A DNA stretch of 64,000 nt from Vibrio ponticus (lineage in GTDB: Bacteria > Pseudomonadota > Gammaproteobacteria > Enterobacterales > Vibrionaceae). Each line of letters opens with the position of its first letter. The first letter of the stretch is position 1. Under the pieces are notes generated by a model. The model ran no database searches and was not told the DNA's origin. It was given only the letters and a program-made list of their open reading frames with translations. The position numbers and the translations under genes are program-made. Shown piece after piece: positions 1 to 64,000 of the stretch. The DNA is taken from positions 1,488,001 through 1,552,000 of the forward strand of contig NZ_AP019657.1 of assembly GCF_009938225.1 (NCBI RefSeq), given 5' to 3'.

Positions 1-1153
1 GTAAGGCATCGTAAAGCTCGTTATCGCCTAGTACACCGACCACGGTTTGCTTTTCAACCAACACCAAAGGCTGATCGGTTCGTTGCTTAAGCTCTATCGC
101 CTCACGCATACTGATTTCCGGATCTACTAACACCACACTACTCTGCTCGATTGATTCGAGCTCTGCTGCCTGTTGTGACCAATCAACCAAAGATCTATTG
201 TTATCTAACAGTGCAATCTGATCATTGTGGTTGTCGACCCACAATTGCTGCTTCTCGCAAATCAGCAACTTGTCCTCATTGGTTTGCAGCTCATCGCGGG
301 CTTGCATTAATGAGCGACCTTTAAGCACATTAAGTGGATTGGTATGCGCGACAAAATCTTTTACATAGTCATTTTCCGGCTCCAGAATAATCTGCTCCGG
401 CTTACCATGTTGAATCAATTTACCTGATTCCATGATGGCGATGTTGTTGCCAATTTTTAATGCTTCATCTAAATCATGGCTAACAAACAAAATGGTCTTA
501 TTGAGCTGTTTTTGCAGTTGAATCAATTCGTCTTGTAACTGAGTACGGATCAATGGATCCAGCGCTGAAAATGGTTCATCCATCAATAGAATGTCACTGT
601 CCATGGCAAAGGCGCGCGCGAGACCGACACGCTGCTGCATGCCGCCAGATAGCTCGTGCGGAAATTTATCTTCCCATTCTGCTAGCCCTACCATCTCCAG
701 TTGCTCACGCGCTTTTTGGCGGCGCTGCTGTTTTGGCATTCCCTGCATTTCAAGCCCAAATGCCACATTGTCAATCACCGTAAGCCAAGGCATTAACGCG
801 AACTTTTGGAACACCATCGACACACGATGAGTGCGTAAGTGGCGCAGTGTTGACTCGTCACACCCCAAGAGCTCAACCATCTGGTCGCCATCTTTAATTT
901 TTAGCGAGCCCCGAGAAATTTCATTTAGGCCATTCACTGCTCGCAACAAACTCGATTTACCCGAGCCTGATAAACCCATCAAAACGCAGATTTCACCTTG
1001 TTTAATCGACAGTGACACGTTATCAACGCCAACCACTTGTCCAGTTTGATCAATAATCTCTTGGCGACTATTACCTGCATCTAACAGTGATAGTGCTTTC
1101 TCTTGCTCACTGCCGAACACCACATCGAGGTTTTCAATTGTAATTGCGTCCAT
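1..1153 (-). CDS. choV: Choline/betaine ABC transporter ATP-binding protein, C-terminus cut by window edge
   Basis: ATPase of a quaternary-amine (choline or glycine betaine) ABC importer, on the inner face of the cytoplasmic membrane; also called proV in Vibrio. About 384 codons are visible. The Walker A GLSGSGKS lies at residues 60-67, the signature LSGGMQQR and the Walker B ILLMDEP follow, and after residue 270 comes the CBS-like tail usual in ProV/OpuAA proteins. The ATG at 1153 ends one base before the choW stop, so the two are translated together. It is the last gene of betI-betB-betA-choX-choW-choV. The frame is still open at base 1, so the stop lies outside the window. Confidence 0.93.
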   Translation of the reverse strand, partial: MDAITIENLDVVFGSEQEKALSLLDAGNSRQEIIDQTGQVVGVDNVSLSIKQGEICVLMGLSGSGKSSLLRAVNGLNEISRGSLKIKDGDQMVELLGCDESTLRHLRTHRVSMVFQKFALMPWLTVIDNVAFGLEMQGMPKQQRRQKAREQLEMVGLAEWEDKFPHELSGGMQQRVGLARAFAMDSDILLMDEPFSALDPLIRTQLQDELIQLQKQLNKTILFVSHDLDEALKIGNNIAIMESGKLIQHGKPEQIILEPENDYVKDFVAHTNPLNVLKGRSLMQARDELQTNEDKLLICEKQQLWVDNHNDQIALLDNNRSLVDWSQQAAELESIEQSSVVLVDPEISMREAIELKQRTDQPLVLVEKQTVVGVLGDNELYDAL

Positions 1154-1154
1154 G

Positions 1155-1997
1155 TTACGCCTCCTTCTGATTTGGTGCTTTACACAAACGGTCAAGAATG
1201 ATCGCCACCAATACAATCGCCAATCCTGCTTCAAAACCTTGCGAGATATTTACCGTGTTAAGTGCACGAACGACTGGCTTACCTAGGCCATCCGCACCCA
1301 CTAGCGCCGCGATGACCACCATAGATAGCGATAACATGATGCACTGTGTCACCCCCGCCATGATGCTTGGCAGCGCAGCAGGCAATTCCACCTTAAACAG
1401 CAACTTCATCCGGCTTGCGCCAAATGCTTTACCTGCTTCAATCAGCTCTTCCGGCACTTTAGTAATGCCCAAATAAGTCAGGCGTATTGGCGCGGCAATG
1501 GCAAAGATGATGGTCGAGATCAGCCCAGGCACAATACCTAAGCCGAACAGAACCAGTGTTGGAATCAAGTAAACGAAGGTCGGAACGGTTTGCATTAAAT
1601 CAAGGATCGGTCTTAACAAGGTGTAAAGCCAAGGACGATGCGCAGCCATAATGCCTACTGGAACGCCAATTAATACGGAAATCGTTGTCGCCGCAAATAC
1701 GAGGACAAAGGTTTCCAGCATTTCTTGCCAGTAGCCTAAATTTAAAATCGTCAGCAAAGCAACCACCACAAACAATACCAATGGTATGCTTCGGTGTAGC
1801 AACCAAGCCAAAGTGGCAGTAATTAAAATCGGTAGTGCTGGTGGCATCCACTTAAATACATCCACAACGAACAGAATAATACCTTCTAAAAAGAAGGAAA
1901 CTGCGTCAAATAAGCCTGCGGCGTTAAGTGTTAACCAATCAACACCTGTTTCCATCCATTCACCCAACGGAATTTTGTTGTCCGTAATAAATTTCAC
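1155..1997 (-). CDS. choW: Choline/betaine ABC transporter permease
   Basis: Membrane permease of the choline/betaine importer (ProW/ChoW family, BPD_transp_1 fold). The 280-residue protein has an N-terminal amphipathic stretch, then about six hydrophobic helices. The EAA-type loop near residues 188-200 (EAGKAFGASRMKLLFKVELP) is the ATPase contact. It sits between the binding-protein gene choX (59 bases upstream) and choV (adjacent downstream). Its length fits the ChoW type rather than the longer E. coli ProW, which has an extended N-terminus. Family is secure; choice of choline over betaine as substrate comes only from the bet genes in the same operon. Confidence 0.93.
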   Translation of the reverse strand: MKFITDNKIPLGEWMETGVDWLTLNAAGLFDAVSFFLEGIILFVVDVFKWMPPALPILITATLAWLLHRSIPLVLFVVVALLTILNLGYWQEMLETFVLVFAATTISVLIGVPVGIMAAHRPWLYTLLRPILDLMQTVPTFVYLIPTLVLFGLGIVPGLISTIIFAIAAPIRLTYLGITKVPEELIEAGKAFGASRMKLLFKVELPAALPSIMAGVTQCIMLSLSMVVIAALVGADGLGKPVVRALNTVNISQGFEAGLAIVLVAIILDRLCKAPNQKEA

Positions 1998-2055
1998 AAT
2001 AAATCCTTTGCGTTTTTATGATGAGCGCTAGCTAACTAACGCTCTTAAATACAAG

Positions 2056-2994
2056 TTATGCTTTTGAATTTAGGTAGCTTGTAACCGCTTGAGTCGCATC
2101 CTTGCCTTCTAGCGTAGTCACGCCTTTCAGCCATGCTTCGATTTGTGCTGGGTTAGCCTTTAACCATTCTTGAGCCGCGTGCGCAGGCTTTTGTTTTTGG
2201 TTAAGAATCGCTTCCATTAGCTGGTTTTCCATCTCAAGGCTAAACTCGAGATTTTGAAGAAGTTGCCCAACGTTTTGACATTCATTGATGTAGTTAGCAC
2301 GTACGTTAGTGTATACATTCGCCCCACCATAATTTGGACCGAAGAAATCATCACCACCGGCTAAGTATTCCATTTCAACATTACTGTTCATTGGGTGCGG
2401 CGCCCAACCAAGGTAGACGATCCATTGATCACGGCGCACAGCTCGAGATACCTGCGACACCATCCCCGCTTCGCTAGACTCTACTAAACTAAAATCTTTC
2501 AGCCCGAATGCATCGCTATCAATCATCGATTGAATTAAACGGTTGCCGTCATTACCTGGCTCGATGCCGTAAATACGGTCTTTGAATTTGTCGGCATGTT
2601 TGGCAAGATCGGCGAAGTTTTTCACTCCCGCGTCAAAAACATATTTAGGCACTGCTAAAGTGTATTTCGCCCCTTCTAAGTTGGCACGCACAGTTTCAAC
2701 GGTGCCCGCTTGACGATACTTTGCAATGTCCCCTTCCATGGTTGGCATCCAGTTACCCAAAAATACGTCGATATCACCATTCGCCATTGAAGAGTAGGTT
2801 ACCGGAACAGAGAGCAAATCGGTTTTAGTTTGGTAGCCCAAGCCTTTTAGAATTTCGCTAGTTACCGCTGTTGTCGCAGTGATGTCTGTCCAACCGACAT
2901 CCGCAAAACGAACGGTTTCACATTGGTTTGCGGATGCACCAGCAGCAAAAGTTGAAAGTGCGACAGTTGAGAGCAGTTTTGTCATCGTAGACAT
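2056..2994 (-). CDS. choX: Choline-binding periplasmic protein of the ABC importer
   Basis: Periplasmic substrate-binding protein (OpuAC fold) that captures choline or betaine and delivers it to ChoW. The 312-residue product begins with a signal peptide of about 22 residues ending ASA, followed by NQCETVRFADVGWTDITATT, typical of the ChoX/ProX start. Aromatic residues for the cation-pi box are present (WTD near residue 35, LGNWMP near 80, YLGWAPHP near 195). The first ATG is preceded by AAGGAATAAAAA, which gives a ribosome site. It lies 34 bases after betA. Coupling to betBA points to choline as the cargo. Confidence 0.92.
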   Translation of the reverse strand: MSTMTKLLSTVALSTFAAGASANQCETVRFADVGWTDITATTAVTSEILKGLGYQTKTDLLSVPVTYSSMANGDIDVFLGNWMPTMEGDIAKYRQAGTVETVRANLEGAKYTLAVPKYVFDAGVKNFADLAKHADKFKDRIYGIEPGNDGNRLIQSMIDSDAFGLKDFSLVESSEAGMVSQVSRAVRRDQWIVYLGWAPHPMNSNVEMEYLAGGDDFFGPNYGGANVYTNVRANYINECQNVGQLLQNLEFSLEMENQLMEAILNQKQKPAHAAQEWLKANPAQIEAWLKGVTTLEGKDATQAVTSYLNSKA

Positions 2995-3028
2995 TTTTTA
3001 TTCCTTGTATTTGTTACTAACTTTCTAT

Positions 3029-4729
3029 TTAAGCGAGAGAATCCAACTCTCTTTTTGGTGGATGCATGCGCTGCATCTCTTGCCAATTTGGTGCTATCCA
3101 AACTGGAGTATCTTGTGATAATTGGAGAGGTTTACCCAAGATCAAATCCGCTGCACGCTCGGCGACCATAATGGTTGGTGCATTCAAGTTGCCATTGGGA
3201 ATGGTTGGGAATATCGAAGAGTCGACCACGCGCAGTGCATCAATGCCTCTCACTCGGCACTGCTCATCAAGTACTGCAAGCGGATCATCGTCTGCGCCCA
3301 TTTTGCAGGTACAAGAAGGATGATAAGCACTCTCTACGTTTTGTTTTACCCACGCATCAATCGCATCGTCACTGGTAATGTCAACTCCCGGCTGAATCTC
3401 ATCACCACGAAACGCATCCATCGCTGGTTGCGAGAGAATTTCACGCGTTAAACGAATACAGTCGCGCCAATCTTGCTTATCTTGATCGGTAGAAATGTAG
3501 TTAAACTCAATTCTTGGCTTATCCGTTGGATCATTGGAAATGATCTCTACACTACCGCGACTTTCTGGCTTATTGGGTCCAACATGCACTTGGAAGCCGT
3601 GACCATCAAATGCGGCTTGACCGTCATAGCGCATCGCTGCTGGCAAAAAGTGGTACTGGATATTTGGCCATTTCACACCTTTGCGAGAGCGAATAAACGC
3701 ACATGACTCAAAGTGATTGGTCGCGCCAAGCCCTTTGCGAGTCAGAACCCACTCTGTACCAATCAATCCTTTACTGATCAAACCCAGTTTGCTGTTAAGC
3801 GTGATAGGTTGCTTACAATGGTATTGAAAATAGATTTCTAGGTGATCTTGAAGGTTGCGACCCACGCCTGCTAAATCATGGATAACACTGACACCCGCAT
3901 TTTCGAGCACCTGACGAGGACCAATACCAGAAAGCTGCAACAGTTGCGGCGAACCAATCGAACCCGCACTGGAAACCACTTCTTTATTTGCTAAATATGT
4001 TTTCTGTTTACCTGACTTAGAGAGCACAACACCGACCGCAGACTTGTTTTCCAGTAGAATTTTTTCCACCGTCACTTTCTTAATCAGCTTAAAGTTGCTG
4101 CGCTTTATGGCTCGGCTTAAATAGGCGTTTGAAGTCGAAGCGCGCACTCCGTTATCAACCGTCATATGCATCGGACCAAAGCCCTCTTGCTGATAACCGT
4201 TATAGTCTTGGCTTTGTGGATACCCCGCTTCTTTACCTGCATCAATAAACGCTTGATAGAGAGGGTTAAGGCTCATGTCGTTACCGTTGCAAGTACCAAC
4301 GGGACCAGAGTCACCACGGTATTTATCTCCCCCACCGACCCAATTTTCGGCACGTTTAAAATACGGCAAACAGTTTTGATAATTCCAGCCTTTTGCGCCA
4401 TGTTGCTCCCACTCATCAAAATCACAAGCATGACCGCGGACATAAACCATGCCGTTAATCGACGAACTGCCACCCAGCACTTTGCCACGAGGACAATGGA
4501 GTTGGCGATCATCAAGCCCTTGCTCCGCGACTGTCTCAAACTGCCATGCATACTTATCGCTGTTCATCGGATAAGAAAGCGCGGTTGGCATTTGAATGAA
4601 AATACTTTTATCGCTCCCGCCTGCTTCAATCAGCAGCACTTGGTAGTTACCGCAAGCACTCAGGCGATCAGCCAATACACAACCTGCAGAGCCAGCACCG
4701 ATGATGATATAGTCATATTGTTTTTGCAT
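3029..4729 (-). CDS. betA: Choline dehydrogenase
   Basis: FAD-dependent GMC oxidoreductase that oxidises choline to betaine aldehyde, the first step of glycine betaine synthesis, normally membrane-associated. Residues 7-24 carry the dinucleotide-binding motif [19 protein letters not shown] signature 1 is seen around [19 protein letters not shown] and signature 2 around [17 protein letters not shown]. The catalytic His is in [12 protein letters not shown] and the partner Asn in [15 protein letters not shown]. Length 566 aa against about 556 in E. coli. It follows betB after 18 bases and precedes choX. Its product is passed to BetB. Confidence 0.97.
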
Positions 4730-4747
4730 ATCAGACTCCTCGGTTTT

Positions 4748-6208
4748 TTAGGCGTAAGGGCTTACAAAATCACCCAACTCCACCAACACGCTCTTGGTTT
4801 GGGTATAGTGTTTGAGAGTTTCGATGCCATTTTCACGCCCGATACCCGAGAGTTTGTAGCCGCCTACAGGCATCTCTGCTGGGGAGTCTCCCCAGGTATT
4901 GATCCAGCAGATCCCCGCTTGAAGCTGGTGAATAACCCGATGCGCCCTTGAAAGGTTTTGAGTAAATACCCCCGCCGCTAAACCATAATCCGTATTGTTA
5001 GCACGAGCGATAACCTCATCTTCGTCAGTAAACGTCATCACAGACATCACTGGTCCAAAGATTTCCTGGTTAACATGTGCCATTGATTCATCACAATCCA
5101 CAAACACGGTCGGCGCGACAAAGTTGCCTTTCGCAAGCTCGCCAGTTGTGATTTTGTTGCCGCCTATCAAAAGTGATGCGCCACTTTGTTTCGCGGCTTC
5201 AATCGAACTCAATACCTTCTGTTCGTGTTGCTTAGAAATCAGCGCGCCAATTTGCGTCTCAGGGTTAAGCGGATCGCCGATGATCAGTTTCTCAGTGCGC
5301 TGCTTGAGCTGTTCAATAAAGCTAGGGTAAAGATCTTGATGAACATAAACCCGCGTTCCGTGAGTACAGACTTCGCCTTGAGTGTAAAAATTCGCCACCA
5401 TTGCCGCCGAAACGGCCTGCTCAAGTGGTGCGTCAGCAAAGATAATCAGCGGTGATTTTCCGCCGAGTTCCATCGTGACTTGTTTGAGCGTCGCGGCACT
5501 ATCGCGCATCACCGCTTTACCTGTGCCCGTTTCACCGGTGAAGGAAACCTTTGCAATTTCGGGATGAGCAGTCAGCATCTGGCCGACGCGCGCATCACCT
5601 TGCACCACATTAAACACACCATCAGGCACACCGGCTTCACTGTATATTTCCGCGAGCTTGAGTGCGGTCAAAGGCGTTTCTTCTGAAGGTTTAAAAATCA
5701 TCACATTGCCCGCAGCCAATGCCGGAGCAGATTTCCACATCGCAATCTGAATTGGGTAATTCCAAGCGCCTATACCGGCACAAATGCCCAGTGGCTCTCT
5801 TCTGGTATAGAAAAACTGTGATTCACTAAGCGGCTGCTGTGCGCCTTGAAGACTTGGAGCTAAGCCAGCAAAGTATTCGATAACATCAGCCCCAGTTGCG
5901 ATATCAACTTCAATGGCTTCTTGAATTGGTTTACCTGTATCAAGAACTTCTAATTCGGCAAGTTCGTCATTACGTTCACGCAGTATTGCTACTACTTTAA
6001 GCAAAATACGACTGCGCTCTGTTGCGCTCATCGCTGACCATTGTTGAAAGCCTCTCTTGGCAGTCTCAATCGCGAACTCCAGTACCTGTTGGTCTGCTTG
6101 CTGTACCTGAGCTAAAAGCTCATTATTGGCTGGGTTGTAAGTAGTGAAATACTCCTCAGATTGACCAAAGTGCATCCCACCATTGATATAGTGTGATTTG
6201 ATATCCAT
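4748..6208 (-). CDS. betB: Betaine aldehyde dehydrogenase
   Basis: NAD(P)-dependent aldehyde dehydrogenase that converts betaine aldehyde to the osmoprotectant glycine betaine in the cytoplasm. The 486-residue protein is full length for BetB. Visible motifs are the cofactor-binding [11 protein letters not shown], the catalytic Glu in [10 protein letters not shown] and the nucleophilic Cys in [14 protein letters not shown]. The conserved [12 protein letters not shown] stands near the C-terminus. It lies 16 bases downstream of betI and 18 upstream of betA, so the genes form one transcript. The context separates it from generic ALDHs. Confidence 0.96.
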
Positions 6209-6224
6209 TTGAAGTGGTGACTCT

Positions 6225-6821
6225 TTATTGTTTGGTATAAAAGGTAATTTGCTTATCTAGATAATCATTGATGATGACGCGTGCTTGTTCCGCATCGATA
6301 CCTTCGGGGTTGAGCGTCCCACGAAGCCAAATACCATCGATAAGTGAAGCGATACCATGAGCGACCAATTCGGCTTGCTCATGGCTGAACATCGCTTTGA
6401 GTTCAATTTTAAGATGGGAAAGCAGACGTTTTTCATTGACGCGCTGTAGGCGCTTAAGTTGTTCGTCATGCATTGAATAAGACCAAAACGCTAGCCAAGT
6501 TTTCGCCACTTGGTTTTCTGCTTGATAACCGACAAAGTTACCGTCAACGATGGCATTGATTCTTTGATAGTGGGCATCCTTTGGCAATTGCTGCAATTTC
6601 TGCGTAATCGAAGATGAAAGTTGCCTTAAGATTTCTCGCATGGTTTCTTCAAGTAGACCATGCTTACCACCAAAATAGTGATTAATGATCCCTGTCGATA
6701 CACCCGCTTCTTTACTGATCAATGAAATACTTGCGGCATGTAAACCCACACGATCAATCACCGACATAGTCGCATTAACAAGCTGTGGTTTCCTGATTTG
6801 TGGCATCCCTACCTTGGGCAT
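6225..6821 (-). CDS. betI: TetR-family repressor of the choline operon
   Basis: BetI represses the bet genes and is relieved by choline. The 198-aa protein has an N-terminal TetR helix-turn-helix (about residues 25-60; [20 protein letters not shown]) and an all-helical ligand domain. It is the first gene of the minus-strand operon, so it controls its own transcription. The start ATG at 6821 is preceded by AACAAGGATGCAAA, a good ribosome site; an in-frame ATG a little downstream (MPQIRK) is also possible. Length agrees with E. coli BetI (about 195 aa). Confidence 0.95.
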
Positions 6822-6841
6822 TTTGCATCCTTGTTATTTTT

Positions 6842-6864
6842 AATTGAACGATTAGTTAAATATA
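6842..6864 (-). promoter_or_regulatory. Possible BetI operator in the bet leader
   Basis: The 25-60 bases upstream of betI contain ATTGAACGATTAGTTAAAT, an imperfect dyad that recalls the ATTGAACG half-site of BetI operators. The match is only partial on the second half. It is placed here because of position and half-site similarity only. Confidence 0.3.
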
Positions 6865-7345
6865 AGATGCCTTATTTTTAATTAGAACTCAAATCATTTA
6901 TAGCGAAATGTATCTTACTTCATGGTTTTCCAAGAGGTTCTAACTTGAGCAGCGAAAGAATTATTGCAGCAATTATCGCGTGAACACCTGGCTCAACACG
7001 CCAATAAATCATCAACAAAACAGTAACTTAAGGCGATGGCGTAGAGATGTTAAATTAGAGTCATTACTGATAGGTTTGTGGTTATCATTTTGTCAGAGCA
7101 AGGAATACATTTAGCACTCTAAACATTAAGATTAACAAGAATGTTAACAACTCACCGGTAAAATATTGATACCGTAAAGCGACGGAGGCTAAGCAACAAA
7201 GACAAATTGAGAGATAAGATAGTAAGCAAAGCAGATTACTGAGAACAAGAAACATCAGTAAGAACGAAGCAGATAAGTTAGAACCAAATGGCTGCTTTCG
7301 CAGCCAAGATGCCATTTTAGAATTTACGTTTTCCAGAAAGAGGCT
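6865..7345. other. Gap between betI and the TSUP gene; no convincing gene
   Basis: About 480 bases. The betI side is AT-rich and must hold the bet promoter. The other half carries a repeat-like stretch (7080-7315, listed separately) with a perfect GGCTGC-tttc-GCAGCC hairpin at 7290-7305. No ORF here has a ribosome site and a recognisable protein family. Confidence 0.5.
7080..7315 (-). repeat. Probable dispersed Vibrio repeat with a 76-codon open frame
   Basis: On the minus strand the segment stays open for 76 codons (7085-7315), giving a Leu/Cys-rich, membrane-like peptide containing FGSNLSASFLLMFLVLSNLL. I recall similar peptides annotated as scattered hypothetical proteins in many Vibrio genomes at unrelated sites, which suggests a multicopy DNA element rather than a gene. 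That recollection was not checked. The boundaries are approximate, and a 16-base perfect hairpin sits at the 7290-7305 end. No second copy was noticed in this window. Confidence 0.35.
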
Positions 7346-8155
7346 TTAAGCCAATGTCATGTTGGCTGCCATAACAACCAACAGAGCGGCAAAAATCTTT
7401 TTAATTGTCGCAACCGGCAAGTGATTGGTCGCTTTCGCCCCCAGCGGAGCGGTAAACCACGAAGTGCTGACAATGCCTAGCAGGGCTGGCAGATAAACAA
7501 ATCCAGCAAATCCGTCATTTAGTGAGAAATAACCAACACCAGAACTGACATAGCCGATTGAGCCAAACAAAGCGATAACAATGCCACAAACAGAGGCACA
7601 ACCGATGGCCTTTTTAATATCAATCGAGAAAAACGTTAGTAGCGGCACCAACAAGGCTCCACCACCGATACCAATCATTGCAGAAAGCCCACCGGTAATT
7701 GTCGTGAAAGTGGTCAACACTCCTTTATTGGGAATTTCGCGTTGTTTTGGTGAGTCATTCTTGCTGCTAAAAAACATTTTCAATGCAATCAAGACAACGC
7801 TAACAGCAAACACGATGCGCACCACTTGTTCAGGCAGTAATGCGGCCATGAAGCCACTAATAAGCGCCCCAGCCGCCACACCAGTCATGATCCAAGGCGC
7901 TAAATCCCATGGCACATTACCATTTTTATGGTGAGCGATAGCTGAAGAGGTAGAGGTAAATAGAATCGATGCTAAAGATGTCGCAATCGCAACCACAACA
8001 ACCTGTCCCGCTGGCAACAGATCTAAATGCAGCAAAATCGCAGTTAATATTGGTACGATGACTAGCCCACCACCAATCCCTAATAGCCCGGCTAAAAAGC
8101 CTACACCGGCTCCCAGTAAAGCGCACAAAACAATTAGCAACATCATGTCACTCAT
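7346..8155 (-). CDS. TSUP-family (TauE/SafE) membrane exporter
   Basis: Predicted inner-membrane anion transporter of the sulfite exporter TauE/SafE family. The 269-aa protein has about eight hydrophobic segments and the two family repeats, each with a glycine-rich motif: GVGFLAGLLGIGGGLVIVPIL near residues 16-36 and GGLSAMIGIGGGALLVPLL near 154-172. The family moves sulfite, sulfoacetate or other small sulfur/carbon anions, and the substrate cannot be read from sequence. It is monocistronic on the minus strand and divergent from the methionine unit at 8482, so a link to sulfur metabolism is possible but only suggested. Confidence 0.88.
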   Translation of the reverse strand: MSDMMLLIVLCALLGAGVGFLAGLLGIGGGLVIVPILTAILLHLDLLPAGQVVVVAIATSLASILFTSTSSAIAHHKNGNVPWDLAPWIMTGVAAGALISGFMAALLPEQVVRIVFAVSVVLIALKMFFSSKNDSPKQREIPNKGVLTTFTTITGGLSAMIGIGGGALLVPLLTFFSIDIKKAIGCASVCGIVIALFGSIGYVSSGVGYFSLNDGFAGFVYLPALLGIVSTSWFTAPLGAKATNHLPVATIKKIFAALLVVMAANMTLA

Positions 8156-8481
8156 TCAATCATCCTCTTAAGTAGTGTTTATTTTAATTTGGTGCTGTAA
8201 CACGCTAAAAGCGACACAATATAGCGAACAATTAAATAACACTTCAATACAAACACACCATGAAAAATAATTCATATTGAGATTGAAGTAATACCATTAT
8301 CATTCGAGCAGTGAGAAACGTATAAATGCCCTATCTCGCTTACTTCATATAATTCATTGCTAGACACTAAAAATTTCAATATCAGCAATGAGCTCGAAAC
8401 TAGGACGCATGGACATTCATAGTCGCTAGTTTTAGTAAGGAATCAGTCAGCTCAATTCAGGAAATAGGATATCCGCTCAGC
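8156..8481. promoter_or_regulatory. Divergent control region between the TSUP gene and mesX
   Basis: This 326-base AT-rich region must contain both promoters. Two weak signals lie on the mesX side. ATGAAAAATAATTCAT at 8260-8275 resembles a MetR dyad (TGAA-TTCA) but with one base too many in the spacer. A GAC-repeat, CTAGGACGCATGGACATT, at 8400-8417 only loosely resembles MetJ boxes. Neither is convincing alone. Confidence 0.3.
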
Positions 8482-9459
8482 ATGAATAACGAATTTTCTT
8501 TTGCTATTAATAGCATTAGCTTTGATGAAAACTATCAGCCTGCTGATAGTACACGTATTACGACCAACTTTGCTAATTTAGCCAGAGGTGAGCAAAGACA
8601 ATCGAACCTACGTAATGCTCTCAAGATGATCAACAACAACTTCAATGCACTGGCAAATTGGGACAACCCGAACGGCAACCGCTATTCGCTAGAATTAGAA
8701 ATTATTTCTGTAGATATGGATATCGAAGCTGGTGCTGAGGCTTTTCCATCTATCGAGATTTTAAAAACTTATATTCTCGATCATAAAACAAACCAACGAA
8801 TTGAAGGGATTGCGGGAAATAACTTCTCTTCTTATGTACGTGATTATGACTTTAGTGTTCTATTACTCAATCATAATAAAAACCAAGACACATTTAGCGT
8901 ACCGAATAATTTTGGCGAACTGCATGGCAAACTGTTTAACTTGTTCATTAATTCGAGTACTTACAAGCAAAACTTTAATAAACCGCCAGTAATTTGCCTC
9001 AGCGTATCTGACAACAAAACGTATTATCGCACCGAGAATCAACATCCAATATTGGGGGTTGAATATCAACCTAATGAGTCTTCGCTAACTGAACAATACT
9101 TCCAAAAAATGGGGCTACAAGTACGTTACTTTATGCCACCAAACAGTGTTGCTCCATTTGCTTTCTATTTCACTGGCGATTTGCTCAATGATTACACTAA
9201 CCTGGAGTTGATCAGTACCATTAGCACCATGGAAACATTCCAAAAGATTTACCGACCAGAAATCTACAACGCGAATGCCGCTGCTGGTCAGTGCTACCAA
9301 CCGAATTTGAAAAACTTAGATCATTCACTCACTCAGATCGTCTACGACCGAGAAGAACGCAGCCGCTTAGCCATTGAACAAGGCAAGTTTGCCGAGCAGC
9401 ATTTCATTAAGCCGTATCAAGCCATTCTCGAACAATGGTCTGAGACTTACTCTTTATAA
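8482..9459 (+). CDS. mesX: DUF1852 protein, partner of the MesD methionine synthase
   Basis: The 325-aa soluble protein matches DUF1852, which is found almost only directly upstream of short MetE-like genes. In Acinetobacter the pair is known as MesX and MesD: MesX is an accessory protein that MesD needs to make methionine without folate, with oxygen involved. Features include an acidic, Asn-rich N-terminus (FSFAINSISFDENYQP) and an FYFTGDLLND segment near residue 225. No signal peptide or membrane helix is seen. A 25-base gap to the next gene, with GAGTGG nearby, indicates one operon. The naming depends on my recollection of that family. Confidence 0.85.
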   Translation: MNNEFSFAINSISFDENYQPADSTRITTNFANLARGEQRQSNLRNALKMINNNFNALANWDNPNGNRYSLELEIISVDMDIEAGAEAFPSIEILKTYILDHKTNQRIEGIAGNNFSSYVRDYDFSVLLLNHNKNQDTFSVPNNFGELHGKLFNLFINSSTYKQNFNKPPVICLSVSDNKTYYRTENQHPILGVEYQPNESSLTEQYFQKMGLQVRYFMPPNSVAPFAFYFTGDLLNDYTNLELISTISTMETFQKIYRPEIYNANAAAGQCYQPNLKNLDHSLTQIVYDREERSRLAIEQGKFAEQHFIKPYQAILEQWSETYSL

Positions 9460-9484
9460 CTAACCGAGTGGATTCTGAATTATT

Positions 9485-10519
9485 ATGAAAATACTACTAC
9501 CCACTGCAACGTCAGGCAGTCTACCTAAACCCACTTGGCTCGCTCAACCAGAGACACTTTGGTCACCTTGGAAATTACAAGATGATGAGTTAACCCAAGG
9601 TAAACAAGATGCATTGCGTTTGTCATTACAAGATCAACATAGCGCAGGCATCGATATCGTCAGCGATGGTGAGCAAACACGCCAGCACTTCGTGACAACC
9701 TTTATCGAGCACCTCAACGGTGTCGATTTTGAAAATCGCAAAACCGTTCGGATCCGCAATCGCTACGATGCCAGCGTGCCTACGGTTGTTGGTCCAGTAA
9801 GCCGCCAAAAGTCAGTGTTTGTCGAAGATGCCAAATTCTTACGCCAGCAGACTGATCAACCGATCAAATGGGCACTGCCAGGGCCGATGACGATGATTGA
9901 TACCCTGTATGATGATCACTATCAAAGCCGTGAAAAACTCGCCTGGGAATTTGCCAAGATTCTCAATCAAGAAGCCAAAGAACTTGAGGCAGCCGGTGTC
10001 GATATTATTCAGTTTGATGAGCCTGCATTTAATGTCTTCTTTGACGACGTTAATGATTGGGGTATTGCTTGTCTTGAGCGCGCCATCGAAGGGCTTAAGT
10101 GTGAAACAGCCGTGCACATCTGCTACGGGTATGGCATTAAAGCCAATACAGATTGGAAAAAATCGCTCGGCACTGAATGGCGTCAGTACGAAGAAGTGTT
10201 CCCTAAACTACAAAAATCGAATATCGACATCATCTCGCTTGAGTGTCATAACTCTCGTGTGCCTATTGAACTTCTAGAGCTCATTCGCGGCAAGAAAGTG
10301 ATGGTTGGTGCAATTGATGTCGCTACCAACACGATTGAAACACCAGAAGAGGTCGCGGATACGCTACGCAAAGCATTGAAGTTTGTCGATGCTGAAAACC
10401 TCTACCCTTGCACTAACTGTGGTATGGCACCATTACCACGCGATGTGGCTACGGCTAAATTAAATGCTTTAAGTGCCGGAACTGAAATTGTTCGTAAAGA
10501 GCTACAGACAGCAAAATAA
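9485..10519 (+). CDS. mesD: MetE-core methionine synthase (MesD type)
   Basis: Cobalamin-independent methionine synthase restricted to the catalytic C-terminal barrel: 344 aa against about 750 for MetE, so the N-terminal folate-binding half is missing. Zinc ligands expected for the family are visible as the HICYGYG His/Cys, the Glu of SLECHNSR and the Cys of LYPCTNCGMAPLP. The start is LLPTATSGSLPKPTWL and the SDGEQTRQHF loop is typical. Methyl transfer to homocysteine is predicted. The physiological methyl donor of this subfamily is, as far as I know, unresolved. It follows mesX in one operon. Confidence 0.88.
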   Translation: MKILLPTATSGSLPKPTWLAQPETLWSPWKLQDDELTQGKQDALRLSLQDQHSAGIDIVSDGEQTRQHFVTTFIEHLNGVDFENRKTVRIRNRYDASVPTVVGPVSRQKSVFVEDAKFLRQQTDQPIKWALPGPMTMIDTLYDDHYQSREKLAWEFAKILNQEAKELEAAGVDIIQFDEPAFNVFFDDVNDWGIACLERAIEGLKCETAVHICYGYGIKANTDWKKSLGTEWRQYEEVFPKLQKSNIDIISLECHNSRVPIELLELIRGKKVMVGAIDVATNTIETPEEVADTLRKALKFVDAENLYPCTNCGMAPLPRDVATAKLNALSAGTEIVRKELQTAK

Positions 10520-10541
10520 CCGCCTCTTAGCAGCCAACAAT

Positions 10542-10573
10542 GGTAGTGCTCGATAAAATCAACGAGCGCTACC
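10542..10573 (+). terminator. Likely terminator of mesXD
   Basis: An 11-bp stem (GGTAGTGCTCG / CGAGCGCTACC, one G-T pair) with a 10-base loop, 22 bases after the mesD stop. It is followed by AATTTTA, a weak U-run. Confidence 0.6.
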
Positions 10574-10653
10574 AATTTTAGCCATCCAAGCTTAGGCTCT
10601 GTCACTTCGGTACTGCCACTTAAGCACCAAAACCTCTGTGGATTATCTACGGG

Positions 10654-10929
10654 CTATTCCTGCTCTGAATCCTTTCTGGTTTCTTTCAAGAACTGCAAGT
10701 TTTCATTGATCTTAAAAATAACAATCATTAACTCACACCATATCCTTGATACAATGGCGCCACCAACAATCGTTGCAAGACCAAGTAGAAACTTCTGCAA
10801 CGTAAAGCCACCATACCCACCAAACATGGTCGCCAGACCAGAAATAAAAGAACCTAGTAGCAACAACCAGTATAAGCCTGTTACTAATTTAGGTGTAAGC
10901 ATCGAGTCAAAAGACAAAACCGATTTCAT
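10654..10929 (-). CDS. DUF4282 small membrane protein
   Basis: A 91-aa protein of the DUF4282 family, function unknown. Residues 14-37 and 46-75 are two membrane helices (LVTGLYWLLLLGSFISGLATMF; LLGLATIVGGAIVSRIWCELMIVIF). The charged C-terminal tail ends KETRKDSEQE. These proteins have an N-terminal FDSMLTPK segment, which is also seen here. The ribosome site is GTAAGGAAACATTAAA before the ATG. It stands alone, with opposite-strand mesD ending 135 bases away. Nothing in context assigns a role. Confidence 0.8.
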   Translation of the reverse strand: MKSVLSFDSMLTPKLVTGLYWLLLLGSFISGLATMFGGYGGFTLQKFLLGLATIVGGAIVSRIWCELMIVIFKINENLQFLKETRKDSEQE

Positions 10930-11125
10930 TTTAATGTTTCCTTACGAGTATAAATAAACTAGCCGGTTTGATATCTCCGCGATTCAAGTCTCCTGCCTAT
11001 CATCGTCAGTTCAGACGCTAGTCGAGGTCAAACCTAAACTAAATTACCAGATATCAGGCTCATACGAATAGAGTCATAAACGTGCAGTAGCACGCATTTA
11101 AAGGCATTAAAAACAATCGTTAGCG

Positions 11126-11258
11126 TGTCTGTCCCTTTAAGAAACCCCGCTATAAAAAACTCCTACTAATTCCCCTTAATATGTCTGTCCCTATAAGGAT
11201 TATTCTTTGCTGTTAACATGTCTGTCCCGATACCAATTCCCCAACACGTGCCTGTCCC
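11126..11258 (+). repeat. Four scattered copies of TG(T/C)CTGTCCC
   Basis: TGTCTGTCCC at 11126-11135, 11182-11191 and 11219-11228, and TGCCTGTCCC at 11249-11258, all in the same orientation. Three are followed by T/ATAAGG-like or TTTAAG-like sequence. The complementary motif GGACAGTC recurs at 25873-25980, and TGCCTGTC/GACAGGCA recurs at 63612-63647. This looks like a dispersed REP-type family. Confidence 0.75.
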
Positions 11259-11282
11259 TACAAGGCTAAGTTCATAAGACAC

Positions 11283-11307
11283 AAAAAAAGCTTCCCGAGG
11301 GAAGCTT
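11283..11307 (-). terminator. Terminator of the DUF2913 gene
   Basis: AAGCTTCCC-GA-GGGAAGCTT stem followed on the minus strand by seven T (11283-11289), 23 bases after the stop. Confidence 0.85.
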
Positions 11308-11329
11308 CATATACCGTGATAATTTTTGA

Positions 11330-11995
11330 TTATTTCGCAACTTGGTAGTTAATTGGAATCTCAGCCAATTGTGTCCCTTTATTGTCAGGGAACACCAAGT
11401 ACTCTCCGTGATATTTCACGTTTGATTTGTAGTCGGTCACTTTATGCACCATAAAGCCTGCTTTCGCAGCCGCATCAACGAATTCTGCATGATTACCGCG
11501 TACAAACCAGCTCATTGGTTTTACCAGTAATTCGCCATCAAAACAGTTGTCGCACTGTTCAGTACACAATGCTAGCGAGTTTGGTCCCTCAGTAAAAATT
11601 TGCACCTTACCCACACCAACCAAAGGTTCAGAAGTTGTCACTTCCCAACCCGACTCCTCCATTGCATCGATAAAAGCGTCAATATCGCGATCTTTGATCG
11701 CTTGCGTATCTTGGTCTTCTGGGAAGAAGTCTTTATAGAATGACGAAATACGCTCAAAGGTAAACATTAAGTTTGATGCGTTCCCTTTGGTGCGACCAGC
11801 TTTCTGCCAACCAGTCAAATCATCAACCACACAACGATGAAATCGTTGGCCTTTTAATGCTTTTGTCACCCAGCGAATCATGAAATTGTTGTTTGCCACT
11901 GGTGCATTAACCAATTTCTTTGCTTGATGCTCTGCGTGGATCTCTTCTAACGCAGCATTTACCAACTTTTGAATTTCAACTGTATATTCAGCCAT
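11330..11995 (-). CDS. DUF2913-like conserved Vibrio protein
   Basis: A 221-aa soluble protein that I place in DUF2913, a gammaproteobacterial family of unknown function. The start chosen is the ATG at 11995, which overlaps the bcr stop as TAATG; a longer frame to 12073 would run into bcr and is unlikely. Visible features are an N-terminal helix (VEIQKLVNAALEEIHAEHQAKKL), a basic central part, and four Cys near residues 138-147 (LCTEQCDNCFDGE) that could be a metal or redox site. It shares a transcript with bcr by overlap. Family assignment is moderately sure; no function is proposed. Confidence 0.75.
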   Translation of the reverse strand: MAEYTVEIQKLVNAALEEIHAEHQAKKLVNAPVANNNFMIRWVTKALKGQRFHRCVVDDLTGWQKAGRTKGNASNLMFTFERISSFYKDFFPEDQDTQAIKDRDIDAFIDAMEESGWEVTTSEPLVGVGKVQIFTEGPNSLALCTEQCDNCFDGELLVKPMSWFVRGNHAEFVDAAAKAGFMVHKVTDYKSNVKYHGEYLVFPDNKGTQLAEIPINYQVAK

Positions 11996-13200
11996 TAAGC
12001 CTTTCTTCCGTATAACCAATAAAACGCGGCAGACAAAACTGAGCATGCCGTCATAACTAAAATCATCGGCCAAGCGACGCCATTTGGCAACGCTGCGACA
12101 ACCGCACCGATAATTGAACCAATACCAAAACGTAAGGTACCCGCTAAGGAAGACGCGGTACCCGCCATGGTTGGATAACCACTTAATAGCAGCGCCATCG
12201 CGTTACTACCAATGGTAGATAATGTACCAATGTACATCACCACAAAAAGAACAATGCCCCATAAACCTAGGTCAAACCACCAGGCAACGAACAAACCAAC
12301 ACCCGCTGCGAGTTGTACCCATAGACCAAAGCGCAACATTGCATGTGAGCCGACTTTTTTCACCAAACGACCATTAATGCTGGTCATGATGATCATCGCG
12401 ACAATGTTAAGACCAAATAGGTAACCAAAATGATCTGGGCGCACACCGTAAATATCGATGTAAACAAACGAACCTGCAGTTAAGAAGGCAAACATACCAG
12501 CGAATGAAAACGCGCCTGATAGCACAAGCCCCATACCGACTGGGTTACGACATAAACGTATATAGTTGCGCAGCGTCGTCGCGAGACGCAGTGGTTGGCG
12601 TTTTTCGGCAGTCAAGGTTTCTGGGATTTTCCACAGCACCAACACGATCACAATCGCGGCAAAAATCGCCAGCACCCAGAAAATCGAGCGCCAGCCAAAC
12701 CAAATCGCCAGGTAACCACCGATCATCGGCGCGATAAGTGGCGCAATGGTGATGACCAGCGTGACAAACGACATGGCACGTGCAAAATCTTCACGATCGA
12801 ACATATCGCGCACCACCGCTTGGATGATGACCGCAGCGGCAGCACCCGCGAAACCTTGTGCAGTACGAACCAAGGTAAGCGCATCAATGCCGTTAGTCGT
12901 TGCACTGACGACTGAGGCGAAGCCAAAAAACAGCACGCCTAGCAGCAACACAGGTCTGCGACCAAAACTGTCTGCTAGTGGACCATGAATCAACTGACCT
13001 AGTGCGAATCCCGCGGTATAAGCCGTTAAGGTAAACTGAACTTCACCAGCCCCTACGCCTAAATCGCGCGCGATAGTCGGCATAGCGGGTAAGTACATAT
13101 CAATAGCTAACGGCGTTAAAGCGCCAATTGCACCCAAGACTAAAAACAATAAAAAACTGATTTGTGGGGCACTGGCTTGTTGTGTTGCAGTGTTAGACAT
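11995..13200 (-). CDS. bcr: Bcr/CflA-type multidrug efflux transporter
   Basis: Major-facilitator drug/H+ antiporter with 12 predicted membrane helices, 401 aa. Motifs include LTPLAIDMYLPAMPTIARDLG at helix 1, the motif A region HGPLADSFGRRPVLLLGV after helix 2 and the DHA1 motif C-like LIAPMIGGYLAIWFGW in helix 5. In E. coli Bcr gives bicyclomycin resistance and exports cysteine. As in E. coli, it neighbours rsuA. The stop codon overlaps the next start (TAATG). Specific substrates cannot be predicted. Confidence 0.9.
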   Translation of the reverse strand: MSNTATQQASAPQISFLLFLVLGAIGALTPLAIDMYLPAMPTIARDLGVGAGEVQFTLTAYTAGFALGQLIHGPLADSFGRRPVLLLGVLFFGFASVVSATTNGIDALTLVRTAQGFAGAAAAVIIQAVVRDMFDREDFARAMSFVTLVITIAPLIAPMIGGYLAIWFGWRSIFWVLAIFAAIVIVLVLWKIPETLTAEKRQPLRLATTLRNYIRLCRNPVGMGLVLSGAFSFAGMFAFLTAGSFVYIDIYGVRPDHFGYLFGLNIVAMIIMTSINGRLVKKVGSHAMLRFGLWVQLAAGVGLFVAWWFDLGLWGIVLFVVMYIGTLSTIGSNAMALLLSGYPTMAGTASSLAGTLRFGIGSIIGAVVAALPNGVAWPMILVMTACSVLSAAFYWLYGRKA

Positions 13201-13495
13201 ACGTCTCCTAATGGTTGCATTTCAGCTGCGGCGATCCTTGCTGCAACTTAGCAAAATTGAGACAAACCCATTCCAATGGGATATACCAAGTAACTCTAAA
13301 AATGAACGCTGACGAGAATAATTATTTTGGAGAGTCTAACGTTCAAATTTAAAACCCATGTCACTCGGTTAACAGTCTATCCTCGATGAAAATCACAAAA
13401 ATTACTAGTGCTTAAATCAATTAAATAGCCTGTTGATTTGATTATTTTTAACCCAGCACATCACCACTCATTTCGAGTGATGAATTACTGAAGAT

Positions 13496-14251
13496 TTATT
13501 TCCAAATTGAATCAATTTCTTCTTGAGTTAGGTAACGGTACTCACCCGGCTCCAGATCTTCATCCAGAACGATGTCGCCAATGCGCTCACGGTGCAGTTG
13601 ATCAACTTTATTACCTAGAGCAGCAAACATGCGTTTTACTTGGTGATACTTACCTTCCGTGATAGTTAGCAACAGTTCATTGTTAGACGCATCGACGATT
13701 TCCATCGTTGCAGGCAACGTGGCTTCTTTCTCATTACGTAATTCAATACCTTGCGCCAGTTTCTCTGCATAATCATCACCAATTGCATCTGCCAGCCATA
13801 CACGGTAAGTCTTGGCACATTTATGCTTTGGTGACGTGATTCGGTGTGACCATTGACCGTCATCGGTAATCAAAACCAAACCCGTGGTATCCACGTCAAG
13901 GCGACCGGCAAAGTGCAAATCTTCCATTTTCACTTCATCAAGCAGAACAAACGCTGTATGGTTAAAACCATCTTCGTGTGAACAAACAAATCCATCCGGC
14001 TTATACAACATGATGTAACGTGGACCTTGCAGTTGGATCTCTCGACCTTGCCACTCCACCACACATTCAGTTGTAACCTTAACCGCGCCGCTTTTAATCA
14101 CTTGCTCGTTTACCGTCACTTCACCGCTTTTGATGATTTTGGTTGCTTCTTTACGTGTCGCACCGAGCGCGTCACACAGAAATTTGTCCAAACGCACTTG
14201 CTGTAATTTGTTTGCTTGCGCTTTATTTGGCTGCGTTTTATTTGCCTGCAT
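13496..14251 (-). CDS. rsuA: 16S rRNA pseudouridine(516) synthase
   Basis: RsuA-family pseudouridine synthase that isomerises U516 of 16S rRNA. An S4 RNA-binding domain (about residues 18-65, RLDKFLCDALGATRKEATKIIK) precedes the catalytic domain. The catalytic Asp is in HFAGRLDVDTTGLVLITDDG, and the GKYHQVKRMFAALG motif is conserved. The N-terminus (MQANKTQPNKAQANKLQQ) is a short Asn/Gln/Lys-rich extension compared with E. coli RsuA, which begins at MRLDKF. Gene order bcr-rsuA-radD is the same as in E. coli and supports RsuA over RluB/E/F. Confidence 0.92.
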   Translation of the reverse strand: MQANKTQPNKAQANKLQQVRLDKFLCDALGATRKEATKIIKSGEVTVNEQVIKSGAVKVTTECVVEWQGREIQLQGPRYIMLYKPDGFVCSHEDGFNHTAFVLLDEVKMEDLHFAGRLDVDTTGLVLITDDGQWSHRITSPKHKCAKTYRVWLADAIGDDYAEKLAQGIELRNEKEATLPATMEIVDASNNELLLTITEGKYHQVKRMFAALGNKVDQLHRERIGDIVLDEDLEPGEYRYLTQEEIDSIWK

Positions 14252-14324
14252 GGATACCTCAACTTAGTTAGCTGCGCTATTATAGTGCGCCTAAAACAAA
14301 TAGTTGAGCTATTTCACAGAATTT

Positions 14325-16061
14325 ATGTACACCCTGCGCCCCTATCAAGCCGATTCCGTTAAAGCGGTAATCCACTACTTTCGTAAACACTCGACACCTG
14401 CGGTCATCGTATTACCAACGGGAGCCGGCAAAAGCCTTGTTATTGCAGAGCTTGCTCGCTTAGCCAAAGGGCGCGTCTTGGTACTTGCGCACGTAAAAGA
14501 ATTGGTTGAGCAAAACCATGCAAAGTATGAAGGCTATGGTTTAACTGGCGCTATTTTTTCTGCCGGTCTTGGGCGTAAAGAAACCGATCAACAAGTGGTG
14601 TTTGCCTCAGTGCAGTCTGTGGTGCGCAATCTTGACGCGTTTAAAGATCAATTCTCGCTATTGGTTATCGACGAATGTCACCGAGTGCCAGAAGAGAAAA
14701 ACTCTAGCTATCAGAAGGTGATCAGCCACTTACGCGAGCTGAATCCGGGTATAAAAGTTCTTGGACTTACCGCAACACCTTATCGTCTTGGCATCGGCTG
14801 GATCTACCAATATCACACGCGAGGACAAGTCCGCAGTGAAGAAGCGCGCTTCTTCCGTGACTGTATTTTTGAGCTGCCCATTCGCTACCTGCTGGATGAA
14901 GGTTTTCTCACTCATGCAAAAATGATGGATGCCCCAGTACTGAGCTATGATTTCTCACAATTAAAACCTGCCAGCACCGGACGCTATAAAGAGTCAGAGC
15001 TGGATATGGTGATCGATCAAGCCAAACGCGCCACGCCACAAATTGTCGAACAGATCATCCACTTGTCGTCACAAAAGCTGGGCATCATGGTATTCGCAGC
15101 AACGGTGCGCCACGCGCAGGAAATCTTCAGTTTGCTGCCGGAAGGACAAGCCGCGATTGTTATCGGCGATACGCCGACACCTGAGCGTGACGCCATCATC
15201 CAGCAGTTCAAAGATCAAAAGATCAAGTACTTGGTTAACGTATCGGTACTCACCACTGGCTTTGATGCGCCGCACGTTGACCTAATAGCAATCTTACGTC
15301 CAACCGAGTCGATTAGCTTGTACCAACAGATTGTCGGGCGCGGCTTGCGCTTATCACCAGGTAAAGATGAATGTCTGGTGCTGGACTACGCAGGTAATAG
15401 CTATGATTTGTATCAACCTGAAGTTGGCAATCCAAAGCCGGACTCTGATAGCGAAATCATTACTATTCCGTGCCCTGCATGCGGTTTTAACAATAACTTC
15501 TGGGGCAAACTGGACAGTAACGGCTTTTTGCTCGAACACTTTGGTCGACGTTGCCAAGGCTATTTTGAAGATGACGAAACCGGTGAGCGTGAACACTGTG
15601 GCTACCGCTTCCGAGCCAAATACTGCGGTGAGTGTGGTGCAGACAACGATATCGCCGCACGCATTTGTCACGAATGTGATGCAACCCTTGTCGACCCAGA
15701 CAAAAAGCTTAAAGAGGCATTAAACCTCAAAGACGCGCTGGTTTTCGAGTGTATAGAGATGGAACTGTCGACCTTCAAAGACGACAAAGGCAAGAACCAA
15801 CTCAAGGTAACCTATCGAGGTGACAATCAAGCGGCAGTGCATGAGTTTTGGTCTTTGACTACCGCTAAGCAAAAAGAGCGTTTTCATGCGCAATTTGTTC
15901 GCCCTCATTTGGCTGACAAGCACCGCCCGTTTGAGGAATCATCGCCCAGTAAAGTGGTAGCCCACCAGCATAGATTTCGTCCGCCACAGTTTGTGATAGC
16001 GCGTAAAGTTGGGCGTTTTTGGAAAATGCGCGATCGTATTTTTGCCGATGAACTCAAATAA
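14325..16061 (+). CDS. radD: RadD (YejH) superfamily 2 DNA helicase/ATPase
   Basis: DEAD/DEAH-like ATPase involved in recombination and double-strand break repair in E. coli, where it acts with SSB. The 578-aa product from the ATG at 14325 (MYTLRPYQAD) matches the E. coli start; a TTG seven codons earlier is a poorer choice. Motifs: Walker A PTGAGKS near 33-39, DECH box near residue 116, TATPYRLG motif III, and QQIVGRGLR motif VI near 343. A C-terminal Cys-rich segment has CPACGF and a CGECG...CHEC zinc finger. It is divergent from rsuA with about 70 bases between. Confidence 0.95.
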   Translation: MYTLRPYQADSVKAVIHYFRKHSTPAVIVLPTGAGKSLVIAELARLAKGRVLVLAHVKELVEQNHAKYEGYGLTGAIFSAGLGRKETDQQVVFASVQSVVRNLDAFKDQFSLLVIDECHRVPEEKNSSYQKVISHLRELNPGIKVLGLTATPYRLGIGWIYQYHTRGQVRSEEARFFRDCIFELPIRYLLDEGFLTHAKMMDAPVLSYDFSQLKPASTGRYKESELDMVIDQAKRATPQIVEQIIHLSSQKLGIMVFAATVRHAQEIFSLLPEGQAAIVIGDTPTPERDAIIQQFKDQKIKYLVNVSVLTTGFDAPHVDLIAILRPTESISLYQQIVGRGLRLSPGKDECLVLDYAGNSYDLYQPEVGNPKPDSDSEIITIPCPACGFNNNFWGKLDSNGFLLEHFGRRCQGYFEDDETGEREHCGYRFRAKYCGECGADNDIAARICHECDATLVDPDKKLKEALNLKDALVFECIEMELSTFKDDKGKNQLKVTYRGDNQAAVHEFWSLTTAKQKERFHAQFVRPHLADKHRPFEESSPSKVVAHQHRFRPPQFVIARKVGRFWKMRDRIFADELK

Positions 16062-16110
16062 GGTTAGCGACAACAAAATCAACATAAAGCGGTAAATCTA
16101 GCTTGATTCA

Positions 16111-16139
16111 CTTTGTGTTCATGTTGAAATCTCTATAAT
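16111..16139 (+). promoter_or_regulatory. Likely promoter of the dbfQRS-type operon
   Basis: A perfect TATAAT stands at 16134-16139, about 75 bases before the dbfQ start. The -35 is weak (CTTTGT at 17-base spacing, or TTGTGT at 15), which fits activation by a regulator. The region also has a TGTTCATGTTGA direct-repeat flavour. Confidence 0.5.
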
Positions 16140-16214
16140 ACATCCAATGCTGGAGTAGGCGGTTTTTATCACTGCATCTCCCAACGAATAGAAAATTTGA
16201 GCAAAGGTAACGCT

Positions 16215-16616
16215 ATGTTTAAAAAGCTGTTCATCAGCCTTATCGCACTTGCTGGGTGTAGCATACTCGCCTTCCCTAGCTATGCCCATAAGCATGACAA
16301 TGGTCATGATCTGGTTCGTGACGTTGAAAAGCCAGGCACCAAGGTTGAATTTGAAGAAGATCAAGACGAAGTCTACGAAGCGGTGAAGAAAGGCTACATT
16401 CGTCCATTCTCTGAAATGTACGCAGCCGTAGAACGTGATCTGCATGGGCGAATTATCAAAGTAGAACTCGAAGAAGACGACGATATTTGGGTTTATGAGC
16501 TAAAAATTAACTATAACAACAATATCATCAAGGTTGAGTACAACGCGGAAACCTTGGAAATGATAGAAATTCGCGGTCGTAACATTAAAAAAGCATTCAA
16601 AAATACAGAAGACTAA
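16215..16616 (+). CDS. dbfQ: Periplasmic PepSY-domain protein (DbfQ-like)
   Basis: A 133-aa secreted protein: signal peptide of about 23 residues (MFKKLFISLIALAGCSILAF... ending SYA), then a His/Asp-rich linker and two PepSY-like beta/alpha units (RPFSEMYAAVERDLHGRIIKVELEE near 63-87). The start is the ATG at 16215 after AAAGGTAACGCT, not the TTG at 16197. The next gene starts 2 bases after the stop. Position beside radD and the kinase pair matches VC1637-1639 of V. cholerae, where DbfQ modulates the DbfS/DbfR biofilm dispersal system. An interaction with the kinase sensor domain is inferred. Confidence 0.75.
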   Translation: MFKKLFISLIALAGCSILAFPSYAHKHDNGHDLVRDVEKPGTKVEFEEDQDEVYEAVKKGYIRPFSEMYAAVERDLHGRIIKVELEEDDDIWVYELKINYNNNIIKVEYNAETLEMIEIRGRNIKKAFKNTED

Positions 16617-16618
16617 TA

Positions 16619-17278
16619 ATGAAAATACTTGTAGTGGAAGACGAGCCTCGTTTGGGCGAACAAATTATTGAAGCACTTGAACAAACTGGTTGGGTGCCAG
16701 AGCTTGCTCAAGATGGTATCGATGCGCTTTATCGTGCCACGTCAGAAGAGTGGGACGTCATTGTACTCGATCTTGGTCTGCCGAAAATCGATGGTTTAAC
16801 GGTACTGAAAGGCATTCGAGATGAGAATATCAATACGCCAGTAGTGATTCTGAGTGCGCGTGACACGCTCACTCAACGCGTTGAAGGTCTCAACGCCGGC
16901 GCGGATGACTACCTCACCAAACCATTTGAGATGGTTGAGCTAACAGCGCGTATTCGCGCTCAATTACGCCGCGCGTCGGGCAATGCGTCACCAATCATGC
17001 AAGTGGGCAACCTGAGCCTTGATACACGTACATCGAAAGTGATGTGGCAAGGTGAAGCGGTAAGCTTAACAGCGCTTGAATATAAAGTTGTCGCCTACTT
17101 TATGCATAACGCTGACAAAGTGATTTCTCGTACCGAACTGGTTGAGCATATCTATAAGCAAGACTTCGACCGTGACTCAAACACGATTGAAGTGTTTATT
17201 GGTCGCATCCGTAAAAAGATTGCGCCAAACGTAATTAAAACTGTCCGTGGTTTGGGATACCAACTGAATGCCGAGTAA
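16619..17278 (+). CDS. dbfR: OmpR/PhoP-family response regulator (DbfR-like)
   Basis: 219-aa two-component regulator. Receiver domain residues 1-115 with acidic pocket (VVEDEP), phosphoacceptor Asp51 (IVLDLGLPKIDG) and the TKPFE lysine. A winged-helix DNA-binding domain follows (about 125-218, TALEYKVVAYFMHN, SNTIEVFIGRIRKKI, TVRGLGYQL). Located between the PepSY gene and its kinase; the kinase start overlaps it by 11 bases. Synteny with V. cholerae VC1638 supports dbfR, a regulator of biofilm dispersal. CarR/VprA (VC1320) is a similar paralogue and the main alternative. Confidence 0.78.
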   Translation: MKILVVEDEPRLGEQIIEALEQTGWVPELAQDGIDALYRATSEEWDVIVLDLGLPKIDGLTVLKGIRDENINTPVVILSARDTLTQRVEGLNAGADDYLTKPFEMVELTARIRAQLRRASGNASPIMQVGNLSLDTRTSKVMWQGEAVSLTALEYKVVAYFMHNADKVISRTELVEHIYKQDFDRDSNTIEVFIGRIRKKIAPNVIKTVRGLGYQLNAE

Positions 17279-18608
17279 AAAGCTGTCTTTAATCAAACAG
17301 CTTAGCTTGAAAAGCCGCCTTGTACTGGCGGCTGTTGTCTGGCTGACTGCAATGATCATTGCCGCTGGTGTAACTGTGCCAAGCCAAGTGTATAACTACA
17401 TGGTCGCGGACACTAAGTCGCAACTCTCCATCTACATGGACGAAATAACGGCGAACCTTGAGGTGGATAAGAACGGTCAACTAACACTGTCGACTCAACT
17501 TTCCGATCCTCGATTCAACCAACCTTATAGCGGTTTATACTGGTCTGCTTCTACTGACGATAGTCAAATTCGCTCCCGTTCTTTGTGGGATCGCACCATC
17601 GATTTTAAACAGAAAAAAGCGCAGGCTTTTGGTGCCAGAGAAGAGCCCCTGATCTATATCGAGAACTCGCTCTACTTCCCTGAGTACAACAAACCAATTT
17701 CAATTTTGATCGGTATTGATGAGCAGCCAATTGAAGATACGGTCGCGGATCTAATGGGTGAGTTGTGGATCATTCTTGCCCTACTCTATTTTGGCGTGTT
17801 AGCGGTGATCTTTTTGCAAATCGCTTGGTCACTGAGCCCGCTCACCAAAATGCACCGTGAGTTGAGCCAACTCCGTCTAGGCAAGCGTACAGCATTAGGC
17901 GATGACTACCCACGAGATATTGCACCTGTGGTTTCCGACTTAAACGCCTTACTGTTCCACTATCAGGAATTGTTGGAACGCGCTCGACATCACGCAGGTA
18001 ATCTATCACACGCCTTAAAAACACCACTTTCAGTGCTAAAAAATGAGATTCAGCACCTGCCGCAAGATAAACAAGCGCCGCTACGTGAGCCTGTTGATCA
18101 AATTCAAGGTCAAATCGATTATCACTTGGGTCGCGCTCGTATGGCAGGCTCGATGAATATACTCTCCGTGAAAGCCTCTCCAGCCGAACGTATTGACGCA
18201 ATCTCAATGGCATTTGATAAAGTTTACGCTGAGCGTGAAGTAACACTAATCAATGAGATTGATTCCGATCTTGAAGTTTCTGTCGAACAGACCGATCTTG
18301 ATGAGATGGTGGGTAACCTACTGGAAAATGGTTATAAGTGGGCGAATAGTATCATTCGTGTTTATGCCGAACCTGTGGATGCCAACAATATCAATATCAT
18401 CATTGAAGATGATGGTCCTGGGATTCCAGATGAGCAATTTGACAACGTAGTCAAACGCGGTGTTCGCTTGGATGAGACCACACCAGGCACGGGACTCGGC
18501 TTGAACATCGTAAGTGAAATGGCGCACAGCTATCGCGGTACACTGCATTTAAGCAAAAGCTCAATGGGCGGTTTAAAAGCCATGCTGACGATGAAACTCA
18601 GCCACTAA
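17268..18608 (+). CDS. dbfS: Membrane sensor histidine kinase (DbfS-like)
   Basis: 446-aa PhoQ-like kinase. Two membrane helices (about residues 16-37 and 165-187) enclose a periplasmic sensor of about 125 residues, followed by a HAMP-like linker. The H-box is LSHALKTPLSVLKNEI (near 245), the N-box NLLENGYKWA, the G boxes DDGPGIPD and GTGLGLNI. It pairs with the regulator by an 11-base overlap. In V. cholerae DbfS acts on DbfR to control biofilm dispersal, with the PepSY protein DbfQ feeding into the sensor. The periplasmic ligand is not evident from this sequence. Confidence 0.78.
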   Translation: MPSKKLSLIKQLSLKSRLVLAAVVWLTAMIIAAGVTVPSQVYNYMVADTKSQLSIYMDEITANLEVDKNGQLTLSTQLSDPRFNQPYSGLYWSASTDDSQIRSRSLWDRTIDFKQKKAQAFGAREEPLIYIENSLYFPEYNKPISILIGIDEQPIEDTVADLMGELWIILALLYFGVLAVIFLQIAWSLSPLTKMHRELSQLRLGKRTALGDDYPRDIAPVVSDLNALLFHYQELLERARHHAGNLSHALKTPLSVLKNEIQHLPQDKQAPLREPVDQIQGQIDYHLGRARMAGSMNILSVKASPAERIDAISMAFDKVYAEREVTLINEIDSDLEVSVEQTDLDEMVGNLLENGYKWANSIIRVYAEPVDANNINIIIEDDGPGIPDEQFDNVVKRGVRLDETTPGTGLGLNIVSEMAHSYRGTLHLSKSSMGGLKAMLTMKLSH

Positions 18609-18632
18609 ACTGCGCAGTACTCCCCCCTTCTA

Positions 18633-18668
18633 CTCGGCTTTATCACCACAGCGTGTGGTAAAGCCGAG
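18633..18668. terminator. Long hairpin between convergent dbfS and the REC-GGDEF gene
   Basis: CTCGGCTTTA / TAAAGCCGAG stem of 10 bp with an inner CCACA-gcg-TGTGG stem, so nearly the whole 36 bases can fold. It lies between two converging stop codons and probably ends both transcripts, although no long U-run follows on either strand. Confidence 0.65.
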
Positions 18669-18672
18669 AGCT

Positions 18673-19587
18673 TTAAGAGGTATGCGGTTCTTCCTCTTGC
18701 TGTCGCTCTTCTTGCCGCTCTTCTTGCCAAATAACGACCTGATTCTTGCCTTGGTACATTGCTTGGTCAGCAGCCTGAACCACAGATGAAAAGCTGCCTG
18801 CACTTTGATTATCAACCACACCAAAACTGGCAGTAGAGCAGACTTGCTTAGAGCCCGAAAAAGTCTTTTGTAGTGACTGGGCAATAGTTTTCGCTTCCTC
18901 TATATCACACTCGGGCAATAAGACTAAAAACTCTTCCCCACCCCACCGAGATATATACCCTTTGTGAGCGACAATCTCTTCAGTCAAACTCGCAAATTCA
19001 ATTAACTCTTCATCGCCACGCTGATGACCATATTTATCATTGATGTATTTAAAATTGTCGACATCAAAAAGAATCACACAGTAGTTTGCTTGTTGCTCTA
19101 AAAGCTCCGTCATTCTGCGACGATTGAGTAACCCCGTTAGTCCGTCTGTATGAGCAAGCTTCTTTAGTTCTCTGTTTTGTTTAAGCAATTTGCGCCGCAA
19201 AAGTAATATGTCAGTGTGATTTTTCACTCTTGCTAGCACTTCCAAGGCTTCAAATGGCTTTTGAATATAATCAACACCACCGACCTGAAAAGCTCTCACT
19301 TTATCTTGTGTGCTATCCAACGCACTGAGGAAAATAATCGGAATATCTTGCGTTCTAGCACTGGCTTTCAAATGTGAGCACACTTCGTAGCCGTCCATTT
19401 TAGGCATCATGATATCCAGCAAAATAAGATCGATATCTTTATGTTGGCAAATACGTAACGCAGCACTGCCACTCGGAGCGCCAGTGACTTTATAACCCTC
19501 GGCACTAAGTAAATCATCGAGCAGTTTGATATTGTCGATAGTATCATCCACTATCAACACTTCAATTTTAGCGTCTTCATAAGGCAT
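18673..19587 (-). CDS. REC-GGDEF diguanylate cyclase response regulator
   Basis: 304-aa PleD/WspR-like protein that should make cyclic-di-GMP when phosphorylated. The receiver occupies residues 8-120, phosphoacceptor in LILLDIMMPKMDGYEV. A coiled linker follows, then a GGDEF domain with an intact WGGEEF active site (near 220) and DGLTGLLNRR. The usual RxxD inhibitory site before the motif is absent, so product inhibition may be weak. The tail is Glu/Arg-rich. The ATG at 19587 is chosen over the GTG at 19596 because AGGGGG sits 8 bases before it. It follows the hybrid kinase by 20 bases and is probably its target. Confidence 0.9.
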   Translation of the reverse strand: MPYEDAKIEVLIVDDTIDNIKLLDDLLSAEGYKVTGAPSGSAALRICQHKDIDLILLDIMMPKMDGYEVCSHLKASARTQDIPIIFLSALDSTQDKVRAFQVGGVDYIQKPFEALEVLARVKNHTDILLLRRKLLKQNRELKKLAHTDGLTGLLNRRRMTELLEQQANYCVILFDVDNFKYINDKYGHQRGDEELIEFASLTEEIVAHKGYISRWGGEEFLVLLPECDIEEAKTIAQSLQKTFSGSKQVCSTASFGVVDNQSAGSFSSVVQAADQAMYQGKNQVVIWQEERQEERQQEEEPHTS

Positions 19588-19607
19588 GTTTGTCACCCCC
19601 TGATTTT

Positions 19608-21767
19608 CTAAGCACTGTCTGATTCAGCAGCAAAGCCAAATAATTCGTACAATTCATCAAACTGGTAGGACTCGGCTAAACCTAACAGCTCTGAACGCAT
19701 ACCATCAAAAACCGCTTCGTTCTGGAATTGTTCCAACAAACGCTGCTGATCGCCAAGCGCAATTGCCGCTAAGATTTCCTTCGCGAAGGCGAGATCACAC
19801 GCTAACTCAATCTCACTAGCTTGCAGTTGACCATATTCCTTCGCTGGTTGAGTCTCTTGAAAATATTCATATTCAACCTCTAAATGCTTTTGCAACAACA
19901 TAAACAACGTTTGAGCTTGGTATGGCTTACGAGCAAAATCGTCCATTCCTGCCTTAAGCATCTGTTCAATCTCATCATTAAAAACACTGGCTGTCAGCGC
20001 GACAATTTTCACATCCAAGCCATTAGGCAATTGTCGTATTGCTCGCGTTGCCTCTAAGCCATCCATCTTAGGCATACGACGATCCATCCAAATAAAATCT
20101 GGCTGCCAGTGCTGGAATAGCGTAACCGCCTCTTCACCATCTTGAGCGATTTTGACCTTAAAGCCAGCTTGAGTTAACAGTGTGCTCAGCAACGCCTGAT
20201 TATCTGTTTGGTCTTCTGCAATCAGTATCTTGGGAATCCAGCTGTTTTCACTTAACTTTTTAATTTGCTGACTTGGCGATAATATCGGTTGATCAACCCA
20301 ATCTGATGCGAGTAAGTCAAGGCTAAAACTAAACGTAGTGCCATGATTGAGCTGACTTGCCACATCGAGATCTCCCCCCATCAAATCGACAAATTGTTTA
20401 CTGATACTTAAACCAAGTCCTGTACCATTCTGTGTTGATAATGACGCGACCTGTTCAAACGGGATAAAGATACGACTGAGATCTTCAGGAGCAATACCAA
20501 TCCCACTATCACATATTTCGAATTTGATACGGTTGTTACCATCGGGAGAGGCTTTAGCCTCAAGCGTTAATTTTACATGCCCAACTTCGGTGAATTTAAT
20601 CGCATTTCCAAGCAAGTTAATCAATACTTGGCGGGTTTTCACGGCATCACCTTGGACAAAACTCGGAACGCTTGGGGCAATCTCAGCCACAAAATGCAGC
20701 TGCTTCTGACTCGCTTTCATTTGCATTAAGTCGACGACCTCTTCGACCATCTCACGCAAATTGAACCACTTCAATTCTGCAACATTATAACCAGCATCAA
20801 TTTTAGACATATCCAGTACATTATTAATCAAGGCTAAAAGATGCTCGCCAGAGCGATTAATAATATCGAGATACTCTTTATGCTTAATCGGTAAATTAGG
20901 TTCCGTTTTCATCAACTGCGAGTAGCCTAATATCGCGTTAAGAGGGGTACGCAGTTCGTGGCTCATATTCGCTAAAAATATTGATTTCGCTCGATTGGCA
21001 ACTTCTGCCTTCTCTTTGGTTTTCGATAACTTCTGCTGTAAAGCTTTTAGCTTATCCACATCAACATGGATACCATTCATACGCACAGGAGCGCCCTGAT
21101 CATCTCGCTCGAAGACTTTGCCCTGATCGAGAATCCATTTCCAGCCACCATCACCGCATTGAACTCGGAACTCGGCATGATACAAGTCCGTTTTACCTTC
21201 TAAGTGATCTTTAATTTTCTGCTGAGTGGGCTCAATATCATCGGGATGCACTAACGTCGCCCATCTTTCAATACCATTAACGATTTCGGAGAACAGCTGA
21301 CCATCGACGAATACATCCGAAGTCTCAAGCTTCTTCTGTGTCGCCCAAGTTCGGTTAGCGATAATCTTGCCTTCTAGTGGGTTGAAATCCCATATCCCAA
21401 GATTCGCCCCTTGTGCAGCATAGTCGAGACGCTCAATATCATGCTGAAGATGCTCAACCTGTGCTTTAAGTTTTATCTTTTCCGTTTGTTCGGTTAACCA
21501 TAAAAGCTGATTCGAGCCCATTGGTAAGCATTCGATTTGCCAAAACTTGCCTGTCCCATCTTGCCATTGAATCGCGCCGCTCTCCTGTTTTAAATGCCAA
21601 CGTTTAACCTGTTGCTGTTGTAAGCACTCAGCCAGTGTGGCACCAACAGATGGGCGCACTTTCCAAATATCGACTCGGTATGCCGCTTGGTTGATGTCAA
21701 TGATAACACCTTGCTCATCAACACCTATCACGCCATTGGGCTGCGGGTCGTATACAGACTCAGTCAT
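19608..21767 (-). CDS. Soluble PAS-PAS hybrid sensor histidine kinase
   Basis: 719-aa cytoplasmic kinase without membrane helices. Order: a PAS-like domain (10-90), short coiled coil, a second PAS/PAC domain (about 115-245, LGIWDFNPLEGKI ... NGIHVDVDKL), HisKA with H-box LANMSHELRTPLNAILGYSQ (near 272), HATPase with DSGIGIAPED and NGTGLGLSIS, then a receiver with IWMDRRMPKMDG. A helical tail of about 90 residues could be a degenerate Hpt, but no HxxKG motif is seen. Start at 21767, 12 bases after the upstream stop. It is flanked in one operon by the C45 hydrolase and the REC-GGDEF gene, so a phosphorelay to cyclic-di-GMP is likely. Confidence 0.9.
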   Translation of the reverse strand: MTESVYDPQPNGVIGVDEQGVIIDINQAAYRVDIWKVRPSVGATLAECLQQQQVKRWHLKQESGAIQWQDGTGKFWQIECLPMGSNQLLWLTEQTEKIKLKAQVEHLQHDIERLDYAAQGANLGIWDFNPLEGKIIANRTWATQKKLETSDVFVDGQLFSEIVNGIERWATLVHPDDIEPTQQKIKDHLEGKTDLYHAEFRVQCGDGGWKWILDQGKVFERDDQGAPVRMNGIHVDVDKLKALQQKLSKTKEKAEVANRAKSIFLANMSHELRTPLNAILGYSQLMKTEPNLPIKHKEYLDIINRSGEHLLALINNVLDMSKIDAGYNVAELKWFNLREMVEEVVDLMQMKASQKQLHFVAEIAPSVPSFVQGDAVKTRQVLINLLGNAIKFTEVGHVKLTLEAKASPDGNNRIKFEICDSGIGIAPEDLSRIFIPFEQVASLSTQNGTGLGLSISKQFVDLMGGDLDVASQLNHGTTFSFSLDLLASDWVDQPILSPSQQIKKLSENSWIPKILIAEDQTDNQALLSTLLTQAGFKVKIAQDGEEAVTLFQHWQPDFIWMDRRMPKMDGLEATRAIRQLPNGLDVKIVALTASVFNDEIEQMLKAGMDDFARKPYQAQTLFMLLQKHLEVEYEYFQETQPAKEYGQLQASEIELACDLAFAKEILAAIALGDQQRLLEQFQNEAVFDGMRSELLGLAESYQFDELYELFGFAAESDSA

Positions 21768-21779
21768 AGCAAACACTCT

Positions 21780-23192
21780 CTATGCTTCCAATAGTTCGAA
21801 GAAGTTAAACGACTTAAATTCCCCTTGGTTGGCAGGGAAATCATCAATCGCAAGCAAAAAGTCACCACTATCTGGTTTAGTAACTAAACACCAAAGGTTG
21901 GCGACACCGGCATAGAAGTCACCATAAGGCGCTGAAAATTTTTCTTCAGGATAATACGCACTAATTGTCGCCAATATATTGTTAGTGTATGAAGGTGAGT
22001 TGGCTGCGCGCTCTTGACGAGTATATGGATCATAGCGATCGCACATTATTTCCTTCGCTATCTCGAGATCAATCTTTCCGTAATGTTGGTGAAGTAACTG
22101 ATCGTAACGTTCAAAACGACTTGGGGCTGGTACGACAAAATTATACGGCGCCTTCAAACTGGTGAGATAGTCGCCTACAGATGACACGTCGTCGAGTTCA
22201 TAAACGAGCTGCTGGTCCTGCACATAGTTGTAACCAGAATAGCCCATGTAACCTGGATAGCAAATCGAATGATTCGCTTGCCACAAACTCTCGGTATTCA
22301 TTAATGGATAACGTTCTGTAGTCACTTTTGCGGAACACTCGATAACCGCAGCTTGTTTGTTTTTTGCATCCGCACAATGATACGCGATGCCGGTGCGACG
22401 AGGGTTGCTTCTAAACTCTTCTAGTGCCGACGACAAATCATGCCCATTCAACAGAGCAAGCCGGGTCAAAACCCCTAAACCATAACCCGCCATAGTTTCG
22501 TGGATCGATGCGTCATACTGCGTCATGACACTAATACCTTTGGCATTAAATCCGCCATCAAAACCAACCATCCCCGGGAAAGCTAAATAAAGGTGAGCAA
22601 TACCCTCTTTGGGCGCACAAACGAACATATAACGATGTTCGAGTTGACCGGGTAAGTTTAGATTATCTTCATTTTTACAAAAGATCATTGAACCGTTTCC
22701 GCCTACTTGTTTACCCCAAGCAGAAAAACTACTGCAACCAGCACCCGCTAATATTCTGGTGCCTGGTCCATGTTCATGAAACTGACCTTTTGTCTCTGGG
22801 TCATCCACATTCCAAAAGTGAGGGTGAGCATAAATGCACCATTGATCATACATCGTATTCCAAGTGCGAATTTGCTCTAACGTCGTGGGATAGCCAGCTG
22901 CTGTTGCTCCATCCGCAATGCCTTGCATTTCAGACAAAAGACAATCAGGTACAAATTTTTCAGCGACAGCTGCGCCAGAAAGATATTTTTGCCACGCATC
23001 TTCCCAGGAAGAATGGAGCGTCTTAGCTATCACAGCCACAGCAGCAGGCATAGTTTGATTCAACATAACTGAAATGGGTTCAGCCAACAAATAGCCATGT
23101 TGGTAACCCATTTCATAATGAGTACCTGCTAAACGGACAATTTTGATGCCCTGTTGCTCTCGAAGAGACGCTGAATTCAGGTAGTTATCCAT
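21780..23192 (-). CDS. C45-type Ntn-hydrolase (acyltransferase/amidohydrolase-like)
   Basis: 470-aa protein resembling the peptidase C45 / acyl-CoA:6-aminopenicillanate acyltransferase group. The likely nucleophile is the Cys of AGAGCSSFSAWG (about residue 155). In classical members autocleavage exposes this Cys; here about 150 residues precede it. Other family segments are the N-terminal RLAGTHYEMGYQHGYLLAEP, the CKNEDNLN loop, and GFDGGFNAKGISVMTQYD. No signal peptide is seen. It is the first gene of an operon with a hybrid kinase and a REC-GGDEF protein. The substrate is unknown; an N-acyl compound is a reasonable guess. Confidence 0.8.
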   Translation of the reverse strand: MDNYLNSASLREQQGIKIVRLAGTHYEMGYQHGYLLAEPISVMLNQTMPAAVAVIAKTLHSSWEDAWQKYLSGAAVAEKFVPDCLLSEMQGIADGATAAGYPTTLEQIRTWNTMYDQWCIYAHPHFWNVDDPETKGQFHEHGPGTRILAGAGCSSFSAWGKQVGGNGSMIFCKNEDNLNLPGQLEHRYMFVCAPKEGIAHLYLAFPGMVGFDGGFNAKGISVMTQYDASIHETMAGYGLGVLTRLALLNGHDLSSALEEFRSNPRRTGIAYHCADAKNKQAAVIECSAKVTTERYPLMNTESLWQANHSICYPGYMGYSGYNYVQDQQLVYELDDVSSVGDYLTSLKAPYNFVVPAPSRFERYDQLLHQHYGKIDLEIAKEIMCDRYDPYTRQERAANSPSYTNNILATISAYYPEEKFSAPYGDFYAGVANLWCLVTKPDSGDFLLAIDDFPANQGEFKSFNFFELLEA

Positions 23193-23515
23193 AACAATTG
23201 TTAATGCCTGTTTAAAGAATTGATAAAAGTATTTGTAATTAAATCAAACAACTTTGTCCACTTTGCCAAGGTAGCAATCGGTATAAGCGTGATGTGAGAC
23301 AACTTTCCTATTAGGTCGCGTGTATATTGCATCGATTTCATAAAATAGCAGATGCAATATTCGACGAAAGTTTTATGTGCCACATCAGGCACTATCATGA
23401 CGTGGGGATTTGGGGAAATAACAATAAATAAATCTATAAGGCGGGGAAAAACATCGCAAAATCAGGGGGATTAAAAAGGGCTCAGCCACTCATTGAGCCC
23501 TCTTAAGTGGTCCAC
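23193..23515. other. 323-base gap upstream of the C45 gene
   Basis: Promoter region for the C45/kinase/GGDEF operon at the left and the terminator of the MFS gene at the right (23473-23504). The short minus-strand frame at 23201-23398 has no family resemblance or clear ribosome site. No other structure is seen. Confidence 0.6.
23473..23504 (-). terminator. Terminator of the SetA-like MFS gene
   Basis: Stem GGGCTCA / TGAGCCC with a T-run (CCCTTTTTA) on the minus strand, about 12 bases after the stop. Confidence 0.85.
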
Positions 23516-24706
23516 TTAGCTAGCTTGCTCAACTAAGTCAGTTTGACTCTCTCGATTCTCTTTAACCACAAAGTATGAAATTAATACCAAAGAACTTACT
23601 GCTAAAGTTAATGAAACATAAAATGCGCTGTAGTAGTTAAACATTTCTCCGACAAAACCAATGCTGAGGCTAGAGATCAACATAGATACCTGGAGTAAAC
23701 TCGAAAATAGCGTCGAAGCCGTTCCGAGCCTATCGCGCATCATATCTTGCAACGCCACCATACCCAGCGTTGCAGTTAAACCGATGAACACACCATTTAA
23801 TAACTGGATGCTAAGTAATTGCCAGAACTCAGTGACATTTAACATCGCAACAAAGAACAGACAACCGCACACCAAAGACAACGCGAGTAATTTCATCGTA
23901 CCGAAACGAGCTGCTAACCGACCAGCTTTAAGCATGAATGGGATCTCACATAACGCCGCCATACCGAACATATAACCGACCCAACTCGCTGCTACTTTAA
24001 GCTCTTGTGAGAGGTAGAGCGGCATGGTGATAACATAAAGGTTATTGGCGCTGAACATAAAAACCAGAGCAACACAGAAGAGAGCGACAATAAAACCAAC
24101 CGGACCTTGCTTGTTATCTTGCTGTTTTTCTTCATTTGCAATCACACTACTCGGTAGATAGCGCATTCCAAGCAGCACTGAAATTAAAGTGGCGCCGCCC
24201 GCTGCTAAGAAGGACGCGCTAAATCCAAATGAGCCTTTTAATATAAAGGCGATTGGGGGACCAACAACCCAAGCGATAGCAATACCGGCACGCATCACCG
24301 ACAAAAACGTCGTGCTATCCTCAATGTGCTCATCCGCATACTCACGTCCTAGCGCAAACAGTTGACCAAACCCTGCCCCACTCAACGCACCAAAAACCAT
24401 CGAGAAGGCAACTGCCCAGTAGTAATCGCGAATGAAGCTAAAACCAACCACTGTGATGAGGTAACAACTCAAGGCAAACAACAGAATATTTTTACGATTC
24501 CAACCATTATCTGACTTCGCTGCTATGATTTGTGAAACTGAAACCGACGATACAATCGACAAAATCATATAAACGCTTAACATCGCCGGACTGGCACCCA
24601 AGGCTTCGATGATAAATAGACTCGAAAGTGGGTAAAAAAACGAACCACTAATCCCTGTAGCAAAAGCCATCAACAGGAAGATCAATGCCTCTTTGGTCTT
24701 GAACAT
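23516..24706 (-). CDS. MFS sugar efflux transporter, SetA/SetB-like
   Basis: 396-aa major facilitator with 12 predicted helices, resembling the Set (sugar efflux transporter) family that exports lactose, glucose analogues and some glycosides. Support: the short N-terminus, the FATGISGSFFYPLSSLFIIEALGASPA opening typical of Set proteins, and the AKSDNGWNRKNILLF loop in place of motif A. The C-terminal tail is charged. It is divergently transcribed from an AraC regulator (24943), which probably controls it. The exported substrate is not predictable. Confidence 0.8.
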   Translation of the reverse strand: MFKTKEALIFLLMAFATGISGSFFYPLSSLFIIEALGASPAMLSVYMILSIVSSVSVSQIIAAKSDNGWNRKNILLFALSCYLITVVGFSFIRDYYWAVAFSMVFGALSGAGFGQLFALGREYADEHIEDSTTFLSVMRAGIAIAWVVGPPIAFILKGSFGFSASFLAAGGATLISVLLGMRYLPSSVIANEEKQQDNKQGPVGFIVALFCVALVFMFSANNLYVITMPLYLSQELKVAASWVGYMFGMAALCEIPFMLKAGRLAARFGTMKLLALSLVCGCLFFVAMLNVTEFWQLLSIQLLNGVFIGLTATLGMVALQDMMRDRLGTASTLFSSLLQVSMLISSLSIGFVGEMFNYYSAFYVSLTLAVSSLVLISYFVVKENRESQTDLVEQAS

Positions 24707-24942
24707 AACTCTCTCCTAACCTTTATATTCATGCGCAGCTTTTCTTGATGGTGCACATAAATCGCATCCAATTCGCTTTTGAATGCTTTGATATTGTACG
24801 CAGGCAGTTTAATAATAATTTTCAAGAACCTAGTAATGACTATCCACCAACAAGTAATACAATTCCTTCATATTAATCCATTTAATTGACTGAATAGAGC
24901 AAACCTCATAGAGTAAATTCTCTTCATGCTAAGGAGTTAGGA
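24707..24942. promoter_or_regulatory. Divergent promoter region of the MFS and AraC genes
   Basis: 236 bases, AT-rich, between divergent starts. CTAAGGAGTTAGGA just before 24943 is the araC-type gene's ribosome site. A duplicated CAACAAG/ATTCCTT flavour is present but no clear operator can be named. Confidence 0.5.
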
Positions 24943-25830
24943 ATGAAGCCAACCATTGAAAATGTACTCAATGAAAACAACTTTAACTGGAAGGTGAAGG
25001 AGTACCACTGCCGAGTTAAAAAAGAGGAATTCACTTGCTCGTGGCACTACCACACCGAATATGAATTGGTACTCTATCGAGATCAAAATGGCGTATTTAA
25101 AGGTCGGTATTTTGCCGGGGATGGCATTGGCGAAATCACCCATAACAGTTTGTTGCTGTATGGACCAGGTCTGCCTCATATGTTGATAGGCAATATAGAT
25201 GGTGATATTGAGCGTGGTCACCATTCATTAATCTTTTGGTTTCGCCACCAATGGGTTGAGTCACTGATTGAAACCTTTCCTGAACTGAAGAACCTCACAC
25301 GCTTACTTCAACGAGCTTCATACGGCTTGCAGTTCAGCCAAGAAACCGCTGAATATGTCCATCAACTGCTGAGTGATATTGAGCGTCATGAACCTCATCA
25401 CCAATTTCTTCGGGTGCTACAAGCACTGTGTGCATTAGCAGATGATGAGACCTCAAGTAAATTGTCGCTGCATGCTTACGGTTTACACAACGCCAACATG
25501 GATGATGAGTCGACGCGTCGCGTCGAGATGGCACGTCAGTTTATTGAGCAGAACTACGCAAAGCAGATCAAGATTGATGATTTATGCCAAACGCTTCATA
25601 TCAGTGAAAGTTCCGCTTATCGATTATTTGAACGCCATTTTGTTGAAAGCTTTTCTGAGCATCTCAAACGTTTCCGCATTGGTAAAGCGTGCGAGATGCT
25701 CGTCAATACCCCACTCTCAGTCGCGATTATCGCCGAGCAAGCAGGGTTTAATAACATCTCAAACTTTAATCGCCAATTTAAGTCACTTAAAGGGATGACA
25801 CCTTCAGACTTTCGCTCGCAATTCGACTGA
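24943..25830 (+). CDS. AraC-family transcriptional regulator
   Basis: 295-aa regulator. The N-terminal half is a cupin-like sensor domain with HYHTEYELVLYR (near residues 36-47), the pattern of sugar-responsive AraC members. The C-terminal 100 residues hold two helix-turn-helices (IDDLCQTLHISESSAYRLFERH; VAIIAEQAGFNNISNFNRQFKSLKGMTPSDFR). Strong ribosome site AAGGAGTTAGGA. It diverges from the Set-like efflux gene, and local control of that gene is inferred. The inducer is unknown. Confidence 0.9.
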   Translation: MKPTIENVLNENNFNWKVKEYHCRVKKEEFTCSWHYHTEYELVLYRDQNGVFKGRYFAGDGIGEITHNSLLLYGPGLPHMLIGNIDGDIERGHHSLIFWFRHQWVESLIETFPELKNLTRLLQRASYGLQFSQETAEYVHQLLSDIERHEPHHQFLRVLQALCALADDETSSKLSLHAYGLHNANMDDESTRRVEMARQFIEQNYAKQIKIDDLCQTLHISESSAYRLFERHFVESFSEHLKRFRIGKACEMLVNTPLSVAIIAEQAGFNNISNFNRQFKSLKGMTPSDFRSQFD

Positions 25831-25872
25831 CCACTGCCCACGGAGGAAGCTCTGTTTTAACGGCAGTTTAAA

Positions 25873-25980
25873 GGACAGTCACAATAAAAGCGCTTAATAG
25901 AGCGCTTAACAGGACAGTCGACATAAATGCCTTCTAGGTGCCTTCTAGGGACAGTCACTACTAAATTGGAGGACAGTCAC
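25873..25980 (+). repeat. Four copies of GGACAGTC
   Basis: Copies at 25873-25880, 25912-25919, 25949-25956 and 25971-25978, each followed by A/GAC or AC(A/T)A. Between them lie GCGCTTAATAGAGCGCTTAAC and a tandem CCTTCTAGG-TGCCTTCTAGGG. The complement, GACTGTCC, matches the TGTCTGTCCC family at 11126-11258. No ORF covers it, and it ends at the 3' end of the DedA-LssY gene. Confidence 0.75.
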
Positions 25981-25994
25981 GACTAAATTGTTTG

Positions 25995-27266
25995 CTAAAG
26001 CGCTTGGCTATCGTGAATCACTAAGATGCGACCATCTGTGTAATACTCGTGATCCTCGTCTAAAACCACGGGGGCACTGAGTGCGGCGAGTTCAACTCGA
26101 TGATCAACGAAATGATTACTCACTTGTTGCGCCAACTTATCTCGCTCTTGGTCGACATTAGGGTCGACGCTATGCAGCACCGTGACAATCCCTGAGTACG
26201 GCGTTAACTGTAAGCCGTCATCATAACTTAGCGCGCCGAGCCACAGTGGTTGCTGGGTAGAAGAATCCACTCCGGCTTGCCACCAGCGGATATGGCTACG
26301 ACGCATTAGATCGCCCGGTAACTGAAACGCCATCTCTTGCGGCTGATTATTCCAAAACAGATCGGAAACCGGCGGTGTTTTGTTCTGCAACAAGCGAATA
26401 TAATCTTTCAGCTCAATATCATTACGTGAAAAGGTTTGGTTCTCAATCCAACCCAGTTGCAGCATAAACTCTCTTGGATTTTCGCCAATAAACATCACAT
26501 TCATCGCCTGCGCATCAAAAATGTTTGATACACCTGGGTACACTTTGTAAGCCAGATCGCTTACCTCTACGATCTTGGTCGAGCCACTTTGTGGAGACTC
26601 CTTTGCGAAATCATCTGAATAGAAAAAAAAGTGACTGTAGTTCGCCCACAACATCAAGGCAAAGAACACCGCGGAGAACTTAGTAAACAACAAACGCCAG
26701 CGAAGCTTACGTCCAACATAGAGAAATATCAGGCTGACTATGATTGCCAGCAAAGTGTACTGATGTTCAACCAAGACTAATTTGACTTGATTTAACAGTG
26801 GAAATTGCTCAAGACCATAAGCGAGTAAATACCCCCACATTACAAACTGCCCAACACCAAGTATTAAACCGACCGTGCTAAATACAGCAAAACGCGACCA
26901 AGTCACCTTATTGGTACCAGCAATAAACGGCACCACCCAAGCAACCGGACCAAGTAAACGCGCAAACGCCAACACGTAGTTTCCTTTCTTATACATAAGG
27001 TGGCGACAACGAGCGATTGGGCGACGCGTTTTCGGTTGCCATTTCACTAGTTTCTTTTGCGCAGGTAGTCCGACATAACGTCCAATCCAATAGCTAGCAT
27101 GATCACCAATCAACCCACCTAGCAGCACTGCCAGTACGCCCGTCCATAAGCCTTGTTGCAGTTGATAACCCGCCGCAAGCAAAAATGGCTCGCCAGGTAC
27201 AAACAAGTTTGGACCAATAAGGGCATCAAGCAATGCCCCTATAAACAGACTCATCCCATCAAACAT
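25995..27266 (-). CDS. DedA-family membrane protein with LssY C-terminal domain
   Basis: 423-aa two-part protein. Residues 1-175 form a DedA/SNARE-associated membrane domain with about four helices and the family pattern GLIGDHASYWIGRYVG ... FARLLGPVAWVVPFIAG. After two more helices (about 160-220), residues 230-420 resemble the LssY C-terminal domain, a soluble region of unknown role seen in DedA/PAP2 fusions. DedA proteins act in lipid-carrier (undecaprenyl phosphate) flipping and envelope homeostasis. It follows the glycosyltransferase by 18 bases, which points to a shared envelope or glycolipid task. Confidence 0.85.
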   Translation of the reverse strand: MFDGMSLFIGALLDALIGPNLFVPGEPFLLAAGYQLQQGLWTGVLAVLLGGLIGDHASYWIGRYVGLPAQKKLVKWQPKTRRPIARCRHLMYKKGNYVLAFARLLGPVAWVVPFIAGTNKVTWSRFAVFSTVGLILGVGQFVMWGYLLAYGLEQFPLLNQVKLVLVEHQYTLLAIIVSLIFLYVGRKLRWRLLFTKFSAVFFALMLWANYSHFFFYSDDFAKESPQSGSTKIVEVSDLAYKVYPGVSNIFDAQAMNVMFIGENPREFMLQLGWIENQTFSRNDIELKDYIRLLQNKTPPVSDLFWNNQPQEMAFQLPGDLMRRSHIRWWQAGVDSSTQQPLWLGALSYDDGLQLTPYSGIVTVLHSVDPNVDQERDKLAQQVSNHFVDHRVELAALSAPVVLDEDHEYYTDGRILVIHDSQAL

Positions 27267-27284
27267 TTACTGCCCCGACAACGA

Positions 27285-28013
27285 TTATTGTTCTTTGTAG
27301 TGACCGAATTTGTATTCCATTTCGTTATTGCGCATCTCGCCAAAGAAAAAGCGGCGCACATTAGCTTTGAGATAGGTTGCCCCCATTTTGAAAACACCAT
27401 CTTGATCTAAACGGCGAGGGTCAAAGCCGAAAGTCAGTTTTAGGAAGCGAAAACGCCAGGTCTTACTTGCACGTTTCACATAATCGCAATCTTCACAGAG
27501 CGTGATTGCCAAATCGAACCCGCCAATCTCATTGTGAACACGTTTGGTAGAAAAGATGCAGGCGCCTACCGCGGTAGGGAAAGTATACTGAGTAATAAAC
27601 AGACCTAGGTTGAACAACCCGTAACCCAGTTTGTGAACCAAAGGTAAGTTCTTCGCCCCCATGTACACACCCGCAACCTCGAGCTGCTGCTCCTCTAACT
27701 GGCTAATTGCATTGGCTAGAAAGTTGCCCTCTAGGCGAACATCGGCATCTAGGAATAGAATACGTTCATATTGCGCCATCGCCGCACCAGTATTGCGACC
27801 TAGGCTAACGCCGCGAGTCTCCATTTTATGGATAGTTAATTTCGGTAATGATGCTTCAAACGCGGCTGCGACTTGGCGAGTATTATCTTCGCTGTTCGAA
27901 TCCACTAAAATCACTTCGAACTCTTGGTGAGTCTGTTTACTTAAGTCGTTCAGTAAACGTCCAATACGCTTTTCTTCATTAAGAGTGATCACTACAATAC
28001 TTACTGGTCCCAT
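27285..28013 (-). CDS. Family 2 glycosyltransferase
   Basis: 242-aa GT-A glycosyltransferase. Residues 4-110 contain VSIVVITLNEEKRIGRLLNDLSKQ, the nucleotide-sugar loop EVILVDSNSEDNT, and LFLDADVRL as the DXD-type motif. A second half has LCEDCDYVKRASK, equivalent to the ED(x)D acceptor motif. A hydrophobic patch at 130-150 may touch the membrane. It is transcribed with the DedA-LssY gene. The most likely job is sugar transfer to a lipid or polysaccharide; donor and acceptor are unknown. Confidence 0.85.
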   Translation of the reverse strand: MGPVSIVVITLNEEKRIGRLLNDLSKQTHQEFEVILVDSNSEDNTRQVAAAFEASLPKLTIHKMETRGVSLGRNTGAAMAQYERILFLDADVRLEGNFLANAISQLEEQQLEVAGVYMGAKNLPLVHKLGYGLFNLGLFITQYTFPTAVGACIFSTKRVHNEIGGFDLAITLCEDCDYVKRASKTWRFRFLKLTFGFDPRRLDQDGVFKMGATYLKANVRRFFFGEMRNNEMEYKFGHYKEQ

Positions 28014-28285
28014 CTTATTTTTCCTCTTGGTGATGGCTGATTATGGGACTAGCTTATCGCTGCCTAACTTAACCCATCGTGAGTTATCCGTTCAGATACG
28101 GTTCATCTTTGCAGTATTTTGTATTGCAAAAAGAATTTACGATGCCGTACAAACGAAGGCGGCGCTTTTTCCGGCAGTTAAATGGATTGAGTGAAGATAA
28201 TATAACCACTTGTGAAATAAGTGCCTTTTATCGTCTATAAACTGGGCTGACGAAAGGCAAAGGTATTGCTCTTGGAGGTAGAGAG
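28014..28285. other. Promoter region between the glycosyltransferase and the rplY leader
   Basis: No gene found. The rplY promoter must lie here; TATAAA near 28235 is a -10 candidate without a well-placed -35. Small frames here lack support. Confidence 0.4.
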
Positions 28286-28398
28286 TGATAGTATCCGCGC
28301 TCGCTGTTGGAGTAACTACCAATTACTCATCAGCGTTTAGCACGATATGAGGTCGCATCGTATCGTGGAATCAATACTTATTTTACGAGAGTAATACT
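28286..28398 (+). promoter_or_regulatory. Structured rplY leader, probable L25 autoregulatory element
   Basis: Two hairpins precede rplY: CGCTG/CAGCG with an inner GAGTAA/TTACTC at 28302-28335, and CACGATA/TATCGTG at 28341-28367. Then CGAGAGTA at 28386-28393 is identical to one strand of loop E in 5S rRNA, the L25 binding site, and overlaps the ribosome-binding region just before the ATG. L25 of gammaproteobacteria is known to limit its own translation, so this is likely the operator. Mimicry of 5S rRNA is my inference from the shared bases. Confidence 0.65.
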
Positions 28399-28677
28399 AT
28401 GAAATTTGAAGCAGTAGTACGTACTGAACTAGGTAAAGGTGCGAGCCGCCGCCTACGTCACGCTGGTAAATTCCCTGCTATCGTTTACGGTGGTTCTGAA
28501 GCTCCAGTATCAATCGTTCTTAACCACAACGACATCGTTAACCAAATGGACAAGCCTGAATTCTACGAAGGTATCGTTCTAGTTATCGACGGTGCTGAAG
28601 TTAAAGTTAAGCCACAAGACGTTCAACGTCACGCTTACAAGCCAAAAGTTGAGCACATGGACTTCATCCGCATCTAA
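28399..28677 (+). CDS. rplY: 50S ribosomal protein L25
   Basis: 92-aa 5S-rRNA-binding ribosomal protein, short (non-CTC) form as in E. coli (94 aa). The N-terminus [32 protein letters not shown] and the end [18 protein letters not shown] are characteristic. Codon use is strongly biased (CGT, GGT, AAC, GTT), as in highly expressed genes. The ribosome site (GAGAGTAATACT) is embedded in the regulatory leader, and a strong terminator follows. In V. cholerae it follows dbfS closely; here nearly 10 kb separates them. Confidence 0.98.
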
Positions 28678-28763
28678 TTCCTTTATTAGGAATTAATCGG
28701 AGATAATCCAGACCTTTTGCATAAAGATTATCGGACTTACCAACCGAGATATCTAAAAAATTC

Positions 28764-28805
28764 GAAACCCCAGAGATTTACCACCTCTGGGGTTTCACCG
28801 TTTTT
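28764..28805 (+). terminator. rplY terminator
   Basis: 12-bp GC-rich stem GAAACCCCAGAG / CTCTGGGGTTTC and GTTTTT tail, 86 bases after rplY. Confidence 0.93.
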
Positions 28806-28912
28806 GGCGTATAAAAACTTTATCTACTCACTGCATCCAATGCGTCGATGCATCTAACAAGTACCCTTCCCTCTTTAATTGGACTCACATTAAAGGGATT
28901 AACAAGCCGTGA

Positions 28913-29272
28913 TTAATGGACTGCTTGGCTGCGTAACTTTGCAAAGTGCTTAGGATAATTGTTGCGGATATGGCGTTGCTGCTCAACCATATCTTTAAAT
29001 GACGGTCCCTGATGAAGCTCCAAAATGACTTCATTATCATCAAAGCGCAATATCTGCCCTTTTACTTTAATTTGATTCTCGATGCCTAAACTCAGCGTAC
29101 CGGTGAGTGTCAAACCTCGATACAAACTGGCAAGATTGTTCATGATAATGCGAATCCCCTTTTCTGAGATTTCACTCACATGAAACAACTGCTCATCGAT
29201 ACTGACGACAGGCATAGCGCGGCGTGGGTATTTCAATCGATAATACCGGCGTTTCTGCACATAATCGTTCAT
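28913..29272 (-). CDS. PilZ-domain protein
   Basis: 119-aa single-domain protein, likely a cyclic-di-GMP receptor. The N-terminal RxxxR motif is seen in QKRRYYRLKYPRR (about residues 7-17), followed by the second ligand motif in the form SEISEKGIRI (D/NxSxxG class, D replaced by E). Remaining beta strands follow to residue 100, then an amphipathic helical tail. The gene stands alone on the minus strand with ribosome site AAGGAAGT. The window also holds GGDEF and GGDEF-EAL enzymes, so it may belong to the same network. Confidence 0.85.
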   Translation of the reverse strand: MNDYVQKRRYYRLKYPRRAMPVVSIDEQLFHVSEISEKGIRIIMNNLASLYRGLTLTGTLSLGIENQIKVKGQILRFDDNEVILELHQGPSFKDMVEQQRHIRNNYPKHFAKLRSQAVH

Positions 29273-29501
29273 TTAATACTTCCTTGTTACTTACTATTTG
29301 TTACTCGTAGTGAGTTGGTATTATAACTATCGGCTATTAGAAACCAAACTTTAGCGTTGATTTAACAATGGTTTATCAGATTTAAGATGGGAAGAGCGAT
29401 TAACAAAAGAAATCTTCTCTTTGCGCAAAAATCTATTGCTGTACATAAACTGAGTTACTCATAAAATTGCCACCTGTTCCCTATCTTCCAGTCTAACAAT
29501 A

Positions 29502-30392
29502 ATGAATGATCTTCGCTTTGGTAATGCCATGGCAGCCTTGTCTTTTGCACTATGGGGCATGCTACCGCTTTACTATCAATTCTTGCCGAATGCTGCAATG
29601 GACGAACTGCTCGCTTTTCGCATTATGGCATCTGTGCCTTTCGCCGCTCTGATGGTGATTTTTCTACAAAAGAAAACCATCCGCCTAAAAACAATCATAG
29701 CCGACAAACGCTCATTTAAGATGGCATTTGTTGCCAGCTGTTTAATGTGTGTCTCTTGGACCGCTTTTACTTGGGCTATGACCAATGATCGCGTGATGGA
29801 CGCTAGTTTAGGCTTTTTCATTAGCCCGCTAACCATGGCGGCGTTAGGCGTATTTCTGCTGGGTGAGCGCCTTAGTTTAGGCAAAAAAATCGCTTTATTA
29901 CTGGCAGGCACAGGCTTGCTCTATCAAGTGATGCAATATGGTCAAGTGCCTTACATCGCTTTAAGTATGGCGGTTTTCTTTACGCTCTATGGCTACTTCA
30001 AAAAGAAAATCAATTACGACTGGGCAACCTGTCTATTTGTTGAGGTGCTGGTATTAACGCCTTTCGCTTTAGCCTATCTAATTTTTAAGCAAACAACTGT
30101 TGGCGCGGTCTCTTTAGAGTCTGGGTGGCAAACCCTAATGCTTTATATTGGTTCAGGTCCGGTAACATTAGCCCCGTTGATCTTTTACTCCATGGCTATT
30201 CGCTTAACTACCATGTCGAATGTGGCGTTAATGCAATACATTGAACCTAGTTTGCAGTTCCTATTGGCAGTATTTGTCTTTGGCGAGCTATTTGATGAAG
30301 TGAAGCTGGTCAGTTTCAGTCTTATTTGGGCAGGCTTGCTGTTTACGATCATCGAGAGTTTCGGCAAACGACGTCCACTAGCTAAACCTTAA
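29502..30392 (+). CDS. rarD: RarD-type EamA transporter
   Basis: 296-aa inner-membrane protein with ten predicted helices in two EamA halves. The opening FGNAMAALSFALWGMLPLYYQF and SWTAFTWAMTNDRVMDASLGFFISPL are close to E. coli RarD (chloramphenicol-sensitive protein). Length is identical to the E. coli protein. Transport substrate is not established. Monocistronic with a strong terminator. The start ATG at 29502 has a poor ribosome site. Confidence 0.88.
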   Translation: MNDLRFGNAMAALSFALWGMLPLYYQFLPNAAMDELLAFRIMASVPFAALMVIFLQKKTIRLKTIIADKRSFKMAFVASCLMCVSWTAFTWAMTNDRVMDASLGFFISPLTMAALGVFLLGERLSLGKKIALLLAGTGLLYQVMQYGQVPYIALSMAVFFTLYGYFKKKINYDWATCLFVEVLVLTPFALAYLIFKQTTVGAVSLESGWQTLMLYIGSGPVTLAPLIFYSMAIRLTTMSNVALMQYIEPSLQFLLAVFVFGELFDEVKLVSFSLIWAGLLFTIIESFGKRRPLAKP

Positions 30393-30433
30393 CTGCCCTG
30401 ACTGACTTCGTTTTACTCAATGCTTAACGACCA

Positions 30434-30462
30434 AAGCCCTAACTGTCCAAACGTTAGGGCTT
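30434..30462 (+). terminator. rarD terminator
   Basis: AAGCCCTAAC / GTTAGGGCTT perfect 10-bp stem, followed by GTTGTTT on the plus strand. Confidence 0.85.
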
Positions 30463-30503
30463 GTTGTTTAGCGAATAACAAGCATTCTCCGATCGCTCTG
30501 AGC

Positions 30504-30728
30504 TTAATGCTCGCGCCCTGACGGGTTAACTCCGAATTCGACTTGTTGGTAAATATCTGCCAATTTCTTTGGCGTTTTATTAACGGCTTTACGCTTAGCC
30601 TTGATGGTCATGAATGATGATTGTTCTTGCAGCGCTTTCTGGTGCGCTTTCGCTGACTTAAGATATTCCTGATTCGCCATCGCTTGTTGGCGTGCACGAT
30701 TTACGCGTTCTAGTGTGTCCCACAACAT
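30504..30728 (-). CDS. Small basic helical protein controlled by two LexA boxes
   Basis: 74-aa protein that I do not recognise. It is basic and predicted helical: MLWDTLERVNRARQQAMANQ, then a K/Q-rich coiled stretch (EYLKSAKAHQKALQEQ, residues 21-36), then KAKRKAVNKTPKKLADIYQQVEFGVNPSG. The ATG at 30728 is chosen because TGGAGG sits six bases before it; an upstream ATG (30752) lies inside the promoter region. Two perfect CTGT-N8-ACAG sites flank its promoter, so it should be a damage-inducible (SOS) gene. No membrane helix. A role such as cell-division or nucleoid control would be speculation. Confidence 0.85.
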   Translation of the reverse strand: MLWDTLERVNRARQQAMANQEYLKSAKAHQKALQEQSSFMTIKAKRKAVNKTPKKLADIYQQVEFGVNPSGREH

Positions 30729-30744
30729 ACTCCACCTCCATTTA

Positions 30745-30760
30745 CTGTTCATACATACAG
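30745..30760. promoter_or_regulatory. LexA box 2, at the -10/start region
   Basis: CTGTTCATACATACAG, a perfect CTGT-N8-ACAG palindrome. It overlaps the -10 (TATGCT, 30764-30759 on the minus strand) and the predicted start site of the 74-aa gene. Confidence 0.9.
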
Positions 30761-30786
30761 CATAATCACTGAAAGTATATTGTCAA
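30759..30786 (-). promoter_or_regulatory. Sigma-70 promoter of the SOS gene
   Basis: Perfect TTGACA -35 at 30786-30781, 16-base spacer and TATGCT at 30764-30759. The leader is only about 22-24 bases. Confidence 0.8.
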
Positions 30787-30793
30787 GAAAATA

Positions 30794-30809
30794 CTGTATA
30801 TTAAAACAG
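30794..30809. promoter_or_regulatory. LexA box 1, just upstream of the -35
   Basis: CTGTATATTAAAACAG within TACTGTATATTAAAACAGGT, close to the LexA consensus TACTGTATATATATACAGTA. Centres of the two boxes are 49 bases apart, near five helical turns. Confidence 0.92.
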
Positions 30810-31193
30810 GTAAAACTATTCCTATCCGACATCTCTATGTTTTGATCAGTCAAAAACTGTCTCAGAGACACTCAAAAGCCTGATAGAGTGCAGTGTTTCT
30901 TTTCGAGGCTGCCGAATAAAACTCGAACACAGACAGCTTGAAAGTGCATTTTGCAGAACAAACTTTTAACAGCGATCGATACTAGGTTTTTTCATTCGAT
31001 ATTATGTGCTGCAAATTAACAGCTTGATTTGCACTACAGTAATCGGCAGAAATAGATCTCATTTATGCTCGATGAGTGTGAATTTGATCGAATATCCTCG
31101 CCGACTCGATAGTTTCTTTCATTTCACATGGTAGTGTCTTTTATCAGTAATGGAATTAGTTCATAAGTTAAAATAAGAACTAACCAAAAGGCA
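30810..31193. other. Gap before the GGDEF-EAL gene
   Basis: About 380 bases with the promoter of the following gene. No ORF, repeat or clear site beyond ordinary AT-rich sequence was seen. Confidence 0.5.
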
Positions 31194-31235
31194 TTGGGTA
31201 TCGCAGGGAGCTATGATAGATGCCAAGGAAGCAGA

Positions 31236-33083
31236 ATGATTAACAAAGAGACGATGCTCTACAAAGCGATAAGCTCTGGTATTTTAATCAAGGTCGCTTA
31301 CATCGCAGCAGTCGCATTAATTACTCATACCCTCATTACAGAACATGAGTTGGTAGGGCTCTCTTACGTCCTCTTTCCAATTGGCATGTTGTGCGCGCTA
31401 TTCACAAAATCGACTCAACGTAAAAAACTGTTCGCATGCCTTTCATTTGCACACATACTTGTTGGCGGAATGATCGAACCACTAGAAATAGACGCCATTG
31501 AGAAATCGTTCCTACTTTTGCCGCTGTGCTATTTGATCCTATTTCCAGCAACGCTCTGGCCACTGGTTATTGCAATATTATTAGTCTCACACTACTTTCT
31601 TTCGGTGCCGACTGACGATTTACTCGAGATGGCAGACGACTCAGTTAAGCTGCTTTTAATCACGATCTTCGCCACCAGCATGACTTACTATAAGATCAAG
31701 TCCGACAAGCAGTTAAACAAATATCGTGATGACAGTTTGAGTGACTTTCTCACCAAATTGCCAAACCGACGCGCTTTTTATCAATACATCGCTAAAAATG
31801 CTGACTGTAGTATTGGTAATAAAGACTTTGTGTTACTTAAGATCGACATCGACAATTTCAAAGATGCCAACGATTCTTTTGGTCCAGAACAAGCAGATGT
31901 ACTACTTAGGTTTATCGCAACCAGACTCAAACAAGTCACCATCAACAAAGCCGAGCTATTTCGCTTAGAAGGTGACGAATTTATTATCGTCGTCAGTGAG
32001 AAGGCTGATATCGAACAACAGGTCAGTGGGCTCGTACGTGAGCTCTCTCGCCCCGAGCGTTTCCATTTTGAGTTAGATCGTGGCTTTTACCAAGTCACCT
32101 TCTCTATTGGTATTTCCTCACTTAAGAAAGCAACCAATAACCGCGACATTTGGCTCAAGAATGTCGATATCGCGACTCTCAAAGCCAAGAGTACTGGCAA
32201 AAATAGAGTGCGTTGGTACGATGAATCACTGCTTGATGAAACCATACGTGCTCACCAAGTCGAAATTGAACTAGAACAGGCCATTCGCCTCAATCAGTTC
32301 GTCCTTCACTATCAACCTAAAGTATCAATACGTGATCAGAAAGTAAGAGGAGCAGAAGCGCTCATACGTTGGGAGCATCCCGACTTAGGCACAATCAGCC
32401 CATTTGAGTTTATTTCTGTTGCCGAAAAGACAAAGCAAATCATAATGATCGGTCGGTGGGTGATTAAAGAGGCATGTGAGCAAGCCAAACATTGGTATGA
32501 TGAAGGCTCTTCAATACAGGTCTCCGTCAATGTATCAACAATACAATTTGCCCATGATGATCTGCTGACTTATATTCGCCACATACTAAGACGAACCGAA
32601 TTACCACCTCATCTGTTGCAAATAGAGATCACGGAAACAACCTTGATGAAAGATACCGAGCGTGTCACTCGTATCTGTCAGCGATTACAAGATGAAGGGG
32701 TCACTATCGCGGTTGATGATTTTGGCATTGCCTACTCTTCACTTAACTATTTAAAGCAACTGCCTATCGATGTACTCAAAATCGATAAGTCTTTTGTTGA
32801 TGATTGCGTGAGTGCACACCACGACCATATGCTGGTGAGAACCATTGTTCAGCTTGGACACAACATGGGTAAATGGGTCATCGCCGAAGGCGTAGAACAT
32901 GAAGAACAGCGCCAACTATTGTCTCATGAAGGCTGTGATGATTATCAAGGCTACTTGTTCTCGAAACCATTATCAGCAAACGAATTTGGACATCGCTATG
33001 TCTCTCTACCCAAAGAACAACAAACTTTGGAGATACCGACAACAAAAGAAAAAACTGCTGAGTTTAAAGCGATTCTAGATTAG
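31236..33083 (+). CDS. Membrane GGDEF-EAL protein, probable c-di-GMP phosphodiesterase
   Basis: 615-aa protein from the ATG at 31236 (AAGGAAGCAGA before it); the TTG at 31194 is less likely. Residues 10-165 hold about six hydrophobic segments. A GGDEF domain (about 175-330) has the degenerate signature RLEGDEF, with the first Gly replaced by Glu, so cyclase activity is doubtful. The EAL domain (345-600) looks complete: GAEALIRWEHP, EITET, DDFGIAYSSLNYL, KIDKSFVDD, AEGVEHEEQ, GYLFSKPL. Prediction: it degrades cyclic-di-GMP, with the GGDEF part perhaps GTP-sensing. Convergent with the photolyase operon: its end overlaps the next gene's by 20 bases on the opposite strand. Confidence 0.9.
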   Translation: MINKETMLYKAISSGILIKVAYIAAVALITHTLITEHELVGLSYVLFPIGMLCALFTKSTQRKKLFACLSFAHILVGGMIEPLEIDAIEKSFLLLPLCYLILFPATLWPLVIAILLVSHYFLSVPTDDLLEMADDSVKLLLITIFATSMTYYKIKSDKQLNKYRDDSLSDFLTKLPNRRAFYQYIAKNADCSIGNKDFVLLKIDIDNFKDANDSFGPEQADVLLRFIATRLKQVTINKAELFRLEGDEFIIVVSEKADIEQQVSGLVRELSRPERFHFELDRGFYQVTFSIGISSLKKATNNRDIWLKNVDIATLKAKSTGKNRVRWYDESLLDETIRAHQVEIELEQAIRLNQFVLHYQPKVSIRDQKVRGAEALIRWEHPDLGTISPFEFISVAEKTKQIIMIGRWVIKEACEQAKHWYDEGSSIQVSVNVSTIQFAHDDLLTYIRHILRRTELPPHLLQIEITETTLMKDTERVTRICQRLQDEGVTIAVDDFGIAYSSLNYLKQLPIDVLKIDKSFVDDCVSAHHDHMLVRTIVQLGHNMGKWVIAEGVEHEEQRQLLSHEGCDDYQGYLFSKPLSANEFGHRYVSLPKEQQTLEIPTTKEKTAEFKAILD

Positions 33084-34608
33084 CCAACCAATATTCTGCT
33101 CGATCCAGTACTTGTTGTTGCTGGTCATCATCTAGCGCATCCCAAGAACGATATATCATACCAATTCGCGGATTGTTACCAATGAGCTCTCGGTTGGTGT
33201 GCATGAACCGCCAATATAGACTATTGAGAGGACAGGCACTCTCTTCGACTTTACCCTTCACGTTGTAATGACACGATTTGCAGTAGTCGCTCATCCGATT
33301 GACATAAGCGCCACTCGCCGCATAAGGCTTAGTGCCAACGATACCACCATCCGCAAACAGCGCCATTCCTCTGGTGTTGGGCATCTCCACCCACTCGATG
33401 GCATCGATATAAATGCCTAAATACCACGCATCCACCTGGTCGGGGTCAATTTCCGTAATCAAACAAAAGTTGCCGGTAATCATCAGGCGTTGAATATGAT
33501 GAGCGTAAGCATACTTGAGTGATTGTTTAACCGCTTGGTGAACACAATTAAGTCGTGTGTCCCCTGTCCAGAAAAAGCTCGGCAACTTACGCTTCGCGTT
33601 GAGCGCATTGATGGTTTTGTAGTGAGGCATATTTGCCCAATAAACACCACGCACATACTCGCGCCAACCAAGGATCTGGCGAACAAATCCTTCTATTTGT
33701 GCAATGTCGATATCATCGCGTTGCTGATAGGTATTAACGGCTGTCGTAATCACTTCAAAAGGGCTAATCAGTTTACTGTTGAGTGCAAATGAAAGGCGGC
33801 TGTGATAAAGACTCCAAGCGCTATCATGCTGATCTGTCATCGCATCTTGAAATGAACCAAAATTGGGCAAACAACGTTGGCAAAAGAACGCTAGTAAATT
33901 CAAACTTTGACTTCGAGTCACCGGCCAAAGCAGTTGTTCGTTCAACTCACCAATAGTCGTAACATGATGACGCTCGATACGTTGCTTGATGTGCCTTATA
34001 TCGTTACTAAACATCAATGGTGCTGGCAGTTGCTCAAGGTCCTTTTGTTTCAGCGGTTTTCTATTGCGTGCGTCAAAGTTCCATTTACCACCTTGTGGCT
34101 TCCCCGCTTCCATTAAGATGTCATATCGCTTGCGCATCCCACGATAGAAATGTTCCATCAACACGTGCTTACCAACCGGAAATGCCTGCTCTATTTCCTC
34201 AAACGGTAATAAAAAATGCTCACTGTCGACACAAGATGTTTCGCATGACCACTGGTGGTAAGCTAATTGTTGCGCCAAACGGTATTCGTCCGGGCGTTGA
34301 TACTCAAATCGCTCAGCTTGATAATACCTAATCAAGTGTTCAATCAACGTAGGTAGTGAGTCAAACTCAGCGGTGTCATCCAGATCTAAATAATCCACAT
34401 GATGACCTGATTGACGTAACTCAGTAGCAAAAGCTTCCATTGCGGCAAAAAATGTCGCCACCTTTTGACCATGATGTTTTACGTAGTCAGTCTCTTGCTT
34501 CAATTCAGCAATAACGTAGAGAACGCTCGGATCGAGTTCTTTAAACCAAGAGTGTTGATGGTTAAGCTGGTCACCCAGCACCAGTCTAATCGTTGCAATC
34601 TTCATCAT
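33064..34608 (-). CDS. Iron-sulfur cryptochrome/photolyase, PhrB-like (6-4) type
   Basis: 514-aa FAD protein of the FeS-BCP group (deoxyribodipyrimidine photolyase-related), which in Agrobacterium PhrB repairs (6-4) photoproducts. N-terminal Rossmann-like antenna domain begins IATIRLVLGDQLNHQHSWF. The FAD-binding helical part is around FVRQILGWREYVRGVYW ... LPSFFWTGDTRLNCV. Cluster ligands: Cys in LNCVHQAV and CKSCHYNVKGKVEESACPLN, consistent with a [4Fe-4S] site. ATGATG follows directly the stop of the DASH gene (TAGATGATG), so they are one operon. Symbol withheld because several Vibrio paralogues exist. Confidence 0.88.
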   Translation of the reverse strand: MMKIATIRLVLGDQLNHQHSWFKELDPSVLYVIAELKQETDYVKHHGQKVATFFAAMEAFATELRQSGHHVDYLDLDDTAEFDSLPTLIEHLIRYYQAERFEYQRPDEYRLAQQLAYHQWSCETSCVDSEHFLLPFEEIEQAFPVGKHVLMEHFYRGMRKRYDILMEAGKPQGGKWNFDARNRKPLKQKDLEQLPAPLMFSNDIRHIKQRIERHHVTTIGELNEQLLWPVTRSQSLNLLAFFCQRCLPNFGSFQDAMTDQHDSAWSLYHSRLSFALNSKLISPFEVITTAVNTYQQRDDIDIAQIEGFVRQILGWREYVRGVYWANMPHYKTINALNAKRKLPSFFWTGDTRLNCVHQAVKQSLKYAYAHHIQRLMITGNFCLITEIDPDQVDAWYLGIYIDAIEWVEMPNTRGMALFADGGIVGTKPYAASGAYVNRMSDYCKSCHYNVKGKVEESACPLNSLYWRFMHTNRELIGNNPRIGMIYRSWDALDDDQQQQVLDRAEYWLANLESL

Positions 34609-35925
34609 CTACGCTCGTATTGGCCAATCGACCATATCAACGCTGTCTGTACCAAGGTCACTGTCGCCTTTCCAACAACGGACAAACTTCCCTTCCGGAT
34701 CGTACAGCATTGCCTGCTTTGCCTGATCAAAACGTCTTGGCATATTGCTCGCCCCCACTCCTGCAATGTATTGCCAGTTCCCCCAATTAGAAGCGACATC
34801 GTAATCGATTAACTGAGTCTCAAAATAGGCTGCACCATAACGCCAATCAATACCCAACTCATGGATAAGGCAACTCGCCACCAATTGGCGACCTCGATTC
34901 GACATGTAACCAGTTTGATTAAGTTGTTTCATGCAGGCATTTACTAGAGGAAACGCCGTTGCTCCTATTTTCCATTGTTTGAAACGCTGAGGGTAGAATG
35001 TAGCAAGTGACGCTTTACCTTTTACCCCGGAAAAACGAAATAGCTTTTTGCCATACTTAAGCGCGTACCAATGAAAATACTCACGCCACAGTAACTCAAA
35101 GTAAATCCAGTAGGTCGACTCATTGCTGCCATTTCGTTTCTCGTATTGAGTCAGCATTTCCATCACTTGCCTTACCGAAATCGAACCGTTCGCCAGCCAA
35201 GGAGAGAATTTAGTTGAGTACTCTTTTCCATCAAGTTCATTGCGCGTTTGCTTGTAATTACTGGCAAAAGATGTCGAGAAATAGCACATAGCGTGAGCTA
35301 ATGCGAAAGACTCTCCCCCGATAAACAGGTCCTCGCTACTTATCACTAAGCCAGGTAATACTGTGGCATTAAGGGTATGCTTTGCAGGGCGAGGTAGTTG
35401 GAAAATTTCAGAGCTCACTTGGCTGGGAACAATAGTCTCAACTTGTTTGCGAAATTTAGTGAAGGAGCTCGGTAGCTCTTCGAGAGCAAAGGGCAAATCG
35501 GATTGTTGAAACAGCGTGCTTTGTTGGAGTTGAGTGATTTTAACCCGAGGAAAATAGGCTCGAATATGTTCGATAACCAGCTGTTCATCACTAGAGACAA
35601 AGTCTTGGCAATAAAGATGCGTGATTGCGTCCTCTGAGCACAAGTGCGACAACGCACTAAAGGGATGTGCATCAACGACAACAAGGTGTTGCCCATACTC
35701 CGCTAAACTTTCATCTAAACCGTTTAATGTTTGGATTAGAAAGCGTTGCCGTGCGTCACCAAATTTTGATTCACTGGTGAAATGTTGCAGATATTCAGAG
35801 AAAGGAGGGAGGCAGAACAAGCAAATGAGTTTATCGACTTCTCGAGCCGCTCTGTCTAGCAAAGCATTGTCGTTCAATCGTAAGTCGTTGGTAAACCAAT
35901 ACACTCCAATCTTTTCTTTGCGCAT
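34609..35925 (-). CDS. DASH-type cryptochrome
   Basis: 438-aa flavoprotein with an N-terminal alpha/beta antenna domain (IGVYWFTNDLRLNDNALLDRAA) and a C-terminal FAD domain. CRY-DASH features: WIYFELLWREYFHWYALKYG, GYMSNRGRQLVASCLIHELGIDWRYGAAYFETQLIDYDVASNWGNWQYIAGVG and NMPRRFDQAKQA. DASH proteins repair single-stranded or looped cyclobutane dimers and may signal blue light. The start is the ATG at 35925 after GTGGGGGCGAC; a frame to 35958 exists. First gene of a two-gene photoprotection operon. Confidence 0.92.
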   Translation of the reverse strand: MRKEKIGVYWFTNDLRLNDNALLDRAAREVDKLICLFCLPPFSEYLQHFTSESKFGDARQRFLIQTLNGLDESLAEYGQHLVVVDAHPFSALSHLCSEDAITHLYCQDFVSSDEQLVIEHIRAYFPRVKITQLQQSTLFQQSDLPFALEELPSSFTKFRKQVETIVPSQVSSEIFQLPRPAKHTLNATVLPGLVISSEDLFIGGESFALAHAMCYFSTSFASNYKQTRNELDGKEYSTKFSPWLANGSISVRQVMEMLTQYEKRNGSNESTYWIYFELLWREYFHWYALKYGKKLFRFSGVKGKASLATFYPQRFKQWKIGATAFPLVNACMKQLNQTGYMSNRGRQLVASCLIHELGIDWRYGAAYFETQLIDYDVASNWGNWQYIAGVGASNMPRRFDQAKQAMLYDPEGKFVRCWKGDSDLGTDSVDMVDWPIRA

Positions 35926-36101
35926 GTCGCCCCCACTGAGTGTTGTTTGTCTACCCAATGGTTACGCAAGAAGCGGTTACACAGTTCAATCCTATTATCG
36001 AAAATGCATTATGTCTCAATCATTAGCATTCTCTTAGTCACTAATCTGAGCTTTCAAGCTCATCCGTAAATCGAGCGAGCTGCTTGCACGCAATACAGCA
36101 A

Positions 36102-36123
36102 AAAGGGAGCCGAAGCTCCCTTT
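36102..36123 (-). terminator. dps terminator
   Basis: AAAGGGAGC-cgaa-GCTCCCTTT stem with T-run TTTTTGC on the minus strand, 18 bases after the dps stop. Confidence 0.88.
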
Positions 36124-36140
36124 CACTTAGTAAAATTATA

Positions 36141-36617
36141 TTATTGAAGGTAGGCGTTTAGCATCCACATCAATTTTTCTTGTTCACGGATGTAATCACC
36201 CATCAGAGCCGCAGTACCTTCGTCTTCAGCTTCGCCTGCTTGCTCTAAGATTGCACGCTGTTTCAGAATTAATAGGCTAAAGCCATTGACGAGACCTTGT
36301 ACACATTCTTGACCTTGGCTAACGTTTACATGCTCTTTCAGCTCGCTAATTTCTAGGTAACGAGTAAAGCTGTGGTCTGGCGTATGACCTAAAGTCAAAA
36401 TACGCTCTGCAAGCTCATCAATTTTGGTTTGTAAGTCAGTGTAGATCTCTTCGAATTTTACATGCAGTTCAAAGAATTGCTGACCTTTGATATTCCAATG
36501 GTAGCCACGAGTATTCATGTAAAGCACTTGGTAGTGCGCTAGCAGTTGGTTAAGTTGCTCAGACAATTGAGCTGTTTTTTCACTGTTTAGACCAATTAAA
36601 GTAGATTGATTAGACAT
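36141..36617 (-). CDS. dps: Dps-family ferritin-like DNA-protection protein
   Basis: 158-aa miniferritin that oxidises and stores iron in a dodecamer and can coat DNA in starvation. Ferroxidase-site residues are present in YHWNIKGQQFFELHVKFEEIYTDLQTKIDELAERIL (about residues 38-75), and the C-terminal helix is EDEGTAALMGDYIREQEKLMWML. The N-terminus is short with one Lys (MSNQSTLIGLNSEK), so DNA binding through a Lys-rich tail is not obvious. Good ribosome site (AGGAGAATCAGA). Likely regulated by oxidative or starvation signals, though no site was identified. Confidence 0.93.
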   Translation of the reverse strand: MSNQSTLIGLNSEKTAQLSEQLNQLLAHYQVLYMNTRGYHWNIKGQQFFELHVKFEEIYTDLQTKIDELAERILTLGHTPDHSFTRYLEISELKEHVNVSQGQECVQGLVNGFSLLILKQRAILEQAGEAEDEGTAALMGDYIREQEKLMWMLNAYLQ

Positions 36618-36740
36618 TCTGATTCTCCTAACTCGACTTGGCAGTGATAGTGTTCTGCCGTTCTGTTCTGTTTCTATGGAGCTAGAATATCCCTTTTAAT
36701 CTTAGGGGTAAAAATGCTTAAAACTATACTAGTGATTGGT

Positions 36741-36780
36741 AAAAACGATTATACCCAGACACGATAAAGTGCTGGGTATA
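36741..36780 (-). terminator. Terminator of the DOPA-dioxygenase-like gene
   Basis: TATACCCAG / CTGGGTATA perfect stem with TTTTT tail on the minus strand, about 100 bases after the stop. Confidence 0.8.
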
Positions 36781-36883
36781 TATAATGCCGGCTTACAGTC
36801 TTCTGCTTTGATTCTGATTGCCGCTATTGCGCGATATAATAGCGTAGAGGAATCATTATCCATTCCGATTACGCTTGATGAAA

Positions 36884-37234
36884 TTAGTTAGATTTCTCAA
36901 AGCCTGTAATATCTAGCTCTACTGCTTCACCAAGCCAGTAGACGTAGTCAGTGTGATCGAGGTAGTCATCACCAGTTACTGCATGAACTAACACTGAATG
37001 ACCATTGCGATGCGCTTCTAGCCACTCGATTAGGGTGTCAAACTGCTGATGGTTAAAGTCTATTTCAAAGCTCCATTTGGTGTGTGGTCCCACCAGCCTT
37101 TGATTAAATCGCCCGACAAATAGTCCGAGTTGCTGAGAAATTTGCTCGCGGATTTCGGCGGCATAGTCGCTGCTGTGTTGATCGAAATAAAAATGCGCAT
37201 GGTAATCTTGATGGCGATTTACTGGGAATGACAT
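36884..37234 (-). CDS. DOPA 4,5-dioxygenase-like protein
   Basis: 116-aa protein of the DOPA 4,5-dioxygenase family (extradiol-type fold). Characteristic residues: YHAHFYF (12-18) and GPHTKWSFEIDFN (near 49-61), which give the conserved histidines, then NGHSVLVHAVTGDDYLDHT. Family members in bacteria are uncharacterised; the fungal enzyme cleaves DOPA to betalamic-acid precursors, and that substrate is not implied here. Single gene, with the ribosome site AAAGAAAGTTCAGTT. Adjacent to dps but with its own terminator. Confidence 0.82.
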   Translation of the reverse strand: MSFPVNRHQDYHAHFYFDQHSSDYAAEIREQISQQLGLFVGRFNQRLVGPHTKWSFEIDFNHQQFDTLIEWLEAHRNGHSVLVHAVTGDDYLDHTDYVYWLGEAVELDITGFEKSN

Positions 37235-37517
37235 AACTGAACTTTCTTTTAATCTTAATTTGTTCGAAATTTTAACAGCAAAGAAAGAGCGGATCAGTTG
37301 TGCTTACATTCCTTACATTTGTGTGAGCTAACTCTACGATCCGCTTCTCTGTTCGCGTTTACTCGTTACCGGGAAATTGCGTCTCTCAAGAGACCATTCT
37401 TGAAGCCATTACGTTAGTCAGAAGCGTCGCACCAGAAAACATTGTTCGTTTGGGGTTCACTTTACGAGGTCGTCGTCACCAATATAAACGTATGGCGAAC
37501 CGCAGTTAAACACCTTA

Positions 37518-37545
37518 TTGAATTAGGCAAATTGTGCTAATTCAA
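37518..37545. repeat. 9-bp inverted repeat after the orphan frame
   Basis: TTGAATTAG / CTAATTCAA, perfect, with a 10-base loop and no U-run, 8 bases after the orphan open frame ends at 37509. Confidence 0.7.
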
Positions 37546-37572
37546 CTTACCTAGTCCTCCTGAAATAGGATT

Positions 37573-37600
37573 TGCCCCTTGCCTCGCTTGGGGCCTTTTT
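37573..37600 (+). terminator. Plus-strand terminator with no assigned gene
   Basis: GCCCC / GGGGC stem and CTTTTTC tail on the plus strand. The minus-strand reading lacks a T-run, so it does not serve the response regulator gene. It implies a plus-strand transcript from 37240-37570. Confidence 0.75.
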
Positions 37601-37649
37601 CATCAATAGAACACTGGATGACCACCGTTTAAATCAAACCACAGACCAG

Positions 37650-38285
37650 CTAAATCATGCCCCGCTCGACCGCATATTTGGCAAGCTCTGCGGTACTGCT
37701 CAATTCCAGCTTGTGCTTGATGTTCTGCCGATGTGTCTCCACGGTGCGATAGCTAATTTCAAGTTCTGAGGCGATCTTCTTACTGCTGTATCCCTGCGCA
37801 ACTAATTTTAATACCGATTCTTCACGACGACTTAACGGATTCGGCTTATCCGCTACGGCAACATCACCTTGGGAAAATAACGTTTGAGTGACAGATTCAC
37901 AAAAATAGGTCGACCCTTGATAGACCGTTTTGATTGCTTGAACCATTTTCTCCGCCGAGATTTCCTTGAGCATATAACCGACGGCTCCGGACTGCATGAC
38001 CTTCATAATGTATTCACGATTATCGTGCATAGTCAGCATTAGAACTTTCACCTGCGGGCACTCTTCTTTGATCAAACGCGTCGCATCAATGCCATTCATC
38101 AATGGCATGCTCACGTCCATCAATACCACATCAGGATTGAGAGACTTAACAACATCAATTGCTTCAAGACCATTACTTGCTGTGCCTATCACCTTAAAAT
38201 CCGTCTCTAGGCTGAGTCTCGCAATAAAACCATCAAGTACCACTTGGTGATCGTCAACAATAACCACTTTGATCGGTTTATCCAT
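37650..38285 (-). CDS. NarL/FixJ-type response regulator
   Basis: 211-aa regulator with a receiver (residues 5-125; acidic pocket VDDHQ, phosphoacceptor in VVLMDVSMPLMNG, Lys in MLKEIS) and a LuxR-type helix-turn-helix (148-205; LSRREESVLKLVAQGYSSKKIASELEISYRTVETHRQNI). Its start overlaps the kinase stop by 8 bases, so they form a cognate pair. Just upstream on the same strand is a TRAP transporter operon, the likely target. The signal is discussed under the kinase. Confidence 0.92.
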   Translation of the reverse strand: MDKPIKVVIVDDHQVVLDGFIARLSLETDFKVIGTASNGLEAIDVVKSLNPDVVLMDVSMPLMNGIDATRLIKEECPQVKVLMLTMHDNREYIMKVMQSGAVGYMLKEISAEKMVQAIKTVYQGSTYFCESVTQTLFSQGDVAVADKPNPLSRREESVLKLVAQGYSSKKIASELEISYRTVETHRQNIKHKLELSSTAELAKYAVERGMI

Positions 38286-39639
38286 AAACTAACTCTTCCA
38301 ATTCAAGTAATACGGTAATCTCCGTACCGAAACCCGGCTCACTCTCTAGCTCAAAATCTCCGCCAATGAACTCCACTCGCTCACGCATGTTTCGTAGCCC
38401 TATTCCGGTACCACTCTTACGCAGAGTTGAGCCAACGTCAAACCCTACGCCATTATCACGAATAATCAACTGGAGACGACTACCAAGTTGCTGAAGAATG
38501 ACATTCACCTCTGTCGCTTGAGAATGTTTTTCAATATTGGTCAATGATTCTTGAGCAACTCGATATAACGTCGTCGCTACTTCAGATTTTAGCTTACCTC
38601 TATTGGTATCAAATACGGTATCGATATTCAGTCCAGAATGAGCACGAAAATCTTGTAGTAGTGTGTTCAATGCCGCCTCTAAACCAATATCATCCAATGC
38701 GCTCGGGCGTAATTTGTGCGAGATATGCCTCACTTCATTAATCGCCATCATCAGCGATTGTTGCGAATGTGCCAGATGCTGCTTTTGAGTTTCATCCACC
38801 AGCTTGTTACCGAGTAACTCTAAATGGCACTTGCTCGAAACCAGCAACTGATTAATCCCATCATGCAACTCTCTAGCCAGATGTTTCTTCTCATCTTCCT
38901 GAAACATGACTGTCTTATGTGCTAGCTCTTTCAGGCTACGGTCTGCAATTCGGTGTTCATGAAGATTAATTGCCAGTGTTACCACCACTATCACTCCGAC
39001 CGTTACCACCACAATCACGATCATCGAGAAGAACGTGGTTTCGATATTTTGGTCTACTTCACTTTTTAGGTTCGCCACCTCTTCACTGATATCTTCAATA
39101 TAGAGCCCAGTGCCAACCATCCAGTTCCATTTGTCGAGCCAAGCGGCGTAGCTCAACTTGGTTACGGTTTCGCCAGTCGAAGGCTTCTGCCATAGGTACT
39201 GATGAAAACCGCCACCTCTTTGGGCTTGATTCAACAACGCTACAATCAAGAAATCGCCGTTTTTATCTTGAATATCAATTAAATTCCGCCCTTGCAACTC
39301 AGGCAGAATGGGATGAACTAGGTTGGTGCCATCTTGATCATAAACGAAAAAATAACCATCTGTCCCATAACGCAGCTTCTCAATAATCGCTTTTACCTGC
39401 TGTTTGGCAACGTTCTCTGGTAAGTCAGGATCGTTATAGACGTGCTTAATTGAATCGAGAGCCAAATCAACACTATCACGCAGTGCGGTCTCTTTTGATT
39501 TGATCAGACTTGAACGAAAGATCTCAACTTCTTTATCACGAAGTGTTTGCGCCTGATAGACGGATATCCAACTAGTACTGACCGTTACCAACAATAACGG
39601 TAACAAACTCAGTAGAATAAGCTTAACCTTTAGAGGCAT
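38278..39639 (-). CDS. Cache-domain sensor histidine kinase
   Basis: 453-aa membrane kinase of the NarX/DegS (HisKA_3) type. Helix 1 at residues 6-27, then a periplasmic single-Cache domain (about 30-190; GYFFVYDQDGTNLVHPILPELQGRNL ... LDKWNWMVGTGLYIEDI), helix 2 (about 200-222), H-box ELHDGINQLLVSS and a HATPase with DNGVGFDVGS and GTGIGLRNMRERVE. The start ATG at 39639 has AGGGG seven bases before it; the longer frame to 39660 lies in the terminator. sCache_2 domains usually bind small carboxylates, which fits control of the neighbouring TakP-type TRAP transporter. Confidence 0.9.
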   Translation of the reverse strand: MPLKVKLILLSLLPLLLVTVSTSWISVYQAQTLRDKEVEIFRSSLIKSKETALRDSVDLALDSIKHVYNDPDLPENVAKQQVKAIIEKLRYGTDGYFFVYDQDGTNLVHPILPELQGRNLIDIQDKNGDFLIVALLNQAQRGGGFHQYLWQKPSTGETVTKLSYAAWLDKWNWMVGTGLYIEDISEEVANLKSEVDQNIETTFFSMIVIVVVTVGVIVVVTLAINLHEHRIADRSLKELAHKTVMFQEDEKKHLARELHDGINQLLVSSKCHLELLGNKLVDETQKQHLAHSQQSLMMAINEVRHISHKLRPSALDDIGLEAALNTLLQDFRAHSGLNIDTVFDTNRGKLKSEVATTLYRVAQESLTNIEKHSQATEVNVILQQLGSRLQLIIRDNGVGFDVGSTLRKSGTGIGLRNMRERVEFIGGDFELESEPGFGTEITVLLELEELVYG

Positions 39640-39657
39640 TCCCTTTCCCCTATACAA

Positions 39658-39692
39658 CATAAAAAAGAACGGCTTACTAAAGTAAGCCGTTC
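39658..39692 (-). terminator. Terminator between TRAP operon and sensor kinase
   Basis: GAACGGCTTAC-taaa-GTAAGCCGTTC, an 11-bp perfect stem with six T on the minus strand, 40 bases after dctM. The tail runs into the kinase leader, so any kinase transcription from the TRAP promoter depends on read-through. Confidence 0.92.
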
Positions 39693-39731
39693 AAATGTAT
39701 CATTTACATCAACGTAACAAAAATTACATGA

Positions 39732-41015
39732 TCACATTCCGTAGAGTCCAGGGAAGACCAAAATACTGGCTAATACCGCTATCTGTATTGCGATAAACGG
39801 CATCACTCCACGATAGATATCACGCGTCGTCACTCCTGAAGGTGCCACACCTTTCAAATAGAACAAGCTAAAGCCAAATGGAGGGGTCAGGAAGGAGGTC
39901 TGTAAGTTCATTGCAACAAGAATCGCAAACCAAGTCATGTTAATACCCATTAGCTCAGCAACCGGAGCCAAGATTGGTACGATGATGAAACAAATCTCGA
40001 CGAAATCAATAAAGAAGCCAAGGATTAAAATGACGAGCATTGTAATGATCAAGAAGCCCCACTTCTCACCCGGAATTTGCAGCATCCACTGCTCAACCAA
40101 ATGATCACCACCGGTATAGGTAAACGCCATTGAGAATGCAGTTGCACCCAACAAGATAGCAAATACCATTGCTGTCACTTTCACTGTTTCTTTAGCGGCA
40201 TCATATACCATGCCCCAGCTAAATTGACGATAAAGTAGAGCCAACACGATAGCACCGGCACCACCCAACGCGGCTGACTCTGTCGGTGTTGCAACACCAG
40301 CAAAAATAGAGCCTAACACGACAACAATCAGCGCCAGCGGCGGGATCACGGCTTTTAGCGCGGCAATCACTTCTTGTTGACGACTCACATTCTCATCGCG
40401 CTCAATCGGTTGAGCTGCCTCAGGGTTCATCTTGGCGTAGATAAGAATGTAAACAATATAAGCACCAACCAACACCAAACCTGGCCAAATTGCCGCTTGG
40501 AACAGATCACCAACAGGTACACCCAGTACATCACCCAGTAGGATAAGAACTATCGAAGGTGGAATAATTTGACCTAACGTGCCAGAAGCACAGATGGTGC
40601 CACACGCCAAACCTTTGTCATAATTGTACTTGAGCATAACTGGCAATGAGATAAGCCCCATGGCGACCACTGATGCGCCAACAACGCCCGTAGAGGCAGC
40701 TAACAGCGCCCCTACCAACACGGTAGAAATGGCGATACCACCACGCACACCACCAAATAACTTACCCATTGATTCAAGCAACTGTTCCGCTAGGCGAGTT
40801 TTCTGTAGAACCAAGCCCATAAATACAAAGAGCGGAACCGCCATCAACACGGTGTTTTCCATTATCGACTGAATTCGATATGGCATGAAAGCAAACATAT
40901 CGAAGCCTTCTGCCCAAACACCAAAAATTAACGCGATACCACCAAAGGTAAACGCGACAGGAAACCCTAGCAACAACGCAAATAGGGCAACAAAAAACAT
41001 TACAATACCGACCAT
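39732..41015 (-). CDS. dctM: TRAP transporter large permease
   Basis: 427-aa membrane subunit of a tripartite ATP-independent periplasmic transporter that imports organic acids with Na+. About 12-13 helices; DctM signatures include MAVPLFVFMGLVLQKTRLAE, ASTGVVGASVVAMGLISLPVML, GTICASGTLGQIIPPSIVLILLG and VATPTESAALGGAGAI. It follows the small permease by 10 bases. Subtype by partner binding protein is TakP-like. The gene is followed by a strong terminator and then its probable sensor pair. Confidence 0.93.
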   Translation of the reverse strand: MVGIVMFFVALFALLLGFPVAFTFGGIALIFGVWAEGFDMFAFMPYRIQSIMENTVLMAVPLFVFMGLVLQKTRLAEQLLESMGKLFGGVRGGIAISTVLVGALLAASTGVVGASVVAMGLISLPVMLKYNYDKGLACGTICASGTLGQIIPPSIVLILLGDVLGVPVGDLFQAAIWPGLVLVGAYIVYILIYAKMNPEAAQPIERDENVSRQQEVIAALKAVIPPLALIVVVLGSIFAGVATPTESAALGGAGAIVLALLYRQFSWGMVYDAAKETVKVTAMVFAILLGATAFSMAFTYTGGDHLVEQWMLQIPGEKWGFLIITMLVILILGFFIDFVEICFIIVPILAPVAELMGINMTWFAILVAMNLQTSFLTPPFGFSLFYLKGVAPSGVTTRDIYRGVMPFIAIQIAVLASILVFPGLYGM

Positions 41016-41025
41016 GTGCTGCCTC

Positions 41026-41559
41026 CTACTTATCTGCGGCTTGGTGCATTAGGTGTGGATTAAAGATGCGGTTAAGCGAATGCAACATCAAACCAATACC
41101 GCTAATTGCCATAAATAGGAAAGATAAAGGAATCAGACCTTTAATAATCCAACGGTAAGGCAAACCGCCTGGGTCACCAGACATCTCATTTAAGGCATAA
41201 CTCTCTTTGGCAAAGTCAATGCCATACCAAGCCACCAAAAGACAGAATGGGAAAAGGAAAACGATGGTACCGATCAAATCGATAATTGCTTGTGCTCGGT
41301 TAGATAGGCGCTCGTAAAACAGATCCACGCGTACGTGACCGCCTGCTTTAATCGCATAAGGAACGCCAATCAAAAATACGGCGGAAAATAGGTGCCATTC
41401 CATCTCTTGGAAGGCGATAGACACATCATTAAAGGCATAACGCATCACGACATCATAGACAACGTTACACAGTAACAGGATAAATAGAATGCTGGACAAC
41501 CAACCTAATATATCCCCGAAACGATTGAACAACCGCTCTATATAAATAAGACTTCTCAT
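41026..41559 (-). CDS. dctQ: TRAP transporter small permease
   Basis: 177-aa DctQ-type subunit with four membrane helices (for example LGWLSSILFILLLCNVVYDVVMRYAF and IDLIGTIVFLFPFCLLVAWYGI). EMEWHLFSAVFLIGVPYAIKAGGHVRVDLFY is the family core. ATG at 41559 (MRSLIYIERLF) is preferred because GGAG lies six bases upstream; further in-frame ATG/GTG codons at 41571 and 41592 cannot be excluded. It forms the membrane complex with DctM and receives substrate from the DctP protein. Confidence 0.9.
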   Translation of the reverse strand: MRSLIYIERLFNRFGDILGWLSSILFILLLCNVVYDVVMRYAFNDVSIAFQEMEWHLFSAVFLIGVPYAIKAGGHVRVDLFYERLSNRAQAIIDLIGTIVFLFPFCLLVAWYGIDFAKESYALNEMSGDPGGLPYRWIIKGLIPLSFLFMAISGIGLMLHSLNRIFNPHLMHQAADK

Positions 41560-41692
41560 CCCTAACTCCATGGAATTTAAAAAGTGCTCCACTCAGCCGA
41601 AGCTGGTGGAGCTATTATTTTAATAATAATTAAAGGGTTTTCTTGGGCTTCGTGTGACTAAGTCACATCATTTTTTAGTAGTGAACAGCTAC

Positions 41693-42820
41693 TTATTCTG
41701 CTGCTTGGCTGTTTAGGTACGCACGGTGTGAAATATCAGACCAAGGGCGAACCTGACCGATGTATGCAGCTTGAGACTCTTGAATCTTCTTCGCTAACTC
41801 ATCCTTTGCAGCATGGTCAGCAAGAAGACGCTCATTGGCTTCTTCTAGAGCTGTGATAACTTCAGCTGGGAAATCTTTTACTTCTACGTTCGGGTACTCT
41901 GACTTAATTGACGCCCAGTTCTTACCACTCTCGTGCTTAGATTGAGTGTACATGTCGTAAGCCGCTGTCTTCATTGCAACTTCTAGGATCGCTTGTAGAT
42001 CAGCAGGTAGGCTTTCCCAAGTGCGCTTATTCACTAGGAATTGAAGCTCTGTACCTGGCTCATGCCAACCCGTGTAGTAGTAAGGCGCAATTTTGTGGAA
42101 ACCCATACGCAAATCAAGTGATGGACCTACCCACTCTAGAGCATCAATAGTACGACGCTCAAGTGATGTATATAGTTCACCTGGTGCAATATTGGTTGGT
42201 TTCGCACCTAGCTCGGCAAGGATTTCACCCGCAAAACCAGGGATACGCATTTTCAGACCTTGTAGGTCATCCACAGAGTTGATCTCTTTTTGGAACCAGC
42301 CACCCATTTGAGTATCAGTGTTACCACCAGGGAAAGAGAGTAGATTATGTGGCGCATAAACTTCTTCCATTAGCTCCATACCACCACCGTGATAGAACCA
42401 TGCGTATTGTTCAGTCGGTAGCATACCGAATGGCATTGAAGTAAAGTATAGTGTGTTCGGTACTTTACCCTTCCAGTAGTAAGAAGCAGAGTGACCTAGG
42501 TCGTACTGACCTGACTTCACCATATCAAATACGCCAAGCGGAGCTTTGTGTTTGTTGGCAGAGTCAATTGTGATCACCAAGCGACCATCAGACATCTCTT
42601 CCGCCATTTTAGCCATGTTTTTTGTCGCATCGCCAAAGATTGGGAAGTTTGGTCCCCATGTTTCTGCAAGTTTTAGCTTATAAACTTTCTCAGGTTTTAC
42701 TTCCTGCTGTGCAGTCTCTTGCTTGGACTCTTCACCACAGCCGACTAGCGCAATAGATGCCGCCAGTGTTGCAATACCTACTTTCAGTTTTCCATCTAAA
42801 AATGAATTTAATGCTCTCAT
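41693..42820 (-). CDS. dctP: TRAP substrate-binding lipoprotein, TakP-like
   Basis: 375-aa extracytoplasmic receptor. ATG at 42820 has AAAGGACC upstream; the longer frame to 42877 is less likely. The signal ends in a lipobox (ALVGCGEES, Cys near residue 28), so it is a lipoprotein, less common for TRAP receptors. The ligand region SLERRTIDALEWVGPSLDLRMGFHKIAPYYYTGWHEPGTELQF is the TakP / mannitol-chloroaromatic class, whose best-known member binds alpha-keto acids such as pyruvate. Substrate here is therefore guessed to be a small oxo- or hydroxy-acid. First gene of the operon, 133 bases before dctQ. Confidence 0.9.
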   Translation of the reverse strand: MRALNSFLDGKLKVGIATLAASIALVGCGEESKQETAQQEVKPEKVYKLKLAETWGPNFPIFGDATKNMAKMAEEMSDGRLVITIDSANKHKAPLGVFDMVKSGQYDLGHSASYYWKGKVPNTLYFTSMPFGMLPTEQYAWFYHGGGMELMEEVYAPHNLLSFPGGNTDTQMGGWFQKEINSVDDLQGLKMRIPGFAGEILAELGAKPTNIAPGELYTSLERRTIDALEWVGPSLDLRMGFHKIAPYYYTGWHEPGTELQFLVNKRTWESLPADLQAILEVAMKTAAYDMYTQSKHESGKNWASIKSEYPNVEVKDFPAEVITALEEANERLLADHAAKDELAKKIQESQAAYIGQVRPWSDISHRAYLNSQAAE

Positions 42821-42877
42821 TATCAGGTCCTTTGTTTCATGAGCGCCATTACGACACTTCCTATTCAGAATTAGCAT

Positions 42878-43195
42878 GACTGATCAAAGAACAATAAAAA
42901 ATCGGCGAGAACACTGAAAAATTTAACAGAAAGATAGCTAAATAAAGCCAACTGGTGCGTATTTATACGTAGGAAAAACGATAGCGCCATCACAAGGCAT
43001 TGTTATATAGAAGTAATTTTCTAATTACCAACTCAAACAGAAGAAAGAATAATACGTACGTACAAGTCACATCAGCATATTACGGTTATTTTAAATTATG
43101 TGATGCAGACGTTTCTATTTTGTACAGCAATTAGCCAGATACAAAAAAAGACCCCAACAATGTGGGGTCTTCTTCAGTCACAGATAGCAGTTCTA
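42878..43195. promoter_or_regulatory. Promoter region of the TRAP operon
   Basis: 318 bases holding the dctPQM promoter and the terminator of the 43196 gene. A long AT-rich part (42890-43130) includes TATGTGATGCAGA, a half-site resembling CRP, but no full palindrome. No ORF was found. Confidence 0.45.
43142..43171 (-). terminator. Terminator of the 128-aa gene
   Basis: AGACCCCA-acaa-TGTGGGGTCT stem and seven T on the minus strand, 25 bases after the stop. Confidence 0.93.
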
Positions 43196-43582
43196 TTAAA
43201 GAGCTTTGTAGATAACTTTGTTGCCTGCTAATTGTTCCTTAACAACTAGATTTTCTTCTAGAAGTTTTTTAAGTGCGCCAGTTGCCCAAGAAGCCGCTTT
43301 CGCTTCTTCTTGACCAGCAGCTAGGCCGATACCTTTAGGGTTGATGCCATCAGTATTGCTAACAACAATATCTAGCACTTGTTGCTGCTTAGGAGTTAGA
43401 GCAACGTCAGATTGCTTAACAGCAACGACTTTCTCCGCTGCTGGTGCTACAGCGACTTTCTTCTCAACTACAGGCTTAGCTTTTTTAGTTGCTTGAACGT
43501 TAGCAACTACCGCTTTAATGTGCTTTTGCAGTTTCAGCTGCACTTTGCGTTTATGAGCAAGTCTCATCGAGTGTTTCTCCAT
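43196..43582 (-). CDS. Conserved small winged-helix-like protein
   Basis: 128-aa protein, not firmly identified. The N-terminal third is very basic (MRLAHKRKVQLKLQKHIKAV), then an Ala/Val/Lys-rich linker (residues 33-58), then a C-terminal domain LTPKQQQVLDIVVSNTDGINPKGIGLAAGQ...ASWATGALKKLLEENLVVKEQLAGNKVIYKAL that reads like a MarR-type winged helix ending in a beta hairpin. Similar Vibrio proteins are sometimes labelled MarR-family. Start ambiguous: ATG at 43582 or, five codons on, 43567 with GGAG nine bases before it. Codon use looks expressed. DNA binding is inferred. Confidence 0.8.
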   Translation of the reverse strand: MEKHSMRLAHKRKVQLKLQKHIKAVVANVQATKKAKPVVEKKVAVAPAAEKVVAVKQSDVALTPKQQQVLDIVVSNTDGINPKGIGLAAGQEEAKAASWATGALKKLLEENLVVKEQLAGNKVIYKAL

Positions 43583-43789
43583 TTCACTGCATACCGAGCA
43601 GTGGTGAAAATTTGAAGCGCGTTTTATACCAAAAAAATGCGCCTAATGACAGGAAATCGACGATTTTCTACGACAAAAACGTGTGGCAGATTGGTAGAAG
43701 TCTATAAATTAGTCGATATTTAAACTGATCCATTTTTGCCTAACGCGCGAATTAAGAGGTATTGATACCGTTTTAACCAAAGGAAGTGG

Positions 43790-44503
43790 ATGAAAACATT
43801 GCACTTATACAACCACCCACTGAGAAACATCTCACTTAAACAATTGTGGGTCGTCACGCCAGTCGCATTGATACTGTTTGCCATCGTTTGGTTTGCGCAA
43901 AGCTGGCAACAATTGATCGTCGGCATTTTAATGCTAATTGCTGCTTACTATGCTCTCAAGCTATTGATAAAACAATCAACCGTTGGTTACACCCTCACCT
44001 CTACGCATTTTCAGCAGCATTTTGCAAAAGGCGGTTGGGTAGTCAGTTGGTCAAACATCAGCAAGATAGGTCTTTGCCAACATCACCACGATGGTTGGTA
44101 TCAACCACTCCCTTGGATAGGCATCAAACTGAAAGATTACGAACCCTATCTTGACAGCATCTGCCCCCGCATTTCTACCGAGTTAATGCTTGGTCAGCGC
44201 GCCCTACTCTATCTCGGTCTAAAGCAAAGTAGTCAGCAAAATCAGTTTGAAGATGTTGTTTTGGACTCACGTCCCTTCATAACTGCCAACGGAACGCAGT
44301 ATGATGGTCTAAAAGCGATGCTCGCCAATCGTATGCGCTATCAACGAGAGTTTTATGATTACGATGTGTTTATCTCAACTAACGACTTGGACCGTTCAGG
44401 AGAGGAATTTGTTGGTTTGATGAGGCGCTACCTTGCCGCGGCAAAACCACTTAACAGAAATAAAAAAGGTCGCAATAGCGACCTTTGGCAAGATTTTCAG
44501 TAA
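43790..44503 (+). CDS. DUF2982 membrane protein
   Basis: 237-aa protein of DUF2982, unknown function, found in Vibrio and relatives. Two adjacent membrane helices near residues 22-60 (LWVVTPVALILFAIVWFA; LIVGILMLIAAYYALKLLI) are followed by a PH-like beta-rich cytoplasmic part (GYTLTSTHFQQHFAKGGWVVSWSNISKIGLC). Ribosome site AAAGGAAGTGG. The last codons (LNRNKKGRNSDLWQDFQ) coincide with the gloC terminator hairpin on the opposite strand. Convergent with gloC, 6 bases apart. Confidence 0.8.
   Translation: MKTLHLYNHPLRNISLKQLWVVTPVALILFAIVWFAQSWQQLIVGILMLIAAYYALKLLIKQSTVGYTLTSTHFQQHFAKGGWVVSWSNISKIGLCQHHHDGWYQPLPWIGIKLKDYEPYLDSICPRISTELMLGQRALLYLGLKQSSQQNQFEDVVLDSRPFITANGTQYDGLKAMLANRMRYQREFYDYDVFISTNDLDRSGEEFVGLMRRYLAAAKPLNRNKKGRNSDLWQDFQ
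44462..44485 (-). terminator. gloC terminator inside the DUF2982 coding end
   Basis: AAGGTCGC-aata-GCGACCTT with six T on the minus strand. It lies within the last 14 codons of the opposite gene. Confidence 0.85.
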
Positions 44504-44509
44504 CCGCTA

Positions 44510-45166
44510 TCAGTACAACGGCATTTCATCAGCAACAAACGGGTTAGAAGCACGCTCACGACCAAATGTCGACTCAGGACCATGCCCTGGAACAAAACGA
44601 ACATCATTACCTAGTGGCCATAGCTTAGTCTTAATCGACGTGATCAAAGTATTAAAGTCACCTTTCGGGAAATCTGTACGACCGATACTACCGTTAAACA
44701 ATACATCACCGACAAACGCCAACTGCGCTTCTTCGCTAAACAGTACAACGTGACCAGGAGTATGGCCAGGTGTATGCAGTACCTGCATTGTTTGATTACC
44801 AAACGTAATCTTATCGCCATCATTTAACCATTGATCCGGTTCAAACGCTTGAGTTAACGGGAACCCAAACATTTGACTCTGACCTTCTAAGCCTTGTAGC
44901 CAGAAATTATCTTCTTTATGTGGGCCAATAATTGGCTTACCACCTAATAAGTCAGCTAGAGGTTCTGTCCCACCAACATGGTCCAAGTGGCCATGAGTAA
45001 GAACCAAGTTCTCTACTTCAACACCAAGCTCTTTGATCAATACTGCCAGTTGCTTCTCGTCACCACCAGGATCGATCACGATGCCTTTCATGGTTTCATC
45101 GCACCATACAATTGAACAGTTCTGAGAGAATGAGGTGACAGGGACAACCTGATACTTCAAAGACAT
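44510..45166 (-). CDS. gloC: Glyoxalase-II-like metallo-hydrolase YcbL
   Basis: 218-aa metallo-beta-lactamase-fold enzyme, close to E. coli YcbL/GloC, a type II glyoxalase hydrolysing S-lactoylglutathione. Metal ligands: THGHLDHVGG (near 56-65), GHTPGH, FVGDVLFNGSIGRTDFP and VPGHGPES. Start SLKYQVVPVTSFSQNCSIVW and end NPFVADEMPLY match the family, and length agrees with E. coli (215 aa). As in E. coli, it is followed upstream by ycbK and ldtD homologues. Confidence 0.93.
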   Translation of the reverse strand: MSLKYQVVPVTSFSQNCSIVWCDETMKGIVIDPGGDEKQLAVLIKELGVEVENLVLTHGHLDHVGGTEPLADLLGGKPIIGPHKEDNFWLQGLEGQSQMFGFPLTQAFEPDQWLNDGDKITFGNQTMQVLHTPGHTPGHVVLFSEEAQLAFVGDVLFNGSIGRTDFPKGDFNTLITSIKTKLWPLGNDVRFVPGHGPESTFGRERASNPFVADEMPLY

Positions 45167-45261
45167 AAAATTACCTTAAAATTACGAATCTGGCAGAACT
45201 ATGACACGATCATTGAGTAAGCTCAAGCAAGTTCACTACCCTCATCTGCTCACCGATAGAT

Positions 45262-45294
45262 GAAAAAAAGGAACAGCCTAATTTGCTGTTCCTT
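45262..45294 (-). terminator. Terminator of the ycbK-like gene
   Basis: AAGGAACAGC / GCTGTTCCTT stem with seven T on the minus strand, 20 bases after the stop. Confidence 0.9.
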
Positions 45295-45313
45295 CTCAAT
45301 AAATCACGAACGC

Positions 45314-45856
45314 TTATGACCAGTAACGCACAGGTCCGGTATCAATGTGAACGAAATTACTATTCGGATAATAACCAACACCACCCGCTTTGATTTCACG
45401 AGCAACATCTCGCACACGGCGCAGATTAACGCCATCAAGGCGGAAATCAATCGCTTGCCCCGTCATATGGTAACTTTTCTTCGCCACACCACTTGAATGT
45501 GCGCGCAGCGCTTTGTTGGTTGCTGGTGAACGATAGCCCGAGATGATCTGAACTTCAGCTTCCACGCCTAACTCAGATTGGATAAGTGAAATCTGATCGA
45601 ACAGCTTCTTATCCATTTTATGGATTTCATTGCGTCTGAAATCGCGGCAAATCTTATCGATACGGACCATTTCTTTAGAAACATAGCTCTTACCATCAAA
45701 GTAACATGTTTCTAAGTTTTCCCCTGTATGCACATTGTTCAGTGCCAAAGAACGTGAAAGATCTGGGTATGACGCAAGTGCAATACTCGGTGCGCAACTC
45801 GCTACCACTAGACCACTTCCTGCCAACTTAATAAAATTTCTACGTGTAACCTGCAC
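45314..45856 (-). CDS. ycbK: Tat-exported M15-type (DUF882/YcbK) peptidoglycan peptidase
   Basis: 180-aa periplasmic protein, peptidase M15A/YcbK (MepK) family. The N-terminus has a twin-arginine signal (TRRNFIKLAGSG, cleavage near SIALA). Zinc ligands: SYHMTGQAIDFRL (near 140, H and D) and NFVHIDTGPVRYW. E. coli MepK cuts 3-3 peptide cross-links made by L,D-transpeptidases, and an L,D-transpeptidase gene (ldtD) lies upstream, so the pair may open and close the same bonds. A GYRSPATNKALRAHSSG segment is typical. Confidence 0.9.
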   Translation of the reverse strand: MQVTRRNFIKLAGSGLVVASCAPSIALASYPDLSRSLALNNVHTGENLETCYFDGKSYVSKEMVRIDKICRDFRRNEIHKMDKKLFDQISLIQSELGVEAEVQIISGYRSPATNKALRAHSSGVAKKSYHMTGQAIDFRLDGVNLRRVRDVAREIKAGGVGYYPNSNFVHIDTGPVRYWS

Positions 45857-46149
45857 TGTTTTATACCTTCATAACAACTTGTGGATTTTGTGCTGGAACG
45901 GACAGTACCGAACTCTGTTATGAAGTGCAAACGTATAAAATATGTCTGAAATGGGCAAAACACCCAAACTTAATGATTAATTACTGAACTAATTGAGAAA
46001 AATTTTATAAATCATCAATTGCAAGATTTTGTAAATTTTTAGTCAATGTGACACAAACCACGCCGCGGCTGCGTGATGTGCCATTTACGGATAAAAAATA
46101 AACGCATTAGTCTCTGTATTCGACGGATATGAATAACGACAAAGAGTGG

Positions 46150-47679
46150 CTAATCTAAACTATAGATATCATCACGATAGTGTACTACACCACCTTCACC
46201 CCAAGCGGTCTGATAAATTATATGCACGGGAATACGCTGACGTAGCGGGATTGACTTATTAGAGCGCGTGTTATTCTGCTGAATCTCTTCCAAACTTAAT
46301 CCCTGATTTTCCAATAGCAGAGAGGCAAATTGATCAGCATCTTTCACGCGCACACAACCCGAGCTGAATGCGCGCATCGGTTTGTCGAACAAATGTTTAC
46401 TTGGCGTATCGTGCAAAAAGATAGCGCGATCATTGGGCGTATTAAATTTATAGAGACCTAACGCGTTATTTTCACCCGACATCTGTCTCATTCGATAAGG
46501 AAAAGCTTTCGGATGAGTTCGGTACCAATCAATCATCATGGGATCAATAATGTTACTTGAAGTCCAACTTTGGATGATCTTGATATTCTTTTTGGATAGA
46601 TAACGCGGATCTTCTTTTACTGCAGGGATAATATCCTCAACCATGATCTTCCATGGTACATTCCATGTCGGGTTGAGAATCACCGAATCCAGGTTAGTCG
46701 TCATTACAGGCGTCGGTCTTTTCTGTCTTCCAACAATCACTTGCGATTGAAAAATAGATTCTCCGCCAAACCAATATTCCATCTCATACCCTGGCACATT
46801 GACCAAAATAATGGTGTTGCGTTGCTCAGGCCAAATACGGCTGCGCTCAGCATTAATCGCAATCATTTTTAAACGAGCATTGCTGCTCTTGTTCAACCAA
46901 CGAATGGTATTAGGACCAATCACCCCGTCGACTTTAAGCCCGTGTATAGCTTGAAATTGTTTTACCGCTATCTCCAGAGGCTCATCAAAATAACTCAGCT
47001 CGCTCGCCACTTGGCTCAAGTCGATGTCGACCTGCTGCAAGCGTTCAATCAATGTCGCGCGATTTTCCAATAAGTCGCCAACACGCTTGAGTTTGCTCTC
47101 TTGGATGTAAAGAGCAACCACCTCATCACGTCGGTTCAACAGACGTAAATAGGTATCGATCAATGCTTGATAACTCTCAGTATCGGGCGTGTACGCATCA
47201 ATCAAAGCGTCAATTTGCTGCGACTGAATGGATGCGTACAAATCTGCCAGTGCATTTTCGCTTGGCAATGGAAGTGATTGCACCGCTTTGTTATCAAAAA
47301 ACCACTCTTTTCCAAACTGTTTAGCAAGCTCGGCATAACTCATATAAGCGAGTAACGTATCAGTTGCGAGTAAATCATATTGATACCATTGGTTGCTTTT
47401 CCGATAGAATCGAAGCTGATCTAGCTGCTTTGAAATCATTGGGCTAACACCGGCTTGATCGATCAACTCTAATTGAAACTCCAGTCGGCTACTTTGTTGG
47501 AGATCGAACCAAATGATCTGTTCACCGTTAGTGCGGTAAATATCTTCGAGTTGCTGCGGGTACTGATACTGGGTATCACTGCCAGGTGATACCCAGCCAA
47601 TCTGTTCAAAATAGCTTTGCGCATATGCCGCTAATGGCATTGAAAAGAAAACTACCAAAATGAGCTTGAGTCTATACAT
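46150..47679 (-). CDS. ldtD: L,D-transpeptidase LdtD (YcbB)
   Basis: 509-aa periplasmic enzyme that makes 3-3 cross-links in peptidoglycan. Signal peptide residues 1-20 (VVFFSMPLAAYAQ). A peptidoglycan-binding domain contains FQAIHGLKVDGVIGPNTIRWLN (about 240-262). The YkuD catalytic site is FLHDTPSKHLFDKPMRAFSSGCVRVKD (about 420-446), with Cys in SSGCVR. Somewhat shorter than E. coli (615 aa), mostly at the N-terminus. Neighbouring ycbK and gloC keep E. coli order. Confidence 0.95.
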   Translation of the reverse strand: MYRLKLILVVFFSMPLAAYAQSYFEQIGWVSPGSDTQYQYPQQLEDIYRTNGEQIIWFDLQQSSRLEFQLELIDQAGVSPMISKQLDQLRFYRKSNQWYQYDLLATDTLLAYMSYAELAKQFGKEWFFDNKAVQSLPLPSENALADLYASIQSQQIDALIDAYTPDTESYQALIDTYLRLLNRRDEVVALYIQESKLKRVGDLLENRATLIERLQQVDIDLSQVASELSYFDEPLEIAVKQFQAIHGLKVDGVIGPNTIRWLNKSSNARLKMIAINAERSRIWPEQRNTIILVNVPGYEMEYWFGGESIFQSQVIVGRQKRPTPVMTTNLDSVILNPTWNVPWKIMVEDIIPAVKEDPRYLSKKNIKIIQSWTSSNIIDPMMIDWYRTHPKAFPYRMRQMSGENNALGLYKFNTPNDRAIFLHDTPSKHLFDKPMRAFSSGCVRVKDADQFASLLLENQGLSLEEIQQNNTRSNKSIPLRQRIPVHIIYQTAWGEGGVVHYRDDIYSLD

Positions 47680-47788
47680 TATTCCATACGCTTTTTCATA
47701 CCATTGAAATAAGTATGGCAGAGAATCGTCATTTAACCTTTTTTGTTTAAATTTCTATTAATCAATAGTTTAGTTGATTAATTAATCG

Positions 47789-48865
47789 TTAACTTATCAT
47801 ACTCCAATGGTTATCCCATTGAATAGATGAAAAAACGGAAGACTTGTCTCGGGGATGAGACTGAGCGATAACAGCCCCAGATCCGGAGCTAATTAGGAAC
47901 CGTCCATCCTTGGCAACAACTCCAGAAGCATCAGGCAAAGATGACAACTCAACTAACTGTCTAGACTCTTTAGACCATATCCCATAACAATTCCCTCGTG
48001 GAGAGGTTGCTATGATCCATTTGTCTGAAGCAGCAATACTGGCAATGTAATGTCTAAATCTCGCCCACTGCTCAGGCTCAGCTTGAAGTAGCTTTATCTC
48101 ACCACCAGCAGTATGCATGGCGAGTAAAGCCGGATACTCATCTGGCTCCCCTCGATACTGCTGCCCACATAACACGGTTTTGTCACCATCATGCGCCAAA
48201 TGGCGAATACTCAAATGATGGTCGGGCAACAAGCGTTGTTCTAGTAATATTCCGCTCTGGGATAGATAACTCAAACTTGGTTGCATCGAGTCAAGATTCT
48301 TAGGGGTGCGCCCATCGGTATGCACGCCACCAACACCTATCACTAAAGTGTCATCCGGCATAATGATCACTTCGTGAGGACCGAGACCAAAACCAGTTAA
48401 CTCATCAATTTTTTGATAATTTTTGTCTACCGCGTAAACGCCAATGATTCCACGACTGCTTGCTCGTTCACCCTCGGTGGCAAACAGCAATTTACCATCA
48501 TTAGAATAAACACCGTGCCCATAGAAGTGACGGTTGTCCGCGGCGGTATTTACGCGAACAATGTCTCCGCTCACATAATCGAACACCATCAAATAACTAC
48601 CCGGTCTGCGGGCAAATGCCACCGCGTGCTGACGTTGCTTATTGATAGCGATACCGTGCCCTCGCCCAGGTAATGGCAAGCGAGATAAAGGCATGCCTTG
48701 ATGATCAGCAACCACCACACTGTAACGTTCTCGACCTTCTAATGCACATCCAATCAGACTCGGATGGGAGTCTGTCTTTCCTTCACTTGCTAGTACAGTC
48801 ATTGGTGCCGCAGCGCCAAATAACGCTGCCTTAAGCAGCGTTCTACGTGTTATATCAGTCACCAT
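47789..48865 (-). CDS. DUF1513 Tat-exported beta-propeller-like protein
   Basis: 358-aa periplasmic protein, DUF1513, predicted propeller of repeated strands. Tat signal TRRTLLKAALFGAAA, then repeated units such as HGIAINKQRQHAVAFARRPG, FYGHGVYSNDGKLLFATEGE and GLGPHEVIIMPDDTLVIGVGG. Start overlaps the imelysin stop by 11 bases. It belongs with two imelysins and a di-haem cytochrome, a cluster seen near iron-uptake genes. Function unknown; a role in iron handling comes only from context. Confidence 0.85.
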   Translation of the reverse strand: MVTDITRRTLLKAALFGAAAPMTVLASEGKTDSHPSLIGCALEGRERYSVVVADHQGMPLSRLPLPGRGHGIAINKQRQHAVAFARRPGSYLMVFDYVSGDIVRVNTAADNRHFYGHGVYSNDGKLLFATEGERASSRGIIGVYAVDKNYQKIDELTGFGLGPHEVIIMPDDTLVIGVGGVHTDGRTPKNLDSMQPSLSYLSQSGILLEQRLLPDHHLSIRHLAHDGDKTVLCGQQYRGEPDEYPALLAMHTAGGEIKLLQAEPEQWARFRHYIASIAASDKWIIATSPRGNCYGIWSKESRQLVELSSLPDASGVVAKDGRFLISSGSGAVIAQSHPRDKSSVFSSIQWDNHWSMIS

Positions 48866-49883
48866 CGGTTGCGTTAAACCCTATTACTACACCAAGTTCT
48901 ATCGCGACTTCTTCATGAATCAGATAATTCAGCCTTTCCAGTTTGTTATATTGACTTAGTACCGTCTGATATCCTGATTTTGTTTGCAGCAAGTCGAACA
49001 AACTGGTCTGCGTCGGCCATGTTTCAAGCGTTAAATCGAACTGTTGTACAATACGATCTGCGAGCTGAGACTTGCCTAATTTTCGCAAGTAAGCATCCAA
49101 ACCTTGACCGTTGGCTAAATAAAGCCGTTTTAGCGCTAACACGTTATGCTCGAGATTTTGCATTGACGTTTCAGAGCGCCAAGACTCAGCAAAATAAGGG
49201 CGAGGTTTACCCACTTTAGCTAACGGACGACTGAGTTTTTTCATCGTATAATCAAGCTGATTAGATAACAGAGCGATATATTCAGAATCCCAGTTTTTTT
49301 GTGTCATAACGACCCAGGGGTTATCCTGCCATGCTTGAGCGATAGTTGCGGCATTATTGACTAAATTACGACTGATCGCTTTACCAAGAGCACAAGTATT
49401 ATTGCTGCTAGTAAAATTAGATGCGTCATCGTAAAGCAACCACTCAATTGCACCTACCCCTTGCACTGTCACACTTTGCTGGGAAATTTCCTCACTACGC
49501 CAATCTGCTTTGTCTTGCTTAAGTAGTGCCGACATTTTACGCCCGGTCGTATTCTTTTTGTCCGGCCAGAATTGAATATTCCAACTCTGTTCAAGCGCCG
49601 TCTGAGGACCACGTTCTTGACCTTGTAATGCCATCCAAGCCGTCATAGTCTGTTGCCACTTAGATTGCACAACATTGATTCCCTCGCCTGAACGACAAAA
49701 GTCGCCGACGGCTCGCTCGAGCTCTTCTGCTTGCTGGCTAAAAGCCTTCGCCGCAGATACCTCAACCAGATAAACCCCTTGGCTAACATGCTGACTGGGT
49801 AGAGTCGCCACATCAGCAAACGCATGAACGGGTAGCACTAAGCTGGTGAATATCACTAAACTCAAAGGTGAATTATTTTTCAT
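48855..49883 (-). CDS. Imelysin-family periplasmic protein
   Basis: 342-aa helical protein of the imelysin (peptidase M75) family, probably in iron acquisition. A signal peptide of about 24 residues (LSLVIFTSLVLPVHAFA) is followed by the conserved W-rich core (KWQQTMTAWMALQGQERGPQTALEQSWNIQFWPDKKN) and GVGAIEWLLYDD, equivalent to the GxHxxE-type motif with the His replaced by Ala. Loss of that residue and the family's unclear peptidase status make proteolysis unlikely. It lies 9 bases after the di-haem cytochrome and overlaps the DUF1513 gene. Confidence 0.87.
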   Translation of the reverse strand: MKNNSPLSLVIFTSLVLPVHAFADVATLPSQHVSQGVYLVEVSAAKAFSQQAEELERAVGDFCRSGEGINVVQSKWQQTMTAWMALQGQERGPQTALEQSWNIQFWPDKKNTTGRKMSALLKQDKADWRSEEISQQSVTVQGVGAIEWLLYDDASNFTSSNNTCALGKAISRNLVNNAATIAQAWQDNPWVVMTQKNWDSEYIALLSNQLDYTMKKLSRPLAKVGKPRPYFAESWRSETSMQNLEHNVLALKRLYLANGQGLDAYLRKLGKSQLADRIVQQFDLTLETWPTQTSLFDLLQTKSGYQTVLSQYNKLERLNYLIHEEVAIELGVVIGFNATDGD

Positions 49884-49892
49884 ATATCACCT

Positions 49893-51287
49893 CTACAGGG
49901 AATTGAGAAACACGATGAGGGCATCACGCTCGCGTTGATTAAGCTTCAGCACCTGCTGTTTGGCATTCTCGGCTTCACCACCATGCCACAATACGGCTTC
50001 CATTAACGAACGCGCGCGGCCATCATGCAGGAAATAAGTATGACCATTGACTTCCTCGGTATAACCAAGCCCCCACAGAGGCGGCGTGCGCCATTCTTGT
50101 CCATTGGCTAAATATTCCGGACGATTATCGGCTAATCCTTCTCCCATATCGTGCAACAACATATCGGTATATGGGTGGATCAACTGCTCAGATAAAGCAG
50201 GCAATTCAGTACTTCGAGCGGTCTTAATATCGGTTTTATGACAACTTTGACAACCCAGTTGTTTAAACAGTACCTGTCCTTGCTTGACCTGCGGATCATT
50301 CACATTACGACGTATCGGCACCGCAAGATGCTGAGTATAAAACTCGACAAAATCTAAGATATTGTCGCTGACTTCTGGTTTGCCACCATTTGGCAAATCG
50401 CCACAAATGGTTTGATTACTGGTGCAGTTTTCATTTGGAAACAAGTTGCTGGTTAGACCCACATCGCCATTAAATGCGGCCGCATTTTGTTGCATCAAAG
50501 TGGGTTGCCCAGCTTTCCAACCAAAACGACCTAGAGCAAAATCTTGTTTTTGTACGTCCCACACTCGGTTAGCCTTACCTGAAATACCGTCTTTATTCGT
50601 GTCGGTTTCATCACTCCAAGCAAGAATCGTCTCATCGGGGATCAGCTCTAATAAGCCTAAACCAATCATCGGTGGAGCAATACGTGCTGACATCATGGTA
50701 TCCGGATGCATCTCGCCATAGCCTAGGTCAGTAATCGTTAGATGAGGCTTACGCAGAGAAACTTGTGTGCCGTCAGCAAAAGTAACTGGCACTTCACTGT
50801 AGGTAATATTGATTTTTCCTTCAGGCTTTTGGTCTTGCAAAGCGAAATCTTGCAATTGACCACCATAGGTTGGTTCAGGAATCACACCATCTTTGATAAA
50901 CGCTTTCTTCTGCTCAGCCGTCATAGCAGGAATACTTAAGCGAACTAACATCGAAACTGCATGAATATCACCTGACTCTGGCGGGTGACCACGACCGTCT
51001 TTGATATGGCAGTTTTGGCAACCATTGGTATTAAAAAGTGGTCCTAGACCATCGCGCGCATCCGTCGATGCTGGTGCCTGAACCCAAGGATTACGGAAAA
51101 AACTGTTACCGACGCTAAAATCAAGACGTTTACTCATTGGTAAATTACCGGCAGGTAGAGAAAACGCATTAGCGCCCTCTTTTTTTACCGCAGTGTTACC
51201 ACCAGTTTTAACTTCATTGGCGAAGGCAGAAAAAGAATTAGATAGAAGTAATATTGCTGCTAGAGAAGAATTTAAATACCGCATCAT
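49893..51287 (-). CDS. Di-haem cytochrome c oxidoreductase-like protein
   Basis: 464-aa periplasmic protein of the DHOR (thiol oxidoreductase-like) family. Signal peptide of about 23 residues, two CxxCH haem sites (NGCQNCHIKDGRGH near residue 95; LGCQSCHKTDIKTA near 350). Other family segments: GDIHAVSMLVRLSIPAM, RNPWVQAPASTDARDGLGPLFN and ERDALIVFLNSL. Bound between two imelysin genes. Such cytochromes could reduce or oxidise iron or copper for uptake, but this is inference. Gap to the upstream imelysin is about 135 bases with a terminator. Confidence 0.9.
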   Translation of the reverse strand: MMRYLNSSLAAILLLSNSFSAFANEVKTGGNTAVKKEGANAFSLPAGNLPMSKRLDFSVGNSFFRNPWVQAPASTDARDGLGPLFNTNGCQNCHIKDGRGHPPESGDIHAVSMLVRLSIPAMTAEQKKAFIKDGVIPEPTYGGQLQDFALQDQKPEGKINITYSEVPVTFADGTQVSLRKPHLTITDLGYGEMHPDTMMSARIAPPMIGLGLLELIPDETILAWSDETDTNKDGISGKANRVWDVQKQDFALGRFGWKAGQPTLMQQNAAAFNGDVGLTSNLFPNENCTSNQTICGDLPNGGKPEVSDNILDFVEFYTQHLAVPIRRNVNDPQVKQGQVLFKQLGCQSCHKTDIKTARSTELPALSEQLIHPYTDMLLHDMGEGLADNRPEYLANGQEWRTPPLWGLGYTEEVNGHTYFLHDGRARSLMEAVLWHGGEAENAKQQVLKLNQRERDALIVFLNSL

Positions 51288-51366
51288 TCCAGTGCTCTTT
51301 TTAGTGTCTTTAAGTCCAGCGAATTATTTTTGTATAGGACAAACTGAACTTGTTCAGAAGCAAGAC

Positions 51367-51390
51367 AACAAAGGGCTCAAACGAGCCCTT
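51367..51390 (-). terminator. Terminator after the Fur-boxed imelysin
   Basis: AAGGGCTC-aaac-GAGCCCTT stem and TTTGTTG tail on the minus strand, about 32 bases after the stop; partial read-through into the cytochrome gene is possible. Confidence 0.75.
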
Positions 51391-51421
51391 CCATTATCTT
51401 GGTTATCAATCAAAAATAATG

Positions 51422-52684
51422 TTAGAACTCGTGGTCCGCTGTATCTGGATTCAAGCTATCAATACCAATTATGTTAGCTGCGCGCTCGATTGAAGCAGTT
51501 TGCGCCACTAGAGAAATGATCGTTTCATTGACTAATGCATTACCTTGAGTGTTACCCGCCGCTATTAATTGGTCAAAGTGCTGATTGTTTTTCTCAGCCG
51601 CTGTCACCAACTCACCCACTTGATCACGGGTAGTATCAAACTGCTTTTGGATCTCATCAGCTGCTTTTTGATCTTTATTTGCTACCAGTGCGTAGATCCC
51701 AGGTCCTTCAAGTTTGCTACCATCGACTTTATTATAAGTCCCGGTATAAACGTTGTAGATGCCTTGCTCATTGTAGTAATGCGAGTTGTGCGTATTATCA
51801 GAGAAGCAATCGTGCTCGTCTTCTGTTGAGTTCGCCTCAAGAGCAACCTTCATACGCTCACCGGCCAGTTCACCCAATGAAAGTGAACCCATACCAAATA
51901 GCATCTTACGCAGACCGTTATCTGCTGAGTCTTTTAGCAACTCCGCACGATAGTTATCTTTCTCGCTCGCTGACCACTGCTTTTCCATCCACTCAAGATC
52001 TTGAACTAAAAGATCCGCTGCTGCTCGCAGGTATTCGCCTCGACGATCACAGTTACCATTCGTACACTCTTTACCCACGACAAAATCGGTGTAAGCACGC
52101 TCACCTGCACCAGCATTGGTGCCATTTAGATCTTGTCCCCAAAGTAAAAATTCGATTGCATGGTAACCAGAAGCGACGTTTGCCTCAGAACCGCCGACTT
52201 CATTGAGTTCTGCAATTAATTCAGGCGTAATTTTAGCGACATCTAATTTCGTCGCACCGATTGTTAATTGTTCGTTTGCTACGATATTGGCAACGGCACC
52301 TTCATTACCCAACTCGTACTGGTAGTCGGAAGAAACGTAATCAATGAGCCCCTCATCGAGTGGCCAAGCATTCAATTGCCCTTCCCAATCGTCGACAATT
52401 GCGTTACCAAAACGAAATACTTCTGATTGCTGATATGGCACTCGTGATTCAAGCCAAGCTTGCTTAACTTGTTCAAATTTAGCCGCAGAAGGCGCAGCTA
52501 GGAATGATTCGATTGATTGATCGAGTGATTTAGCGGTAGAAAGTGAGTCAGAAAAAACTGTGTGGGCCAAATCTGCATAATGTTCAACAACCTGTTGCTT
52601 GGTTACGTCTGCAGCGAAAGCTGAAGTACCAACAACCAAGAAAGCGGCCGCAACTGAGCGCGCCAAAACTGTTTTTGCCTTCAT
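51422..52684 (-). CDS. Iron-regulated imelysin-like periplasmic protein (IrpA type)
   Basis: 420-aa imelysin, IrpA-like. Signal peptide LARSVAAAFLVVGTSAFA (about 24 residues). The metal-binding GxHxxE motif is intact: NVASGYHAIEFLLWGQD (near 190). ERMKVALEANSTEDEHDCFSDNTHNSHYYN is the second conserved block. Matches the V. cholerae gene VC1264, known as an iron-regulated protein. A good Fur box stands about 45 bases before the start (52730-52748). First gene of the iron cluster, with the di-haem cytochrome next. Confidence 0.92.
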   Translation of the reverse strand: MKAKTVLARSVAAAFLVVGTSAFAADVTKQQVVEHYADLAHTVFSDSLSTAKSLDQSIESFLAAPSAAKFEQVKQAWLESRVPYQQSEVFRFGNAIVDDWEGQLNAWPLDEGLIDYVSSDYQYELGNEGAVANIVANEQLTIGATKLDVAKITPELIAELNEVGGSEANVASGYHAIEFLLWGQDLNGTNAGAGERAYTDFVVGKECTNGNCDRRGEYLRAAADLLVQDLEWMEKQWSASEKDNYRAELLKDSADNGLRKMLFGMGSLSLGELAGERMKVALEANSTEDEHDCFSDNTHNSHYYNEQGIYNVYTGTYNKVDGSKLEGPGIYALVANKDQKAADEIQKQFDTTRDQVGELVTAAEKNNQHFDQLIAAGNTQGNALVNETIISLVAQTASIERAANIIGIDSLNPDTADHEF

Positions 52685-52729
52685 TATTATGTCCTTGTTG
52701 AGCTTGAAGAACGTTACGTAATGTAACTA

Positions 52730-52748
52730 CAAATTATTATCATTTATC
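52730..52748. promoter_or_regulatory. Fur box upstream of the imelysin gene
   Basis: On the minus strand GATAAATGATAATAATTTG contains AATGATAATAATT, 12 of 13 matches to the core of the Fur consensus AATGATAATCATT. It lies 46 bases before the ATG, so iron should repress. Confidence 0.8.
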
Positions 52749-52797
52749 TTTCGAGATGGGAATAATACTTGGTTACATTTATTTTTCAAGGCAAAAA

Positions 52798-52826
52798 CAA
52801 AAAAACCTCACAATAGTGAGGTTTTA
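52798..52826 (-). terminator. ribA terminator
   Basis: AACCTCAC / GTGAGGTT stem with T-runs on both sides; T-rich on the minus strand after ribA. Confidence 0.85.
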
Positions 52827-52852
52827 ATCAAATCATTTTACAACTCAAGAAT

Positions 52853-53500
52853 CTACAGTTTCAGCAAATGCTTACCATGGGAAACTTTCGCTTTAAGGTA
52901 GCTCTCGTTACCATCTTTAATGTGAGCTAATGTATTCACTACTTCTTCAATTTCGATGCCGTGCTCTTGAAGTTCACGCACTTTCTTAGGGTTGTTGGTC
53001 ACCAAACGAATTTTGTCAACGCCCAACGCCAACAGCATCTGCGCCGCCTCGGTGAAATCTCGCAAATCATCACCAAATCCCAAGTGGTTATTCGCTTCGT
53101 AGGTATTCATGCCTTGGCTTTGTAATCGGTAAGCGTCAATTTTGTTATACAAACCAATCCCACGTCCTTCTTGACGAAGATAGAGAATAATGCCGCCCGC
53201 TTCACCCATGCGTTCGATAGTTTCGTCTAACTGCTCACCGCAGTCACAACGAGATGAATGAAAAACATCACCAGTCAAGCATTCCGAGTGCATCCTGACC
53301 AAAGGCACTTGCTGAGATTGGTCTGCTTGCTTGAAAACAACTGCGACATGTTCTTTATCAGTCTTCAACCCATTAAATGAAAGGATTTCAGCGTTAATTT
53401 TACTTCCTACACCGACTTTAAAGTCTACTCTGGCACGTACTTCCGCCATATCAATACTCACTCGAAATTCTGTATTTTCTAATTGTGTGATCGCATTCAT
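52853..53500 (-). CDS. ribA: GTP cyclohydrolase II
   Basis: 215-aa zinc enzyme that converts GTP to 2,5-diamino-6-ribosylamino-pyrimidinone phosphate, the first step of riboflavin synthesis. Zinc Cys ligands: [17 protein letters not shown] (near 75-90). Catalytic loop [14 protein letters not shown] and [12 protein letters not shown] are conserved. The N-terminus is slightly longer than E. coli RibA (196 aa). Start ATG at 53500 after AGAGGCGTTTGGA. Monocistronic with its own terminator; no FMN riboswitch was seen upstream. Confidence 0.95.
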
Positions 53501-53677
53501 TCCAAACGCCTCTATGGGTAACTATGAGGACTGTTACCGAAGAATTCAATGTTTAGATCACATTTGTTATAATATAACAAAATGAAGATGTGAAATGCTA
53601 GTTAAAATTTATCGATAATTTCACAGCATAACGCTTGATAATACAAAGCTTTAGCTAATGGGTTAACCACGAAACAT

Positions 53678-53711
53678 AAAAAAGCCCCAACTTAACCAGT
53701 AAGTTGGGGCT
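53678..53711 (-). terminator. Terminator of the 59-aa gene
   Basis: AGCCCCAACTTA / TAAGTTGGGGCT stem with TTTTTT on the minus strand, 23 bases past the stop. Confidence 0.92.
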
Positions 53712-53734
53712 GAATGTTTTTTCTTAGATTCGAG

Positions 53735-53914
53735 TTAACAAGAAACTTGATTGCGCTGCCATACAGATAGCTCAACCCAAACATGCTCTAGCTCTTTAAG
53801 CTCTTCATCAGTAAGAAGATTTAAGGTCGGCTGGCTATGAGGCAATGTATTTGCTTGCAACGAGCTGATGTTTTTATAGAAGTCCTTTTTCAGTTGTATT
53901 AGCAATGTTTCCAC
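53735..53914 (-). CDS. Unrecognised 59-aa protein with GTG start
   Basis: A 59-codon frame starting GTG at 53914, with GGAAG seven bases before it, ending TAA at 53735 and followed by a strong terminator. The sequence begins ETLLIQLKKDFYKN, has LLTDEELKELEHVWVELSVWQ in the second half and ends QRNQVSC. It is acidic, helical and soluble, without a signal peptide. The frame was found by direct translation. Terminator, ribosome site and protein-like composition make it likely real, but the family is unknown to me. Confidence 0.75.
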   Translation of the reverse strand: METLLIQLKKDFYKNISSLQANTLPHSQPTLNLLTDEELKELEHVWVELSVWQRNQVSC

Positions 53915-54175
53915 AGCAGCACTTCCCTATAAAATCTAAGAATTAATCCGATAGTTTATGATTGACTCAATCAATAATGTGAGTTTTATGATAACAAAAT
54001 AGTCGATCTGCGCATATTTTATATTCAATACTGCGATCAAAATCACAACTTATAATATTGATTTATCATGACAAATAAGATCCGTTTTGGATCTTATAGG
54101 TATAAAAAAGGGCGAAATGATCAACATCACCCGCCCTAATTAAAAAGTTAAGATCTTTACTATTTAGAAGATCTT
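53915..54175. other. AT-rich gap with small hairpins
   Basis: Holds the promoter of the 59-aa gene, a perfect TAAGATCC-gtttt-GGATCTTA hairpin (54076-54096) and the terminator of the DUF2947 gene at 54104-54137 (AGGGCG / CGCCCT, T-run on the minus strand). Confidence 0.6.
54104..54137 (-). terminator. Terminator of the tyrR-rimJ-HD-DUF2947 operon
   Basis: AGGGCG / CGCCCT stem, 17-base loop, six T on the minus strand (54104-54109), 39 bases after the last gene. Confidence 0.7.
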
Positions 54176-54649
54176 TTAGTCTCGTTTGCCCAATTTTACT
54201 TGACCATTGTCAGCAAACCACAATGCTTCGCTGCGGCGACGGGCAATCAAAATAGGACCATCATCATAGAACAAAAAGTTCTTCCAATACTTCTTGAATA
54301 CTGACCACTTGGTTTCGATGACATTGTATTTTTCATAACAAAAATAAACCGTTACATCATCTTGCCAATCGACGTGAGCTAATACTTCTTGCGGTAACTC
54401 TTGGTCATCCGACTCCCACGCCGCCATCCAGTCTACGCTTTCTGACCAATTATCTTGTTTCATTGGCCAGTCACTGGAACTCAATCGTTCAGCATCAGGG
54501 CTCTGCGCACTAATATTATCTTTCCATAACTGTGCAGAACGAGCTTGATCCATTGGTTTGATCGCCTCTAGATCTTGCTCTGGTACCGGCATTGATTGAT
54601 GGGTAAAAATCCATTTTCTTTGGTACTGATCCAAAGGTAAATAAGACAT
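54176..54649 (-). CDS. DUF2947-like conserved protein
   Basis: 157-aa soluble protein, by memory DUF2947, function unknown, found in Vibrio near ribA/tyrR. Start at ATG 54649 with GAGG six bases before; the ribosome site overlaps the stop of the HD gene, so translation is coupled. Aromatic-rich: YLPLDQYQRKWIFTHQSMP, DWMAAWESDDQELP, VYFCYEKYNVIETKWSVFKKYWKNFLFYDDGP. No signal or membrane helix. Last gene of the tyrR-led series. Confidence 0.72.
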   Translation of the reverse strand: MSYLPLDQYQRKWIFTHQSMPVPEQDLEAIKPMDQARSAQLWKDNISAQSPDAERLSSSDWPMKQDNWSESVDWMAAWESDDQELPQEVLAHVDWQDDVTVYFCYEKYNVIETKWSVFKKYWKNFLFYDDGPILIARRRSEALWFADNGQVKLGKRD

Positions 54650-54661
54650 TGCGTTCCTCAA

Positions 54662-55252
54662 TTAAGATTTCAACCAGCCTCTTTGGCTAGCTTCTTCAAT
54701 AAGTTGTTTAGCTTTATCCCACAATGTGCTCGAACCATCTTCAATACGTTGATTAATCGTCAGAACTTGCTGAGTAGTCACATTGTTTTCTATCCAGCTT
54801 TGACCATTATTGTGATAGTTCAGTAGCATCGGGATCATGCGATCAAGCGCTTTGGCATATTTCGCTTCTGCACTTTGAGCAGCTTCAAATTCAAGCCAGA
54901 TAGCTTTAAGATCGTCCGCTTGATCGCTTGGCAGAAGAGCAAACAAACGCTCTGCTGCCGCCAACTCTTTTTCAGCTTGTTGCTGATGAGCGGCAGTATC
55001 ATAGACAAAGGTGTCGCCCGCATCAATCTCAACAATATCATGCAGCAACAACATTTTAAGCACTTTGGTTAGATCAACCGGTTCGTTCGCATGTTCTTGC
55101 AACAATATGGCCATTAACGCAACGTGCCAACTGTGCTCCGCACTATTCTCGAACCGCCCCTCAGCACTCTTAACTCGCGTGCGTCGTAGCACCGACTTCA
55201 GCTTATCAAGCTCAATCAGTAGCGATAACTGCTGTTCTAATCGCTGTTTCAT
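54662..55252 (-). CDS. HD-domain hydrolase (HDDC2/YfbR-like)
   Basis: 196-aa HD-superfamily phosphohydrolase. Metal ligands: SAEHSWHVALMA (H) and MLLLHDIVEIDAGDTF (HD), then KALDRMIPMLLN (D). Members of this HD_3 branch act as 5'-nucleotidases on dNMPs or nucleotides; E. coli YfbR is more distant. Start chosen at ATG 55252, overlapping the rimJ stop as ATGA, a translational coupling. Substrate is not proven. Confidence 0.87.
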   Translation of the reverse strand: MKQRLEQQLSLLIELDKLKSVLRRTRVKSAEGRFENSAEHSWHVALMAILLQEHANEPVDLTKVLKMLLLHDIVEIDAGDTFVYDTAAHQQQAEKELAAAERLFALLPSDQADDLKAIWLEFEAAQSAEAKYAKALDRMIPMLLNYHNNGQSWIENNVTTQQVLTINQRIEDGSSTLWDKAKQLIEEASQRGWLKS

Positions 55253-55833
55253 TGTTGTTTCTCTGCCCATTTAGGGTTCGTTAGCGCTGTCAGTACATGA
55301 TCGCGCCAAGCACCATCGATCAACAAATAATCTTTGGCATACCCCTCTCGCTCAAAACCCACTCGGCTCAACACCGCTTCGCTGCGCTGATTATGTGGCA
55401 TATAGCTGGCCATTACGCGGTGCATTTGTTGATGCTCGAACATGTAGTCGACCGCCAACTTCAACGCCTTAGTCATCACCCCTTTGCCCTGAGCCAATTG
55501 TCCTAGCGAATAACCAACATTGCAGGCATGAAATGGAAAACGAGTAATGTTACTAAACGAAATCGTTCCCAACATTTCACCGCTTGGTTTATCGATAATA
55601 AGCAAGTAATAGCCAAGACCGAGCTTGTGTAACTCGTTCAGCTTAATCAGTTTCTGCGTCCAGCCGGAGAGAGAGAAAAAGGTCTCCTCTCTTTTGGGTT
55701 CCCACGGTTTTAGATGATCACGATTGGCTTTAAAGTATTCGCTGATTAAATACCCATCGGTAGGCTCCGCAGTGCGGAGCACAATATCACCGTCTACCTC
55801 GTAAACTTGTTGAGGTGTACTCACACGCGTCAT
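55249..55833 (-). CDS. rimJ: Ribosomal S5 N-acetyltransferase RimJ-like GNAT
   Basis: 194-aa GNAT acetyltransferase of the RimJ/RimL group. Acetyl-CoA site seen as LGQLAQGKGVMTKALKLAVDYMF (near 105-127), then MASYMPHNQRSEAVLSRVGFEREGYAKDYLLIDGAWRDHV, a typical RimJ end. In E. coli RimJ acetylates S5. Start: ATG at 55833, overlapping the tyrR stop as TGATG; the frame to 55836 uses TTG. Operon with tyrR and HD gene. RimJ versus another N-acetyltransferase is likely but not proven. Confidence 0.8.
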   Translation of the reverse strand: MTRVSTPQQVYEVDGDIVLRTAEPTDGYLISEYFKANRDHLKPWEPKREETFFSLSGWTQKLIKLNELHKLGLGYYLLIIDKPSGEMLGTISFSNITRFPFHACNVGYSLGQLAQGKGVMTKALKLAVDYMFEHQQMHRVMASYMPHNQRSEAVLSRVGFEREGYAKDYLLIDGAWRDHVLTALTNPKWAEKQQ

Positions 55834-57377
55834 CAAATCTTACGAATTCCATATTCACGCAGCTTATTGGCCACCGAGGTATGAGACACATCAAGGCGTT
55901 TGGCTAACTTACGGCTTGATGGGAATGACTGGTACAAGCGCTCTAGAACTTTCGACTCGTACTCCTTCATGATTTCATCTAACGAACCATCAAGACTCAA
56001 GGTCGCACCGGCCGCTACTGCCGCTTCAATTTGTGGTAGGTGGAAGAGTTCGACGGTGAGTGTATCACTCTCAAGCTCTGTCAATGCACGTAACACCATA
56101 TTCTCAAGCTGGCGCATATTACCCGGCCAATTGTATGAGTTGAGCTGATCAATTAAGTCTTCCGACATATTCGGACGCGGAATACCTAACTGTGTCACGT
56201 ACTTAGCAATAAACATATCCAGCAACGGCTCGATATCTGTTGTGCGTTCACGCAGTGGTGGGATCTGAACGGTTAACACGTTGAGTCGATAGAACAAGTC
56301 TTCACGGAATGACCCTGATTCAGCCAGATCGGCAAGACGATGACGAGTCGAAGCAATCACACGCACATCAACCTGTACTTCGTGCTCTTCACCCACACGA
56401 CGGAAACGACCATCTTGCAATAAGCGCAGCAGTTTGATCTGAAGATGCGGGCTCATTTCACCGATTTCATCAAGGAATACCGTACCGCCATTGGCTTGTT
56501 CGAATATACCCTTGTGAGCTTCTTTATGATTAAACATGCCCGGTCCGTGACCAAACAACTCGGTTTCCGCCACATCATCCGGCATTGAGGCACAGCTTAA
56601 TACCAAAAATGGCTGTTCTGCACGATCAGAGCGATTATGACACGCGCGTGCTAGCATCTCTTTGCCAGTTCCCGTCTCACCTTGGATCAACAGTGGCTGG
56701 TCCATATTAGCGAGTTTTTTAGCCTGATTAATCAGTGCTTTATGACGATTTGAAATGCCAACAAAATGCTCAAAACCAAGGTTGTTTTGCATTGGTAGCA
56801 TTTGCTTAAGCAGCGACTTATCTTGGGTTGCACGAATGATCATTACCGTACTTGCCAAGATAGACTCTTGTGTCTCGGTTTCAATATAGACAGGCATAAT
56901 TTCCATTACGTAGTCTAAACCGTTGATCACAATGTTCTCACGCTGACGAGTGATCTTGCCTTCCGCCCATTTAGAGAAATTAAAACTTGGCAATAGATGG
57001 CTAATTTGTTGGGTAATGACCTGCTCTTCATCCAAGTTGAGTAGACTCAGAGCGGCTTGGTTGGCCATATCAACATTGCCGCGTAAATCTATCGCCAAAA
57101 CTGGCTCTGGTAAGTTATTCAGTAGAGAGATCAGTTCCGTATTATGCCTTTCCATTGGCATGAACTGAATTTTGCGTACATCCTTTACGCCTGAAATTCG
57201 ACGAATCTCTGCCATTAATTCACTGAAAGTCTCGAAATCAATATCTGGGCAATTGAGATAAATAATGCCCGAGATATCAATTTCGATACCGCGTAAATCG
57301 AGATTTCTCGAAGCTAAAATATTAAGCAACTCTCGAGTTAAGCCGAGTCGATCTTCACATAAAACTTCTAGACGCAC
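55833..57377 (-). CDS. tyrR: Transcriptional regulator TyrR
   Basis: 514-aa regulator of aromatic amino-acid genes. ACT domain residues 1-75 (LEVLCEDRLGLTRELLNILASRNLDLRGIEID), PAS 78-185, AAA+ 205-430 with Walker A QGETGTGKEML and Walker B GGTVFLDEIGEM, and a C-terminal helix-turn-helix (KLAKRLDVSHTSVANKLREYGI). As in TyrR, the GAFTGA sigma-54 loop is missing (GPGMFNHKEAHKGIF instead), so it works on sigma-70 promoters. Length matches E. coli (513 aa). It lies downstream of ycjXF, as in E. coli. Confidence 0.96.
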   Translation of the reverse strand: MRLEVLCEDRLGLTRELLNILASRNLDLRGIEIDISGIIYLNCPDIDFETFSELMAEIRRISGVKDVRKIQFMPMERHNTELISLLNNLPEPVLAIDLRGNVDMANQAALSLLNLDEEQVITQQISHLLPSFNFSKWAEGKITRQRENIVINGLDYVMEIMPVYIETETQESILASTVMIIRATQDKSLLKQMLPMQNNLGFEHFVGISNRHKALINQAKKLANMDQPLLIQGETGTGKEMLARACHNRSDRAEQPFLVLSCASMPDDVAETELFGHGPGMFNHKEAHKGIFEQANGGTVFLDEIGEMSPHLQIKLLRLLQDGRFRRVGEEHEVQVDVRVIASTRHRLADLAESGSFREDLFYRLNVLTVQIPPLRERTTDIEPLLDMFIAKYVTQLGIPRPNMSEDLIDQLNSYNWPGNMRQLENMVLRALTELESDTLTVELFHLPQIEAAVAAGATLSLDGSLDEIMKEYESKVLERLYQSFPSSRKLAKRLDVSHTSVANKLREYGIRKI

Positions 57378-57475
57378 AGAATAGTCCTAATAGGGTGTCA
57401 GGAAAAGTTGACAGTAGTTTCCTCTAACCCTATTTTTTCGTCAAGCGGTGCAACAATACGGGCGTCACATTCACG

Positions 57476-58504
57476 CTATTTTACTGTTAGCTCGGCTACT
57501 TTTAGCCCAATTTGCTTGCGAATCGCTGACAATTTCACCGCTCTTTCCGGATGCCACGGCATCGGACGCAACAAAGACATCGCTTTGATACCAAGGCGTG
57601 CGGTTAAAATACCAACACCAATACCCTGTCCTGCTCGCGCTGACACTTTGCCTGCTAGATCCATCGACATCAAATCCATACTCGCATCCACGGCAAGTTC
57701 ACTTGCGCCAGCTGCCGCCATATTAATCAAGGTCGATTTAAACAGCTGCAAGCGAGACCAGTAACCCAGTTCAATGCCATAGATATCAGCGAGGTTGTCA
57801 ATCATCTTAAAATTGCGCCAAGCCACCAGCAACATATCAGCAACAGCAAGCGGGCTTATTGCCACCAGTGCCGCTGACTCTGTTGCATGGCGAGTCACAA
57901 TTTGAGTCGCCAATTTGTCCTGTTCAGACACCACGATCGCATCATACATATCCAAGACTTCAGCATCACTATGTGAAGCATTCAGACCATTTAGCCAGCG
58001 GTCATAACTCGGAGACTCTGGTTTCACGCCCCCATCAGCTGCCAATTTTTGACAAAATGCTTTACCTGCTCCGACGCTATCACTGTTAAGCAGCGCTTCA
58101 CTCTGCTCTTGCACCGAAAAATGATTACGTAAACGACGCAGTTTCCATAGCTCCTTCCCAATCGCTCCAAGACCTAATGTGGCAATCGTCGAGACAAAAC
58201 CGGCCCAGCCAAGCGCCAGCCAGTCTGCGGTCTGTACTGCCTGAATCACAGTATCGACAGCCTGCCAACCGACCAACAGCGAAAAGCTCGCCAATAGTCC
58301 ACTTGCCAGCCATTTCCGACCTTTTTTTGGACGAATAATCTTATCTAACTGCTGCTCTTGTTCACTTTCCGCTTGAGCGTCAACTTTTGTAGGCACAAAA
58401 TTATCAGTAGTGGCAAACTGCAAGTGAGCATTCAACTCAACCTCAGGATCTCGCTCTGCTTGCAGCGGTTCACTAAACACTTGCTTTGACTTAAATTCAC
58501 TCAT
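57476..58504 (-). CDS. ycjF: YcjF-like inner-membrane protein (TIGR01620)
   Basis: 342-aa membrane protein. The N-terminal 70 residues are acidic and cytoplasmic, followed by two helices around 88-135 ([45 protein letters not shown]) and a helical domain ending in a further hydrophobic patch. Overlaps the ycjX stop by 4 bases (ATGA). E. coli ycjF is in the phage-shock (psp) neighbourhood; here pspABC are not present in the window. Function remains unknown, with a membrane-stress role likely from context. Confidence 0.92.
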
Positions 58505-59877
58505 TTCAGTTTATCTCCCAAAAGATATTGCAGCGCTTTATCGATACGAATGTGTGGTAATGGTTCATCTTGATGACTTGGCATCGGCTTAAACGCGGTG
58601 AACTCAAAACCTTTATTGTGCCAATAATCAGCAGCAGGCAATTTCTTCGGCACCTCGCCCGGATACACAGTTAACGGTGCCCCGTCCATTGCGATGCCTT
58701 GCAAGGCAGGAATCGATTGATCGCCACTCGCGATAAAGCCGGTTTGAGTGGCTTGAATGGATGCCATCGACATACAGCTCATTTCAATATTTTCAAATGA
58801 CGCGGTTTGCCATGCAGGATGCACCATTTGTTGTAGTAACGAGACCAAATTCGTGTGTTGGTCTGGTGTAATATGGTCCGCCTTGGTGGCAGCAAATAAA
58901 ATCTTATCAATACGCGGCGCAAATAGGCGCTTAACGATATTGCTGCGACCATAGCGGAAGCTATGCATCAATTGCTCCAAAGCATTGCGCATGTCCATAA
59001 ACGACTCATAACCTGCGTTTAATGGCTGCAAGCAATCCACCAATACAATCTGGCGATCAAACGTCGAGAAATGGTGCTTATAAAACGCTTTAACCACTTT
59101 GTTCTGGTATTCCTGATAGCGTGCTTTCAACATTGCTAAATTGCTGTCTCGTGCAATTTTCTGCTCGCTATCAAAACGAACCGGGAAAAACTGCAATACT
59201 GGTGCACCTTCAAGCTCGCCAGGTAAAACAAATCGCCCCGGTTGCACCCAGTGTAACCCTTGCTCTTTACAAGCGTGCAGGTAATCAGTGTAGGTTTTTG
59301 CCACCGACTGAAGCATCACCTCATCGATGTCGGCGCTTAAATCAACCTTTTCTAACGCTTCGAGCCATGGCTTAGCCAGCTCCAGTCGTTTACCTGATAG
59401 TGCAGCAAACTGGCTTTGTGACCACTCAGCGAAGTCCATATCAAGCAAAGGTAAGTCAAGCAGCCACTCCCCCGGATAATCGATAATATCGAGGTGAAGC
59501 GTCGAAGTTCCACCCAATAATTTCTTGGTTTTCTTGGTCGGTTTGTACTTAATTGCCAACCGAATTTCACTCACATCACGAGTCGGCTCTGGCCAGTTTG
59601 GTTCTGCACCATGCAGTTGAGTCATCGCCTCATCATAAGCAAATCGCGGCACCATCATATTGCTTTGCGGTTCACGCTTAGCACCTATAACACGCTTATC
59701 ACGGGTCACATGCAACAGGGGCAATTGATTGTGAGTCGAGGTATGAAGCAGTTGATTAACCAGTGAGGTGATAAATGCCGTTTTGCCTGCTCTGGATAAA
59801 CCGGTCACGGCCACACGCACATGAGAGTCCATACTGCGGTGCAAAAAATCATTCACTTCTTGTTTAATACTCTTCAT
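58501..59877 (-). CDS. ycjX: YcjX-like P-loop GTPase (DUF463)
   Basis: 458-aa DUF463 protein. Walker [11 protein letters not shown] (near 26-35), a switch-like [29 protein letters not shown] (near 125-150) and a late [14 protein letters not shown], the N/TKxD guanine motif. Its E. coli homologue is induced with the psp regulon and is predicted to bind GTP. Forms a two-gene unit with ycjF by ATGA overlap. No membrane helix. Confidence 0.93.
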
Positions 59878-59941
59878 TGAATCTCTCTTTTTCTCTTAAC
59901 TACCGCTACAGTACCAAGAACAATATTAATGCGGGATGAAC

Positions 59942-59970
59942 AAAAAACCTCTGACAAATATCAGAGGTTT
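59942..59970 (-). terminator. Terminator of the 61-aa gene
   Basis: AACCTCTGA / TCAGAGGTTT stem with T-run on the minus strand, 30 bases after the small membrane gene. Confidence 0.9.
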
Positions 59971-59999
59971 AAGTATTAGTTTAATGAAAATTCATCGCT

Positions 60000-60185
60000 C
60001 TAGTCGTCTTCAATCAGCTTGTAAATAACAAACAAGGCAATCTCTAACAAGACAACCAAGACACAAGTGATGGTGACGTATTTTTCATCAAAGATACTGA
60101 TCCCGTGAAGGATTAAGTCATAGCCGACAAAAAAGCCAACAACAGCCGCAATAATGATTTGAAGTATCTGAATAAAACGTGGCAT
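60000..60185 (-). CDS. Small two-helix membrane protein
   Basis: 61-aa protein with membrane segments at 5-27 (IQILQIIIAAVVGFFVGYDLIL) and 38-57 (VTITCVLVVLLEIALFVIYKLI). The tail is acidic (EDD). Ribosome site CTAGGAGAACGC before the ATG, and its own terminator, so it is a real gene. Not recognised; lies between ycjX and fumA on the same strand but with separate signals. Confidence 0.85.
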   Translation of the reverse strand: MPRFIQILQIIIAAVVGFFVGYDLILHGISIFDEKYVTITCVLVVLLEIALFVIYKLIEDD

Positions 60186-60392
60186 GCGTTCTCCTAGTTC
60201 TTATTGTTTTGATCTCTACCTAAAATACTCTAGTGCTGCAATTTAGCAAACGCTACAACACGCTAATCATAGTTAAGCTATGCAATGAGCGATTAAGAAT
60301 GTCGAATCGTGCCGTAAACACTGCAACCACATTGAGTAAGAAAGGTTAGTAGATTAGTAACTTATGATTATCTTACCTTTGTCAGTATAGAG

Positions 60393-60421
60393 AAAAAAGT
60401 GCAGCTTTCGCTGCACTTTTT
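60393..60421 (-). terminator. fumA terminator
   Basis: AGTGCAG-ctttcg-CTGCACT stem with T-runs on both strands; ends the fumA transcript. Confidence 0.88.
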
Positions 60422-60443
60422 TATTTTTCACTTATCTATCTCA

Positions 60444-61961
60444 CTAAGCTTCCATTTCTTGGATTTTGACTTTCCAAGTATCTGGACCAATTTGGTGAGC
60501 ATTTGCACCATTAGAATCCACCGCAACCGTGACAGGCATATCTTCAACTTCAAACTCGTAGATAGCTTCCATACCAAGGTCTTCAAAGGCAACCACGCGC
60601 GCTTTCTTGATCGCTTTAGCTACTAGGTAAGCCGCACCACCAACAGCCATCAAGTACACCGATTTGTGCTGCTTGATTGATTCCACCGTTGCAGGACCAC
60701 GCTCAGCTTTGCCGATCATACCCATGATGCCAGTTTGCTCGAGCATGAGATCAGTAAACTTATCCATACGAGTTGATGTTGTTGGACCCGCAGGACCCAC
60801 TACTTCATCGCCTACCGCGTCAACCGGACCTACGTAGTAAATAAACTTACCTTTAAAGTCGACACCTGCTGGTAAACCTTCACCACTTTCTAACATGGTC
60901 TGAATACGCTTATGTGCGGCATCACGACCGGTTAAAATTTTGCCTGAAAGCAGCACCGTTTCGCCAGTTTTCCACTCCATCGCTTCTTCTTTAGTGATGG
61001 TATCTAGATTGACTCGACGAGTATTTTCACCCGCTTCCCAAGTAATATCTGGCCAATCTTCCAATTTCGGTGGCGTTAGCTCTGCAGGACCACTGCCATC
61101 AAGCGTGAAGTGCACGTGACGTGTCGCCGCGCAGTTCGGGATCAAACACACAGGTTTAGAAGCAGCATGAGTTGGCGCAGTCTTGATCTTCACATCAACC
61201 ACGGTTGTCAAACCACCAAGACCTTGCGCACCGATACCAAGTCGGTTTACGCGATTAAAGATATCAAGACGAAGCTCTTCTTCCGCATTTTGCGGACCGC
61301 GTTCAATAAGCTCTTGAATATCAATGTGCTCCATCAACGACTCTTTGGCTAGTACCGCCGCTTTCTCTGCTGTACCACCAATACCAATGCCAAGCATACC
61401 AGGAGGACACCAACCTGCGCCCATCGTCGGTAGCGTTTTTTCTACCCACTCAGCGATATCATCAGATGGGTTTAACATCACCATCTTAGTTTTGTTCTCA
61501 CTGCCGCCGCCTTTTGCCGCAATTTGAACTTCAACTTCATTACCCGGCACCATGTTGATGTGTACCACAGCTGGCGTGTTATCTTTGGTGTTAATACGCT
61601 TACCAGCAGGGTCCATTAGAACCGATGCACGCAGTGGGTTGTCTGGGTTGGTATAAGCACGACGAACGCCCTCATCAACCATTTGCTGCACCGTCATATC
61701 GGTGTCATCCCACTGCACACCCATACCAATGTTTACGAAACATGTAACAATACCCGTATCTTGGCAAATTGGACGGTGTCCTTCTGCCGACATACGTGAA
61801 TTAATCAAAATTTGTGCGATGGCGTCCTTTGCCGCTTGGCTTTGCTCTCGATGGTAAGCTTGTTCTAGGGCTTGAACGAAATCGAGTGGGTGGTAGTAAG
61901 AGATGTACTGAAGTGCATCAGCCACGCTGCTGATCACATCCTCTCTGCGGATTACTGTCAT
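60444..61961 (-). CDS. fumA: Class I fumarate hydratase
   Basis: 505-aa iron-sulfur ([4Fe-4S]) fumarase of the TCA cycle, interconverting fumarate and malate. Start at ATG 61961 (TVIRREDVISS); the frame to 62006 would extend by 15 residues without a better site. Cluster cysteines expected at PICQDTGIVTCFVN (near 87) and KPVCLIPNCAATRH. GSGPAELTPPK, PAGPTTSTRMDKF and IGKAERGP are typical. Length matches Vibrio FumA (about 505). Oxygen-sensitive. Divergent from pabB. Confidence 0.96.
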   Translation of the reverse strand: MTVIRREDVISSVADALQYISYYHPLDFVQALEQAYHREQSQAAKDAIAQILINSRMSAEGHRPICQDTGIVTCFVNIGMGVQWDDTDMTVQQMVDEGVRRAYTNPDNPLRASVLMDPAGKRINTKDNTPAVVHINMVPGNEVEVQIAAKGGGSENKTKMVMLNPSDDIAEWVEKTLPTMGAGWCPPGMLGIGIGGTAEKAAVLAKESLMEHIDIQELIERGPQNAEEELRLDIFNRVNRLGIGAQGLGGLTTVVDVKIKTAPTHAASKPVCLIPNCAATRHVHFTLDGSGPAELTPPKLEDWPDITWEAGENTRRVNLDTITKEEAMEWKTGETVLLSGKILTGRDAAHKRIQTMLESGEGLPAGVDFKGKFIYYVGPVDAVGDEVVGPAGPTTSTRMDKFTDLMLEQTGIMGMIGKAERGPATVESIKQHKSVYLMAVGGAAYLVAKAIKKARVVAFEDLGMEAIYEFEVEDMPVTVAVDSNGANAHQIGPDTWKVKIQEMEA

Positions 61962-62006
61962 TGCTTGCCTCTTTATTGCTTCCGTTACTCCCGCTTTGTT
62001 AAACAT

Positions 62007-62138
62007 TTGCTGCTAACAACATAACAAAACTCTGTCATCAGTTTTTATTCTAAGTAGCGGGTTCTATTTTGGTTATGATACTCTTGCTTTTCCCAACACG
62101 CTACGAAGTGAACGATCTCTTTGTCACAATTTAAACAA
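62007..62138. promoter_or_regulatory. Divergent promoter region of fumA and pabB
   Basis: About 130 AT-rich bases between divergent starts. No clear operator could be named. Confidence 0.4.
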
Positions 62139-63503
62139 ATGAATAACACGCAACCAAATAGCTTACAAATCAACCAGATTAAATACGCTTCTGATCTTGC
62201 TCAGACTCTTTTTGCCCCGATTTCGGGACAAAACTGGGCGATGCTACTCCGCTCTGCCTCAAAGCAGCATGTCGATAGCCGATTTGATATTTTAGTTGCT
62301 AAACCAGTTGTGACATTAGTGACTCATGGTGAACAAACGCTTGTTTGCGACCCTTCTGATAGCTATCAATCCGCGCAAGACCCGTTTGCTTTAATTGAGC
62401 AGTTACAAAAGCAATATCTTGCCGACATCGCTTACGATGGGGACCTACCCTTCATTGGTGGCGCTTTGGGCTATTTTGCTTATGACTTAGGTCGTCGAGT
62501 TGAAACCATGCCAACACTCGCTGAGCAAGATCTAACAACACCTGATATGGCGGTTGGTTTGTATGAATGGGCAGTTGTGATTGACCACCAGCAGCAGCAA
62601 GCATGGGTTGTTGGACAAAATGTGGACCAGCATTGGCAGTGGTTGCAACAGCAGCAAGCGAGTGCAATGCCGCCATTCTCTCTCACCTCCGAGTGGCAGT
62701 CGAACATGAGTGAAGCGCAATACCGAGACAAATTTACGCAAGTGCAAGAGTACTTACTCTCAGGTGATTGCTATCAAATCAACCTCGCTCAACGCTTTAC
62801 CGCAGCTTACCAAGGCTCTGAATGGCAAGCCTATTGCCAACTTGAACAAGTCAATCAAGCGCCATTTTCTGCCTTTATTCGCACTGAACAAGGGGCGATT
62901 TTAAGTGTTTCACCAGAGCGCTTTTTACAAGTGAACAATGGCGTAATTGAAACCAAACCAATCAAAGGCACTCGACCTCGTTTTGAGCAGCCCGAGCTGG
63001 ATTTAGCTTCCGCCAATGAACTGGCAAACGCAGAAAAAGATCAAGCTGAAAACTTAATGATCGTTGACTTATTGCGTAACGATGTTGGTCGCGTCGCCAA
63101 ACCAGGCACAGTCCATGTCCCTAAGCTATTCGATATTGAAAGCTTTCCTGCGGTGCACCATCTCGTGAGCACCATTAAAGCCGAACTAGATAGCGGCTAC
63201 CACGCGATCGACCTACTCAGAGCAAGTTTCCCTGGCGGTTCTATCACCGGTGCGCCAAAAGTACGTGCCATGGAAATCATTGAAGAACTGGAGCCACACC
63301 GACGCAACGCATACTGCGGCAGTATTGGTTACATCAGCCGCCACGGCAGAATGGACACCAGTATCACCATCCGCACTCTAGTCGCAGAAAACGGTCAATT
63401 ACACGTGTGGGCTGGCGGTGGCTTAGTCGCGGACAGCCAAGCTGCATCTGAGTACCAAGAAACGTTCGATAAGTTGAGCCGGATTTTACCGGTACTTTCT
63501 TAA
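62139..63503 (+). CDS. pabB: Aminodeoxychorismate synthase component I
   Basis: 454-aa enzyme that, with PabA, turns chorismate and glutamine into 4-amino-4-deoxychorismate for folate synthesis. Start ATG at 62139 (NNTQPNSLQINQ); the TTG at 62121 is less likely. Motifs: GGALGYFAYDLGRR (near 108-121), the PIKGTRPR loop near 283 with the catalytic Lys, SFPGGSITGAPKVRAMEIIEELEP and the C-terminal DTSITIRTLV. PIKGT marks PabB, distinguishing it from TrpE (PIAGT). A following IS insertion has replaced whatever normally lies downstream. Confidence 0.94.
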   Translation: MNNTQPNSLQINQIKYASDLAQTLFAPISGQNWAMLLRSASKQHVDSRFDILVAKPVVTLVTHGEQTLVCDPSDSYQSAQDPFALIEQLQKQYLADIAYDGDLPFIGGALGYFAYDLGRRVETMPTLAEQDLTTPDMAVGLYEWAVVIDHQQQQAWVVGQNVDQHWQWLQQQQASAMPPFSLTSEWQSNMSEAQYRDKFTQVQEYLLSGDCYQINLAQRFTAAYQGSEWQAYCQLEQVNQAPFSAFIRTEQGAILSVSPERFLQVNNGVIETKPIKGTRPRFEQPELDLASANELANAEKDQAENLMIVDLLRNDVGRVAKPGTVHVPKLFDIESFPAVHHLVSTIKAELDSGYHAIDLLRASFPGGSITGAPKVRAMEIIEELEPHRRNAYCGSIGYISRHGRMDTSITIRTLVAENGQLHVWAGGGLVADSQAASEYQETFDKLSRILPVLS

Positions 63504-63611
63504 GGGGTTTGTTGTTTTAATAGTTTCGTTATTGTGGTTTGTCCCGCTTAAACCCAGCCCTATCATTCTCGCAGCAAATTGGAAAGGGCAGACTCCTTAA
63601 TGCACTAATAA

Positions 63612-63647
63612 TGCCTGTCCTCATAAACAACTTAAGAATGACAGGCA
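63612..63647. repeat. Inverted TGCCTGTC/GACAGGCA pair
   Basis: 8-bp perfect stem from two head-on copies of the GGGACAGGCA-type motif. Same family as the repeats at 11126-11258 and 25873-25980. Confidence 0.75.
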
Positions 63648-63706
63648 CCTCAAGATATCTAGTGCTCTTCAGAATAACCATGTTTAAGAAAACCAATTAA
63701 CGAAGC

Positions 63707-63757
63707 AAAAATACAGGATGTATTTTTAGGTTTTCGGTCTCGGGAAGACCTAAAACC
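63707..63757. repeat. Two stacked hairpins next to the IS
   Basis: Hairpin one: AAAAATAC / GTATTTTT. Hairpin two: 6 + 5 bp stem around CGGGA with one mismatch pair. They are separated by a single base, and the IS end at 63761 follows directly. Confidence 0.7.
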
Positions 63758-63760
63758 GGC

Positions 63761-64000
63761 TGTGTAGTGGTTTAATGATCCCGGATACCAAATTAGGTGG
63801 TAAAGTCTCCACCATAAATGAGGTGTTCAATGACAAAACGACAACGACGTACATTTTCTGCTGAATTCAAAATTGATGCTGCAAGCTTGGTTCTTGACCA
63901 AGGATATTCAATTCCAGAAGCAGCACGCTCCATGGATGTTGGGGAAACAGCTTTACGACGATGGGTCGATCAACTCAAGATTGAGCGTGGTGGTGCGACT
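63761..64000 (+). mobile_element. Left end of an IS3-family insertion sequence, cut by window edge
   Basis: Starts about TGTGTAGTGGTTTAATGATC at 63761 and carries the first 57 codons of OrfA. The TGT...GGTTTAATGATCCCGGATACC opening resembles the terminal inverted repeats of the IS51 group of IS3. The right end lies outside the window. Confidence 0.75.
63830..64000 (+). CDS. IS3-family transposase OrfA, partial
   Basis: 57 residues visible, starting MTKRQRRTFSAEFKIDAASLVLDQ and containing YSIPEAARSMDVGETALRRWVDQ, the helix-turn-helix of IS3-family OrfA (tnp_8/IS3 orfA). ATG at 63830 after GAGGTGTTCA. The frame is open at the right edge; OrfB, expected by -1 frameshift, is not in the window. 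Confidence 0.9.
   Translation, partial: MTKRQRRTFSAEFKIDAASLVLDQGYSIPEAARSMDVGETALRRWVDQLKIERGGAT

Follow-up and report, generated by a model that had tools for sequence, protein, structure and literature searches.

YebG and DinI are small LexA-controlled SOS proteins of E. coli. Closest to the locus described here is unfB (VC1368/VP1428), which, like the gene that we analysed, is a small Vibrio SOS gene with LexA sites in its promoter. It was named in 2012 in V. parahaemolyticus (VP1428), where LexA shifted the promoter in gel assays, and both the gene and its LexA site were thought to be limited to human-pathogenic species (Sanchez-Alberola et al., 2012, PMC3323433). As set out in the parts of a later report drawn on here, VC1368 is the unfB of V. 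cholerae, is co-transcribed with VC1369 (a periplasmic component) and VC1370 (a GGDEF protein), and is induced 16.0-fold by mitomycin C, about as strongly as recA (16.4-fold) and less than recN (47.0-fold) (Krin et al., 2018, PMC5963079). The same source describes reduced UV survival of the V. cholerae unfB deletion mutant, gives significant mitomycin C sensitivity for the tatABC mutant alone among those tested (and so not for unfB), and states that, apart from unfA and rstAB2, the co-induced genes keep their synteny with the neighboring SOS genes throughout Vibrio (Krin et al., 2018, PMC5963079). Within the literature that we searched, no molecular function of UnfB was found in print.

The window (the whole 64-kb stretch of DNA that was analyzed) carries an unfB-like open reading frame of 74 aa plus stop on the minus strand (30504..30728, with the ATG at 30728), preceded by the ribosome-binding site GGAGGTGG (30732..30739, minus strand), read from the sequence. 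The good ribosome site of the original prediction is thus present, and a Shine-Dalgarno-like motif stands before 80 of the 83 distinct copies of the gene that we compared. Against the relative L032, the differences at the three codon positions number 10, 7 and 32 (dN 0.116, dS 1.32), and against four relatives of 72-84% identity (pN 0.11-0.20, pS 0.62-0.88) they are likewise concentrated at third positions; this third-position excess and the low pN indicate that the frame is coding and under purifying selection. Judged from these comparisons, the ORF is real, with its start, ribosome site and protein all conserved. A longer, 82-aa reading from an ATG at 30752 would begin within the proximal LexA box.

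After the homologues at L065 (V. furnissii) and L072 come two genes, of 337-339 and 444 aa, which Pfam identifies at L072 as NMT1 and HAMP-GGDEF, matching the order after VC1368. Because this order is that of V. cholerae, the window gene, whose protein is 54% identical to the L072-type homologue (G173), is taken as unfB; the identity is by synteny, VC1368 and VP1428 being known from their descriptions. The gene had been put forward as a possibly undescribed Vibrio damage-response factor, and only the first half of that suggestion has to be given up: it matches a gene in print since 2012, and the tie to unfB leaves one supposed new factor fewer, while its place as a conserved LexA-controlled SOS gene agrees with the published LexA binding and mitomycin C induction of unfB (in the parts of those reports drawn on here). 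What is left is a sharper question, that of an SOS-induced gene on which UV survival depends but whose protein can be assigned to no known family or fold.

The two perfect LexA boxes that drew attention to the locus are both exact CTGT-N8-ACAG matches, and the window holds no others. The proximal box (30745..30760, no strand) lies 32 nt 5' of the ATG in gene orientation, and the distal box (30794..30809, no strand) lies 49 bp from it. Between them, a consensus scan places a putative sigma-70-like promoter, TTGACA-16-TATGCT (30759..30786, minus strand), with 10 of 12 matches, where 1.7 promoter-like sites would be expected by chance over the scanned stretch. The layout is as originally described, with the -35 directly 3' of the distal box and the -10 sharing 2 bases with the proximal one. 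A single box of this kind is not rare (0.92 expected per 64-kb window, with at least two in 24 of 100 shuffles), and near-consensus LexA 20-mers (up to 2 mismatches) are not enriched in the genome (192 matches vs 227 for a reversed-pattern control), so that one box alone means little and the rarity lies in the close pair. Exact pairs with a gap of 4-34 nt occur once in the 4,796,932-base genome, at unfB, and not at all with the reversed-pattern control; a rough estimate from the box rate of the window gives about 0.03 close exact pairs expected genome-wide. As a positive control, two close LexA-like sites (one exact, one with a mismatch) before a frame named RecN by NCBIfam rank among the top matches of that genome scan, recN being a known SOS gene.

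Homologues were found (E 0.001) in 88 of 197 Vibrionaceae genomes, comprising 79 of 95 of the same genus and 9 others, and six genomes carry a second copy. For the comparison of promoters, 90 of the 94 matches (weak ones in G046, G051, G059 and G078, outside the genus, were left out) and 11 named loci gave 101 rows and 83 distinct proteins. A sample of 394 genomes of the order held no convincing match outside the Vibrionaceae: 29 genomes matched, 28 of them of the same genus, and the remaining one, weak (E 0.004) and within a frame of 1522 aa, was taken as chance.

Counting boxes in the 130 bases upstream and allowing at most one mismatch among the 8 fixed bases, we found two in 39 of the 83 distinct copies, one in 19 and none in 25, compared with at least one box in 7 of 329 control stretches taken from these loci (two in one of them); exact boxes alone gave two in 17, one in 26 and none in 40. 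At least one box thus stands before 58 of the 83 distinct copies, so that the ORF and its boxes recur together in related Vibrio, and unfB seems to travel with its operator. Relatives repeatedly have a proximal-type box at about -28 to -38, and a loose TTGANN/TATNNT promoter pattern is present in 36 of the 83. Of the 11 named loci, none lacks a box and five have two, which corrects the published inference, as given in the parts of the 2012 report drawn on here, that boxed unfB is limited to human-pathogenic vibrios. By analogy with unfB in the other species, and given two exact boxes around a promoter, we infer that the window gene is LexA-controlled and induced by DNA damage.

In the 39 two-box copies, the boxes are 48-50 bp apart in 30, 27-28 bp in 6, 52 bp in 2 and 61 bp in 1. 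The shorter spacing, rather than 48-50 bp, characterizes a subtype of 62-64 aa (L121, L123, L124, L125, L132 and L138). The 25 box-less copies consist of 17 of one clade and 8 others, mostly second copies. That clade (L082-L120) has proteins starting MIW[DE]TLERVNK, and every one of its 17 distinct copies is without a box, which means that the gene must be regulated differently there. For the role of the double operator, this clade and the two spacings offer natural comparisons. New here are the boxed copies in many further species, the box-less clade, the second spacing and a paralogue on a plasmid, close to tra genes.

The double operator had also been read as the mark of a late or toxic SOS function. 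A toxin, or a part of a toxin-antitoxin or phage module, would explain such tight repression; however, the published induction of unfB, which is similar to that of recA and stays below that of recN, does not bear this out, and loss of unfB makes V. cholerae UV-sensitive (PMC5963079, in the parts drawn on here), which speaks for protection rather than toxicity. Strong purifying selection on the gene and the absence of any constant partner gene in the 41 unfB neighborhoods weigh against it as well. At E 0.01 the window protein has no match among phages or plasmids, and of 31 pattern matches from a profile scan of viral contigs none was confirmed. We regard a toxin or module of this kind as highly improbable.

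The protein is basic and helical, as had been described, with a charge of +6.7, a pI of 10.1 and predicted helices at 2-18, 20-49 and 56-61 (mean pLDDT 76, pTM 0.40, so that the model is usable for helical character alone). It is laid out as a conserved helical N-terminal part, a variable lysine/arginine-rich linker (7 K/R, 0 D/E) and a conserved L-A-D-I-Y...E-F C-terminal tail; over 42 aligned members, N10, R13, A26 and H29 are invariant and M1, R8, A16, L56 and Y60 nearly so. No convincing family was found for the 42 members in Pfam (best E 0.0034) or PHROGs (best E 0.0018), NCBIfam gave no curated or convincing score (best E 0.0027), and PDB sequences gave no usable match (best E 0.39); Foldseek likewise found nothing usable for the model (E 8.7 in the PDB, 7.1 and higher among viral models).

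Taken together, it is very probable that the locus is the Vibrio unfB orthologue, with a promoter shut by LexA and released upon damage, encoding an accessory protein of repair or protection. LexA on two boxes, either side of the -35/-10, would keep the promoter shut; DNA damage would lead to RecA-driven cleavage of LexA, and the small protein would be made from its own transcript. The product, a soluble, basic, helical protein, is most likely an accessory factor in DNA repair or protection, probably a small adaptor, whose N-terminal part and tail would dock on a partner protein while the linker touches DNA. Counting against this reading are the published lack of mitomycin C sensitivity of the V. 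cholerae unfB mutant, the 25 box-less copies, the fall to 17 two-box copies when boxes must be exact, the scarcity of the NMT1/GGDEF pair next to the homologues and the weak fold model. The regulatory half of this scheme is well supported and the adaptor half is what we infer from the protein; docking combined with DNA contact is a tentative model, which we would sooner expect to see revised than upheld.

Size, SOS control and a conserved N-terminal face and tail resembling a protein-docking module would also suit a modulator of RecA, LexA or DNA polymerase, in a role like that of DinI or PsiB. Anti-SOS genes are at home near plasmid conjugation genes, and a paralogue of unfB is found upstream of such genes on a plasmid. 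On the other side, none of the 42 members has a Pfam, NCBIfam or PHROG family at a curated or convincing score. Neither the YebG nor the DinI family is among the matches listed for them (in Pfam, 25 of 37 families). We consider a modulator possible, if rather unlikely.

The paralogue in question is box-less and lies on the 225-kb V. gigantis plasmid p1 (L145, L146 and L186; WP_081230236.1, annotated as hypothetical), from a few hundred bases to about 1 kb upstream of a TraL-TraE/K-TraB gene run. As a speculation that we think unlikely to hold as a whole, UnfB could found a Vibrionaceae-wide family of two-part adaptors (helical domain, basic linker and LADIY...EF tail) for the repair of chromosomal DNA damage that has also been taken up by conjugative plasmids, where the box-less copy may act during transfer, either by shielding single strands as they enter or by tuning the SOS response of the host.

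The main alternative to the repair role that we prefer is division control, and division inhibition was among the functions first suggested for the protein. SOS division inhibitors of the small, lineage-restricted kind include YneA, SosA and SidA, and UnfB, being small, lineage-restricted and tightly LexA-controlled, could be a small functional counterpart of SulA (PF03846), likewise a small SOS-controlled protein. In its favor, 19 of the 79 same-genus genomes with unfB have no SulA match (E 0.01). However, the suggestion gains no support from the protein, which has no membrane stretch (the best 19-residue hydropathy is -0.41 for the window protein and 0.25 over the 83 copies), or from the company that it keeps. 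Pfam matches of the window protein up to E 10 do not include PF03846, and the same genome has a separate SulA-family ORF (23.4 and 23.1 bits vs a cut-off of 23.1) with a LexA-like box at its start. SulA matches are, if anything, commoner with unfB (60 of 79 genomes vs 6 of 16), in counts that ignore kinship and that may take in some other proteins, matched weakly on frames of about 240 aa; this co-occurrence speaks against a simple replacement of SulA. We consider an SOS division inhibitor quite improbable. The SulA-like ORF (L141, 1396-1806; genome C1, about 1098293-1098703) has two further LexA-like boxes 0.2 kb from the one at its start.

With a role in repair or protection still preferred, the surroundings of the gene add a few observations. 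The window unfB stands alone, flanked by a convergent EamA gene and, at its other end, a divergent GGDEF-EAL gene, in contrast to the NMT1/GGDEF flank of VC1368, and with neighbors so oriented read-through into such genes is impossible here. Beyond L065 and L072, homologues followed by the VC1369-VC1370 type of gene pair were found at L070 and L077, making four of 41 neighborhoods, a frequency that contrasts with the Vibrio-wide synteny stated in print (PMC5963079, in the parts drawn on here). No neighbor gene is constant across the 41. Where the EamA gene and unfB converge, a 9-bp hairpin between their ends (30434..30461, minus strand; the fold of 30428-30475 has -15.7 kcal/mol, z -2.6) is a possible terminator common to both, and was not among the sites listed by the terminator scan.

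In 10 of the 41 neighborhoods the retrieved flanks include a GGDEF gene (the genome has 41 GGDEF matches); a functional link to cyclic-di-GMP genes was considered and dropped, since these flanks cluster in a few lineages, and we do not claim one. Two photolyase-type genes (DPRP; DNA_photolyase/FAD_binding_7) lie 2.3-5 kb upstream of unfB (33064-35922, minus strand), and could possibly form a UV-related cluster with it; a DPRP gene is also near unfB in V. fluminensis and V. rhodolitus, whereas most other neighborhoods do not show such a cluster. Finally, a PilZ-domain gene (28913-29272, minus strand) is present in the window and recurs near unfB in 9 of the 41 neighborhoods.
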